The notes under the pieces were generated by a model. The model worked only from the letters and a program-made list of their open reading frames with translations. It was not told where the DNA came from and made no database searches. Made by a program: the position numbers and the translations under genes. This document shows, one piece after another, positions 1-45,207 of a stretch of DNA of 45,207 nt. Source of the DNA: Gemmatimonadaceae bacterium. GTDB taxonomy: Bacteria > Gemmatimonadota > Gemmatimonadetes > Gemmatimonadales > Gemmatimonadaceae. The DNA lies in NCBI GenBank assembly GCA_017991005.1, contig JAGNMU010000001.1, forward strand, positions 1-45,207, given 5' to 3'. The first letter of the stretch is position 1, and each line of letters begins with the position of its first letter.

Positions 1-2
1 TC

Positions 3-473
3 AAAGAGATCACCGACAGCGAGATTGAAGGCAATCTCTTCGCCGACAACTCGATCGCGCTGCACCTTGAAGGGTCCAGCCGCAACACGGTCGTCGACAA
101 CGACTTCGTGCGCAACGGGTGGGCCGTTCGCGTGCTGGCCGATGCGCAGGACAACAGGCTGCGGAGAAATGCCTTCCAAGGCAATGCCTTCGATGTTGGC
201 ACCAACAGTCGACGCAACTACAGCACGTTCGACGGCAACTGGTGGGACCGCTACCGCGGATACGACCTGGATCGCAACGGTCGGGGTGACCTGCCCCACG
301 CACCGGTCCGGCTGTTCGCCCTGCTCGTCGAGCAGGCGCCCGCGGCCTTGATCCTGACGCGGAGCGTGCTGGTCGACCTGCTCGACATCGCCGAGCGGGT
401 CGTGCCGATGCTCAGCCCGGAGACTTTGCGCGATCACGCGCCGCTGATGCGCCCGCCGAGACGCCTGCCATGA
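3..473 (+). CDS. nosD: NosD, copper-binding/accessory periplasmic protein (C-terminal 156 residues)
   Basis: This is the 3' end of a gene entering from the left edge, read in frame from base 3. NosD proteins are periplasmic right-handed beta-helix proteins that work with the NosFY transporter in assembling the copper centres of nitrous oxide reductase. The visible part shows repeated Asn/Asp-rich rungs (EGNLFADN, VVDNDFV, QGNAF). It then has the characteristic Asn-Trp-Trp motif followed by RGYDLDRNGRGD and a proline-containing end of the helix domain, with a hydrophobic C-terminal stretch (LILTRSVLVDLLDI). The stop TGA at 471-473 overlaps the start of nosF, as expected for a nos operon. The N-terminus and signal peptide lie outside the window. 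The family call rests on the beta-helix repeats plus the nosF/nosY context. Confidence 0.85.
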   Translation, partial: KEITDSEIEGNLFADNSIALHLEGSSRNTVVDNDFVRNGWAVRVLADAQDNRLRRNAFQGNAFDVGTNSRRNYSTFDGNWWDRYRGYDLDRNGRGDLPHAPVRLFALLVEQAPAALILTRSVLVDLLDIAERVVPMLSPETLRDHAPLMRPPRRLP

Positions 474-1243
474 CGACGGTCCCCACGATCCCACGGACGC
501 CGCTGGTACAGGTCCGCGCGCTCACCAAGGCATACGGCCGACGCCAAGTGCTGCAGGGCATCGACCTGGATGTGGCGCGAGGCGCGGTGACGGCAGTGAT
601 TGGGCCGAATGGCGCGGGCAAGACCACCCTCAACAAGACGCTGCTCGGGTTGGTGCGCCCGGACGGTGGCACCGTGCATTTCGACGGCCTCGACACCGCC
701 GGCGAGATCGCACATCGCGCGCGCATCGGCTACATGCCGCAGGCCGCCCGATTTCCGGAGAACTTTTCGGCGCGTGACGTGCTGACCCTCTTGGCCGACT
801 TGCGAGGCTCGGCGCGATCGCGGGACGAGGATCTGGTCACCGCCTTCACGCTCGAGGCCTTTCTCGACCAGCCGGTACGGGCCCTGTCCGGCGGACAGCG
901 CCAGCGCCTCAACGCTGCGGCGGCGTTCCTGTTCACGCCGGACCTGCTGCTACTCGACGAGCCGACGGCGGGACTGGATCCGGTTGCCAGCGGCGTGCTC
1001 AAGGACAAGATCCGCGAAGTGCGTGACGCCGGCCGCGCGGTGCTGATCACCTCGCACGTATTGAGCGAGCTCGAGGAGTTCACCGACGTGGTCGTGTTCC
1101 TGCACGAGGGCCGGGTGCGCTACGCGGGCGCGCTCGACGCGCTGCGTCGTCGCACGGGCGCATCCACGCTCGAACAGGCCATCGCGCAACTCATGCGCGC
1201 CGAGGTGCCCCTCACCGCGCGTGACCGCGAGGTGCCGGCATGA
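470..1243 (+). CDS. nosF: NosF, ABC transporter ATP-binding protein
   Basis: This 257-residue protein is the cytoplasmic ATPase of the NosFY exporter, which with NosD supplies the material needed to build the Cu centres of N2O reductase. Walker A is GPNGAGKTT at residues 45-53, the ABC signature LSGGQ at 139-143, and Walker B LLLLDE at about 159-164 followed by PTAGLD. The switch His lies in LITSHVLSE. Length is normal for the family. The ATG overlaps the nosD stop by 4 nt (ATGA), and its own stop overlaps the nosY start in the same way, so all three are probably translationally coupled. Specificity for nos rests on the neighbours, because the ATPase itself is generic. Confidence 0.92.
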   Translation: MTTVPTIPRTPLVQVRALTKAYGRRQVLQGIDLDVARGAVTAVIGPNGAGKTTLNKTLLGLVRPDGGTVHFDGLDTAGEIAHRARIGYMPQAARFPENFSARDVLTLLADLRGSARSRDEDLVTAFTLEAFLDQPVRALSGGQRQRLNAAAAFLFTPDLLLLDEPTAGLDPVASGVLKDKIREVRDAGRAVLITSHVLSELEEFTDVVVFLHEGRVRYAGALDALRRRTGASTLEQAIAQLMRAEVPLTARDREVPA

Positions 1244-2034
1244 GCCACGTCATCGCCACCGTGCTGCGCCATGAGTTCCGCAACCTGCGATCGAACCGCG
1301 GCGTGCTGTTTGCTGGCCTTGCCATGCTGGTCATTACGGAAAGTGTCCTGCGGCTGACGGGGACCGCACCGCGCGCACTCGTCACGATGCTCAACCTCGT
1401 CCTACTGCTCGTGCCGCTCGTCGCCATCCTGTTCGGCGTAATCTCCTGGCATGCCTCGCGAGAGTTTAACGAACTGCTGCTGGCGCAGCCTGTGCGTCGG
1501 CGCGCCCTCTTCGCAGGCTTGTACCTCGGCCTGGTCGCACCCCTCGCCGCCGCCTTCGCGCTTGGCCTCCTGTTGCCGTTTCTGCTGCACCGCGCGGTGA
1601 AGCCCGAGTCACTGCCCCTCCTGCTCACAACGCTCGGGAGCGGCGTGGCCCTCACCTTCGTATTCGGCGGCCTGGCGCTGCTCATTGGCGTCCGCGTGGA
1701 CGATCGATTGCGCGGCGTGGCGCTGGCGCTGGCCGCGTGGCTGCTGCTCACGGTCGTCTATGACGGGCTAGTGCTCATGGTGGCGACCACCTTTGCTGAC
1801 TATCCGCTCGAGCGGCCGATGCTGCTGCTCACGCTGTTCAATCCTGTCGACCTCGCGCGCACGCTGATCGTGATGCAGAGTGACATGGCCGCCCTGATGG
1901 GCTACACCGGCGCGGTTATGAATCGGTTCTTGGGCAGTCTCCTGGGCACCGCAATCGCGGTGGCCGGTCTCGTGATCTGGATTCTCATCCCCGCATGGGC
2001 GGGGCGGCGCGCGTTCGAGCGTCGTGATTTCTGA
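1240..2034 (+). CDS. nosY: NosY, ABC-2 type permease
   Basis: This 264-residue integral membrane protein has about six hydrophobic segments (for example LFAGLAMLVIT, TMLNLVLLLVPLVAILFGV, LALAAWLLLTVVYDGLVLMV, and the final VAGLVIWILI), typical of ABC-2 permeases. The WHASREFNELLLAQPVRR cytosolic segment after the second helix is the usual NosY coupling region with a conserved Glu and an Arg pair. It is the membrane partner of the ATPase encoded upstream, and its start ATG overlaps that gene's stop by 4 nt. It acts in the inner membrane in biogenesis of nitrous oxide reductase. The transported substrate is not defined by the sequence. Confidence 0.9.
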   Translation: MSHVIATVLRHEFRNLRSNRGVLFAGLAMLVITESVLRLTGTAPRALVTMLNLVLLLVPLVAILFGVISWHASREFNELLLAQPVRRRALFAGLYLGLVAPLAAAFALGLLLPFLLHRAVKPESLPLLLTTLGSGVALTFVFGGLALLIGVRVDDRLRGVALALAAWLLLTVVYDGLVLMVATTFADYPLERPMLLLTLFNPVDLARTLIVMQSDMAALMGYTGAVMNRFLGSLLGTAIAVAGLVIWILIPAWAGRRAFERRDF

Positions 2035-2056
2035 CACTCCTAGAGGAAACACCGGC

Positions 2057-2542
2057 ATGAAACGTTCAGCGCTGTTCACGCAATCACGTATCGGCACGAC
2101 CACGCGCACGTCGCTCATGGTGCTCGCCGTGGCCCTCGCCGCCGCGTGCGGCGGCGAGGCGGCGAAGTCCGACGACAAGGGAGGCGAGACGCAGGCGGAG
2201 GCGAAGGAAGCGGCCGCCGCTCCAGGGTCCTTTGATCCCGCGACGATCACCCCCGGCATGTTAGCACTCGGAGACAGTCTGTTTCACGGGCTCATCGGTG
2301 CCACGTCGTGCCAGGCCTGCCATGGTCCCGACGGGACGCAGGCCACCGTCGCACCAAACCTCGTCGATGCCGAGTGGCTGCACAGCGACGGCAGCTGGGA
2401 GGGGATCTACAAGACGGTCGTCTCCGGTGTCATGGCGCCGAAAAAGTTCCAGAGTGTCATGCCCCCGTACGGCGGCATTCCGATGACAGAGGAGCGCACG
2501 CGCGCCGTTGCGGCCTACGTGTACTCGCTGAGTCACAAGTAG
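2057..2542 (+). CDS. lipoprotein cytochrome c (class I, single haem), nos-associated
   Basis: This is a 161-residue protein. I start it at the ATG at 2057 because AGAGGA lies about 9 nt upstream; an in-frame ATG at 2024 would overlap nosY and give an unnatural N-terminus. Residues 1-31 form a lipoprotein signal (lipobox LAAAC, Cys31), followed by an Asp/Glu/Ala-rich linker. A single haem-binding CQACH sits at residues 85-89 and the likely axial Met is in VMPPYGG (Met135). It should be a membrane-anchored periplasmic electron carrier. Its position 22 nt after nosY suggests it delivers electrons to N2O reductase, as cytochromes in clade II nos clusters are thought to do. It could also be a general respiratory cytochrome that closes the operon. 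Confidence 0.85.
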   Translation: MKRSALFTQSRIGTTTRTSLMVLAVALAAACGGEAAKSDDKGGETQAEAKEAAAAPGSFDPATITPGMLALGDSLFHGLIGATSCQACHGPDGTQATVAPNLVDAEWLHSDGSWEGIYKTVVSGVMAPKKFQSVMPPYGGIPMTEERTRAVAAYVYSLSHK

Positions 2543-2578
2543 CGCGGCCCGCCGCGGACCACGCGTGGCGTGGCCGTG

Positions 2579-2609
2579 ACTCAGGACTCGCGAGGCGCGA
2601 GTCCTGAGT
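2579..2609. terminator. perfect 14-bp hairpin between convergent operons
   Basis: Arms at 2579-2592 and 2596-2609 are perfectly complementary around a 3-nt loop. The hairpin sits between the convergent cytochrome and glycosyltransferase genes. Its right side is inside the last codons of the glycosyltransferase (stop at 2581-2583). It can serve both strands. There is no U-tract, so intrinsic termination would be atypical. Confidence 0.6.
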
Positions 2610-3786
2610 AGCTGCGTCCGCGCCACCGATTGGGAACACGCGCGGTGCTGATGGTCAGGCGGATGGCGGCCGGAATATCCGCCAGCCAGGAGCACCAGAA
2701 CGCCAGGCCGCGCTCGACGTAACTCTCACGCAGCGCCACCAACATCATCATCCGGATCAGCAGCGCTGACGCATTCACCAGCAGCAGCGCTTCGCACACC
2801 GTTCGCGTCGACGCCGCCGGTGCAGCGGTGAGCAGTCCGTATGCCGTGAGGAGCACAAGCGGCAGTGGCAACGCCTGCGTGCTCCAGACGAGCACGACGT
2901 CGAGCCACCGGCGCCAGACGGGCGTGGCATCCTTGAGATCGAAACTGCGTCCCCACTCCCGCCACATCTCGCCCAGCGACGCATACGAGCGCACGCGATA
3001 GATGTCGGAGCCGTCGAGAAATCCGACGCGTGCGCCGCGAGCGGCCAGGTGGCGCGCCAGCGTGACATCGTCGCTGAATGACGCGCGCGCGGAGGAATAT
3101 CCGCCATGCTGTTCGAGCAGCGCGCGGCGGGCCACAAAACACTGGCCGTTGGCCAGCACGCGATCAGGCGCGGGCTGCGTCGCTCCGGCCGCACCGCAGC
3201 GATACACCAGCGTGACGAGCATCGCCGGCTGCACAAACCGTTCACCGGTGGTCTGCCCTTCAAAACGCGGCGAGAACGACGCCACATCGAACCCATCGCG
3301 CTCGACCGCCGCAATCACACCGCCCACCAATCCGGGTACCGGCGTTGTATCGGCGTCGATGCCGAGCACCCATTCGCCGCGCGCGTGGCGCAGTCCCGTC
3401 TCGAGTGCCCACACCTTGCCCACCCATCCCTCGGGAAGCGGGTCATCGGTGAGCAATTGAATGCGCGGGTCCTTGGCCGACGCTGCCTCTACCAATTCCC
3501 GAGTCCCATCGGTGGAGCGACTGTCCACGACAAGGACTTCCAGCATGGGCGATGGCTGCTGCATCAGCCCCTGCAAACAGGGACCGATGCGGCGCGCTTC
3601 GTTGAGTGTCGCCACGACCACCGTGACGCTCGTGTCCGAGCGTGGTTCGAGCACCGGCTGCACCGGTGGACGACGCGTGCGTCCGGGCATCAGTCTGACC
3701 AGCAGCAGCAGCAACAACACGACCTGAACGGCCAGCAGTGGTATCGCGATCACAGAGGTCATGGCGGGAACAGACATGACGGCCAT
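2581..3786 (-). CDS. membrane glycosyltransferase, family 2 (CrtQ/CruC/HpnB-like)
   Basis: This 401-residue protein has an N-terminal membrane anchor (residues about 10-32), a GT-A fold domain and three C-terminal hydrophobic helices. GT2 marks are VVVATLNEARRI (about 57-67), VDSRSTDGT, and the metal-binding DAD in GIDADTTP (Asp144, Asp146). The LPEGWVGKVWAL segment (about 118-128) is typical of the carotenoid/hopanoid-type glycosyltransferases CrtQ, CruC and HpnB. SDD in ASFSDDVTLA and the RxxEWG-type acceptor region follow. It is predicted to glycosylate a lipid or carotenoid acceptor at the cytoplasmic membrane. Its start overlaps the upstream SDR gene by one base (TGATG). The acceptor is not determined by sequence. 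Confidence 0.8.
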   Translation of the reverse strand: MAVMSVPAMTSVIAIPLLAVQVVLLLLLLVRLMPGRTRRPPVQPVLEPRSDTSVTVVVATLNEARRIGPCLQGLMQQPSPMLEVLVVDSRSTDGTRELVEAASAKDPRIQLLTDDPLPEGWVGKVWALETGLRHARGEWVLGIDADTTPVPGLVGGVIAAVERDGFDVASFSPRFEGQTTGERFVQPAMLVTLVYRCGAAGATQPAPDRVLANGQCFVARRALLEQHGGYSSARASFSDDVTLARHLAARGARVGFLDGSDIYRVRSYASLGEMWREWGRSFDLKDATPVWRRWLDVVLVWSTQALPLPLVLLTAYGLLTAAPAASTRTVCEALLLVNASALLIRMMMLVALRESYVERGLAFWCSWLADIPAAIRLTISTARVPNRWRGRSYSGLAPRES

Positions 3787-5237
3787 CAGGCGTGTGCACC
3801 CAGCCGTGGTTCGGCCGCGTGCAACGGTTCGGTGCGTGCCAGAGTGGCGACCGCACGCACCATGTCACCGAAAATGAAGAGGTGAGCCGGAAACATCGCG
3901 TACCAGTACAGGAGTCCAAGAAGCCCGCGCGGAGCAAAAAGCGCCGTCTGAATGAGTCGCGTGCCGTTCCCTTCCGGAACAGCCGTGAACTGCAGCCAGG
4001 CTTTGCCGGGAACCTTCATCTCGGCGCGCAGGCGGAGCAGCCGGGGTCGCTCGACCATCTCGACCCGCCAGAAATCCACCGCCTCTCCAAGATATAGCCA
4101 CGCCGGGTCGCGGCGGCCACGACGGAGCCCTGGGCCGCCCACCAACCGATCGAGAAAGCCGCGGATCCGCCAGAGCACGTTCCAGGCCAGCCAACCTTGG
4201 TCGCCACCCAGACGGCAAAAGGCGCGAAATACCTGGTCCGGCTGCGCATCGACATAGATCGCCCGCGTCTCCTCCAGCACGCCTTCGCGGTCACGCAGTT
4301 CATAGCTGCTGTCGGTGCCGAGCGCATCGCTCCAACGGGATTCCACCGCGTGTTCGGTCAGACGTGCCAGCGCCCGATCCACCGCGGTACGGTACGTCAT
4401 GGGGTGAATGGCGGGGTACATCGCGTGCGCCTTGGTGGTGTCCGCAACCACGGGATGCACAATGCCTTCCACCAACGGCTCGGCAAGGCGTCGCGGAATG
4501 GGCGTGATCTTGTCGATCCAGAGCGCCGCGATGGCCGGGGACAAATACGGCACGGGCCAGATGGTGCGCCGCAAGCCGCGCGCGGCCGCGTAGCCGTGCA
4601 GCATGTCGCGAAATGACAACCGATCGGCGCCACCGATCTCGACGATCCCGCCGGGCTCGTGTTCACGCGCCGCCATCAGGTAGCTGAGGACGTCGCGCAC
4701 GGCGATGGGCTGGACCTCGTTGCGAATCCAGCGCGGCGCAAGCATGAACGGCAAACGCTCGGTGAGATATCGGACCATCTCGAACGAGGCAGACCCGGAT
4801 CCGACGATCGGGCCGGCGCGAAACTCCGTGGTGGGCAGTCCGCCGCGCAGAATGGCGCCCGTTTCTCCGCGACTGGCCAAGTGCTGCGAGACACCCTCGG
4901 CTTCAGGCACAAGCCCGCCGAGATAAATGCAGTGCCGCAGATGCCGGCCCGCATGCACGAAATTGCGTGCCGCGATGCGATCCCGATCGGCAAAATCGTC
5001 GGCATGTGTCATGGAATGAATCAGGTAATACGCCTGCTCCACCCCATCGAGTGCACGTTCGACCGATGCGGCGTCGAACAGGTCGCCGACCACGACCTCC
5101 ACCTGCTGCGACCACCAGCGTCCACGAATGCGGCGTGCGTCGCGCACCAGCACCCGCACCGGGATGCCGCGTTCGACCAATCGGGACGTCAGGCGCCCGC
5201 CGATGTAGCCCGTCGCGCCGGTGACAAGCACAGTCAT
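3786..5237 (-). CDS. atypical SDR with C-terminal DUF2867/SRPBCC-like domain
   Basis: This 483-residue two-domain protein carries an NAD(P)-binding Rossmann domain with TGATGYIGG at residues 6-14, followed by the atypical-SDR pattern YYLIHSM and ARNFVHA. From about residue 320 there is a second domain containing GGDQGWL, a WRVE segment, and a run ending in RGLLGLLYWYAMFPAHLFIFGDM, which matches DUF2867. Such fusions are annotated as SDR oxidoreductases of unknown substrate. Together with the following glycosyltransferase it forms a two-gene operon whose product is probably a modified lipid or pigment. The gene is divergent from the thioesterase operon. Function beyond nucleotide binding is not supported by the sequence. 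Confidence 0.85.
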   Translation of the reverse strand: MTVLVTGATGYIGGRLTSRLVERGIPVRVLVRDARRIRGRWWSQQVEVVVGDLFDAASVERALDGVEQAYYLIHSMTHADDFADRDRIAARNFVHAGRHLRHCIYLGGLVPEAEGVSQHLASRGETGAILRGGLPTTEFRAGPIVGSGSASFEMVRYLTERLPFMLAPRWIRNEVQPIAVRDVLSYLMAAREHEPGGIVEIGGADRLSFRDMLHGYAAARGLRRTIWPVPYLSPAIAALWIDKITPIPRRLAEPLVEGIVHPVVADTTKAHAMYPAIHPMTYRTAVDRALARLTEHAVESRWSDALGTDSSYELRDREGVLEETRAIYVDAQPDQVFRAFCRLGGDQGWLAWNVLWRIRGFLDRLVGGPGLRRGRRDPAWLYLGEAVDFWRVEMVERPRLLRLRAEMKVPGKAWLQFTAVPEGNGTRLIQTALFAPRGLLGLLYWYAMFPAHLFIFGDMVRAVATLARTEPLHAAEPRLGAHA

Positions 5238-5341
5238 GTCTGAGAATCGCCTCGGGTCATCTGCAATGGCAACTCATGGTGGTGACCCATATGTTCCCGT
5301 GGCCCGAGGTTCCAGGATCCCGTCCGCTCTCTCGACTTCCG

Positions 5342-5827
5342 ATGGCAACCGCCAATCCCTCTCCCGGACGCCAGCTGCTCGCCAACTGGAACCGTCTCTC
5401 GGCCATGCCTGGAGGGAAGCGGCTGTTCAGTTGGCTGGTCGGGCAAACCGCGCCATACACCGGAACCGTCGGGGGAGTCTACACCGAAGTCCGTCCGGGG
5501 TTTGCTCGTGTCGAATTGCGCGACCGCCGACGGGTTCGCAATCATCTGGCCTCGATACACGCGGTGGCATTGGTCAATCTGGCCGAGATGACCAGTGGTG
5601 TCGCACTGATGACCGCTCTGCCGCCAGGCGTGCGCGGGATCGTCACCGGACTGTCGATCGAGTATCTCAAGAAGGCGCGCGGCACGCTCGTGTGCGAAAC
5701 CACCGCCGCCGCTCCCACGACCGTCGCTGAGACCATGACATTCGATGTGCAGGCTACGATCACCGACGCGGCCGGCAGTGTGGTGGCCGAGGCCGTCGTG
5801 CATTGGCGTTTGTCGCCGCCGACATGA
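5342..5827 (+). CDS. DUF4442 hotdog-fold thioesterase-like protein
   Basis: At 161 residues this resembles PaaI/YiiD-type DUF4442 proteins. The family N-terminus (NWNRLSAMPGGKRLFSWLVG) begins soon after the ATG at 5342, which is why I prefer it to the in-frame ATG at 5276. Neither has a convincing Shine-Dalgarno. The hotdog core shows LASIHAVALVNLAEMTSG (helix with the catalytic-region Asn/Glu), then the strand GLSIEYLKKARG and a C-terminal AEAVVHWRL strand. Likely role is hydrolysis or binding of an acyl-CoA thioester. Its stop overlaps the next gene by 4 nt. It heads a coupled operon with a nitronate monooxygenase-like enzyme. Confidence 0.8.
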   Translation: MATANPSPGRQLLANWNRLSAMPGGKRLFSWLVGQTAPYTGTVGGVYTEVRPGFARVELRDRRRVRNHLASIHAVALVNLAEMTSGVALMTALPPGVRGIVTGLSIEYLKKARGTLVCETTAAAPTTVAETMTFDVQATITDAAGSVVAEAVVHWRLSPPT

Positions 5828-6804
5828 ACACGGCGCTCACCACCCACGCACACATCGCGGTGCCGCTCATCTGTGGCCCGATGTATCCGTGCAGCAATCC
5901 TGAACTCGTGGGCGCGGTCAGCAAGGCCGGCGGGCTCGGTATCGTGCAACCGATTTCACTGACGTACGTCCACGGGCATGGCTTCCGCGAGGGGTTGCAG
6001 CTCATCTCGCGGCTGGCCGACGGCAAGCCGATCGGGTTCAACGCGCTCATCGAAGCATCGAGCAAGACGTATCACAACAAGATGGTGCAGTGGGTCGAGA
6101 TCGCACTCGAAGAGGGCGTGCGGTTCTTCCTCACGTCACTGGGCAATCCGCGGTGGGTGTGTGAGCGCGTCCATGCGGCGGGCGGTGTCGTCTATCATGA
6201 CGTCACCGAACTCAAGTGGGCACTCAAGGGCCGGGATGCGGGTGTCGATGGGCTGATCGCGGTGAATCGCGAGGCGGGCGGGCACACGGGCTCACGTGAT
6301 CCGCGCGCGCTGCTCGACGAAGTGCAGTCGCTCGGCTTGCCCGTGGTGGCAGCGGGCGGCGTGGGCGGTCCGGCGCAGTTTCGCGAACTGCTCGACATGG
6401 GCTATGCCGGCGTGCAACTCGGCACGCGCTTCATCGCCACGACCGAGTGCAATTCCGATCCCGCCTACAAACAGGCCATCGTGGACGCGCGGTCGGAGGA
6501 TATCGTATTGACCGAACGATTGACGGGCGTGCCGGTGTCGGTGATTCGCACGCCGTACGTCGAACGGCTTGGCACCACCGTGAGTCCGCTGGCGCGCTGG
6601 ATGTTTCGCGGCCGCAAGACCAAACACTGGATCCGCACGTGGTATGCGCTCCGCTCGCTGCGACAGCTCAAACAGTCGAGCGTCGACGGCGGGCGCCCCG
6701 ACTACTGGCAGGCGGGCCGCAGTGTCGACGCCATTCATGACATACAGCCCGCGGGCGCGATCGTCGCCGAATTCGCGGCCGCCCTGGAGCACGCACCGGT
6801 ATGA
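5824..6804 (+). CDS. nitronate monooxygenase / 2-nitropropane dioxygenase family FMN enzyme
   Basis: This 326-residue TIM-barrel flavoprotein starts at the ATG at 5824, inside the preceding stop (ATGA). Family marks are CGPMYPCSNPELVGAVSKAGGLGIV at the N-terminus, the conserved EAGGHTG with the catalytic-type His154, the phosphate-binding VVAAGGVGGP, and GVQLGTRFIATTEC. The C-terminal part (RGRKTKHWIRTWYALRSLRQLK, then DYWQAGRSV) matches the usual NMO tail. The enzyme uses FMN. In this family the substrate may be a nitronate or an enoyl-thioester (FabK-like), and the sequence does not decide between them. Coupling to an acyl-thioesterase hints at acyl substrates. Confidence 0.87.
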   Translation: MNTALTTHAHIAVPLICGPMYPCSNPELVGAVSKAGGLGIVQPISLTYVHGHGFREGLQLISRLADGKPIGFNALIEASSKTYHNKMVQWVEIALEEGVRFFLTSLGNPRWVCERVHAAGGVVYHDVTELKWALKGRDAGVDGLIAVNREAGGHTGSRDPRALLDEVQSLGLPVVAAGGVGGPAQFRELLDMGYAGVQLGTRFIATTECNSDPAYKQAIVDARSEDIVLTERLTGVPVSVIRTPYVERLGTTVSPLARWMFRGRKTKHWIRTWYALRSLRQLKQSSVDGGRPDYWQAGRSVDAIHDIQPAGAIVAEFAAALEHAPV

Positions 6805-9236
6805 TCTCCCGACGATCTCGCGCACTGGCCACCGCAACCCTCGCGTCCCTGCTGGCCACCGCCACACACGCCGCAGCACAGACGACCGACTCGTTGCGCG
6901 TGCCCGGGTTGCGCGCCTCGGTGGAACTGGCGCGCGACTCCGCCGGCATCGTACACATTCGCGCTGCCAACGAACATGACCTGTTCTTCGCGCAGGGATA
7001 CAGTGCGGCGCGCGACCGCCTCTTTCAACTGGAACTGTGGCGTCGGCAAGCCACGGGCACGATGGCCGAGGTGCTCGGACCGCGCTGGGTGGCGCGCGAC
7101 CGCGCGTCGCGACTGCTCCGGTATCGTGGATCAATGTCGGCCGAACTTGCGCACTATCATCCGCGTGGTGCCGACATCATTGGCGCGTTCGTGGCGGGCG
7201 TGAATGCGTATGTCGCCCATGTCACGCAGCATCCGGAGCTGCTGCCGCCCGAGCTGGTCTGGCTTGGCATCTCGCCGGGCCTGTGGACACCCGAGATTGT
7301 GATTTCGCGCCACAATGCCCTCGCGTCGAACGCGCGCGACGAGTTGCCAACCGCCGAAGCCGTGCTGGCCATTGGCGAAGCGTCGGTGAAACGCCTGCGC
7401 GTCTACGAACCGGCCAACGCTCGCCTGGCGGTCGATTCGACGGTCGCGCGCCTGTTTCGTGCGCTGACCAGCGCCTCGTTGAGCGACGAGGACGTGATGG
7501 CGCCGTATCAAGGCTTCAAGAGCGCGCCCGTTTTTCGCGCCGGTGAGGTGCTGTCATCCGTTCGACGCGCACCAACTCCGCCGACGAGCACCGATACCGC
7601 GTCAGCAAGCGGGCTCGCACTCGATCGGTGGGAGAGCAACAACTGGGTCTTGGCCGGATCGCGAACGGCGAGTGGCAAGCCGATTGTCGCCAACGATCCG
7701 CATCGCACCATCGCCACGCCGTCATTGCGCTATCTGGTGCACCTGAACGCGCCCGGATGGGATGTCATCGGCGGCGGAGAACCGGCAATTCCGGGCGTGG
7801 CCATCGGGCACAATCGCGCAGGCGCATGGGGCCTGACCATCTTCGGCATCGATGCCGAAGACCTGTATGTGTACGATACCCGCGCCGACGATCCGCGCGC
7901 GTACCGCTACGGTCGCGGCACGGAGCGCATGCGTGAGGTCCGCGACACCATTCGCGTAAAAGGTGAGTCGCCCCGCGTGGTCACCCTTCGCTTCACGCGC
8001 CACGGTCCCGTGCTATTCGAGGATTCGCTGCGACACACGGCCGTGGCGCTGCGTGCGGCGTGGCTGGAAGTGGGAGGCGCACCGTATCTCGCCAGCTTGC
8101 GCATCGACCAGGCCACCAACTGGGCGCAGTTTCGAACCGCGCTCACGTACGCACGGATGCCGGCGCTCAACTGGGTGTGGGGCGATACCAGTGGCGCGAT
8201 CGGTTGGCAGGCGGCGGGCGTCGCACCGGTCCGGCCCAACTGGGACGGCCTGGTGCCGGTTGCGGGCGACGGGCGATACGAATGGCGTGGATTTCTCCCC
8301 ATCGCACAGCTACCGCACGTTGGCTCTCCCGAGGTCAGCGCATTCGGCACCGCCAACGCGTTCAACGTGCCGGCCGGTTATCCGCATGTGAATGCGGTGG
8401 CGCGCACGTGGGCGGAACCGTGGCGTTTGCGCCGGCTCACCGAAGTGCTGGACACGGTTCGTGGTGCGACGGTCGGCTCCATGGCGCGCCTGCAGCACGA
8501 CGAAACTGCCGTGGCAGCCCGTACGTTGGTGCCGCTGCTGCGCGACATCGCGCTGACGGGTGATGTGGCGCGCGCGGCGCGTGACTCGCTGCTCGCCTGG
8601 AACGGCGTGCTGTCGGCGAATTCGACGGGCGCCGCCATCTATGCCGTCTGGGAACGGCGACTGCTGTCGCACACGGCGGCCATGGTTGTACCAGTCGCTG
8701 CCCGCTCGATTATGGGAACCGTACCACTCTCGCGCACCGTATCGTGGCTGACGTCGGCCGATTCGATTCTGGGGGTGAATCCACAGGTGGCCCGCGATTT
8801 CATTCTATTTCGCGCATTCAACGAAACGGTGCAGGATCTTTCGCGGCGCTTTGGCCGCGATCTCTCCGCGTGGCGGTACGGGAGCACTGCCCTCCATCAC
8901 GTGCGCATCGCGCACCCACTGGATGGCGTGGTAGCCGACTCGCTTCGCGCGCGGTTGTCGCCGGGACCGCTGCCGCGAGGTGGTTATGCGAACACGCTCA
9001 ATGCCACCGGCAACACGGACAATCAGACGGCCGGCGCCAGCATGCGCGTGGTGATCGACGTCTCCGACTGGGACAGCGCGATCACCACCAACACACCCGG
9101 CCAGAGCGGCGATCCGCGAAGCTCGCACTACATGGACCTCTTTCCACTCTGGAATCGTGGTCAGTACGTGCCACTCCCCTTCTCCGCCGCAGCGGTGCAA
9201 CGCCGGACGGAGCATGTCCAGGTATTGCGACCGTGA
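6801..9236 (+). CDS. penicillin acylase family protein (Ntn hydrolase, peptidase S45)
   Basis: This 811-residue secreted precursor has a signal peptide at residues 1-27 (ending THAAAQ). Small-subunit marks include AQGYSAARDRLFQLELWRRQATG. The autocatalytic cleavage site lies before Ser279 in ESNNWVLAG, so Ser279 becomes the N-terminal nucleophile. The residue before it is Glu rather than the frequent Gly or Ala. Downstream come NDPHRTIATPS, GWQAAGVAPVR and an Asn-rich oxyanion/Asn region near ANTLNATGNTDNQ. Members hydrolyse amides of acyl chains, including beta-lactams and acyl-homoserine lactones, in the periplasm. The gene overlaps its neighbours by 4 nt on both sides and directly precedes a two-component pair. 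The substrate is unknown. Confidence 0.9.
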   Translation: MISRRSRALATATLASLLATATHAAAQTTDSLRVPGLRASVELARDSAGIVHIRAANEHDLFFAQGYSAARDRLFQLELWRRQATGTMAEVLGPRWVARDRASRLLRYRGSMSAELAHYHPRGADIIGAFVAGVNAYVAHVTQHPELLPPELVWLGISPGLWTPEIVISRHNALASNARDELPTAEAVLAIGEASVKRLRVYEPANARLAVDSTVARLFRALTSASLSDEDVMAPYQGFKSAPVFRAGEVLSSVRRAPTPPTSTDTASASGLALDRWESNNWVLAGSRTASGKPIVANDPHRTIATPSLRYLVHLNAPGWDVIGGGEPAIPGVAIGHNRAGAWGLTIFGIDAEDLYVYDTRADDPRAYRYGRGTERMREVRDTIRVKGESPRVVTLRFTRHGPVLFEDSLRHTAVALRAAWLEVGGAPYLASLRIDQATNWAQFRTALTYARMPALNWVWGDTSGAIGWQAAGVAPVRPNWDGLVPVAGDGRYEWRGFLPIAQLPHVGSPEVSAFGTANAFNVPAGYPHVNAVARTWAEPWRLRRLTEVLDTVRGATVGSMARLQHDETAVAARTLVPLLRDIALTGDVARAARDSLLAWNGVLSANSTGAAIYAVWERRLLSHTAAMVVPVAARSIMGTVPLSRTVSWLTSADSILGVNPQVARDFILFRAFNETVQDLSRRFGRDLSAWRYGSTALHHVRIAHPLDGVVADSLRARLSPGPLPRGGYANTLNATGNTDNQTAGASMRVVIDVSDWDSAITTNTPGQSGDPRSSHYMDLFPLWNRGQYVPLPFSAAAVQRRTEHVQVLRP

Positions 9237-9949
9237 CACGCATCCTCATCGCAGAAGATGACCGGCAACTGCGAGCCGCACTCGTGCGCGGGCTTCGTGA
9301 GGCGGCCTATGACGTCGAGCAGGCGGGCAACGGCAAACAGGCGATGTCGTTGATCGACGACGCCCCGTTCGATGCCATCATTCTCGATATCCTGATGCCC
9401 GGCATGAGTGGACTCGAAGTGTGCCGCGCCATCCGCGCGCGCGAGGACCGGACGCCGATTCTCATGCTGACGGCGCTCGATAGCGTCGAGCAGCGCATCG
9501 CGGGACTCGACGAAGGGGCGGACGACTATCTCACCAAACCGTTCGATTTCGGTGAACTGCTTGCGCGCGTGCGGGCCCTGACGCGCCGGCACGGCGAAAG
9601 CGCCAGCGCCCAGTTGACCGTGGGCGATCTGGTGATCGATTTGCGGCGGCACACCGTGCACCGGGGAACGCGGGAGATCTCGCTGACCGCCAAGGAGTTT
9701 GCGTTTCTGGTATACCTCGCCAGAAATGCCGGCACGGTCGTGAGCCGCGCCGATCTCATGGCGCACGTGTGGGACGACAGCCGCAGTACGGCGTACTCGA
9801 ACATCATCGATGTCTATGCCAGTCGGCTGCGGCGCAAGCTCGACGACGGAGAGGTGGAGCCGCTGTTCACCACGCTGCGAGGCACCGGCTTTGTGCTGGA
9901 GGCGCCAGCTGGATCACGCCGATCCGGCGCCGCCAAACGTCCTGAGTGA
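9233..9949 (+). CDS. OmpR/PhoB-family response regulator
   Basis: This 238-residue protein starts at the GTG at 9233, which overlaps the acylase stop (GTGA); longer in-frame extensions would lie antisense-like inside the acylase and look non-coding. The receiver domain has acidic Glu8/Asp9/Asp10, phospho-acceptor Asp52 in ILDILMPG, the Thr of MLTA and the Lys of DDYLTKPFDFGEL. The C-terminal winged-helix domain has LTAKEFAFLVYLARN and the SNIIDVYASRLRRKLDDG recognition region ending in LRGTGFVLE. It is the cytoplasmic output partner of the kinase encoded immediately downstream. Confidence 0.95.
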   Translation: MTRILIAEDDRQLRAALVRGLREAAYDVEQAGNGKQAMSLIDDAPFDAIILDILMPGMSGLEVCRAIRAREDRTPILMLTALDSVEQRIAGLDEGADDYLTKPFDFGELLARVRALTRRHGESASAQLTVGDLVIDLRRHTVHRGTREISLTAKEFAFLVYLARNAGTVVSRADLMAHVWDDSRSTAYSNIIDVYASRLRRKLDDGEVEPLFTTLRGTGFVLEAPAGSRRSGAAKRPE

Positions 9950-11406
9950 TGCGCCCATGGCCGTCATCCCTGCGGGCCCGACTCACCCTCTGGTATACGG
10001 TGTTGCTGGCCATCCCGCTCATCGCCTTCGCCATCGCCGCGTTTGTGGTGGTCTCCCGGGCACTGGAACGACACACCGACGCGTTCATCGGTGATGCGCT
10101 GACTGCGTTTTCCCGCGAGTTGTTTGCCGAACGGCGTGCCTCGTGGCCCATGCCCGAGGCCATGCGACGCACGGTGGCCGAAGTGCGGTTTCGGGAACTC
10201 AACATCGCCATCCTCGCGGCCGACGGATCGGTGATCGCGATGACCGCATTCGGCGCCGACGAAGCCGATGCCAGTGTCGCCCGTCGGCCGTCGCCCGACG
10301 TGGAAACGCGTCTGCTCACCGTGCTGCGGACATACGATCTCCGGCAACCGGTGTCGCTGACGGTGCCAAGTGCCAACGGGGCGTATCGCATCGTGGCCCG
10401 TCCCATTGAAGCGGACGGCGAGCGGTTCACGCTGACGGGCGCATATTCACGCCGTGACATCGAAGCTGTGCTGCAACGCGTGCGGCAGATGTTTGCCGTC
10501 GCCATTCCGCTGTTGCTCGTCGCCGCCGCCTTCGGTGGGTACGCGCTCGCACGGCGGAGTTTGGCGCCGGTCGCGGCCATGGCCAGTCAGGCGGCGGCCA
10601 TCACCGCCACCAACATGCACGAGCGACTGCCGGCGACCGGGGGCGACGAACTGGTCGGCCTCGCGCGCGTCGTGAACAGTCTGCTCGACCGGCTGGAGCA
10701 ATCCTTCGACCGGCAGCGGCGCTTCATCGCCGACGCGTCGCACGAGTTGCGCACTCCGACCGCGGTGGTGCGAAGCGAGGCGGACATCACACTCTCGCGT
10801 CTCAATCGACCCGAAGCGGAATACCGCGAGTCGGTCACCGTCATCCGCGACGCCGCGCAGCGTCTGACGCGTATCGTCGACGATCTCTTTCTCCTCTCGC
10901 GCGCCGACGCCGGCCATCTCGTGTCGCGACCGGGGCCGTTGTATCTCGAGGAAGTGGTGCATCAGGCGACACGCGCCGTGCACGCGGTCGCCAGCGAGCG
11001 CGCCGTCGACGTGATCTTGCGAGACGTGGTCGAAGCGCCGATTGTCGGCGACCCCGACCTGCTCGGGCGGCTGCTGCTGAATCTCCTGGACAACGCCATC
11101 AAATACGCGCCGCGCGGTTCCACCGTCGATGTGGTGATGACGGCGTCGAACACGCACTACACGGTCAGCGTCATTGATGCCGGCCCTGGCATTCCGGTCG
11201 ATGAGCGCGACCGGGTGTTCGAGCGATTCGTGCGACTCGATACGGCGCGCGCACGCGCTGAGACAACCACCACCAGCGGTGCGGGGCTCGGACTGGCCAT
11301 CGCGCGGCGCATCGCCGAGATGCACGACGGCCGGTTGGAGATCGCCGACTCGCGGCCCGGGCGCACGGAATTCCGTGTCACCCTGCCGAGGGCGGCGCTC
11401 GCCTAA
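9949..11406 (+). CDS. sensor histidine kinase
   Basis: This 485-residue membrane kinase can start at the ATG at 9949 (TGATG with the regulator stop) or one codon earlier at the GTG at 9946. It has a first transmembrane helix at about residues 12-37, a periplasmic sensor of roughly 125 residues, a second helix at about 184-203, then HAMP. The HisKA motif is FIADASHELRTPTAVV with His265. The HATPase domain has the N-box LLLNLLDNAIKYAP, G1 DAGPGIP, the F-box VFERFVR, and G2 GAGLGLAIA. It should phosphorylate the adjacent OmpR-type regulator. The sensed signal is unknown. Its operon position suggests a link to the acylase and its substrate or product. Confidence 0.93.
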   Translation: MRPWPSSLRARLTLWYTVLLAIPLIAFAIAAFVVVSRALERHTDAFIGDALTAFSRELFAERRASWPMPEAMRRTVAEVRFRELNIAILAADGSVIAMTAFGADEADASVARRPSPDVETRLLTVLRTYDLRQPVSLTVPSANGAYRIVARPIEADGERFTLTGAYSRRDIEAVLQRVRQMFAVAIPLLLVAAAFGGYALARRSLAPVAAMASQAAAITATNMHERLPATGGDELVGLARVVNSLLDRLEQSFDRQRRFIADASHELRTPTAVVRSEADITLSRLNRPEAEYRESVTVIRDAAQRLTRIVDDLFLLSRADAGHLVSRPGPLYLEEVVHQATRAVHAVASERAVDVILRDVVEAPIVGDPDLLGRLLLNLLDNAIKYAPRGSTVDVVMTASNTHYTVSVIDAGPGIPVDERDRVFERFVRLDTARARAETTTTSGAGLGLAIARRIAEMHDGRLEIADSRPGRTEFRVTLPRAALA

Positions 11407-11494
11407 GGCGCTCGCCTAAGGCTTTCGCCTGACGCGAGGCGCCGCCCTCACACAGTTATTGCACGGTTATTGCGCGGTTATCGCACGGTTATTG
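11394..11494. repeat. two short tandem repeats between convergent kinase and peptidase genes
   Basis: A 13-bp unit (GGCGCTCGCCTAA) occurs perfectly at 11394-11406 and 11407-11419, with a degenerate third copy at 11420-11432. The first copy holds the kinase stop codon. From 11451 an 11-bp unit (CACGGTTATTG consensus) repeats four times to 11494. The last copy overlaps the stop codon of the S9 peptidase on the other strand. This looks like replication-slippage growth of the gap between two stop codons. The 13-mer can also fold with downstream GCGAGGCGCC. Confidence 0.8.
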
Positions 11495-13759
11495 CGGCGC
11501 GCCGCCCGTGGCGGCCCGGACCGGCGGATCTTTGGGCTTCTCGCCCTGCAGCCAATACGAGAACCACTGGCGAATGCGGCCAAGGCGATCGACCAGCAGC
11601 CACGGTTCACCGGTGCGCGACAAGTCGTGGTTTGACCGCGGATACCGCACGAGTTCCACCGGCACCCCCTGCTTCTTCAGCGACATGAACCAGATCTCGG
11701 CGCTGCCCATCGGTGTCCGATGATCCTCTTCACTCTGCACGAGCAGCATCGGTGTTTTCACCTTGCTCACGTACCGGATGGGTGAGAGGGTGTCGTACAA
11801 CTTCTGGTTGTCCCACGGCTTGCCGTAGAACTCGAACTCCGTGAGCCCCTGTGCATCGCTCGAGCCGTACCAGTACGTCCAGTCGGTGATCGTGCGATCG
11901 GTTTCGATGGCTTTGAATCGATTGGTGCGCGTGGCGATCCACGTGGTCATGAATCCACCGTACGAACCGCCCGTGGCCCCCATCTTGGTGCTGTCCACGT
12001 CGGGCCGCGCCGCCACGATATCCACGGCTTTCATGAGGTCCTGATAGTCTTCGAGACCCCAGCGACCGCGTGTGCTGTAGGTGAAGGGCGCGCCGTATCC
12101 GCTCGATCCGCGCGGGTTGGTGAACAGCACGAACATGCCCTGCGCGGCGAGGTTCTGGAATTCGTCAAACCACCCCTCGCCGTAGGACGAGTGCGGGCCG
12201 CCGTGAATGTAGATCACCATCGGGTATTTCTTGCCCGCCTCGTACCCGTACGGCTTCATCAGCCAGCTTTCGATTTCGAGATTGCCGACGCTCTTGTACG
12301 TGAAACGCTCGGCATCGCTCCAGACCACATCCGCGTTCACGTCGGCATTAAAATCGGTGAGCTTGCGTTCGCCTGAGCCATCGGCGTTGGCGACAAAGAG
12401 CTCCGTCGGCTTGGTCATGGATGTCGCCACAAACGCCATCGTCTTCGCGGCGGCATCGAAGCTCATGCCACGAATCTGCCGACGTCCACCGACGATCTCT
12501 TTCGGTGACGCGACGCCGTTGATATCCGCTTCGAGCACCGCCGTGCGTCCACCAATTTCGGCCGTGAACATCATGCGACCGTTGTCGAGCCACTCGATCC
12601 CGGCGGGCTCATACTGCCACGTGCCAAGCAGGTTCTTGGGGGTGCCACCGCTGACGGGAATCGTGTAGATGCGCGCGGACGCGGTGCGGGCCGGGCGTCC
12701 GACAAACGCCAGTTGCTTGCCGTCCGCCGACCACACGACGTTGGACTCGGCGCCCACCCACTCAGCGACTTTGCGCGGCGTTCCGCCGGCGGTCGCCACA
12801 ACGTAGATGTCCGCTTCGTTGCGATTGGCTTCATCGCGGATCTTGTTGTACGGCAGTTTGGAAATAGAATCTCGCTCAAGCTCCACGGCAGAATCGGGGC
12901 GCAGCTGCGCATCGGCGATGAACGCAATCCACTGCCCATCCGGCGACACCGTCGGCGAGCGATGCGAGTAGGTGGTGCTCGTGATCATGGTCCGCGCCGT
13001 GTCGCCCATGTTCTGCCGCCAGAGCTGCTGCGGCCGCCATGTTCTCGGCGCCGCGCGACCCGGCACAAAGCCCACACCATTGACCTTGTACGACATGTCG
13101 ACGACATGTCGGCCGTCAAAGCGCGCCGGGTCGGCGGGACGGGTGATACCGTCGAACGGCGGCTTCGCCATCGGCTGCATGCGCGCAAACGGGTCTGCGG
13201 CGTTTCTCGGCGCAGGGTCCTGACGCGCTGGGCCCGTGGAGATCGCAAATGCATTGTTGGCCGGCATCGAGCCTTCGGCATAGCCGTCAACTTGAATCGC
13301 CTCGCCGGATGGCTCATCCAGTCGAATGGCCCATGTATTGCCTCGGCCGCCCACTCGCTGCGAGGTGAAGAACAGATACTTGCCGTCGTGCGACCACCGC
13401 GGATTTGAACTCTCCGTCGTCGGCGACGTCCATCGCTGCGGCGCACCGCCCGCGGTATTCGCCACCCAGATTTCGCTGTGGCGGCGATTCTCGCCTTCGA
13501 CGGCACGCGTGACCGTCATTGCCACGCGTTTGCCGTCGGGCGACAGGGCGGGCGCGCTGACATTCGCGACGCGATACCAGTCGGCGAGCATCATCGCGCG
13601 AGGGCCTTTTGGCAATCGCGGCGTCGCGGCCGCAGGCTCAACAGGCGCGTCCCCGCCTCGACCACCGCCGCGCTGCGCGAGCACCGGGAGCGGGAGTAAC
13701 GAGGTACAACTCAGCAGCATCGCCAGTCGACCGGCGCGCTGGAAGGCGAATGGAGTCAT
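11489..13759 (-). CDS. S9 family peptidase (prolyl oligopeptidase/acylaminoacyl-peptidase type), secreted
   Basis: This 756-residue protein is taken from the ATG at 13759; an in-frame extension to 13858 adds 33 residues without signal-peptide character. The N-terminus (FQRAGRLAMLLSCTSLLPLPVLAQ) is a signal peptide, followed by a Gly/Arg-rich segment. A beta-propeller of WD-like strands (PRWSHDGKYLFFTS, VWSADGKQLAFVG) occupies about residues 50-500. The C-terminal alpha/beta hydrolase has the nucleophile Ser599 in GGSYGGFMT, the Asp in SEEDHRTP and the His in RSNHDLS. It probably degrades peptides in the periplasm or outside. It is a single gene, convergent with the kinase operon, with a long regulatory-looking upstream region. 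Confidence 0.93.
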   Translation of the reverse strand: MTPFAFQRAGRLAMLLSCTSLLPLPVLAQRGGGRGGDAPVEPAAATPRLPKGPRAMMLADWYRVANVSAPALSPDGKRVAMTVTRAVEGENRRHSEIWVANTAGGAPQRWTSPTTESSNPRWSHDGKYLFFTSQRVGGRGNTWAIRLDEPSGEAIQVDGYAEGSMPANNAFAISTGPARQDPAPRNAADPFARMQPMAKPPFDGITRPADPARFDGRHVVDMSYKVNGVGFVPGRAAPRTWRPQQLWRQNMGDTARTMITSTTYSHRSPTVSPDGQWIAFIADAQLRPDSAVELERDSISKLPYNKIRDEANRNEADIYVVATAGGTPRKVAEWVGAESNVVWSADGKQLAFVGRPARTASARIYTIPVSGGTPKNLLGTWQYEPAGIEWLDNGRMMFTAEIGGRTAVLEADINGVASPKEIVGGRRQIRGMSFDAAAKTMAFVATSMTKPTELFVANADGSGERKLTDFNADVNADVVWSDAERFTYKSVGNLEIESWLMKPYGYEAGKKYPMVIYIHGGPHSSYGEGWFDEFQNLAAQGMFVLFTNPRGSSGYGAPFTYSTRGRWGLEDYQDLMKAVDIVAARPDVDSTKMGATGGSYGGFMTTWIATRTNRFKAIETDRTITDWTYWYGSSDAQGLTEFEFYGKPWDNQKLYDTLSPIRYVSKVKTPMLLVQSEEDHRTPMGSAEIWFMSLKKQGVPVELVRYPRSNHDLSRTGEPWLLVDRLGRIRQWFSYWLQGEKPKDPPVRAATGGAPQ

Positions 13760-13874
13760 CGGGAATCTCGGCGGTGGGGAAACAAGCGGAACGATGTGCA
13801 ACGAATCCAGCCCGCCAAATGTTGGACGACAGCTCGCCAACGGCAATGAAACCCACAAAAGTCACACTCGTGTC

Positions 13875-13903
13875 TTGCGACCTTTCCGCCCCTGACCTAG
13901 CAT
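13875..13903 (+). promoter_or_regulatory. sigma70-like promoter of the 13.9-14.2 kb unit
   Basis: TTGCGA at 13875-13880 and TAGCAT at 13898-13903 are separated by exactly 17 nt. Each matches four of six consensus bases. It faces the small ORFs and terminator hairpin downstream. Confidence 0.4.
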
Positions 13904-13976
13904 GTCGGGACACGCGGAGGAGCGCCGCGTTCGTAGCTGCTGGTGTTGCTGTTGGTGTTCGTGCTGGTGCTGGTGA
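13902..13976 (+). CDS. candidate 24-codon Cys/Trp-rich leader ORF
   Basis: The reading frame is ATG to TGA and its last 12 residues are CWCCCWCSCWCW. The run comes from a simple-sequence stretch of TGG and TGY codons at 13938-13973. It has no recognisable Shine-Dalgarno, and its ATG falls inside the candidate -10 element, so translation of this exact ORF is doubtful. A Cys/Trp codon cluster would suit an attenuator leader, but no cysteine or tryptophan biosynthesis gene follows. It may be only a GC-rich microsatellite. Confidence 0.15.
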   Translation: MSGHAEERRVRSCWCCCWCSCWCW

Positions 13977-14051
13977 AGTGGCGGTCGTCCCACCTGCAGG
14001 ACCTCTCGGTTTCCGCCCGATGTCCCACTCTTTTTTCACGGAGGTGATCAT

Positions 14052-14117
14052 TTGTCTAGTTCCAATACCTACGCCGGCTCGGCCTGGGCAAACGATCTCC
14101 TGATCGCCGCCCGGTAA
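14052..14117 (+). CDS. candidate 21-aa peptide with extremely strong ribosome binding site
   Basis: TTG at 14052 starts a 21-codon frame (MSSSNTYAGSAWANDLLIAAR) ending TAA at 14115-14117. Upstream, GGAGGTGATC at 14040-14049 is a perfect 10-nt match to the anti-Shine-Dalgarno of 16S rRNA, and GGAGG is 7 nt from the TTG. Such a match is far stronger than anything else in this window. The stop codon lies in a small CCCG/CGGG hairpin, and three more stems follow. No homologue is recognised. It could be a small protein, a leader peptide, or a ribosome-binding element of a regulatory RNA. Confidence 0.35.
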   Translation: MSSSNTYAGSAWANDLLIAAR

Positions 14118-14125
14118 CTCGGGTT

Positions 14126-14220
14126 CCGGTTCGGGCAGTCGTCTCGAGCCGGCTAGGGTCGTCCACCTTCGTGGACATGTAGTCAGAAGGGCCGTCGCGC
14201 ACACACCGCGGCGGCCCTTC
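14126..14220 (+). terminator. three consecutive hairpins ending in a 14-bp terminator-like stem
   Basis: Stems are 14126-14133 with 14145-14152 (8 bp, one G-U), 14161-14166 with 14171-14176 (6 bp, CTTC loop), and 14186-14199 with 14207-14220 (14 bp, one G-U, 7-nt loop). The last is strong enough to end transcription of the small upstream ORF. No U-tract follows. Confidence 0.55.
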
Positions 14221-14333
14221 GGCGATATGGTCACCTGGCATTCACACTGATGACCGGCACTTGTTTTCGGCGTTTGTTCGGTGAATACTTAAGTGAATCG
14301 GGAGCATTTCAACCACGTCGCTCCACACCCGCC

Positions 14334-14675
14334 ATGTCTCCGCGCCCACCGCAATCGCCCGCGCGCTCCAAACCGCGCCGCGCCACCAAAGCCGCGCACG
14401 CCCGCGATGTCGTGAAGTTCACCGACATCCCAAACATCGGCCCGTCCATCGCGCAGGACTTTGTGCTGCTCGGATTCACGGCTCCCGCGCAGCTCGTCGG
14501 ACACGATCCGTATCTCTTGTACGATCGACTCTGCGCGCTGACCCACTGCCGGCAGGACCCCTGCGTCGCCGACGTGTTCATCGCGGCCGTGCGCTTCATG
14601 GAGGGGTCGCCGCCGCACACCTGGTGGCACTACACCGACGAGCGAAAGCGCGAGTTCGCGCGTACGGGCCGCTAA
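14334..14675 (+). CDS. Cdd1-family helix-hairpin-helix protein (pathogenicity locus domain)
   Basis: This 113-residue protein starts at the ATG at 14334; an in-frame start at 14250 would add 28 poorly conserved residues. After a basic, Pro/Ser/Lys-rich tail (residues 1-30) comes the Cdd1 core. That core has the helix-hairpin-helix-like FTDIPNIGPSIAQDFVLLGF, then LYDRLCALTHCRQDPCVADVF and the C-terminal WWHYTDERK. Length and order match small stand-alone Cdd1 proteins. The HhH element suggests nucleic-acid binding, but no biochemical role is established. Convergent with the M28 peptidase, only 6 nt apart. Confidence 0.85.
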   Translation: MSPRPPQSPARSKPRRATKAAHARDVVKFTDIPNIGPSIAQDFVLLGFTAPAQLVGHDPYLLYDRLCALTHCRQDPCVADVFIAAVRFMEGSPPHTWWHYTDERKREFARTGR

Positions 14676-14681
14676 CCTGCG

Positions 14682-15659
14682 CTACGGCTTGGCCAACGAG
14701 TCCAGTTGCCGATCCACGGCGCGCAGCAGCGCGTACGCAAAATCCACCGCGCCGCGATAGAACTTGGCGTCCACCTTGTCGGCGTCATCACCGGGTTTGT
14801 GATAGTCGGCGTGGTCTTCGACGCCCAGATACAGAAACGGAATGCCCTTGGCGTGAAATGGTGCGTGGTCTGACGAGTTGGTCCAGTCGTCACCAGGCTT
14901 GAGGTCTTTGGTGTCGTGGCCAAAACGAATGGGGATCGACGCGCTTTTTGCTGCAGCATCCGCCATCGGCTTGAGGTGCGGATTGTGCGACAATCCCGAC
15001 ACCCAGAGTGCGTTCCCGTCCTGCCGCGCGATCATATCGAGACTGAGATCAAAACCGATGCGCTCGGCCGGCACGAGGCCGGACGACACGAACGTTTTTG
15101 AACCGTGCATGCCGCCTTCTTCGTTGTCAAAAAACGCCAGAATCACGTCATGCTCCGGGGGAGACGCCAACAGCCGTTCGGCCATCAGCAGGAGCGCCAC
15201 GCATCCGGACGCGTCGTCATCCGCCCCGTTGTAGATCTGGTCGTTGCGCACGCCAAGATGATCGTAGTGCGCTCCCACCACGATCACGGCACCACCGGCA
15301 CGTTTGCCGGGAATGCGTGCCAGAATATTCGCGCCGCTTGTGTCCATGCCGGCGCGCGCGGGCAGTTTGACAAATTGTTCATACGAATCGCCGACGGGCT
15401 TGGCACCGATCGCCGTGAGTTCGCGGATGATCCAGCGACGCGCGCGCTGCGCGCCGGGCGTACCGGCCCGGCGACCCTCCATGGAATCGGCGGACAACGC
15501 CGAGAGTCGCGCCATCAGTCGCGTCGTTTCCGCATCAGCGGACCCGCGCTGGGCGTTCGCGAGGCTGGCCGGTCCCGACACAAGGACCACCACGACCAGG
15601 CCGCACAGCAGGCGGAACGCGCTCGGCCGAGGGCGATGGCGACGAATGGTGTTCAGCAA
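14682..15659 (-). CDS. M28 family zinc aminopeptidase, secreted
   Basis: This 325-residue protein starts at a TTG at 15659, supported by GGAG six nt upstream. Residues 1-37 are a signal peptide (LLCGLVVVVLVSG, ending ANAQ). Di-zinc ligands of clan MH are in place: HYDHLG (His131, Asp133), NGADDDASG (Asp147 bridging ligand region), DNEEGG (catalytic Glu180/181), SLDMI (Asp208) and the final His in ADYHKPGDD. It should remove N-terminal residues from peptides in the periplasm or outside. It lies 54 nt downstream of the DUF4403 gene on the same strand and could be co-transcribed. Confidence 0.92.
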   Translation of the reverse strand: MLNTIRRHRPRPSAFRLLCGLVVVVLVSGPASLANAQRGSADAETTRLMARLSALSADSMEGRRAGTPGAQRARRWIIRELTAIGAKPVGDSYEQFVKLPARAGMDTSGANILARIPGKRAGGAVIVVGAHYDHLGVRNDQIYNGADDDASGCVALLLMAERLLASPPEHDVILAFFDNEEGGMHGSKTFVSSGLVPAERIGFDLSLDMIARQDGNALWVSGLSHNPHLKPMADAAAKSASIPIRFGHDTKDLKPGDDWTNSSDHAPFHAKGIPFLYLGVEDHADYHKPGDDADKVDAKFYRGAVDFAYALLRAVDRQLDSLAKP

Positions 15660-15713
15660 TTCAGACTCCGGCGCGTGAGGTTGCGCGTGGTGTGAGGATG
15701 TGCGCGAGGGGCA

Positions 15714-17096
15714 CTACTGAATCCATACCCCGGAGGTGCCGATCAGCCGCGCACGGACGACAAACGCGGTGGCGTTCGACGTGACCTGTTCAATCTGCAG
15801 CGATGCCACGCTGGTGCCCATGACGGCCCCGGGAGCGACCGGTCCGTTCAACTTGTGCATCATTTCGCTGCGTACTGAATCGAGTTGCGCGCCCAGCGGA
15901 ATCCGTCCACCCAAGGTGGCACGACGGATCGCGCGGCCTACCAATGGCGCGCCCAGCGTCGCTTTGAGTCCCGACAGGATGCCCTGACTGTCGAGTGTCC
16001 ATTCGAGATCGTCCAGTCGCAGCTCACGTGCCACGGCGTCCCAACGCAGACGCGACATCAGCGTCAACCGCCCGCGCATGCCGCGCGACACATCGAGGTC
16101 GATGCGCACACTGTCACCGGTGCCGTGCACCTGCACGCTGTCGATTCGGATGCTGCCAGTGGCCGTCTCGGCGGCGAGCAACGCGCTGGCCCGTCGCGCG
16201 ACGTCGGCAAACGGCAGTTCGACACTGACCGGCACGGAGAATTGCTTCGGCGCGTCACCAAGCGACAATTCCGGCAGCGCGCGACGACGCGACGCTGGCT
16301 TCGCACCACTGATCACGCGCGGCCGCGCGTATAGCACGAGGTCGGTCGTGATGTTGATGCCATTGCCTACCAGCGGCGAGACGCGCACGGCCTCCGGCTC
16401 GAGCAGCAGCCAGAGTGTACCCAGCGTGTCGAGCGGCGTCGGCTCGAGAAAACTGCGCCAGAGCGAATCCGCGAGTGGTTTGAAATCCGCGACGCGCGGG
16501 ATGGTGGTGTCTGCCTGCTGTGCAAAATCGCCCAGTTGCCGGTTGAGCAGATCCTTGAGCGCCCGCGTCGCGTTCATTCCCAACATCGTGACCAGGCACT
16601 GATCGAGCAGTGTGGCCTGCAATTGTGATTCGCGCGCGCCGATGCGCCAATCACGACGCCAATAGAGGGCGGTACTCATCGTGAGTGTGGCGCGACGCAT
16701 CTGCTCGGGCTGATACCCACAACTCGCCAGTCGAGCGCTCCCCAGCATGCCGAGTTGGGCGCGATACTGCAATTTGGTTTCGATTTGCAGTTTGTCGCCG
16801 GTGGCTTTGAGCGCAAGCGAATCGCGCCGGTAGACATACTGATGGCAGAGCAATCCGCCGACCGCCGTGCATTGCGGCGCGTTGATCGAGTCGCGGGGCG
16901 GAAACAGCGAATCCAGCGACGGTCTGAGCGAGCGCAGGACGTACGTCACGTGCACGGGAATGACGGCCATGCTCGCGGCACCGGCTGGCGTTGTGGCCAC
17001 CGGTAACGGCACGTCCACAACGGGCGTGACTTTCGCGCACGCGAACATGCCTGCGAGCGCGACGGTGGACAGCACAGCGGCGGCGACTCTTCCCAT
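15714..17096 (-). CDS. DUF4403 family protein, probable lipoprotein
   Basis: At 460 residues, it is started at the ATG at 17096, which has AAGAGG 12 nt upstream and gives a signal-like N-terminus (VAAAVLSTVALAGMFAC) whose Cys19 may be lipidated, although the lipobox is atypical. A longer in-frame extension overlaps the SDR gene and looks non-coding. The body has a VPVHVTY-type opening, LYWRRDWRIGARESQLQ, a repeat of tubular lipid-binding-like strands, and a C-terminal MGTSVASLQIEQV segment, all in keeping with DUF4403. Function of the family is unknown; a periplasmic lipid-binding role is only a structural guess. Confidence 0.72.
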   Translation of the reverse strand: MGRVAAAVLSTVALAGMFACAKVTPVVDVPLPVATTPAGAASMAVIPVHVTYVLRSLRPSLDSLFPPRDSINAPQCTAVGGLLCHQYVYRRDSLALKATGDKLQIETKLQYRAQLGMLGSARLASCGYQPEQMRRATLTMSTALYWRRDWRIGARESQLQATLLDQCLVTMLGMNATRALKDLLNRQLGDFAQQADTTIPRVADFKPLADSLWRSFLEPTPLDTLGTLWLLLEPEAVRVSPLVGNGINITTDLVLYARPRVISGAKPASRRRALPELSLGDAPKQFSVPVSVELPFADVARRASALLAAETATGSIRIDSVQVHGTGDSVRIDLDVSRGMRGRLTLMSRLRWDAVARELRLDDLEWTLDSQGILSGLKATLGAPLVGRAIRRATLGGRIPLGAQLDSVRSEMMHKLNGPVAPGAVMGTSVASLQIEQVTSNATAFVVRARLIGTSGVWIQ

Positions 17097-17172
17097 GTCC
17101 ACTGGCAACCTCTTGAACGTCACGGGCGTCACTCTCCGGTGCCGCGCCGGGCGACGGCCCGCCGCAGCGGCC

Positions 17173-17910
17173 CTACCACGCGCGCTCGGCGCCGGTCCAG
17201 TCGACAAACGCGCCGGTGCGCTCGCGCGACAACCGATCGGACTGCACGAGCAGCCCCAGCGCCGCCTCGTCGATCGGAATGCGAAAGGCCGGATCGTTGG
17301 GCGTGGTGGCAAAGTTGCCGGGATTGCCGAGGCAGACGGTGATGTGCTGCTCGGTAAGATCGTTGGCAAGCGCACGCGTGAGCATGTGCAGCGCGGCCGC
17401 GCTCGCGCAGGTGGCATAGTCGCCGCCTTGCGTCTTGCCGGCGAGCGATCCCAGCCACGACGAAATCATCAACACTCTCGCCCCGTCACCGGCAACCAGC
17501 CACGGCAGCAGTGTCCGCACCAGCAGCACGGGCGCGACGGCGTGGCGCCGATAGTGTTCGACCAAACCGGTTCCGGACATCGTGGGCAACGCTTCGTCAC
17601 GCGCGGCGTCACTGGCCCGATCGTGCGCGCCGGGTTCCGCCGGAGCAATGACAAGCAGGTCGAGTGCGCCGGTGAGCGACTCGAGCACCGGAATGGCCTC
17701 GGCCACCGACGCGGCGTCGGCCGGATCGAGCGCGATCAGTTCGAGTCCGGGAAATTCTGCGCGAAGGTCGGCCAGTACCGGGACACGCGCCGGATTGCGT
17801 GCCGCCGCATACACCTTGTCCCCGCGCAGGAGACTCTGGCGAACCAGCTCCACACCCAACGGACGGCCCGCGCCCGTCACAAGCGTACGTCGCGCTGATG
17901 GTGCCATCAT
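17173..17910 (-). CDS. short-chain dehydrogenase/reductase lacking the catalytic lysine
   Basis: This 245-residue Rossmann protein has TGAGRPLG at about residues 12-19 and the LDLLVIAPAEPG strand in place of the usual NNAG. Ser of the triad is in MISSWLGS and Tyr in GDYATCA. The residue four after Tyr, normally Lys, is Ala (codon GCG), so the standard YxxxK proton relay is broken. The start overlaps the threonine synthase stop by 4 nt (ATGA). It is the third gene of a thrA-thrC operon, a location where homoserine kinase might be expected, but it has no kinase motif. It may be a non-catalytic binding protein or use another relay. Confidence 0.85.
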   Translation of the reverse strand: MMAPSARRTLVTGAGRPLGVELVRQSLLRGDKVYAAARNPARVPVLADLRAEFPGLELIALDPADAASVAEAIPVLESLTGALDLLVIAPAEPGAHDRASDAARDEALPTMSGTGLVEHYRRHAVAPVLLVRTLLPWLVAGDGARVLMISSWLGSLAGKTQGGDYATCASAAALHMLTRALANDLTEQHITVCLGNPGNFATTPNDPAFRIPIDEAALGLLVQSDRLSRERTGAFVDWTGAERAW

Positions 17911-19238
17911 ACGGCATGCTCCTGTTGCAGAACGCGCGCCACGGCGCGTACGTCGGCGTCGATTTCGATCGGTCGGTTGGCCTGCGCAAAATCGTCCCGT
18001 TGGTGGAGATCCACCAGCATCCCAGGATCCTTGAGCACGTGTCCGGTGAGGACGGCCACCACGCGATGCGCCCGCGTGATCACACCGCTGCGCACCAGTT
18101 GCCGGACCCCGGCCACACTCGCGGCACTCGCCGGTTCACATCCGACACCGGCCACGTCGATCGCCACTTTGGCCTCGATGATCTCGTCGTCGGTACACGA
18201 CAGCACCAGACCATCGGTCTCGCGAATGGCACGCACCGCGCGATCCCACGACGCGGGATCCCCGATGCGAATGGCCGTCGCGATCGTTTCGGCGGCAACC
18301 GTATACCGTGTCGCAAATCCTTCGCGAAAGCTGCGCGCGAACGGTGCCGCACCGGCCGCCTGCACGGACACAAGGCGCGGCATCCGGTCGATCAATCCCA
18401 GCGCATGCGCTTCGCGAAGCGCTTTGCCGAACGCCGCCGTGTTGCCAAGATTGCCGGCCGGCAGCACGATGAAATCCGGCGCCTCCCATCCCAACTGCTG
18501 CAGCGCCTCGAGCACGATCGTCTTCTGCCCTTCGACGCGCCACGGATTGATCGAGTTGAGCAGATAGATGCCAAGCTCGCGCGACGCGTCCTGCACCAGA
18601 CGCAAGCAGGCGTCGAAGTCGCCACGAACGAGCAACGTCCGCGCGCCGTAGCCCAAGGTCTGTGCCAATTTCCCCAGGGCAATCTTGCCGGCAGGGACAA
18701 AGACAAGACCGGGAATGCCCGCCTGCGCCGCGTACGAGGCCAGCGCGGCCGACGTGTTGCCGGTTGACGCACAGGCCACCGCACGCGCGCCAATGCGCAC
18801 CGCCTGCGTGACGCCCGCCGTCATGCCACGGTCTTTGAACGAGCCGGTGGGGTTGTGCCCTTCGTGTTTGATGCGGAGCCCCTCGTGTCCGACAAAGCGA
18901 TCGATCGCGGCACGGGTCAGCAATGGCGTATTGCCTTCAGGATGGCTGACGATCGCATCGCCTGCGCCAGGCATGACCAGCGATTCGAATCGCCAGACAC
19001 CTGACGGCGATCCGAGTGGCCGCGCGCAGCAGTGCTGCGCAAACGTGTTGCGCAGCGCGTGACCGGTCAGCGGCGTACCGGCGGCATCAACCGGTGCGCC
19101 GTGAATGATCTCGAGCAGGCCGCCGCACGCCGGGCAGGCCGGTGCCGGGTCGAGTGCGTCGAGCACCGCGAGGCAGCTGGCGCATCGCTGAATGCTGCGT
19201 GCGCCGGGCGCGAGAAAAAGATCGGACGATGTGGTCAT
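17907..19238 (-). CDS. thrC: threonine synthase
   Basis: This 443-residue PLP enzyme converts O-phosphohomoserine to threonine. An N-terminal zinc-ribbon-like element has CASC and CPACGG (about residues 19-38). The PLP lysine is Lys135 in NPTGSFKDRG, with the phosphate-binding STGNTSAALASYAAQ and the Asn of LLNSINPWR. The C-terminal VLTGHVLKDPGML is typical of class I-like short threonine synthases. It overlaps thrA upstream and the SDR gene downstream by 4 nt each, so all three should be translated together. Confidence 0.95.
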   Translation of the reverse strand: MTTSSDLFLAPGARSIQRCASCLAVLDALDPAPACPACGGLLEIIHGAPVDAAGTPLTGHALRNTFAQHCCARPLGSPSGVWRFESLVMPGAGDAIVSHPEGNTPLLTRAAIDRFVGHEGLRIKHEGHNPTGSFKDRGMTAGVTQAVRIGARAVACASTGNTSAALASYAAQAGIPGLVFVPAGKIALGKLAQTLGYGARTLLVRGDFDACLRLVQDASRELGIYLLNSINPWRVEGQKTIVLEALQQLGWEAPDFIVLPAGNLGNTAAFGKALREAHALGLIDRMPRLVSVQAAGAAPFARSFREGFATRYTVAAETIATAIRIGDPASWDRAVRAIRETDGLVLSCTDDEIIEAKVAIDVAGVGCEPASAASVAGVRQLVRSGVITRAHRVVAVLTGHVLKDPGMLVDLHQRDDFAQANRPIEIDADVRAVARVLQQEHAV

Positions 19239-21748
19239 GTCGGGGCAAGCTGCAGCAGGTCGTTCAGGACGCCCGCGGCCGTGACCGCCGGTCCCGCGCC
19301 CGGGCCGGTGATGACCAAGGGGTGTTCACGGTACCGGCGCGTGGTGAAGACAATCTGATTGTCCGTGCCGCGGAGTCCCGCCAATGGATGCGCCAGCGGC
19401 ACCGCGCGCAAGCCCACCACCACACGACGCGCGGTGACCGAAAGGACGTATCGCAATACGGCGCCCCGCCGCGTGGCCGCCGCCTGGCGTTCGGCCCATG
19501 CGGCATCCTGCTGTTCGAGTTTGCCGAGAAAGGCGGTGCGCGACACGGTCTGCAGTGCCGGCGGCACGAGCGACTCGACCTGTACGTCACGCAGCTCGCC
19601 GCGAAAGCCCATCATGCGCGCCAGAATCAGCGCTTTGCGGGCCACATCCATGCCGGAGAGATCATCGCGAGGATCGGGTTCGGTGAACCCCATCGCCATG
19701 GCATCGCGCAACGCCGCGCTGAACGGGCGGCCGGCGCCGATCTCCGTGAGCAGATATCCCAGCGTGCCGGACGTGCACCCTTCGATACGCAGCACCGTGT
19801 CGCCCGTCTCTACCAACTTCGCATACGAGTCCATCACCGGCAGGCCGGCGCCTACGGTGGTTTCGTGCAGGATGCGCGTGTGCTGCTGGGCGGCGAGTGC
19901 GCGCAACGCCTCGACCTCGGCCAGCGGTGCCGACAGCGGACGTTTGTTCGCGAGCACGATATCCATGCCGGCCTGCAACGCAGCACGAATGGCGGGCAGC
20001 GTTTCGTCGGCGGTGAGGTCGATCAGCACCGGCCGCGTCAGCGCGTGTTTGGCGATCCACGCCACGGCATCGGGCGCGCTCGCCGTGCGGGCACCGGGCT
20101 GCGCCGACAACGGGGTACCGGCTTCCTTTGCGTCGGCGTATTCGGAGAGCTGTCGTGCGCTGATACCATCCGGTTCGAAGATCACGCCGCTCCGATCGAT
20201 CAGGGCCACAATCGTCGGTGTGATGCGCGAGCGCGCGCGTGGCAGCATGCGCACAAACTCGCGCCCAATCTGCCCGACGCCGAGCAGCACCACATCGACG
20301 CGATCGTCATCACCGATGCGCCCGCCACCAATTTTGTCGAGCTGAAACGCCGCGTGCACGGCGCGCGCCGCCGCCTCGGCGTCCCGCTCGCTGATGACCA
20401 CCGAGATGTTGAGCTCGGACGATCCCTGTGCAATGGCGACAATGTTGACGCCGCTCTGTGACAGCGCGGTGAACATGCGGGAGGCGATCCCCGGCGCTCC
20501 CGCCATGCCCAGCCCGACCACGGCCAGCATGGCCATGCCGCGCTGCACCGCGATGCCCTCGAGTTCCCGACGGGAGAGTTCGAGCGCAAAGGTGCGTTCG
20601 AGCGCGGCACGGGCGTCGTGCGCGCGTTCGACGGGCACACAGAGGCAGATCGAATGTTCCGACGACGCCTGCGAGATCATCGCCACGGAGATGCCGGCCT
20701 GCTGCAGCGCGGCAAACGTGCGTGCCGCAATGCCGGGCACCCCCAGCATGCCGTTGCCCGTCACCGTGACCAGCGCCTGCGCGCGCACGACCGACAGCGC
20801 CTTGACCGGATACCGGCGCAACGTGCGGCGCGTGGAGATTTCGGTTCCCGGCGCTTCCGGATCGGCGAACGGCCGGACGAACACCGGCACGCGGACTCGC
20901 GAGAGCGGAATAAGCGCGCGCGGATGCAACACCTTGGCGCCGTAGTACGCCAATTCGGCCGCTTCGCGCACGTTCAACTGCGGCACAATTCGCGCCGTCG
21001 GCACCAGCCGCGGATCCGTCGTCATCAACCCCGGCACGTCTTTCCAGAGCGTGATGCCGGTGGCGCGCAGCGCACGTCCCAGCACGGTGGCCGTCAGATC
21101 ACTGCCACCACGGCCGAGCGTGACCACCGCTCCATCTGGTGCGACACCGGTGAATCCTGGCACCACGGGAATGCGCCGACGGCGCACGAGCGGCTGCAAC
21201 CGTTTGCGGACGGCACGATCCGTCGCGGCGAGGTTCGGAAAGGCGCCGCCAAACACCCCGTCCGTGTGAATGAGTTCGATCGCATCGACATACTCGGCGT
21301 CGATGCCGCGCGCCACCAGGCCGGCGACCAGCAGGCGCGCCGACAGTTGCTCGCCGCGCGCGATGATGAAATCGCGTGTCCGCGCGGTGAGCTCGCGGAG
21401 ACTCGCCACACCATGCAACACCGTGCGCAGCTCGATGAAATCGGCCGCAACCGATTGCAGGATCGCCTTTCTGGCGCGTGCACTCGTCACGATGCCCGTG
21501 GCAATATCACGATGTCGGCGGTGCAACGCCGATACGTCGCCGTCGACGTCGCGCAGATCGCCGTCGCGCGCCGTTTCGGCCAAGGCGATCAACGCATCCG
21601 TCACACCCGCCAACGCCGAGACCACGGCAACCACGCGGCTCTTCCGTGGGGAGGCGAGAATGTCGATGGCGCGCCGCATGGCGGCCGCATCGGCGAGTGA
21701 GGCACCGCCGAACTTGTAGACTTCGAGGCTTGTCAAACGCGGAGGCAT
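19235..21748 (-). CDS. thrA: bifunctional aspartate kinase / homoserine dehydrogenase
   Basis: This 837-residue fusion enzyme for the first and third steps of the aspartate pathway is started at the ATG at 21748. An in-frame GTG at 21799 would add 17 residues. The kinase domain starts with EVYKFGGASLADA and holds GFTGVAPDGAVVTLGRGGSDLTATVLG. Two ACT domains (ALVTVTGNGMLGVPG and MLAVVGLGMAGAPG) are likely sites of threonine feedback inhibition. The homoserine dehydrogenase domain begins near residue 460 (DVVLLGVGQIGREFV), with ANKRPLSAP and EGCTSGTLGYLL in the catalytic part. It heads the operon with thrC and an SDR. Three hairpins lie upstream. No thrB is present in the window. Confidence 0.95.
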   Translation of the reverse strand: MPPRLTSLEVYKFGGASLADAAAMRRAIDILASPRKSRVVAVVSALAGVTDALIALAETARDGDLRDVDGDVSALHRRHRDIATGIVTSARARKAILQSVAADFIELRTVLHGVASLRELTARTRDFIIARGEQLSARLLVAGLVARGIDAEYVDAIELIHTDGVFGGAFPNLAATDRAVRKRLQPLVRRRRIPVVPGFTGVAPDGAVVTLGRGGSDLTATVLGRALRATGITLWKDVPGLMTTDPRLVPTARIVPQLNVREAAELAYYGAKVLHPRALIPLSRVRVPVFVRPFADPEAPGTEISTRRTLRRYPVKALSVVRAQALVTVTGNGMLGVPGIAARTFAALQQAGISVAMISQASSEHSICLCVPVERAHDARAALERTFALELSRRELEGIAVQRGMAMLAVVGLGMAGAPGIASRMFTALSQSGVNIVAIAQGSSELNISVVISERDAEAAARAVHAAFQLDKIGGGRIGDDDRVDVVLLGVGQIGREFVRMLPRARSRITPTIVALIDRSGVIFEPDGISARQLSEYADAKEAGTPLSAQPGARTASAPDAVAWIAKHALTRPVLIDLTADETLPAIRAALQAGMDIVLANKRPLSAPLAEVEALRALAAQQHTRILHETTVGAGLPVMDSYAKLVETGDTVLRIEGCTSGTLGYLLTEIGAGRPFSAALRDAMAMGFTEPDPRDDLSGMDVARKALILARMMGFRGELRDVQVESLVPPALQTVSRTAFLGKLEQQDAAWAERQAAATRRGAVLRYVLSVTARRVVVGLRAVPLAHPLAGLRGTDNQIVFTTRRYREHPLVITGPGAGPAVTAAGVLNDLLQLAPT

Positions 21749-21824
21749 ATCGGACCGGTGGGTCAATGGCTCCCGCCGCTTCGCGCGCCCGCTTGTCACG
21801 CCCGCACGACGCGGTGGGAAGATG

Positions 21825-21920
21825 GTGCCCTTTCCGGGGGCACAACCGTCTTACCGTGTGACTGTCAGTCACAGGGCTCTCGCAGGTTAGTCCGGACGGC
21901 TCGGCCTGTCCACACCTGCG
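21825..21920. promoter_or_regulatory. three-hairpin structured leader between thrA and glgP
   Basis: Three independent perfect stems occur in 96 nt: 21825-21830 with 21838-21843 (6 bp), 21857-21863 with 21867-21873 (7 bp, 3-nt loop), and 21881-21887 with 21914-21920 (7 bp). The last encloses a further GGAC/GTCC and GGC/GCC helix. The order would form a compact RNA leader on either strand. The distance to thrA (first stem 77 nt upstream) suits an attenuator or riboswitch. I match it to no known riboswitch consensus. Confidence 0.45.
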
Positions 21921-21992
21921 TGTGCTTGCGTACCTTTCCTGTGAATCATGTGGCGGCCAATCCGTGGCGCCACGTTCCCTGCATCGCACAAC

Positions 21993-24203
21993 ATGACCGC
22001 TCCTGTCCTCGCGCCGACGGCGCCAGACTCGTCCTCGACCTCGCCACAGCTTGGCGGCGTCTTCCCGACCCTGCCGCCGCGGATTGCCGGTCTCGCGCAG
22101 TTGGCCAACAACCTCGCGTGGAGCTGGAATCGCGACGCCCGCATGCTCTTTCGCGAAGTCGACGAGGCACTCTGGAATCGACTGCGCCACAATCCGATCA
22201 TGCTGCTGCAACAGGCGGCGCCGGAGCGGCTCGCGCTGTTGGCCACCGATCCGTCATTCTGCGCGCGCTACGATCGCATCATGGCGTGGTTGTCCGCTGA
22301 GAAGTCCGACGAACACACCTGGTACGCACGCACGTTTCCGGAGCTGCGCGGCAAACCGGTCGCGTATTTCTGCGCGGAGTTCGGCATTCACAACTCCGTG
22401 CCGATCTACTCCGGCGGCCTCGGTGTGCTGGCGGGCGATCATCTCAAGACCGCATCCGATCTTGGCGTGCCGGTGGTGGCCGTCGGGATTCTGTATCGTC
22501 ACGGGTACTTCGATCAGCGCATCAGCACCGAAGGGTGGCAGGAAGATTCCGACGACGCGATTTCGTTTGACCGCGTCCCGCTGGTGCCGATTCCCGGCGT
22601 TGACGGTGCCAAACATCTGGTGACCGTGAAGACGTTTGGCCGCGATGTGCACATTCGCGTGTGGCGGTTGCAGGTGGGCCGCGTGCCGGTGTATCTGCTG
22701 GACTCGGACATCGAAGAGAATCATGTCGATGACCGTCCCCTGCTCTCCAAGTTGTATTCCGGCGGTCCAGCCATGCGGCTGCGTCAGGAATGGCTGCTGG
22801 GTGTCGGCGGCGTTCGCGCGCTCCGGGCACTCGGGATCGCGCCAGCCGCGTGGCACGCCAACGAAGGGCATGCTGCCTTCATGATGATCGAACGTGTGCG
22901 CGAGTTGTGTGCGACCGGCGTGTCGTACGCAGACGCCGTGCGTCAGGTGCGCTCGTGCAGCGTGTTCACAACGCATACGCCGGTGCCGGCGGGCCACGAT
23001 CAATTCGCCGTCGGCGATGTGCAAAATTGCGCCGGTGGCGCAAGCAATGGGATGTGGACCGAGATGGGGATCGATGCGTCCGCGTTTCTGCGTATCGGGT
23101 ATCACCCGGAATCGGGGCCCGGCATGTTTCACATGACGGCCGCGTCGATTCGGCTGTCGCGCCGCGTCAATGCCGTCGCCCGACGCCACGGCATTGTGTC
23201 GCGCGAGCTGTGCAAGCCGTTGTGGCCCGGTCGCGCGGCCGAAACGATTCCAGTTGGCCACGTCACGAACGGTGTGCACCTGGCAACCTGGATGGCCAAC
23301 CCGATCATGCAGCTGCTCGACAAGCAGCTCGGGCCGCAGTGGGGATACTCGAACGATCCCGCGCTGTGGGAACAGGTGCTGCAGATCGACGATGACAAGC
23401 TGTGGGGCACCCATCTGCGTCTCAAGCATACGCTGATGCGCATGGTGCGTGAGGAAGCACGCCGGGCGTTCGCGCAGCATACGCTCGAAACAGTCCAGCT
23501 GGTTGGCGCCGGGACCCTGCTCGACCCGCACGCGCTCACCATCGGCTTTGCGCGTCGTTTCGCGACGTACAAGCGCGCCGACCTCATCTTCCGCGACGTC
23601 GAACGCCTGCGCGCGCTGGTGACCAACACATCACGCCCGGTGCAGATCGTCTTTGCCGGCAAAGCGCACCCGGCCGATACGCCGGGCAAGAAGGTGCTGC
23701 AGAACGTGTATCAGTTCACGCGTGATCCGCAGTTTGAAGGACGCATCGCGTTCGTCGAAGACTACGGGATGCATCTCGCGCACCTGCTCGTGCAGGGCGT
23801 GGACGTGTGGATGAATCTGCCGCGGGTGCCGATGGAAGCGTCGGGAACGAGCGGCATGAAAGCCGCGCTGAACGGTGTGCCGCACTTGTCGACCATCGAC
23901 GGTTGGTGGGAAGAAGGCTACGAAGGCAACAACGGCTGGGCGATTCCGGCCGCCGTCGACAGTGACGACGCGACGGGCACGGTGGAGCGCCTCTACACTC
24001 TGCTCGAGCAGGAAGTGGTGCCGCGCTTCTACGATCGGGACCCCAAGGATCTGCCGCGCCGCTGGATCCTGACCATGAAACACGCCATGCGCGCCGCCGG
24101 TCAGCAGTTCACCGCACGCCGCATGGTCGAACAGTATGCGCGCGGGTACTACGCACCCAGCATTCTCGGCGACGTGCTGCCCGACGATCCGCCAACCGCG
24201 TGA
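21993..24203 (+). CDS. glgP: alpha-glucan (glycogen) phosphorylase, GT35
   Basis: This 736-residue PLP-dependent enzyme releases glucose-1-phosphate from glycogen or maltodextrin. I chose the ATG at 21993; the ATG at 21948 is possible and neither has a clear ribosome site. The N-terminal DUF3417 domain has LAQLANNLAWSWNRDARMLF. The catalytic core has CAEFGIHNSVPIYSGGLGVLAGDHLK, WHANEGHAAFM, GHVTNGVHLATW, ATYKRADL and the PLP lysine Lys623 in ASGTSGMKAALNG. Length and DUF3417 place it with the short bacterial/archaeal phosphorylases rather than the 800-residue classical type. It is first in a run with glgA and a GH57 enzyme. Confidence 0.92.
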   Translation: MTAPVLAPTAPDSSSTSPQLGGVFPTLPPRIAGLAQLANNLAWSWNRDARMLFREVDEALWNRLRHNPIMLLQQAAPERLALLATDPSFCARYDRIMAWLSAEKSDEHTWYARTFPELRGKPVAYFCAEFGIHNSVPIYSGGLGVLAGDHLKTASDLGVPVVAVGILYRHGYFDQRISTEGWQEDSDDAISFDRVPLVPIPGVDGAKHLVTVKTFGRDVHIRVWRLQVGRVPVYLLDSDIEENHVDDRPLLSKLYSGGPAMRLRQEWLLGVGGVRALRALGIAPAAWHANEGHAAFMMIERVRELCATGVSYADAVRQVRSCSVFTTHTPVPAGHDQFAVGDVQNCAGGASNGMWTEMGIDASAFLRIGYHPESGPGMFHMTAASIRLSRRVNAVARRHGIVSRELCKPLWPGRAAETIPVGHVTNGVHLATWMANPIMQLLDKQLGPQWGYSNDPALWEQVLQIDDDKLWGTHLRLKHTLMRMVREEARRAFAQHTLETVQLVGAGTLLDPHALTIGFARRFATYKRADLIFRDVERLRALVTNTSRPVQIVFAGKAHPADTPGKKVLQNVYQFTRDPQFEGRIAFVEDYGMHLAHLLVQGVDVWMNLPRVPMEASGTSGMKAALNGVPHLSTIDGWWEEGYEGNNGWAIPAAVDSDDATGTVERLYTLLEQEVVPRFYDRDPKDLPRRWILTMKHAMRAAGQQFTARRMVEQYARGYYAPSILGDVLPDDPPTA

Positions 24204-24231
24204 CATTCGATCTTCTGACGTTTGTGGTGAC

Positions 24232-25749
24232 ATGACCGCTTCATCCATGCCCACGCCAAGTCTGGGTTCGCCGGTGGTCCGATCGACCGCCGGCGATGCA
24301 CCCACGATTGTGCATTTGACATCGGAGTACAGCCCCTTCGCGCGCAGCGGCGGACTCGCCGAGGCGGTGATGGGGCTGGCCAACTACCAGGTGCGCGGTG
24401 GCGCCACGGTCGTGGTCTTTGTCCCGTTGTACCGGTCGGTGCGTGACTTCGCGCCCGATCTGGCGCCGCTGGGTCGTCCGCTGCGCATCGACCTTGGGTT
24501 CCGCAGCGAGGAGGTGCGCTTCTTTCGGGAAGTGCATCCACCCGCCGGCCCCAAAGTTGTGTTCGTGGATATTCCGGAATACTTCAACCGGCACGGACTC
24601 TACGGTGAACAGGGACGCGACTACGCGGACAACGCGCGGCGCTTCGCGCTGTTTTCCCGCGCCGTGTTGGATGCTATTCCGCGTCTGATCGCGGGTCCGG
24701 TGCTGATTCACGCGCACGACTGGCACACGTCGCTCGCGCTGATGTTCATGCGCAGCTATGCCGGATTGCGCGAACGATTTGCTGGTGCGGCTACCGTGCT
24801 CTCGGTCCACAACGCCGGCTATCAGGGGCATTTTCCGCCCTCGATGCTCAACGAGTGCGGCATTCCTCCCGAGGTGTACAACTTCCGGCACCTCGAGTGG
24901 TACGACCAGATCAATTTCCTCAAGGGTGGTCTGACGTTCGCCGATCAGGTGGTCACCGTCAGCCCCAACCACGCCACGGAGCTGCGTACCCCCGGCGGCG
25001 GCTTTGGCTTGCACGAAGTGTTCCAGTGGCTGGGCGATCGGTTCTCCGGTGTGGTGAACGGCATCGACCAAACCGTCTGGGATCCGGAAACCGACGACCA
25101 GATCACGTCGAACTACACGCGCGAAGATCCGGGTACCAACAAGGCCAAATGCAAGGCGGCGCTCCAGCGGTCGTTCGGCTTGCCGCAGCGCCGCCGTACG
25201 CCGTTGTTCGCGATGACCGGTCGCATGGTCACGCAGAAGGGTCTCGATCTGATCCTCAATTCCAATCTCATCTGGAATCTGGATGCGCAATTTGTCTTTC
25301 TGGGCGCCGGAGAAGAGCGGTACGAACGCGCGTTGATGCAGTTGGCCGCGCGACGTCCCCGGCACGTGGGCGTCCAGCTCGACTTCACCGACCGGCTCGA
25401 GCATCGATTAATGGCGGGCGCGGACATGTTTCTGATGCCGTCGCAGTATGAGCCCTGTGGCCTGACGCAGATGCGCGCGCAACGGTACGGCGCGTTGCCC
25501 ATCGGACGTCGCGTAGGCGGCATCGCCGACACGGTCGAAGACGATGTGACGGGATTTCTGTTCGACGACTACTCTGCGGCGTCCATGGACTGGGCAATCT
25601 CCCGTGCACTGGCGCGTTTTGCCGATCGCGAGGCGTGGGAGCCACGGATGCGCACCGCCATGCATCGGGATTTCGGTTGGGCACGCGCTGCCGAGCGATA
25701 TGCCGAGGTGTACCTCCGCGCACGCGCCATCGCCAAACTGCGTGGCTGA
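24232..25749 (+). CDS. glgA: glycogen synthase, GT5
   Basis: This 505-residue ADP-glucose-dependent enzyme extends alpha-1,4-glucan chains. The start ATG at 24232 is preceded by GTGGTGA; upstream in-frame codons overlap glgP. The N-terminal GT-B domain begins IVHLTSEYSPFARSGGLAEAVMG, with RSGGLAE replacing the usual KxGGL motif. DWHTSLALMFMRSY, VHNAGYQG and GGLTFADQVVTVSP follow. The C-terminal domain has TGRMVTQKGLDLIL and the EPCGLTQMRAQRYGALPIGRRVGG stretch with the conserved Glu residues. It lies 28 nt after glgP on the same strand. Confidence 0.95.
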   Translation: MTASSMPTPSLGSPVVRSTAGDAPTIVHLTSEYSPFARSGGLAEAVMGLANYQVRGGATVVVFVPLYRSVRDFAPDLAPLGRPLRIDLGFRSEEVRFFREVHPPAGPKVVFVDIPEYFNRHGLYGEQGRDYADNARRFALFSRAVLDAIPRLIAGPVLIHAHDWHTSLALMFMRSYAGLRERFAGAATVLSVHNAGYQGHFPPSMLNECGIPPEVYNFRHLEWYDQINFLKGGLTFADQVVTVSPNHATELRTPGGGFGLHEVFQWLGDRFSGVVNGIDQTVWDPETDDQITSNYTREDPGTNKAKCKAALQRSFGLPQRRRTPLFAMTGRMVTQKGLDLILNSNLIWNLDAQFVFLGAGEERYERALMQLAARRPRHVGVQLDFTDRLEHRLMAGADMFLMPSQYEPCGLTQMRAQRYGALPIGRRVGGIADTVEDDVTGFLFDDYSAASMDWAISRALARFADREAWEPRMRTAMHRDFGWARAAERYAEVYLRARAIAKLRG

Positions 25750-25789
25750 GCGCGCGCACGCCATCCGATTCACCGTCTGACGGATTCCG

Positions 25790-27625
25790 ATGCATCACGT
25801 TGTCGTTCACGCGCACTGCTACCAGCCGCCGCGCGAAAATCCGTGGCTGGAGATGGTGGAGACGGAGCCGTCCGCGGCGCCCGACCATGACTGGAATGCC
25901 CGCATCGACCGCGAGTGTTACGCACGTCTCGCGCGCGCCGAGGCGCGTATCCGCGATCAGGGCACGTCACCCGGCGATCCGGATGCGCGTGCCGGTCTGG
26001 CGCGGCTCGTCAACCTCTACGCCTGGTGCACGTTTGATGTCGGGGCCACGTTGTGCGAGTGGATGGATACCGAAGCGCCGGACACACTGCGCGCCATGGT
26101 CGAAGGCGACGCAGCAAGCGTGCGCCGATGGGGCCATGGCAACGCCATCGCGGCGCCCTACCACCATGTGATTCTCCCGCTCGCTTCGCCGCGGGATCGC
26201 CGCACCGAAGTGCGCTGGGGCATTCGCGACTTCCAGCGCCGATTCGGTCGGATGCCGGAAGGGCTGTGGTTGCCGGAGTGTGCAGCCGATGACGAAACGC
26301 TGGACTTGCTAGCGGCGGAGGGGATTCGCTTCACCATCCTCGCCCCCTACCAGGTGCGAACGGCCGGTGAAACACACGGGCTGCCGGTGCGTTGGCGCGG
26401 GGCGTCCGGTCGCTCGTTGACGATTGTGCCGTACGACGGCGCGCTGGCTGGGGAGGTGGCGTTCGGCGGTTTGCTGCGGGACGCCGGTGCCCTGGCGCGT
26501 CGTCTCGCGCCGTCGATTGCCGACGGCCAGCCACGCTGCACCACGCTGGCCACCGACGGGGAGACGTTCGGGCATCATCATCGGGGCGGCGATCGCACGC
26601 TCACCGAAGCGATGGCACAGATCGCCCGTCGAACGGACGCACGATTGATCAACGCCGCGGCACTGGTGGCCCAGTATCCGCCCACACTGGATGCCACGCT
26701 GGTGTCACCGTCGTCGTGGAGCTGCGCGCATGGTATCGAGCGGTGGCGTGCCAACTGCGGATGTCGCATCGACCAGCGCAAACCGGCGGCGCAGCAGTGG
26801 AGAGGACCGCTGCGCGCGGCGCTGCGCCAGTTGGCCGAGCACAGCGATACCGTGTTCGCCGAAGAAGGGCGCGCGCTGTTTGAACGCGATGTGTGGGACG
26901 TGCGTGACCGGTACGGCGATGTGGTGGCGTTTGACGGAGAGGAACTCGCCGGGTTTGTCACGAGCGAGCTGCGCGCCGATGTCGATGCAGATGGCACGCA
27001 GCGCGCGCGGGAACTGCTCGAGATGCAGCGCGCCACCCTGCGCCTCTTCACGTCCTGCGCGTGGTTCTTTGACGAGGTGGATCGCATCGAAACGCGGCAG
27101 GTGTTGCGGTATGCCGCGCGCGTGCTGGCGCTGTCGGGAATGGCGGGACGCCTGGAGCCGGAGTTCGTCCATGCGCTCGAGGCGGCGCAAGCGATCGCGC
27201 CCAACGCCCCGTCCGCCAGCGAGGTGTTCGTGCGATCGGCGCTGCCGCATCACGACACGGCCTGGAGTGTCGCGGCCGGTGTGATCGCCATGGCACACGC
27301 CGGCATGTCGATTCCGCGATTCGGCGTGTTCGATCTGTCTGCCACGCCACGTGAGGGCGGCACGCCAGACCAGTGGACGGTGCAACTGACGCATCGGCGC
27401 ACCGGGGTCGTGACTCTGCTGCATGGTGTCGTCGAGGGTCGAGCGGCCAGTACGCGCGTGACGCTGACTCGGCCGGTATCCGGTGCGACATCAGGCGACG
27501 GCGAGCAGCATCAGTTGACGGTTGCCGATATGCCCGAGCGGCTCGCCGAGCGAGCGCTCGAACCGCATCTGCTCGATGATCTCGCGCTCGTTGATGACGC
27601 CAACGTGCAGGGTGAGCGGGGTTGA
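25790..27625 (+). CDS. GH57 family glucan-active enzyme with DUF3536
   Basis: This 611-residue protein is built as a GH57 catalytic domain (about residues 1-300) plus a DUF3536 C-terminal domain. Motif 1 is HAHCYQPPRENPW at residues 7-19. The expected nucleophile Glu163 lies in GLWLPECA and the HHHRGGDRTLTEAM region follows. WSCAHGIERWRANCGC marks the start of the DUF3536-type part, which continues with TSCAWFFDEVDRIETRQVLRYAARV. GH57 members act as amylases, 4-alpha-glucanotransferases or branching enzymes. Position 40 nt after glgA supports a role in glycogen or maltodextrin remodelling. Which reaction it performs is not clear. Confidence 0.85.
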   Translation: MHHVVVHAHCYQPPRENPWLEMVETEPSAAPDHDWNARIDRECYARLARAEARIRDQGTSPGDPDARAGLARLVNLYAWCTFDVGATLCEWMDTEAPDTLRAMVEGDAASVRRWGHGNAIAAPYHHVILPLASPRDRRTEVRWGIRDFQRRFGRMPEGLWLPECAADDETLDLLAAEGIRFTILAPYQVRTAGETHGLPVRWRGASGRSLTIVPYDGALAGEVAFGGLLRDAGALARRLAPSIADGQPRCTTLATDGETFGHHHRGGDRTLTEAMAQIARRTDARLINAAALVAQYPPTLDATLVSPSSWSCAHGIERWRANCGCRIDQRKPAAQQWRGPLRAALRQLAEHSDTVFAEEGRALFERDVWDVRDRYGDVVAFDGEELAGFVTSELRADVDADGTQRARELLEMQRATLRLFTSCAWFFDEVDRIETRQVLRYAARVLALSGMAGRLEPEFVHALEAAQAIAPNAPSASEVFVRSALPHHDTAWSVAAGVIAMAHAGMSIPRFGVFDLSATPREGGTPDQWTVQLTHRRTGVVTLLHGVVEGRAASTRVTLTRPVSGATSGDGEQHQLTVADMPERLAERALEPHLLDDLALVDDANVQGERG

Positions 27626-27631
27626 TCGCGG

Positions 27632-30157
27632 CTACTTGGTCCAGACCGAGATGAGTCCGCAGTAGCGTTCCTCGCCCTCGCCGCCGAATTCCAGCGGCTG
27701 GCGTGCGCTGCCCGCGAACACCTCGATGCCGAAGATCTCGCTCGGCGGCGGCATCATGGCCAGGTTGGGGCGGCCCGGGAGGATGATGCCATCAATCGAC
27801 AGGCGAAGCCAACACAGAATCGTCGACATGCGACTCGACTTCGCATAGATGTAGCCGGCGCTGTCCAGCACCTGAAGCGACGGCACCCGCGTGAGCAGCT
27901 GCCATGTGCTGGCGGGATTGCGTCGCACAATCTCGTCCTGGCCGATACTGGCGGTGGCATCGCCACGTTCTCGCCGCCGCTCAAAGTCCATGTGTTTCGG
28001 CTTGACCGTGCGGTCACCCATCACCCGCACCGTTGCCAGTGTTGGCGTGATCGATCGCTGCAGGACAATCGGAATGGTATTCTCGCCCTGATCGACCTCG
28101 ACCTGCATGTACCCGGACGCAAATCCCACCTTGCGCGCTTCCACGGTCACATTGCCCGGGGCCACACGCGTCACCGGAATGCGCCCCGCAGAATCGGTGC
28201 GCATGCGCACCGGCGCTTCCCCCGGCACCGTCAGAATGATTTGAGCATCGCGAATCGGACGCGCGGCGCTGTCGGCCACGGAAATGACCACGAGCGCGTC
28301 ACGCGGATCAGCACCAACGGCACGCAGCGCCACGGGCCGCACCACGATGCGTGTGGCGGCAAAGCGTGCACCAGGCACTGCACGCAGTGTGCTTCGCCCG
28401 TCGCCAGAACCTGATGTGACACGCACCGTCAACCCGACATCACGTGGCACGTTGCACACCTGCCACGCGCCCAGACTGTCGCTGGTCGTCGACACCGATT
28501 GGTCGGCCCACATCAACCGATCGCGGACAATGCTGATCTGCTGCTGCCACCCCAGCCTCACGGCCGCATCACTGACCGGGAGTCCCAGACTGTCGACCAC
28601 GACGCCGCGCAGATGGACACTCGTGTCGTCGAGGTCGCTGTCACTGCACAACGTGCGCTGCAACATCATGGCCGGCGCGAGCGCAACCGACTGCACGGTG
28701 GTGTTCGAAACGGCGATGTTCACGTCAACCGGCTCGGCAGGAATACCGAGCGAGTCCATCAGTGGTGTTTGCACGCGCAGCCGATAGGGTCCGGGAAGCA
28801 CGGGACTGATGCGCGCCACGCCCGCCCGGTCAGTCAATGCCTCGTAGTCGGTGCCATCGAGCGTCACACGCGCGTTGTGCGTGGAAATGACGGAGTCCGC
28901 ACTCGTCGTACGCACTTCCAGCGACGCGCCGCTGCCGCGAAAGAGTGCACTGTCGCCTCGCTGCACGCGGGAGACATCGCCGCCGACCAGGCGCACCGCC
29001 GTGACGGTGGTCGGTGAGGCCGTGACCGACACGCCGCGGCGCCGTATCGTGGCGGGTGCGGTAACCACCAGTTGCGGCATGCGAATAAACCAGCGATTGA
29101 TGAGCCACGAGCCGGTGGCGAGTCGCAGGAACTCCACGCGACCGCCCGGCGCGACCTTTTCCGTGACGGCGGGCAGATTGGTGTAGCGATATTCCAGCGA
29201 TCGCAATTCACTGCTCGCGCGATCAATCCAGAACGTTCCCTCGATATCGCTGATCCGCCGACGCTCAGTCACCGGTCGAAAACCGACGCCAATCTGCCCC
29301 GCATGTTCGGCGCCAGGGGGTTCGACACGAAAGCAGTGCATGGCCGCGAACGAATCGGACAGCAGCACATCGGCGTCGGGGGCGTGGAAAACGGTGCCGT
29401 CCTCGGCGTCCACCACATAGCCCTGCTCTGCCAACTGGTTCGCAGGCGCGCTGCGAAAGGCATGGGTCGTGACCGTCTTGGTGGACCGAACGCGTTGCTG
29501 GCGTACGAACCGTGCGGTCGCATCGAGCGTGCGTTCGTATTCGATCCACTCCGCCACCAGCGGTGCGGCATCGTCGGTCATGCCCGACGCCAGCAGCGCC
29601 TTTCGCGCCTCCTCCCACACGCGCGCCACGAGTTCACCGTCCCCGCCGCGCCCTCGACAGACATCGGACCCGCGCACACTCACGGCCGGCAAACTCACCG
29701 GAATCGCGGTCAGCACGATACGCAATGTCGTGGTCGTGCCATCGCCGTTCACGGCGAACGGCGGAATGACGGTCGGCTGATACCCCACACGGAGCGCGCG
29801 CCCCCGATACATCCCTTCAGACGCGAGGCGGATCGTGAAGGCACCTCGTTCGTCCGTCAGCGCCTTCGCGGACGGGCGCGCAGGCGAGGCACTCGCGTCG
29901 GCCGTGGCCGCTGTGCTGCTCGTTGCCGATTCAATCAGGACGATGACGCCGGCGGCAGGCGTGACCCCATCGGGTTGCGTCACCACGCCGCGAACGGTTT
30001 GCGCAGTGAGCGTCGAAATCGGCAGCGCAGCCAACACACCACCGAATACCAGCACCATCAACGCGACGCCCCACGACGTGAAACGTGAAGCACCACGCCG
30101 AGGAGAGGCGACTGGGGCTGAACCGCCGTGGGAATTGCGCACCACCGACGATCCCAC
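27632..30157 (-). CDS. secreted carboxypeptidase-regulatory-like protein with TonB-plug-like C-terminus
   Basis: This 841-residue protein starts at a GTG at 30157, followed by a basic stretch and a signal or anchor helix (WGVALMVLVFGGVLAALPIS). Several Ig-like carboxypeptidase-regulatory repeats occur: RGVVTQPDGVTPAAGVIVLI near 55-75, a middle copy at RGVVVDSLGLPVSDAAVRLG, and later DAQIILTVPGEAPVRMRTDSAGR. The last 110 residues resemble a TonB-receptor plug (VRRNPASTWQLLTRVPSLQVL, PPSEIFGIEVFAGSA, and the final LISVWTK) but no beta-barrel follows. This architecture recurs in Gemmatimonadota. It lies 62 nt downstream of the TonB-dependent receptor on the same strand. Its role, possibly as a surface or periplasmic helper in uptake, is inferred. 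Confidence 0.75.
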   Translation of the reverse strand: MGSSVVRNSHGGSAPVASPRRGASRFTSWGVALMVLVFGGVLAALPISTLTAQTVRGVVTQPDGVTPAAGVIVLIESATSSTAATADASASPARPSAKALTDERGAFTIRLASEGMYRGRALRVGYQPTVIPPFAVNGDGTTTTLRIVLTAIPVSLPAVSVRGSDVCRGRGGDGELVARVWEEARKALLASGMTDDAAPLVAEWIEYERTLDATARFVRQQRVRSTKTVTTHAFRSAPANQLAEQGYVVDAEDGTVFHAPDADVLLSDSFAAMHCFRVEPPGAEHAGQIGVGFRPVTERRRISDIEGTFWIDRASSELRSLEYRYTNLPAVTEKVAPGGRVEFLRLATGSWLINRWFIRMPQLVVTAPATIRRRGVSVTASPTTVTAVRLVGGDVSRVQRGDSALFRGSGASLEVRTTSADSVISTHNARVTLDGTDYEALTDRAGVARISPVLPGPYRLRVQTPLMDSLGIPAEPVDVNIAVSNTTVQSVALAPAMMLQRTLCSDSDLDDTSVHLRGVVVDSLGLPVSDAAVRLGWQQQISIVRDRLMWADQSVSTTSDSLGAWQVCNVPRDVGLTVRVTSGSGDGRSTLRAVPGARFAATRIVVRPVALRAVGADPRDALVVISVADSAARPIRDAQIILTVPGEAPVRMRTDSAGRIPVTRVAPGNVTVEARKVGFASGYMQVEVDQGENTIPIVLQRSITPTLATVRVMGDRTVKPKHMDFERRRERGDATASIGQDEIVRRNPASTWQLLTRVPSLQVLDSAGYIYAKSSRMSTILCWLRLSIDGIILPGRPNLAMMPPPSEIFGIEVFAGSARQPLEFGGEGEERYCGLISVWTK

Positions 30158-30219
30158 GACGCTCGCGCGCCGTCAAGGCTGGAGCCCTAACGGCTGGAGC
30201 CGATAGGGCGAACGTGTCC

Positions 30220-32400
30220 TTACTTGTTGCCCGGTGCGCTGTCGACCCAGTGCAGGCGGAGTCCGGCGTAGAACTGCCGCGCAAAGGCCGGCGTCCACAG
30301 CGACGGCTGCTGATTGAGCGCGTTGTTCACGCCGGTCGACAGCTCGGCGTGCGCGGTCACCATCAATCGCAGCTGGGCATCCAGACTCAACAATGCGCCC
30401 TGACGGCCAATGATTCCCGACTCCGTCGAGAACGGGCCCGTGATGGGTGCGCCGCTGGGAATGCCGATGAGCGGCGCGTTGCCGGTATATCGCACCGACA
30501 GGTCGGTCGACAACCCGCGCTGCAGCGGCCATTCCCTTGAAGCCGTTGCGCGTGCGGTGTGTGTTGCGCGCCGGGAGAGCGGCAGTCCGGTGCGGAGGTC
30601 GCGCGCATGGAGATAGTCGTATCCGACAGTCAGGTCGGCACCACCGGCGCGTACACGCGACGACAATTCGACACCCTGCGTCCGTGCCTGCGCAACATTC
30701 ACGTTGGCGTAGACCTGATACCCAGCGGCGTTGTTGCCCTGAAAGCGCCAGTCGATCAGACCGTCCACATCGTTGCGATACACCTCGGCGTCGAACGAGA
30801 GCGAGGGGCGTGGCGCCCATGCACCGCCGACACTGCTGCTCCAGGACGTTTCCGGACGCAAGTCGGGATTGCCAACCAACGTGTAGCCACCGGCAGGATT
30901 GAAGAACGTGTAGCGGATTTCCTTGAAGCCGGGCGCGCGAAAGCCGCGAGCCACGTTTCCACGCAGACGTACCGCATCACGCACTTGCCACGCCAGTCCG
31001 ATCGACGGATTGGTGGAACTGCCCCACAGCGAACTCGCCGAGTGGCGCGCGCCGGCAGTTACCAGCACAGCGCCTACGGTCCACTGATCACGCGCAAACA
31101 CTTCCGTCACGCGGTCGCGGGCGCGATCACCGTCCACTTTTGTGGGGGCCACCAGTGATCGATCGGAATGCTGCACGCCCAGGTCGATCGCGTGCGCGGC
31201 AATCGTGCGCGTGTAGGCCACGAGATACCGTCCCTGTCGCTCCTCCTGCCGCACGGAATCGGCCGACCCACGAATGGGCAGCAGGCCGCGCGACTGGCGA
31301 TACTCGTACCCGAACCGTTGTTCGAATGCCCGCAGGCGCACGCGCCCGCCAGCAGCGGAACCTGCCAACTCGACAAACCCCTGACCGCCGCGGCTATCGA
31401 TGAAGCCGTTGAACTGTGCATCGAGCGGAAAACGCTGCCGTTCCTGCGACCCTTGGGCATCGAGACGCACCGTCCAGCGATCTCCCAGCGCGTAGCGCAC
31501 ATCGGCGCGCACATCGTAGATGCGATTGAACGTCGAACCCATGGCGGCATACCCGGTGACACGATCGGACTGCCGCCAACCACCGGAAACACGATAGCCC
31601 ATGCGACCCAGTTGCTGGCTTGCACCTAGCGTGGCTTCCTGTCGTCCGAGTCCGCCGCTGCGCACCAATCCGTCGAGCGTCAGACGCGCGGCGGGCGGTG
31701 CCTGCACCAGGTTGATCACACCGCCCAATGCATCACTGCCAAACTCGACACTGGACGGACCCTTGGTCACTTCGATGCGTTCGGTGGCCAGTGTAGACAG
31801 TCGACCGATATCACGGCTTTCCACAAGCGACCCGGCAACCGGCTCACCATCGACCAGTACCAGCACGCGCGCATCATCGAAGCCACGAATGGAGATCGAC
31901 GTCTTGGACGGCGGCGACGGCAGTTCCTGCAGGCCCGGAAGCTGACGGAGCAGCTGGCTCGCGGACACCGCGGCAACACGCGCCAGATCGCGCTGCGTCA
32001 GCACAGTCACACTGCGTGGCGATTCGCTCGCGCGAATGACGCGCTGTCCCGCCGTGGTGGTGAAGACCGGCAACAGGGTGGCGACGGCATCCATCTCGAC
32101 ATGCAAGGACTCGGCGCGAACGGCAAGACGCCGTACCTGAAACCCCAACGCGCGCACCAGCAGTGAATCGCCGGGCTGCGCGACAATTTCGAATCGCCCC
32201 GTTTCATCCGATCGTGTACGGGCCATTGTGCGAAGCACCGTGACTTCGGCCGACACGATACCCGCGCGATCGGCACGGCCCAGCACCATGCCACGCACGG
32301 TACGAGACGACCCCCCTGACGTTTGCGCGTGCACGGTGCTCGTCGCGGCGCACATCGCACCGAGACACACCAACGTCAGGACTCGTCGGACGTTGGTCAA
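30220..32400 (-). CDS. TonB-dependent outer-membrane receptor, probably for haem or iron
   Basis: This 726-residue protein starts at a TTG (32400), overlapping the HmuY-like gene's stop (TTGA). The TTG is the only start that keeps an intact signal peptide (TNVRRVLTLVCLGAMCAATS, ending VHAQ). A short carboxypeptidase-like domain (RGMVLGRADRAGIVSAEV) precedes the plug, with VTVLTQRDLARV, LRQLPGLQELPSPPS, SIRGFDDARVLVLVDGEPV and ERIEVTKGPSSVEFGSDALGGVINLV. The rest is a 22-strand barrel pattern ending with FYAGLRLHWV. It imports a ligand across the outer membrane using TonB energy. The adjacent HmuY-like lipoprotein points to haem. Confidence 0.92.
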   Translation of the reverse strand: MTNVRRVLTLVCLGAMCAATSTVHAQTSGGSSRTVRGMVLGRADRAGIVSAEVTVLRTMARTRSDETGRFEIVAQPGDSLLVRALGFQVRRLAVRAESLHVEMDAVATLLPVFTTTAGQRVIRASESPRSVTVLTQRDLARVAAVSASQLLRQLPGLQELPSPPSKTSISIRGFDDARVLVLVDGEPVAGSLVESRDIGRLSTLATERIEVTKGPSSVEFGSDALGGVINLVQAPPAARLTLDGLVRSGGLGRQEATLGASQQLGRMGYRVSGGWRQSDRVTGYAAMGSTFNRIYDVRADVRYALGDRWTVRLDAQGSQERQRFPLDAQFNGFIDSRGGQGFVELAGSAAGGRVRLRAFEQRFGYEYRQSRGLLPIRGSADSVRQEERQGRYLVAYTRTIAAHAIDLGVQHSDRSLVAPTKVDGDRARDRVTEVFARDQWTVGAVLVTAGARHSASSLWGSSTNPSIGLAWQVRDAVRLRGNVARGFRAPGFKEIRYTFFNPAGGYTLVGNPDLRPETSWSSSVGGAWAPRPSLSFDAEVYRNDVDGLIDWRFQGNNAAGYQVYANVNVAQARTQGVELSSRVRAGGADLTVGYDYLHARDLRTGLPLSRRATHTARATASREWPLQRGLSTDLSVRYTGNAPLIGIPSGAPITGPFSTESGIIGRQGALLSLDAQLRLMVTAHAELSTGVNNALNQQPSLWTPAFARQFYAGLRLHWVDSAPGNK

Positions 32401-33500
32401 CGGATCCGCGCGTAACGGATCGTGGGATAGCCGGCCACACCCGTGTTGCTGTAGTAGTCCACCACCTGCACCTTGTATACGCGCGTTCCCGACTTCACCA
32501 GATACGTGTTGAATGCCGGGTGCAACCGATCATTGCCCGTCAGGTTGTACCGAAACGGTGCGCTCTTGTCGACCACCGAATTGGGAATCGGCCCCACGAG
32601 CTGCGCCAGGTACGATGCGTACAGCGGGGCATCGCTTGCCGTCGTGGCGTTCGCAAACGTGGGTGATGCCGGACCGGGATAAGTCCCGGCGCCGCACGCC
32701 GTGTTCAGCGAAATGGCCAACTGGTTTGCAGCGGGATTGAATTGGATGTCCCAGTTGCATCCCGTGGGCGCGGTGACCAACGCGTTGCCGGTCACACTGA
32801 TCGCCACCGTGGCACCGGCCGGGTTGATCGTGAGCGTCTGCACGGGTCCGAGAGTGCTGCCCGTTTGCACGCGCGATTCAAGCGTCAGTGACAACACCTG
32901 GAACTGCGGTGAAAACGAGATCGCGGTGGCGCGGAGCAGCGCATACCCGCCGTTGGCCAGCTTCACCTTCCAGTAGGACGCGGCGTTCGCCGTGGGAATG
33001 CCGCTCAGATTGAGATAACCCTGTTTGTTCTCGGTCAGTCGATCGGTCTGGAACAGATTGTCCGCCGGAATCTGTGCATCGCGGATCTGATCAAACGCGG
33101 TCAGCGTTCCGGCGGTGCTGAACGCGAGGACCTCGGCGTCACTGGCCGTCTTGCTGTTGTCGAGCGCGAATCCCAGCACGTTCTTGCTGGTTGCCCCCGC
33201 GATGGCGGGACTGTTCAGACGCAGCTCGTAGCGACGGAACGCCAAGTCCCAATCCGCCGTGGACGACACCAGACCGCCCGTGGCAAAACTGAAACGCACC
33301 AGCGTGTCATTGCTGCTGGCGTTGAGTGGGCCGTACGTGACGATCTGATTGATCGCCGGCTCGGGCGTCTGCCCGTTCGGACCGGTGGGATCGGACTCGG
33401 ATTCGGAGCAGGCGGAGACACCAAACACGAGCGCCGGCACAACCACGGAAGCGAAGACGCTGCGACGTGCGCGCGTCGGAATAGAGCGAAGTGTAGACAT
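32397..33500 (-). CDS. HmuY-like haem-binding lipoprotein
   Basis: This 367-residue lipoprotein has a signal with lipobox VSAC (Cys31). The mature part begins with a Ser/Asp/Pro-rich linker. HmuY family marks are the ADWDLAFRRYELRLNS strand motif (about residues 82-97) and the C-terminal YKVQVVDYYSNTGVAG, which match the HmuY/SusE-type beta fold. The protein would sit on the outer membrane, take up haem and pass it to the receptor encoded next, whose TTG overlaps its stop. Haem-ligating residues cannot be confirmed from sequence. Alternative ligands such as other porphyrins are possible. Confidence 0.75.
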   Translation of the reverse strand: MSTLRSIPTRARRSVFASVVVPALVFGVSACSESESDPTGPNGQTPEPAINQIVTYGPLNASSNDTLVRFSFATGGLVSSTADWDLAFRRYELRLNSPAIAGATSKNVLGFALDNSKTASDAEVLAFSTAGTLTAFDQIRDAQIPADNLFQTDRLTENKQGYLNLSGIPTANAASYWKVKLANGGYALLRATAISFSPQFQVLSLTLESRVQTGSTLGPVQTLTINPAGATVAISVTGNALVTAPTGCNWDIQFNPAANQLAISLNTACGAGTYPGPASPTFANATTASDAPLYASYLAQLVGPIPNSVVDKSAPFRYNLTGNDRLHPAFNTYLVKSGTRVYKVQVVDYYSNTGVAGYPTIRYARIR

Positions 33501-33518
33501 ACGCGGAGGCTAGCGACC

Positions 33519-33547
33519 GACAACGGACCTCGCGATCCGTAGTTGTC
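33519..33547. promoter_or_regulatory. imperfect dyad upstream of the HmuY-like gene
   Basis: GACAAC at 33519-33524 and GTTGTC at 33542-33547 are complementary, with an inner CGGA/TCCG pair. The dyad sits 19-47 nt upstream of the HmuY-like start, a suitable place for an operator. It does not resemble an AT-rich Fur box. Confidence 0.25.
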
Positions 33548-33616
33548 CGAGGAGCCGATGGGGAGAAACCCCTACCGCGTTGTACGGGTACCCGACAATG
33601 ACATGCTGAAGTCGCC

Positions 33617-33647
33617 GTGCGTCTGCGGTGTGTCACCGCAGACGCAC
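33617..33647. terminator. perfect 14-bp hairpin after the amidoligase operon
   Basis: Arms 33617-33630 and 33634-33647 match perfectly around a TGT loop. It lies 7 nt past the stop of the carboxylate-amine ligase gene (-). No U-tract follows. It probably separates this operon from the haem-uptake operon downstream. Confidence 0.65.
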
Positions 33648-33653
33648 CACGAT

Positions 33654-34889
33654 TCACGGCACCGACTGTCCGCGCACACTGCCCAATGGCGCCCCGGGCA
33701 GGATCGCACTCGATCCTGCGGGTGTGGCCGAGATGGAGGCATCCACACGATGCAACGGTTCAAGCGGCGGACCCAACGTCGGCTCGCAGACACCTTCGGC
33801 CGTTTCGCGAATCAGCTGGTCCACGACAGCCCGGAGATCTCCGGTACGCGCATACGTGGCGAGCTGCCGCTGCGCACTCGACCCTTCTTCGAGAATCTTG
33901 AAGGCGTATTCAACTTCCTTGCGCGTGCCGAGTTCGTCGAGCACGTCATCGAGAAACCACTCGACGAGTTCACGAATCAGCACGGGCGCCGGCATCTCTT
34001 CTTTCTTGCCGAAGTCGATCAACTTGCCGCTCAGGCCCCAGCGCACCGCACGCCACTTGTTTTCTTCGATCAAGTCCTGCGCGTACACACGAAACGTGAG
34101 ATTGTCGCGACGCAGCTTCCACATTTTTGCCACGACCGCTTGCAGGATCGCGGCGACACAGATGGCCTCATCCACGCGTGTGTTGACGTCGCAGATGCGG
34201 AACTCCAACGTGGGATAGACATGGTGCGGACGCACGTCCCACCAGATCTTCGAGCCGTCGGGGATGCTGCGTGTTTTGACGAGCGTGTCGACCAGATCTT
34301 CGTAGTCGCTCCACCCCTGCAGAATGCGCGGCACACCTGTGCGCGGGAAATTCTTGAAGACGATGCTGCGATACGAATGCAGTCCGGTGTTGCGGCCAAA
34401 CCAGAAGGGCGAGCTGGTGGAGAGACAGAGGATGTGCGGCAACACGTACCGCGCCGCGTTCAGGCAGTCGATGCGGAATTCCGGATCCTCGATGCCGACG
34501 TGCACATGGGTGCCGAAGATGAGCAGGCGATGGGCGAGGTCCTGCAGCTCCGCCTTGACGCCGAGGTACCGCTCCTTCGGCGTCATCTCCTGATTCATCC
34601 AGTTGGAGAACGGATGCGTCCCCGCCGACGCGATCGTCAGGCCGTGTTGCTTGGCCGCCTTGATGACCAGACCGCGCAACGTCGTCAGTTCGCCGCGCAG
34701 CTCGGCAATCGAATGACAGACTTTGGTGCCGATCTCCACCTGGCACTGGTGCAATTCGGCTTTGACGTCGGCGAGGACGGCGTCGTCGCTCGTCACCAGC
34801 GCATCGAACCCGGGCGTGAGGTCACGCGTGACGGGATCGATGATCTGGTATTCTTCTTCAATACCGACAGTGAGACTGGGTGCCCGCAT
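33654..34889 (-). CDS. GCS2/YbdK-type carboxylate-amine ligase
   Basis: This 411-residue protein is started at the ATG at 34889 just before TVGIEEEYQ; longer in-frame sequence lies in the intergenic region and the neighbouring gene. The glutamate-cysteine-ligase-2 fold is marked by GIEEEYQ (Glu11-13, metal and ATP), the QVEIGTK strand, ASAGTHPFSNW, FGTHVHVGI, and the RPHHVYPTLEFRICDVNT strand. The family forms gamma- or alpha-amide bonds from a carboxylate and an amine with ATP. Substrates vary and are not readable here. A C-terminal extension of about 40 residues (Pro/Ala-rich) is beyond the E. coli YbdK length. Last gene of a four-gene cassette, 32 nt after the hydrolase gene. Confidence 0.9.
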   Translation of the reverse strand: MRAPSLTVGIEEEYQIIDPVTRDLTPGFDALVTSDDAVLADVKAELHQCQVEIGTKVCHSIAELRGELTTLRGLVIKAAKQHGLTIASAGTHPFSNWMNQEMTPKERYLGVKAELQDLAHRLLIFGTHVHVGIEDPEFRIDCLNAARYVLPHILCLSTSSPFWFGRNTGLHSYRSIVFKNFPRTGVPRILQGWSDYEDLVDTLVKTRSIPDGSKIWWDVRPHHVYPTLEFRICDVNTRVDEAICVAAILQAVVAKMWKLRRDNLTFRVYAQDLIEENKWRAVRWGLSGKLIDFGKKEEMPAPVLIRELVEWFLDDVLDELGTRKEVEYAFKILEEGSSAQRQLATYARTGDLRAVVDQLIRETAEGVCEPTLGPPLEPLHRVDASISATPAGSSAILPGAPLGSVRGQSVP

Positions 34890-34921
34890 GCGTCCTCGCT
34901 GGTCTAGGCCGAACCCACGAA

Positions 34922-35728
34922 TTATCCCTGCGTGGCGTGCACCACGGTGCGCGCCGTTCCATGCTTCTGCGCCCAAGCAACCGATGCCCTGATAAAGCCG
35001 CCAAACAAATGGCGGATGTGCGGGTCGGCCATCTCGAACACCTCGGGATGCCACTGCACACCAATCAGAAACGCATCCGTCTCGCCTTCGACGCCTTCGA
35101 TCAGACCATCCGGAGCAACCGCCGAGGCGACGAGACCGTTCCCCAGCACCTTGATGCCCTGGTGATGCATGCTGTTGACGGGCACCCTCGGCGATTCCAG
35201 AAACTTGCCGAGTTTGGTGGTGGTGACCACGTCGACCTCATGCGCCAGATGATCGCGCTCGAAGCCGGCTGTTGGGAAGTAGTCGTGCTTCTGAAACGCA
35301 CCATCCTGCGACGCCAGATCCTGCCAGAGCGTCCCGCCGGCGGCGACGTTGATGACCTGCAAGCCGCGGCACAGCCCGAGCACCGGCTTGCCGTCCTCCA
35401 TCGCCCAGCGCGTGAGCTGCAGCTCCACCCGATCGCGTGCGGGGTCGAGATTCCCGCACTCCGGACGCACCGCCTCGCCGTATTCCGCAGGATTGATGTC
35501 CACGCCGCCCGGAATGAGAATGCCGTCCAGGCGTTCGTAGATCTCGCGCAGCGTCACGAGATCGTCGTCGAGCAGCGGAATCATCCACGGCACGGCGCCC
35601 ACCATCGTCGCGGCGAGAAAGTAGCGCTGATTCATCACCCACGACGCCGGCAAGGCCGGCGGAATACCGTCGATGGAATGCAGCGTTTGAGTCGTCAGCC
35701 CGATCACCGGGCGTGAGAACGCGGCCAT
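34922..35728 (-). CDS. class I glutamine amidotransferase-like gamma-glutamyl hydrolase (peptidase C26)
   Basis: This 268-residue protein, started at the ATG at 35728, overlaps the upstream stop by one base (TGATG). The catalytic triad is visible: Cys120 in PVLGLCRGLQ, with His227 and Glu229 in GVQWHPE. The oxyanion turn is ILIPGGVDINP. It matches PuuD-like enzymes that hydrolyse gamma-glutamyl amides (for example gamma-glutamyl-GABA). No synthase domain is fused to it, so it is more likely a hydrolase than an ammonia donor. In this cassette it could trim or turn over the gamma-glutamyl product made by the neighbouring ligases. Confidence 0.9.
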   Translation of the reverse strand: MAAFSRPVIGLTTQTLHSIDGIPPALPASWVMNQRYFLAATMVGAVPWMIPLLDDDLVTLREIYERLDGILIPGGVDINPAEYGEAVRPECGNLDPARDRVELQLTRWAMEDGKPVLGLCRGLQVINVAAGGTLWQDLASQDGAFQKHDYFPTAGFERDHLAHEVDVVTTTKLGKFLESPRVPVNSMHHQGIKVLGNGLVASAVAPDGLIEGVEGETDAFLIGVQWHPEVFEMADPHIRHLFGGFIRASVAWAQKHGTARTVVHATQG

Positions 35729-37080
35729 CACCGCTCCTCGACGAGAAATGTTGGCACGTTCGAGCCTCCACCAGCAGTCACGTTCAGTAACGGATCCGTT
35801 GCGATCCGAGTCAGGCATCCCGTCATCAGCGCCCCGTCCACCAGGAAGGGCGCGGTATCCAGCATACGCTCGCCAAAGTGCAGACCGTCTTCCACCCAGG
35901 CGGGCCAGATCTCGCTTGGGACTTCGACCCGTTCCTGCACGATAAACGGTTCATTGAGCGCCGCGCGAATGGAGGCCTGCCAGACGTCATCATCGACGGT
36001 CCAGCCGAGCACGATGCCCTTCCCGCCGTATTCGTCGTTGGGCTTGAGCACCATGGTTTCGCGTCGTCCGGCGATGAACGAGAGCAGATCGACCTGCTCG
36101 CCGCCGTACGTCGTGGAGCGCTCTTCGACGACCCGCGTCCACGGCACGTGCGCCGCCACGGCCGCCTGCTGCGCCGGGGTCAGCAGCGGCGCCTGACGCT
36201 CATCGGAGACGACCGCCAACGACGCCTTCTTGTGGAGCAGCTTGCAGCGGAATGGATTGACCATGCAGACGGCACGATCGCGCACGGCGCGCACCACCGG
36301 CGAGTCGAGACCCTCGCGCGAGACCAGCTCGTCGATCAGGACGCGCTTGTAGATCAATGAGACGGGGCGCCCGCCAACCGTGAGCCGGCCTCCCGTGTAG
36401 ACGGCGTCCCGGGGATCGCCGATAAAGGCGTCGATCCCGATGGCCGCGAATTCGCGCACAAACAGCTCGAACTCGCTTCGTGTCGGGACTTCAGCCCAAT
36501 CGAGAATGCAAAGGCTCGGGCGTTCGCGGACCCCGCGAAACTGGTGATACGCATCCAGCAGCGCGTGGATCACCGAGGGGGCCGCGGGGATCGGCAGCAC
36601 CGCATGGGTGCGGGAGAACTCGTGCATGGCGGGCAGCGCCAGCATCACCCGCGACAGCGCGTCGTTGTACGCGGCGCCCGCCGGGGTCTCCGCATTGTAC
36701 TCGGTGAACTTGAGTCCGTTTTCGCCCGCGGCAAAAAACGCATCCAGTCGCGAGGTGGGGCTGGCGACCGGAAAGCCCGGATCGTCATGGATGATCTGCT
36801 CTTCCCACGCGGTCAGCCCGAATTGTGCCCGGAGAGCGGCATCGCTCATGGCCGCCACCCGCACGGCTTCGAACGCGCTGCCAACCAGTGCGCAGGCGCG
36901 CGCGATGTGCCGGTACTCGCCGGTGGTCAGGAAGCGCGGACGCAGCACGCTACAGAGCGCGCGGTCACCAAAAAACAGCCCTTCGGTTCGCAGCAAGCGC
37001 TCGAGGAGGTCGGCCGACGCAATCGCCGTATCGCCTCGACTCAGCGCGTCGTGGTAGCGGGCAATGGCACCCGTGCCCAT
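35728..37080 (-). CDS. circularly permuted ATP-grasp ligase
   Basis: This 450-residue protein starts at the ATG at 37080, 14 nt after the preceding ATP-grasp gene; a longer in-frame extension overlaps that gene. The metal-binding motif FTEYNAETPAG (Glu127, Asn129, Glu131) comes before the nucleotide-binding part MVLKPNDEYGGKG (Lys346, glycine loop 352-356) and IVQERVEVP, the reverse of the normal ATP-grasp order. NPFRCKLLHKKA (about 275-286) is typical of this permuted class. Members catalyse ATP-dependent amide bond formation in predicted peptide or modification pathways. Substrate unknown. Confidence 0.85.
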   Translation of the reverse strand: MGTGAIARYHDALSRGDTAIASADLLERLLRTEGLFFGDRALCSVLRPRFLTTGEYRHIARACALVGSAFEAVRVAAMSDAALRAQFGLTAWEEQIIHDDPGFPVASPTSRLDAFFAAGENGLKFTEYNAETPAGAAYNDALSRVMLALPAMHEFSRTHAVLPIPAAPSVIHALLDAYHQFRGVRERPSLCILDWAEVPTRSEFELFVREFAAIGIDAFIGDPRDAVYTGGRLTVGGRPVSLIYKRVLIDELVSREGLDSPVVRAVRDRAVCMVNPFRCKLLHKKASLAVVSDERQAPLLTPAQQAAVAAHVPWTRVVEERSTTYGGEQVDLLSFIAGRRETMVLKPNDEYGGKGIVLGWTVDDDVWQASIRAALNEPFIVQERVEVPSEIWPAWVEDGLHFGERMLDTAPFLVDGALMTGCLTRIATDPLLNVTAGGGSNVPTFLVEER

Positions 37081-37094
37081 GGGCGGCGCTCCGG

Positions 37095-38042
37095 TTATCG
37101 CGTCGGCGCGGCGCCGGACGCCTCGCCGATCACGGGTCCACGGGGCATCGCGGGACGCGGCGCCGTCGCCAGCGCAATCGCCATGTCCGCCATGTGCTCG
37201 ACCACCCATTCGAAGTAGCTGGGTGTGAGCGAATAGATGTCCATGTCGGGTGCCGGATTCATGAAGTCGATGGCGTAGGGAATGCCATCGCGGACGGCGA
37301 ACTCCACGGTGTTCATGTCGTAGCCGAGCTCGCGGCAGAGCGTGCGTGCATCGGCCACACAGCGGTCCTCGATATCCTTGGGCAGGTACCCAGGGTCCGG
37401 GATGTACTTCCGCTGACGTGGATCGTACGGCATGGGCAGCACGTGCTCGCGGCCCAGCACCATGCATCGCACGTAGAAGTCCCACTTGATGAACTCCTGC
37501 ACCACCATCGTCAGCAAGCCGCTGGTGTTGTAGTGGTGGAGGAGTTCTTCCATGGAGTGACAGACGTACACGTCGCGCCAGCCGCCGCCATGGGCGTCCT
37601 TGAGCACGCAGGGAAAGCCGATATGCTCGGCCACGGCCCGCCAGCTCAGTGGGTAGGCCAGGTTCCGCAGCGACTCCGAGTGCGAGATACCCGGGATGTA
37701 GTCCTTGTTGGGCAGGACCATCGTCTTCGGGTGCGCGACGCCCATCTGGGTGGCCATGGTGGCGTCGTAGAACTTGTCATCGGCCGACCACATGAACGGA
37801 TTGTTCACCACCGTCACGCCCATGCGGGTCGCATGCTTGAGGAAGGTTCGGTAGAACCCGACCTCGTGCGAGATGCGATCAATGATGAGGGTGTACGGGA
37901 CAGGCTGCGCCATGCGGGTGGCGTCGAGCTTGATGTAGTCGGCGGAGACGCCAGACTGGCGTTTGGCGACGGCTTCGAGAAAGGCCGGGGGAAAGGACCA
38001 CTCCCGCCCGACCAGCAATCCGATCCGGGGTTCGACTGACAC
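37095..38042 (-). CDS. RimK-like ATP-grasp ligase
   Basis: This 315-residue protein starts at a GTG at 38042, with GGAG about 10 nt upstream. Standard ATP-grasp order is present: PCVLKDAHGGGWRDV (Lys148, glycine loop 152-154), VVQEFIKWDFYVRC (Glu183), and the metal site NTVEFAVRDGIPYAIDFMNPAPD (Glu247, Asp259, Asn262). It is the first gene of a four-gene run of two ATP-grasp ligases, a class I hydrolase and a GCS2 ligase. The region upstream contains DnaA boxes. It probably adds an amino acid or amine to a carboxylate acceptor, which cannot be named from sequence. Confidence 0.88.
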   Translation of the reverse strand: MSVEPRIGLLVGREWSFPPAFLEAVAKRQSGVSADYIKLDATRMAQPVPYTLIIDRISHEVGFYRTFLKHATRMGVTVVNNPFMWSADDKFYDATMATQMGVAHPKTMVLPNKDYIPGISHSESLRNLAYPLSWRAVAEHIGFPCVLKDAHGGGWRDVYVCHSMEELLHHYNTSGLLTMVVQEFIKWDFYVRCMVLGREHVLPMPYDPRQRKYIPDPGYLPKDIEDRCVADARTLCRELGYDMNTVEFAVRDGIPYAIDFMNPAPDMDIYSLTPSYFEWVVEHMADMAIALATAPRPAMPRGPVIGEASGAAPTR

Positions 38043-38479
38043 GTTGGGAATTCTCCAGAGTGAGACGCACGGAATGCCGCAGAATGGTGAATTCGGGCAG
38101 ACCTCGCCATAGGGCGTACGAATTCCAGATCATGGAAATGCCATGCTGCTGGTACGGAGTCGAACCAATAACCGCGTGTTAGCAATCAAGAAAACAGCAT
38201 ATTTGTGACTTGACCGTGTGTGGATAAACGACCGTACCCGGCCCCAAAACACAAGCCATGGATGAGGGCATTTGTCCACATCGGCCAAGGGCGCACACGA
38301 CGACACGAAAGGCACTTACCCACTTATCCACACAGTTACAAACACCTATCCACAACCATATCAACAACTTAGGGCACATGTATCGTATTGCGTGCGCGGC
38401 TCAATCGTCATAACATCACCGCCCGCCGACAATACAAATCGGCGCATCGTCACGTTCCTTCTCCGTCTTGGAATCGACC
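38043..38479. other. AT-rich intergenic region with DnaA boxes, candidate oriC or DnaA-controlled promoter
   Basis: This 437-nt gap has perfect DnaA boxes at 38218-38226 (minus strand) and 38323-38331 (plus strand). Single-mismatch boxes lie at 38271-38279 (TTGTCCACA) and 38345-38353 (CTATCCACA), with a weaker one at 38315-38323. Start-to-start spacing of the four main boxes is 53, 52 and 22 nt, close to whole helical turns. The 38160-38220 segment is AT-rich in a GC-rich genome and could be an unwinding element. All genes to the left as far as 27632 are transcribed away from it. dnaA, dnaN or other replication genes are not visible nearby. Confidence 0.5.
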
Positions 38480-38884
38480 ATGCAAGTCGTCGCCTGCAAT
38501 GCGCCTCTCGGATCGCTCGAGCCTGCTCCCCTCACGTCCCTGCCGATGGACGACGAAATGGGGAAAATGCAGCTGCGCGCGTTCTGGGGAGAGGACGATG
38601 CGTACTTCGTGCAAGCGTGCGCGGGGAGCGACGCAGGGGCCGATGTCCAGTGGTACCGCATCGACGCGGGCGAAGTCCTGCCGACTGGCACGATGGAAGA
38701 GCGCATGGCGATCGCGCGCCTGCTGTCGGACATCACCCCGATCGGTGGCGGCCGGGTGGCCTTTCCGATCGGCAGCACGGGTCGCCGATTCTATCGGGTC
38801 TGGCGGACCGGATCGAGCGACAAGGGAAGTCGGACTAAAATCCTGGCAGTTCGAGCTGCGCGGTCACGCCGCCTGCCAGCGTAA
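38480..38884 (+). CDS. hypothetical protein
   Basis: This 134-residue protein starts at the ATG at 38480, with GGA about 8 nt upstream. I do not recognise the family. The sequence is acidic in its first half (PMDDEMGKMQLRAFWGEDDAYFVQACAG), then has a short domain with WYRIDAGEVLPTG, MAIARLLSDITPIGGGRVAFPI and FYRVWRTG. The C-terminal 20 residues are basic and overlap the end of the gene on the opposite strand by 50 nt, so the true end of coding content is uncertain. It has no signal peptide or membrane segment. It stands directly beside the DnaA-box region. Confidence 0.5.
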   Translation: MQVVACNAPLGSLEPAPLTSLPMDDEMGKMQLRAFWGEDDAYFVQACAGSDAGADVQWYRIDAGEVLPTGTMEERMAIARLLSDITPIGGGRVAFPIGSTGRRFYRVWRTGSSDKGSRTKILAVRAARSRRLPA

Positions 38885-39776
38885 CGCCGGCAGCCTGCAA
38901 CCACGCCAGCAACAGATCTTGTCCGTGATCCCCGGCCAGGGCGGAGCGCGCCGCGCTCAGATGGAGCTTGAACTCCGCGGAGACATCCGGCAGCGTGCGA
39001 CGGAGCACGGCCACGGTGAGGAGTTCGGTCGCGTCTGCCAGATGGCGAATGGCGAACTCGTTCATGCGAGCGCGCAGGGCACTCGCGTTGAGCACCTTGG
39101 CCTCTCCCGGGACTTCGTGATCGGCGCGTCGTTCGCGGAAGACCGCGAGCCGCGTGCGGGTCGCGGAAATGGTGGGCAGTTCATCGCCGGCATGTTCGGG
39201 GATGACCGCCACTGGAGCCCCCAGCAGTCCGAGCCACGCCATCCACAGGGTACCGCGCGCGTAGGGTTCCCACGGCTCGTGCTCGAGCTGGTGGGAGACT
39301 TGTCGGATGGTGCTGTCGACACCGGAACGCACCTCCCACCAAGTCAGGAACCCATCGGTCTGACGGGAGACCAAGGCCAGCGCACCGAGCCGCAGCGCCC
39401 ATTTGACGGCCAGTTCGCCGTCGTCGAGGGGTGGACGCAGGGCGGCACTGCAGCGGAAGGCTCTGGCGGCTCCCAGCGCGAGCACGGCCTGCGCCAGATC
39501 ACGCACGGCGTTGGGAACGGGCTGAAGTGCCGCCTCGAGATGACTGAGTGCGGCGAGTTCGTAGGCGGTGCCCAAGAGTGCCAGCCCGTCGGCAATGGGC
39601 TCGCCCAGTCCGTCTCCGGCGACAAGCGACGCCGCCTCCGCTCGTTCGAGCAAAAGCGCGCGTCGTTCCGCGGGAATGGCAGCGACGGCCCAATGCTCGT
39701 CGAGCGTCGCTCTGGCCAACTTGGCCAGATCACGCGCCGCGAGATCGCGCTCTGCTGCGGGGCTGAGCACCTGCAT
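38835..39776 (-). CDS. hypothetical protein
   Basis: This 313-residue protein is started at the ATG at 39776, since the region upstream of it looks non-coding. I do not recognise the family. It is mostly alpha-helical and Ala/Leu-rich, with repeated short helices (DLAARDLAKLARATL, AYELAALSHLEAALQ, DLAQAVLALGAARAFRC), a Trp-rich middle (LTWWEVRSG, PYARGTLWMAWLGLLG), and a hydrophilic C-terminal helix region. No signal peptide and no catalytic motif is evident. It converges with, and overlaps by 50 nt, the gene at 38480. Transcription may be controlled by the palindromes near 39913-39952. Confidence 0.6.
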   Translation of the reverse strand: MQVLSPAAERDLAARDLAKLARATLDEHWAVAAIPAERRALLLERAEAASLVAGDGLGEPIADGLALLGTAYELAALSHLEAALQPVPNAVRDLAQAVLALGAARAFRCSAALRPPLDDGELAVKWALRLGALALVSRQTDGFLTWWEVRSGVDSTIRQVSHQLEHEPWEPYARGTLWMAWLGLLGAPVAVIPEHAGDELPTISATRTRLAVFRERRADHEVPGEAKVLNASALRARMNEFAIRHLADATELLTVAVLRRTLPDVSAEFKLHLSAARSALAGDHGQDLLLAWLQAAGVTLAGGVTAQLELPGF

Positions 39777-40077
39777 ACCGCCGCCTCCAAGGGAGGGGTG
39801 GATCTGGATCCCTGTCGCTTCGACGGACGCCGGGGGTGGCGACCGATCGACCACGCCCTCGCCGTGCCTCGGCGACGATCGCATCGGCGATCACCGCGAA
39901 GCCAGCTCGGGTACTGCCGAGCTCGGTAGTTCTGTTCGGCGCCAGGCGCCGATCGCGCAAGAGAAGCTACGGCAAGCGGTTACAACCGCCTCTGCAACAA
40001 CGTTCCGATACTGTCGCATTTATGTAACAGACCACGTCCTGTCAAGGTCTGTTGAACGATTTTCCGGAGAAGCACCG
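39777..40077. promoter_or_regulatory. divergent promoter region with two palindromes
   Basis: This 301-nt gap lies between divergent hypothetical genes. ACTGCCGAGCTCGGTAGT at 39913-39930 is an 18-nt palindrome with one mismatched pair. TCGGCGCCAGGCGCCGA at 39936-39952 is a perfect 8-1-8 dyad 5 nt downstream. They look like two operator sites for a regulator. The 40010-40060 part is AT-richer and may hold the promoter for the gene starting at 40078. Confidence 0.4.
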
Positions 40078-40470
40078 GTGGGTTTTGAGTCATCACGCGC
40101 CGCACGTCGGCGTCTCGCGGCCATCGCCGCGACCAACAAGCGGGTGCAGGAAGCGCTCTCACCGTCGGCATTCCCCGGGCTCTTTGAGCGTGAATCAGAC
40201 GAGCTGCAGGACGCCGCAGGATTCATGAGCAGCCGAACGCAGGCGTCGGAACTGCAGGAACAGCTCGATGTGCTCGCGCAGGATATCGTGGCCACACCCG
40301 GTGCTGGCGGCGCGCTGCTTGCCGCCTACGCAGCGCAGGCGCGGGCACTGACCATGGTCGTGGAAGCGGCGCGCCGCGCCGGCGGCGCTCCCCTGCCCGC
40401 TGCTGTCATCGCGGCGGCCGAGTCGGCCTTGACGTCACAGACCGCATTCTCGGGGCTGCCGCTCATCTAA
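40078..40470 (+). CDS. hypothetical helical protein
   Basis: This 130-residue protein starts at a GTG at 40078 with GGAGA at 40066-40070, an ideal 7-nt spacing; upstream in-frame sequence overlaps the divergent gene and intergenic DNA. It is predicted to be almost wholly alpha-helical, with a basic N-terminal segment (RAARRRLAAIAATNKR) and Ala-rich helices (LLAAYAAQARALTMVVEAARRAG, VIAAAESALTSQTAF). No signal peptide, membrane segment or known motif is seen. A strong terminator hairpin follows. I cannot assign a family. Confidence 0.6.
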   Translation: MGFESSRAARRRLAAIAATNKRVQEALSPSAFPGLFERESDELQDAAGFMSSRTQASELQEQLDVLAQDIVATPGAGGALLAAYAAQARALTMVVEAARRAGGAPLPAAVIAAAESALTSQTAFSGLPLI

Positions 40471-40723
40471 GACGTTTCACGACAAACGCACACGCGCAAG
40501 TGGCCCACCCACTGCGCGTTACGACGCCGACGTGAGTCGGTGTCGACAGGTCCGGGGACGGCAGTGACGCCCCCGGACCTTGTCGTTGTCCACTGCCTAT
40601 TGCAGAGCCCGCTTGGTCTCTGCATCTCCAGAATTGCGGGTTCCGGTTTCTGGAATCGCGGAGACGCGTCTGCGCCTTCCCCAAAAGAAATGAAGATGGG
40701 CCCCTAAGCGGGCTCTGCCGACG
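40471..40723. other. intergenic region before the repeat array
   Basis: After the terminator at 40544-40585, the DNA up to 40723 carries no convincing gene. Pieces such as the segments near 40640 and 40700 share short GC-rich words with the array that follows. They may be decayed copies. Confidence 0.4.
40544..40585 (+). terminator. long hairpin after the 40078 gene
   Basis: Left arm 40544-40557 pairs with right arm 40571-40585 over 14 bp with one bulged base, around a 13-nt loop. It is followed by TTGTCC. It sits 73 nt past the stop of the upstream gene. Confidence 0.6.
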
Positions 40724-41532
40724 TCGCGCCTCGGCGCCTCTGCGCCTCGGCGACACAGCAGTTCGTTTGCCTCGAGCACCTCAGCGCACCCCAGGCTCTC
40801 GCCGTTCGTGAGCGTGTGAGGGATGGGAGCCAAACATCTGAACGCGAAGCGCGCGGAGGCACACGAGGAACGGCGAACAGCTTTACCGCAGAGTCGCAGG
40901 GGCGCGGAGGCCCGGGACGGACAGGTGGTTGCGGTTTCCCAAAGTCCTTTCTTGGAATGGCTCCGCTCCTGCCGAAAGTACGACTCTGCGCCTCTGCGCC
41001 TCTGCGACAAAGCAGTTCCCTGTGCCTCGAGCACCTGGCTCTCGCCTGTTTACGAGAGTGTGACGGATGAGAGCCAAACGTCTGAACGCGACGCGCGCGG
41101 AGGCACACGAGGAACGGCGAACAGCTTTACCGCAGAGGCGCAGCGGCGCGGAGGCTCGGGACGGACAGGTGGTTGCCGTTTCCCAACGTTCCTATTTGGA
41201 ATGGCTCCGCTCCTGCCGAAAGCACGACTCTGCGACTCGGCGCCTCTGCGACAAAGCCGTTCGTTTGCCTCGAGCACCTCAGCGCACCTCAGGCTCTCGC
41301 CCGTTCGTGAGAATGTGAGGGATGAGAGCCAAACGTCTGAACGCGAAGCGCACGGAGGCACACGAGGAACGGCGAACAGCTTTACCGCAGAGGCGTAGGG
41401 GCGCGGACGACCGGGACGGACAGGTGGTTGCCGTTTCCCAACGTTCCTATTTGGAATGGCTCCGCACTTGCCGAAAGCACGCCTCTGCGCCTCTGCGATT
41501 CCAAAAAACAAGAATCGCGGAGGCGCGGAGGC
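40724..41532. repeat. tandem array of GC-rich repeats with unit about 250 bp
   Basis: Unit starts, taken at the shared word GAGCCAAAC, fall at 40827, 41071 and 41326, giving periods of 244 and 255 nt. A partial fourth copy (3' half only) lies at 40724-40826, and the last copy is truncated near 41500. Each unit contains GGCACACGAGGAACGGCGAA, a CCGCAGAGGCGC-type block, and later a CTCTGCGCCTCTGCG block. The two blocks are complementary, so each unit can fold as a long hairpin. The copies carry small differences. Frames inside it encode Arg/Glu/Ala-rich pseudo-proteins that I reject. Confidence 0.8.
41481..41532. terminator. 21-bp hairpin at the end of the repeat array
   Basis: Arms 41481-41501 and 41512-41532 pair with two mismatches around a 10-nt A-rich loop. 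It lies 23 nt beyond the yfhO-type stop codon and may end its transcript on the minus strand. Confidence 0.55.
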
Positions 41533-41554
41533 CCGAGCCGCTGAGACGCCTCTG

Positions 41555-43963
41555 TCAGACGGGACGAACTGTGCGGCGGGAGGCGAACCATCCGGCCGAC
41601 CACCACAAGACGCCGAGTGCGAGCACGGCTAGGGTGATCAGCTTGCCGCGTTCGTAGCGCGGGCTCGTAAACGCCAGGGTGACGGCCTTCGCGTTGGCTG
41701 GAAGCGTGACACCGATCAGCGATTCGTTGACCCGTCCGATGGAGGCGGCGGCCCCATCGACCGTGGCGGTCCAGCCCGGATAGTAGTTCTCCGAAACAAC
41801 CAGCGCCGCGCCGGCGGGAACCGGACCATCGATGCGGAGTGACATGCGACCCGGTGCCCACGACGTGCTGCTGACGGTGGTGGCGAGTGGCTCGGGAAGC
41901 GTGGTTGGCACCGGCGACGTCGGCAATCCCGACGCTTGATCGGCCAGCGCCACGCGACGCACGTCAAACCCGGCGTCGAGCAGCGTGGGGACGACCGCGG
42001 CCGAGTCGACACCCACAAGAGCCGGAACCACCCAGGCCAGCGGGTGCGTGTCGGGAAATTTGTACAGATACGCCATGTTGCCAGCGGCGTTTCTGACGGG
42101 CCCGGCCACGAGTGTCATGTCGGGAATGGGAGCCTTGGGACCGTTGGCGTACAAATACTGGATGTTCAACAGCCGCCAGAGGTTGGGATTGCTGATGTGC
42201 AGCTCCTCCTGATCCCATCCGGTGAGCAGTTGGTACCGACCGAGTTCGTTGCCGTGGTATCCAAACGGCGTCCGGATGCGGTGCACCATGAACCCCGTCG
42301 CGCGCCCGTCGCCGCTGCCAAAATACGGGTCGCGACGTGTGCCGCCCAATTCCTGAATGGCCAGCGGCAGAACACGCCCTGGCTGCTCGATCTTGGTCAG
42401 GTAGTCGGTGATGGCGTCGCCGGCATAGAGCTGCGCAGCGGGCTCGGAGAACTGCCAGTAGTTCCGCGCGATCGACCAGCTGTCGACGGTGAGCACCGCC
42501 GCGAGCGCCCAGGCGCCGACCTGCCGGGTGATGCGGCCGGTTGTGACGCCCAGCAACAGCAGCGCCGTCACCGCGACCACCGCCAGGGAACGCCACGCAC
42601 CCAGTGCGAGCGCGGCCGCGTTTTCTTCCACCCGCGCCTCGCGTCCGGGGATTGCAAATCCTCGCGCCAGCGTGGTCAGACCGCCGGTGGCACCGAGCAG
42701 GGCGACCACCCCGGCAAACACCCCCCACACGGCGAGATACACCAGCAATCGGCTGCGCGCGACGCGCCCACTCAACACCCGGTCGGCGCCGATCGCGGCC
42801 AGCACGGACAGGCAGAAGGACACGATGTACAGCATCGTACTCGGTGCCCGGAAAAACGATGTCCCCGGCACCAGGGCGTAGACGAGCTTGTAGAACGGTG
42901 TATTGCCGCCGAGCGCCCAGAGCACACTCAACAGCAGTGCGCCGGCCCAAAACCACTGCATCCGACGAGAGACCACCGCCGCGCCAAACGCGAGGCCGGC
43001 ACACATCAGCACCACCACGCCGAAGTATTCGCTGTGCAGGTGGATGCCGTTGGCCCCCGAGTAGTTCATGAGCATGCCCGAGAACTGCGGCAGATACCCG
43101 TTGAACAACTCCTCTGTCGGCATCGAGTACGATACCGCGTGGTCCCATCCCTTCCCGCCCGCCCGGGGCGACCACGGGGTGTACTCGAGCAACGGCCAGA
43201 ACTGCACGGCGCCACCCAGCATCCCGAGACCCACCGCGCCGCCGGCAAATACCAGGCGACGTGCTCGCGTCGCGGCCGGGAGGACCTGACTCAGGCCGTC
43301 GGTGGACAGCGTGAGAAACAGCGCGTACGCCCCGGAGAGGATCAGCAGATACTGCAGGAGCTGCGGGTGTGGCGTCAGGACGGCCAGCGTGACCGACACC
43401 ACGAGTCCCCCCCATGCCCAGGCACGGCCGTCTCGCACACCGCGGTGCACGAAAAAAAGTACCAACGGCAGCAACGCCGAGACGAACAGCTTGCCGTCGT
43501 GGCCCGGCGATACGAGACCCGCCACGTTGCCGCCCAGCATGTACCCTAGACCACCAAGCAGACTGGCCTGAAAGCCCAGCCCCAGAGCGCGCCGCAGGAA
43601 CAGCCAGGTGAACGTGCCGGCGAGCCACAAGTGGATGATGAACCCCCACGTCATGGCGACGTCGGTGGGCATGATCCATCGGAGCAGAAACGTCGGATAG
43701 AACTCGTCGCCGTGCATGGCGGCGACGTAGGGCAATCCGCTGAACAAATACGGATTCCAGAGCGGGAACGTCCCGGTCTCCTTGAGCGTCGTCGCCGCAA
43801 AGTCGCGAAACGCGAAGCCGGCGATGTACTGATCGCTGTTGGAGTTGACAAGAAACTGTCCGCTAAGCGCGGGATAGCCGAGCATGAGCGTGACTACCGC
43901 GAACACGGCAAGCGCGATCAGTACCTCATACTTCCCTTCACGAGATCCAGCGTCGGTGGTCAT
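41555..43963 (-). CDS. YfhO family membrane protein
   Basis: This 802-residue integral membrane protein is started at the ATG at 43963, which shares one base with the S9 peptidase stop (TGATG). It has around a dozen hydrophobic helices (VLIALAVFAVVTLMLGYPAL at the start, AAIGAD... and LLVYLAVWGVFAGVVALLGA later). After the first helix comes QFLVNSNSDQYIAGFAFRDFA, and a C-terminal soluble domain has LVVSENYYPGWTATVDG, which is typical of YfhO. YfhO proteins are GT-C-like membrane proteins, some linked to glycosylation of cell-surface polymers. The reaction here is unknown. Confidence 0.85.
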   Translation of the reverse strand: MTTDAGSREGKYEVLIALAVFAVVTLMLGYPALSGQFLVNSNSDQYIAGFAFRDFAATTLKETGTFPLWNPYLFSGLPYVAAMHGDEFYPTFLLRWIMPTDVAMTWGFIIHLWLAGTFTWLFLRRALGLGFQASLLGGLGYMLGGNVAGLVSPGHDGKLFVSALLPLVLFFVHRGVRDGRAWAWGGLVVSVTLAVLTPHPQLLQYLLILSGAYALFLTLSTDGLSQVLPAATRARRLVFAGGAVGLGMLGGAVQFWPLLEYTPWSPRAGGKGWDHAVSYSMPTEELFNGYLPQFSGMLMNYSGANGIHLHSEYFGVVVLMCAGLAFGAAVVSRRMQWFWAGALLLSVLWALGGNTPFYKLVYALVPGTSFFRAPSTMLYIVSFCLSVLAAIGADRVLSGRVARSRLLVYLAVWGVFAGVVALLGATGGLTTLARGFAIPGREARVEENAAALALGAWRSLAVVAVTALLLLGVTTGRITRQVGAWALAAVLTVDSWSIARNYWQFSEPAAQLYAGDAITDYLTKIEQPGRVLPLAIQELGGTRRDPYFGSGDGRATGFMVHRIRTPFGYHGNELGRYQLLTGWDQEELHISNPNLWRLLNIQYLYANGPKAPIPDMTLVAGPVRNAAGNMAYLYKFPDTHPLAWVVPALVGVDSAAVVPTLLDAGFDVRRVALADQASGLPTSPVPTTLPEPLATTVSSTSWAPGRMSLRIDGPVPAGAALVVSENYYPGWTATVDGAAASIGRVNESLIGVTLPANAKAVTLAFTSPRYERGKLITLAVLALGVLWWSAGWFASRRTVRPV

Positions 43964-45207
43964 CACGGTCCGCGAATGGTGGGCTTCGTCTCGGCGGGCG
44001 CATCCTCGAGTGTCTGCAACACGTCTCGCCACGAGAACTTCTTGCCGGAGCCCAGCACCCAGTAGTTCATCCACGCCATCTCGGCCTGACTTTTCACGAG
44101 ACGGTTGCGGGCGTCGGGGATTCCGTGTGAGGCACCGGGATACATGAACAACTCCGTCGGCACACCAAGGCGCTTGAGCGCCATGTGCAGCTCGACACTT
44201 TGCGGACTCGGCACGCGCGGGTCACCCTCAACGACATGAATCATCGTGGGTGTCTTGGCGTTCTTGATGTACTTGATGGGTGACTGCTTCCAGTACGCAT
44301 CAAAATCGTCGTACGGCAGTTTGTTGCCGAGGTAGTACTGGCGATTGCGCTGCACATCGCTTTGCGCGTACATCGAAATCCAGTTCGAGGTGCCGGCGCC
44401 GGACGAGATGCCTTTGAAGCGATTGGTGTGTGTCAGGATCCAGTTGGACCAATGTCCGCCAGCGCTCCACCCCAGGACGCCCATCTTGGTCGAGTCGACC
44501 ATGCCCTGTGCGATCAAGGCGTCAACGCCGGTCATGATGTCGTCGAAGCCCGGCGCGAAATAATTGCCGACGATGCCGTTCTTGTGCGCTTCGCCGTAGT
44601 TGGTGGAGCCGCGGTAGTTGGGCTTGAGCACCATCCACCCCTGCCCTGCGTAGGTCTGCGCGCCGTAGCCGCCATTGAAGCTGAGCAGGTCGGCGCCAGC
44701 AGGGCCACCGTGAATGGCCACAATCAGCGGATACCTCGTGCCGGGGACGTAGCCGACGGGTTTGACCAATACGCCGCCCACTGTCTTTCCGTCTTTCGAT
44801 TTCCAGGTGATTTCAGACTCTTCCCCGAGTGCCACCTGTTCGCGAATCCACGGATTGGGATCCGTCAGCGCAATCCACTTCTCTCGCGAGGCCACATCAT
44901 CGATCGACGCCACCGTGAAAATGGTGGGCGGCGTCGTCGGGTCGGAGTAGTTGAGAAGGAGGCGGCGGGTATCGGCGTCCTCGCTCACCGACAGCGCTGC
45001 CTTCACGTTGGTGATCGGGCGTGCCTTTCCGCTGGTCACATCGAGTGCAAACAGCTGCGTGGTTGCGCGCCATCCATCATTGAAAAAGATCGTCTTGCTG
45101 TCTCGCGACCACCAGCCGACCGTCACATCACCATCCAGATCGCCGAGCTTGCGCCACGAACCACCCTTGTCAGCGACCGCGCGGAGATAGACACGCGCAT
45201 TTTTCAT
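43963..45207 (-). CDS. S9 family peptidase, partial (N-terminus outside window)
   Basis: The 414 visible residues run to the right edge. An ATG at the very edge could be an internal Met because the visible N-terminus (RVYLRAVADKGGSWRKLGDL) is mid-propeller. The propeller ends with GGVLVKPVGYVPG. The alpha/beta-hydrolase domain has KPNYRGSTNYG, nucleophile Ser in GVLGWSAGGHW, the Asp in VEGDPRVP and the His in PGASHGI. It is expected to be an exported oligopeptidase. The start of the downstream yfhO-type gene is fused to its stop, so both may be in one transcript. Confidence 0.9.
   Translation of the reverse strand: MKNARVYLRAVADKGGSWRKLGDLDGDVTVGWWSRDSKTIFFNDGWRATTQLFALDVTSGKARPITNVKAALSVSEDADTRRLLLNYSDPTTPPTIFTVASIDDVASREKWIALTDPNPWIREQVALGEESEITWKSKDGKTVGGVLVKPVGYVPGTRYPLIVAIHGGPAGADLLSFNGGYGAQTYAGQGWMVLKPNYRGSTNYGEAHKNGIVGNYFAPGFDDIMTGVDALIAQGMVDSTKMGVLGWSAGGHWSNWILTHTNRFKGISSGAGTSNWISMYAQSDVQRNRQYYLGNKLPYDDFDAYWKQSPIKYIKNAKTPTMIHVVEGDPRVPSPQSVELHMALKRLGVPTELFMYPGASHGIPDARNRLVKSQAEMAWMNYWVLGSGKKFSWRDVLQTLEDAPAETKPTIRGP

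Follow-up and report, generated by a model that had tools for sequence, protein, structure and literature searches.

A conserved, precisely spaced array of predicted DnaA boxes upstream of a small gene in Gemmatimonas, distant from the probable replication origin

Four sequences resembling DnaA boxes lie close together in an intergenic region of a Gemmatimonadaceae genome, raising the question of whether such a cluster marks a replication origin, acts on DnaA itself, or regulates a neighboring promoter. The window, i.e., the whole stretch of 45,207 nucleotides that was analyzed, is contig C265 of a draft genome of 4.63 Mb (633 contigs, 79% complete). A preliminary description had reported two perfect and two one-mismatch boxes, and all four were found in place (Table 1), spanning 136 bp with start-to-start distances of 53, 52, and 22. 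When up to one mismatch was allowed, the window contained six matches to the box compared with an expectation of 2.7, and four of the six belong to the array. The perfect sequence TTATCCACA occurs five times in the 4.63 Mb of the genome, including twice in the array, and in a simulation, two or more of five randomly placed sites came within 105 bp of each other with a probability of ~5e-4. The boxes of the array are real and highly nonrandom. The AT-rich segment mentioned in the same description is also evident, with a G+C content of 0.50 over positions 38160 to 38400 versus 0.65 for the whole window, and the 60-bp segments with the lowest G+C content in the entire 45 kb are those of the intergenic region of the array. 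Equally, the genes to the left are directed away from the array over more than 10 kb, and dnaA is absent from the window, being located on another contig (G000:C296).

Table 1. Coordinates of the DnaA boxes, other conserved elements, and adjacent genes in the window
Feature	Position	Strand	Remarks
Left-edge elements CGTGTTNGCAAACAAG and TTTGTGA	38175..38208		TTTGTGA at 38202, invariant; from the alignment
DnaA box 1 (predicted), TTATCCACA	38219..38227	-	Inverted relative to the other three; TGTGGA invariant in 24 genomes; mean, 1.82 bits/column
DnaA box 2 (predicted), TTGTCCACA	38272..38280	+	Third base free among relatives; 1.80 bits/column
ACTTA block, putative binding site	38314..38318	+	Directly 5' of box 3; from the footprint alignment
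DnaA box 3 (predicted), TTATCCACA	38324..38332	+	1.79 bits/column
DnaA box 4 (predicted, weak), CTATCCACA	38346..38354	+	TATC-N-ACA in most relatives; 1.64 bits/column
IHF-like site, TATCAACAACTTA	38359..38371	+	Fits the published IHF consensus WATCAANNNNTTR
Small-gene promoter (predicted)	38388..38416	+	-35 TTGCGT, 17-nt spacer, -10 TAACAT; from conservation
Small gene, 134 aa, family specific	38480..38884	+	Basic conserved C terminus RSRRLPA
Divergent gene, RimK-like ATP-grasp ligase	37095..38042	-	Heads the leftward run; Ku in its place in g31
Convergent gene	38835..39884	-	Retained alongside the array and small gene; its g31 homologue is distant (27% identity)

With positions 37900 to 38500 as the BLAST query against 40 relatives, the array region was matched in all of the 24 remaining genomes of the genus, and the 16 genomes from other families yielded no match. 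The 53/52/22 pattern was repeatedly recovered when the corresponding loci of the relatives were scanned with no spacing requirement. In an oriented alignment of 24 sequences, from which one truncated contig was left out, box 3 is located at +105 from box 1 and box 4 at +127; box 3 is shifted by one base in G007 and G019, as is box 4 in these two genomes and in G023. Across these sequences, the boxes hold 1.6 to 1.8 bits per column, whereas the spacers hold 0.4 to 0.6 and are thus near random; the 24 congeneric genomes are not independent, but the divergence of the spacers still makes the conservation of the boxes stand out. The third base of the 9-mer varies freely among the relatives, which gives the pattern TTNTCCACA, and DnaA boxes tolerate a free base at this position. 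The spacing has been kept across species, and helical phasing is here inseparable from constant spacing as such. The array was also identified in two sister genera, with identical spacing in g32 and in a modified version in g31. In 288 genomes of the order, the core pattern of the array was found no more than once per genome (33 matches, several of which are single-mismatch ones in other families or genera), and the idea of second copies of the array was therefore dropped. Among the matches listed for six scanned genomes, three of them closed, an exact TTNTCCACA triple is confined to the array. The array of G020 has two exact TTNTCCACA boxes and one with one mismatch, and G059 and G081 each have one further close box pair outside the array among the matches listed.

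Downstream of the boxes, a TTGCG[CT]-N17-TANNNT element (equivalently, TTG-N20-TANNNT) was found in 24 of 24 genomes and is predicted to be the promoter of the small gene, so that the conserved boxes adjoin a conserved promoter. The predicted start site is at ~38423, and the centers of the boxes are ~73, 95, 147, and 200 bp upstream of it. This promoter is far from the Escherichia coli consensus, and a mechanical promoter scan made no call here. The small gene is conserved in the genus and in g31 and g32 but was found in only 14 of 151 genomes of the order, and its product shows 48% to 58% identity across nine aligned relatives, with 41 invariant residues. No Pfam or NCBIfam family matched the small protein, and its structure model, which is of low confidence (mean pLDDT, 57), had no PDB match with an E value of ≤0.001.

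The preliminary description had considered a DnaA-controlled divergent promoter for the ligase cassette on the left, in which the RimK-like gene is followed by genes for a circularly permuted ATP-grasp protein, a C26 peptidase, and a GCS2 ligase. In g31, the array, the small gene, and the convergent gene stay together, and the divergent gene is that of Ku. Because the array and the small gene are retained there while the ligase is replaced, the array probably serves the small gene and not the ligase cassette. The idea of DnaA control is thus partly supported, for the rightward small gene rather than the leftward ligase, and the promoter of the cassette was discarded as the main target. Farther to the right, the window also contains three direct copies of an ~209-bp sequence (positions 40810 to 41517), spaced by 244 and 255 and 85% to 91% identical to the first.

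Additional conserved blocks are found in and near the array. The core TCAA-N4-TTAG (positions 38361 to 38372), present in all 24 genomes of the genus, is identical to that of the IHF consensus WATCAANNNNTTR given in PMC4585315; the full consensus is present in 6 of the 24, including the window. A weak DnaA-like 9-mer (ATATCAACA) at 38358 overlaps this site. As the core is lost in g31, an IHF-type binder is a tentative assignment. The left edge of the array holds CGTGTTNGCAAACAAG, the reverse complement of which resembles a motif upstream of dnaA. The sequence CTTGYTTGCNAACACG occurs in exact form upstream of dnaA in five genomes (G020, G015, G004, G001, and G059), and 21 of 24 genomes have it, with 0 to 3 mismatches, at the array's left edge (positions 38175 to 38190 in the window). 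Another element upstream of dnaA, ACAACGASTTG, resembles the block GACAACGACTTA of the g31 array (L161 and L162), and the two may be sites of a shared regulator. No Rfam match indicative of a structured RNA was found at the array up to an E value of 1.

The reading that we favor, with moderate confidence, is that DnaA binds the cluster as a regulatory array upstream of the small gene (38480 to 38884). This reading builds on features taken directly from the sequences, namely the boxes and the distances between them, the conservation of the promoter, the array's linkage with the small gene, and, in the closed relatives, a location away from the GC skew minimum. DnaA would occupy box 1 and boxes 2 to 4 on roughly one face of the helix, as the box spacings are near whole helical turns, and an IHF-like HU-family protein could introduce a bend at the TCAA-N4-TTAG block. 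The DnaA complex, centered about 70 to 200 bp upstream of ~38423, would then set the output of the TTGCGT-N17-TAACAT promoter. This output would follow the amount or the nucleotide state of DnaA, and the family-specific small protein would thereby be coupled to the replication cycle. The sign of the regulation, activation, is a guess from the upstream position, and we likewise infer what the IHF-like site and the small protein do within this reading. Against it, four boxes with a long conserved geometry are more than a simple DnaA-regulated promoter would require, the promoter is weak when judged against the consensus, and the small protein has no recognized function.

DnaA acts as a transcription regulator in Caulobacter (PMC3193534), and the array resembles DnaA-regulated promoters, such as those of Caulobacter (PMC3193534) and that of dnaA autoregulation, in that the boxes adjoin a sigma70-type promoter; the same box is also found within the dnaA promoter of this genus. 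However, the array differs from such promoters in having four boxes at fixed long spacings, all of them upstream of the -35 element, as well as an IHF-like block, and in being tied to a lineage-specific gene. The literature that was searched contained no study of DnaA control in Gemmatimonas.

The combination of boxes and an IHF-like block at a kept spacing is also the plan of datA and DARS2 (PMC4585315), and a locus of this type would work on DnaA in trans, titrating it, stimulating its ATP hydrolysis, or exchanging its nucleotide, with the nearby promoter being secondary. The E. coli control loci keep their box spacing and relative map position (PMC4585315, PMC5010248). Like datA, DARS1, and DARS2, the array is a single-copy cluster of at least three boxes with kept spacing and a putative IHF-like site, and it lies at a similar relative distance from the origin: in three closed genomes, the array and dnaA are separated by 0.35, 0.39, and 0.36 of the chromosome. 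It is, moreover, the sole dedicated DnaA cluster seen outside oriC among the matches listed, and the one HU-family protein found in the genome is nearer to the IHF profile (91 bits) than to the HU profile (60 bits), though below the IHF cut-offs. Nevertheless, we consider a DARS- or datA-like locus rather unlikely. The array is always upstream of the small gene and its invariant promoter and follows this gene between genera; the constant map position is weak evidence and may merely reflect synteny, as gene order is shared; and the IHF-like core is lost in g31. Exact boxes are near chance genome-wide, giving no sign of general titration: for most of six genomes, counts of TTNTCCACA were about those of a control with the pattern reversed, and a moderate surplus was seen in G059 (67 versus 49) and G015 (38 versus 27). 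None of the six genomes had a large genome-wide excess of dispersed boxes for titration, such as that known from E. coli (PMC12371093). The array shows no sign of homology to datA or DARS; it is tied to one promoter and gene, and its DnaA-control activity is putative. A stand-alone Gemmatimonadaceae DnaA-control locus, analogous but not homologous to datA and DARS, that would both tune DnaA and drive a small protein feeding back on initiation seems to us distinctly unlikely.

Both the favored reading and a control locus involve DnaA as the binding protein. The four dnaA upstream regions that were aligned contain the same 9-mer (TTGACTTATCCACA..TACCTT), located at the -35 element or between it and a TACCTT-like -10 element, and at least one TTNTCCACA was found 57 to 100 bp upstream of dnaA in 11 of 11 genomes checked. 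Since the same 9-mer is in the dnaA promoter, the motif appears to be used at a DnaA-type target in this genus. The DnaA protein of the genome has an intact helix-turn-helix domain, and we infer that DnaA binds the array. A rival view, in which the TTNTCCACA-like motif belongs to a transcription factor other than DnaA that governs the divergent region, draws on the invariant blocks TTTGTGA, ACTTA, and CGTGTTNGCAAACAAG, which point to additional binders, and DnaA binding at the boxes is itself a prediction; however, the 9-mer is identical to a DnaA box and recurs upstream of dnaA, making such a factor very unlikely. The genome also encodes another DnaA-related protein, on G000:C484 (L010; L002:61-2412, minus strand), in which the Bac_DnaA ATPase domain is present twice and the DnaA helix-turn-helix had no match; its gene adjoins a small GTPase gene. 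In G020, G059, and G081, similar double Bac_DnaA matches are found at distances of 62 to 108 kb from the array.

The first suggestion made for the cluster, that it is the replication origin, did not withstand a check of GC skew, the criterion proposed in the preliminary description itself. The skew was sampled in 20-kb stretches and read from closed chromosomes of G020 (eighty stretches) and G081 (coarser); G059 was left out, as its sampling was too coarse. In G020 (4,636,964 bp), dnaA is at the start (~0) and the array is at ~1.6304 to 1.6309 Mb, and the skew is largely positive between 0 and ~1.9 Mb and largely negative beyond, so that the sampled minimum falls at dnaA and the maximum close to 1.9 Mb. 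In G081 (5.18 Mb), the minimum likewise coincides with dnaA, at 3.69 Mb, and the array lies at 1.82 Mb. The array is thus 1.6 to 1.9 Mb away from the skew minimum in these two relatives, from which the same layout is expected for the window's own genome, whose assembly is in 633 pieces. Nor is the array linked to dnaA and dnaN, with dnaA being on G000:C296 in the window's genome and at 0 versus 1.63 Mb in G020. Such linkage is usual for oriC, though not obligatory.

The dnaA-dnaN intergenic region (G000:C296:38373-38602; L009:10373-10602) is a candidate origin in the window's genome. In seven genomes, this region contains several degenerate CCACA sites, followed by CTGCTNCTACTACTG and then a T-rich tract, and a trio-like run was identified as CAGTAGCAGTAGCAG in the window's genome and as TAGTAGCAGCAG in G020 (complementary strand). 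In the basal unwinding system, DnaA-trios are within 16 bp of a DnaA box (PMC8287927). On account of the weak boxes, the trio-like repeat, and the AT-rich tract in the seven genomes, the dnaA-dnaN region is the better candidate and is probably the oriC of the genus. The array shares DnaA boxes and a low G+C content with an oriC that has the basal unwinding system (PMC8287927) but differs from it in having no DnaA-trio run (no run of three on either strand between 38160 and 38430), skew minimum, or dnaA. Its clustered boxes, relatively low G+C content, and sole exact-box triple in the genome among the matches listed would suit an origin; the trio run and a more AT-rich stretch are, however, found in the dnaA-dnaN region. 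Given the skew and this better candidate, we reject the array as oriC, and its being the chromosomal origin is extremely improbable. A plasmid origin was also dismissed, as no related plasmid sequence was found.

Gemmatimonas and some of its close relatives appear to carry one dedicated, precisely spaced set of DnaA sites far from the origin. This set probably acts as a DnaA-controlled promoter, and it may serve to regulate DnaA itself. In addition, a probable oriC at dnaA-dnaN is supplied for the genus. A single, deeply conserved off-origin array marks the small gene as a prime candidate DnaA target in this lineage, in which DnaA regulation outside oriC becomes a testable question.
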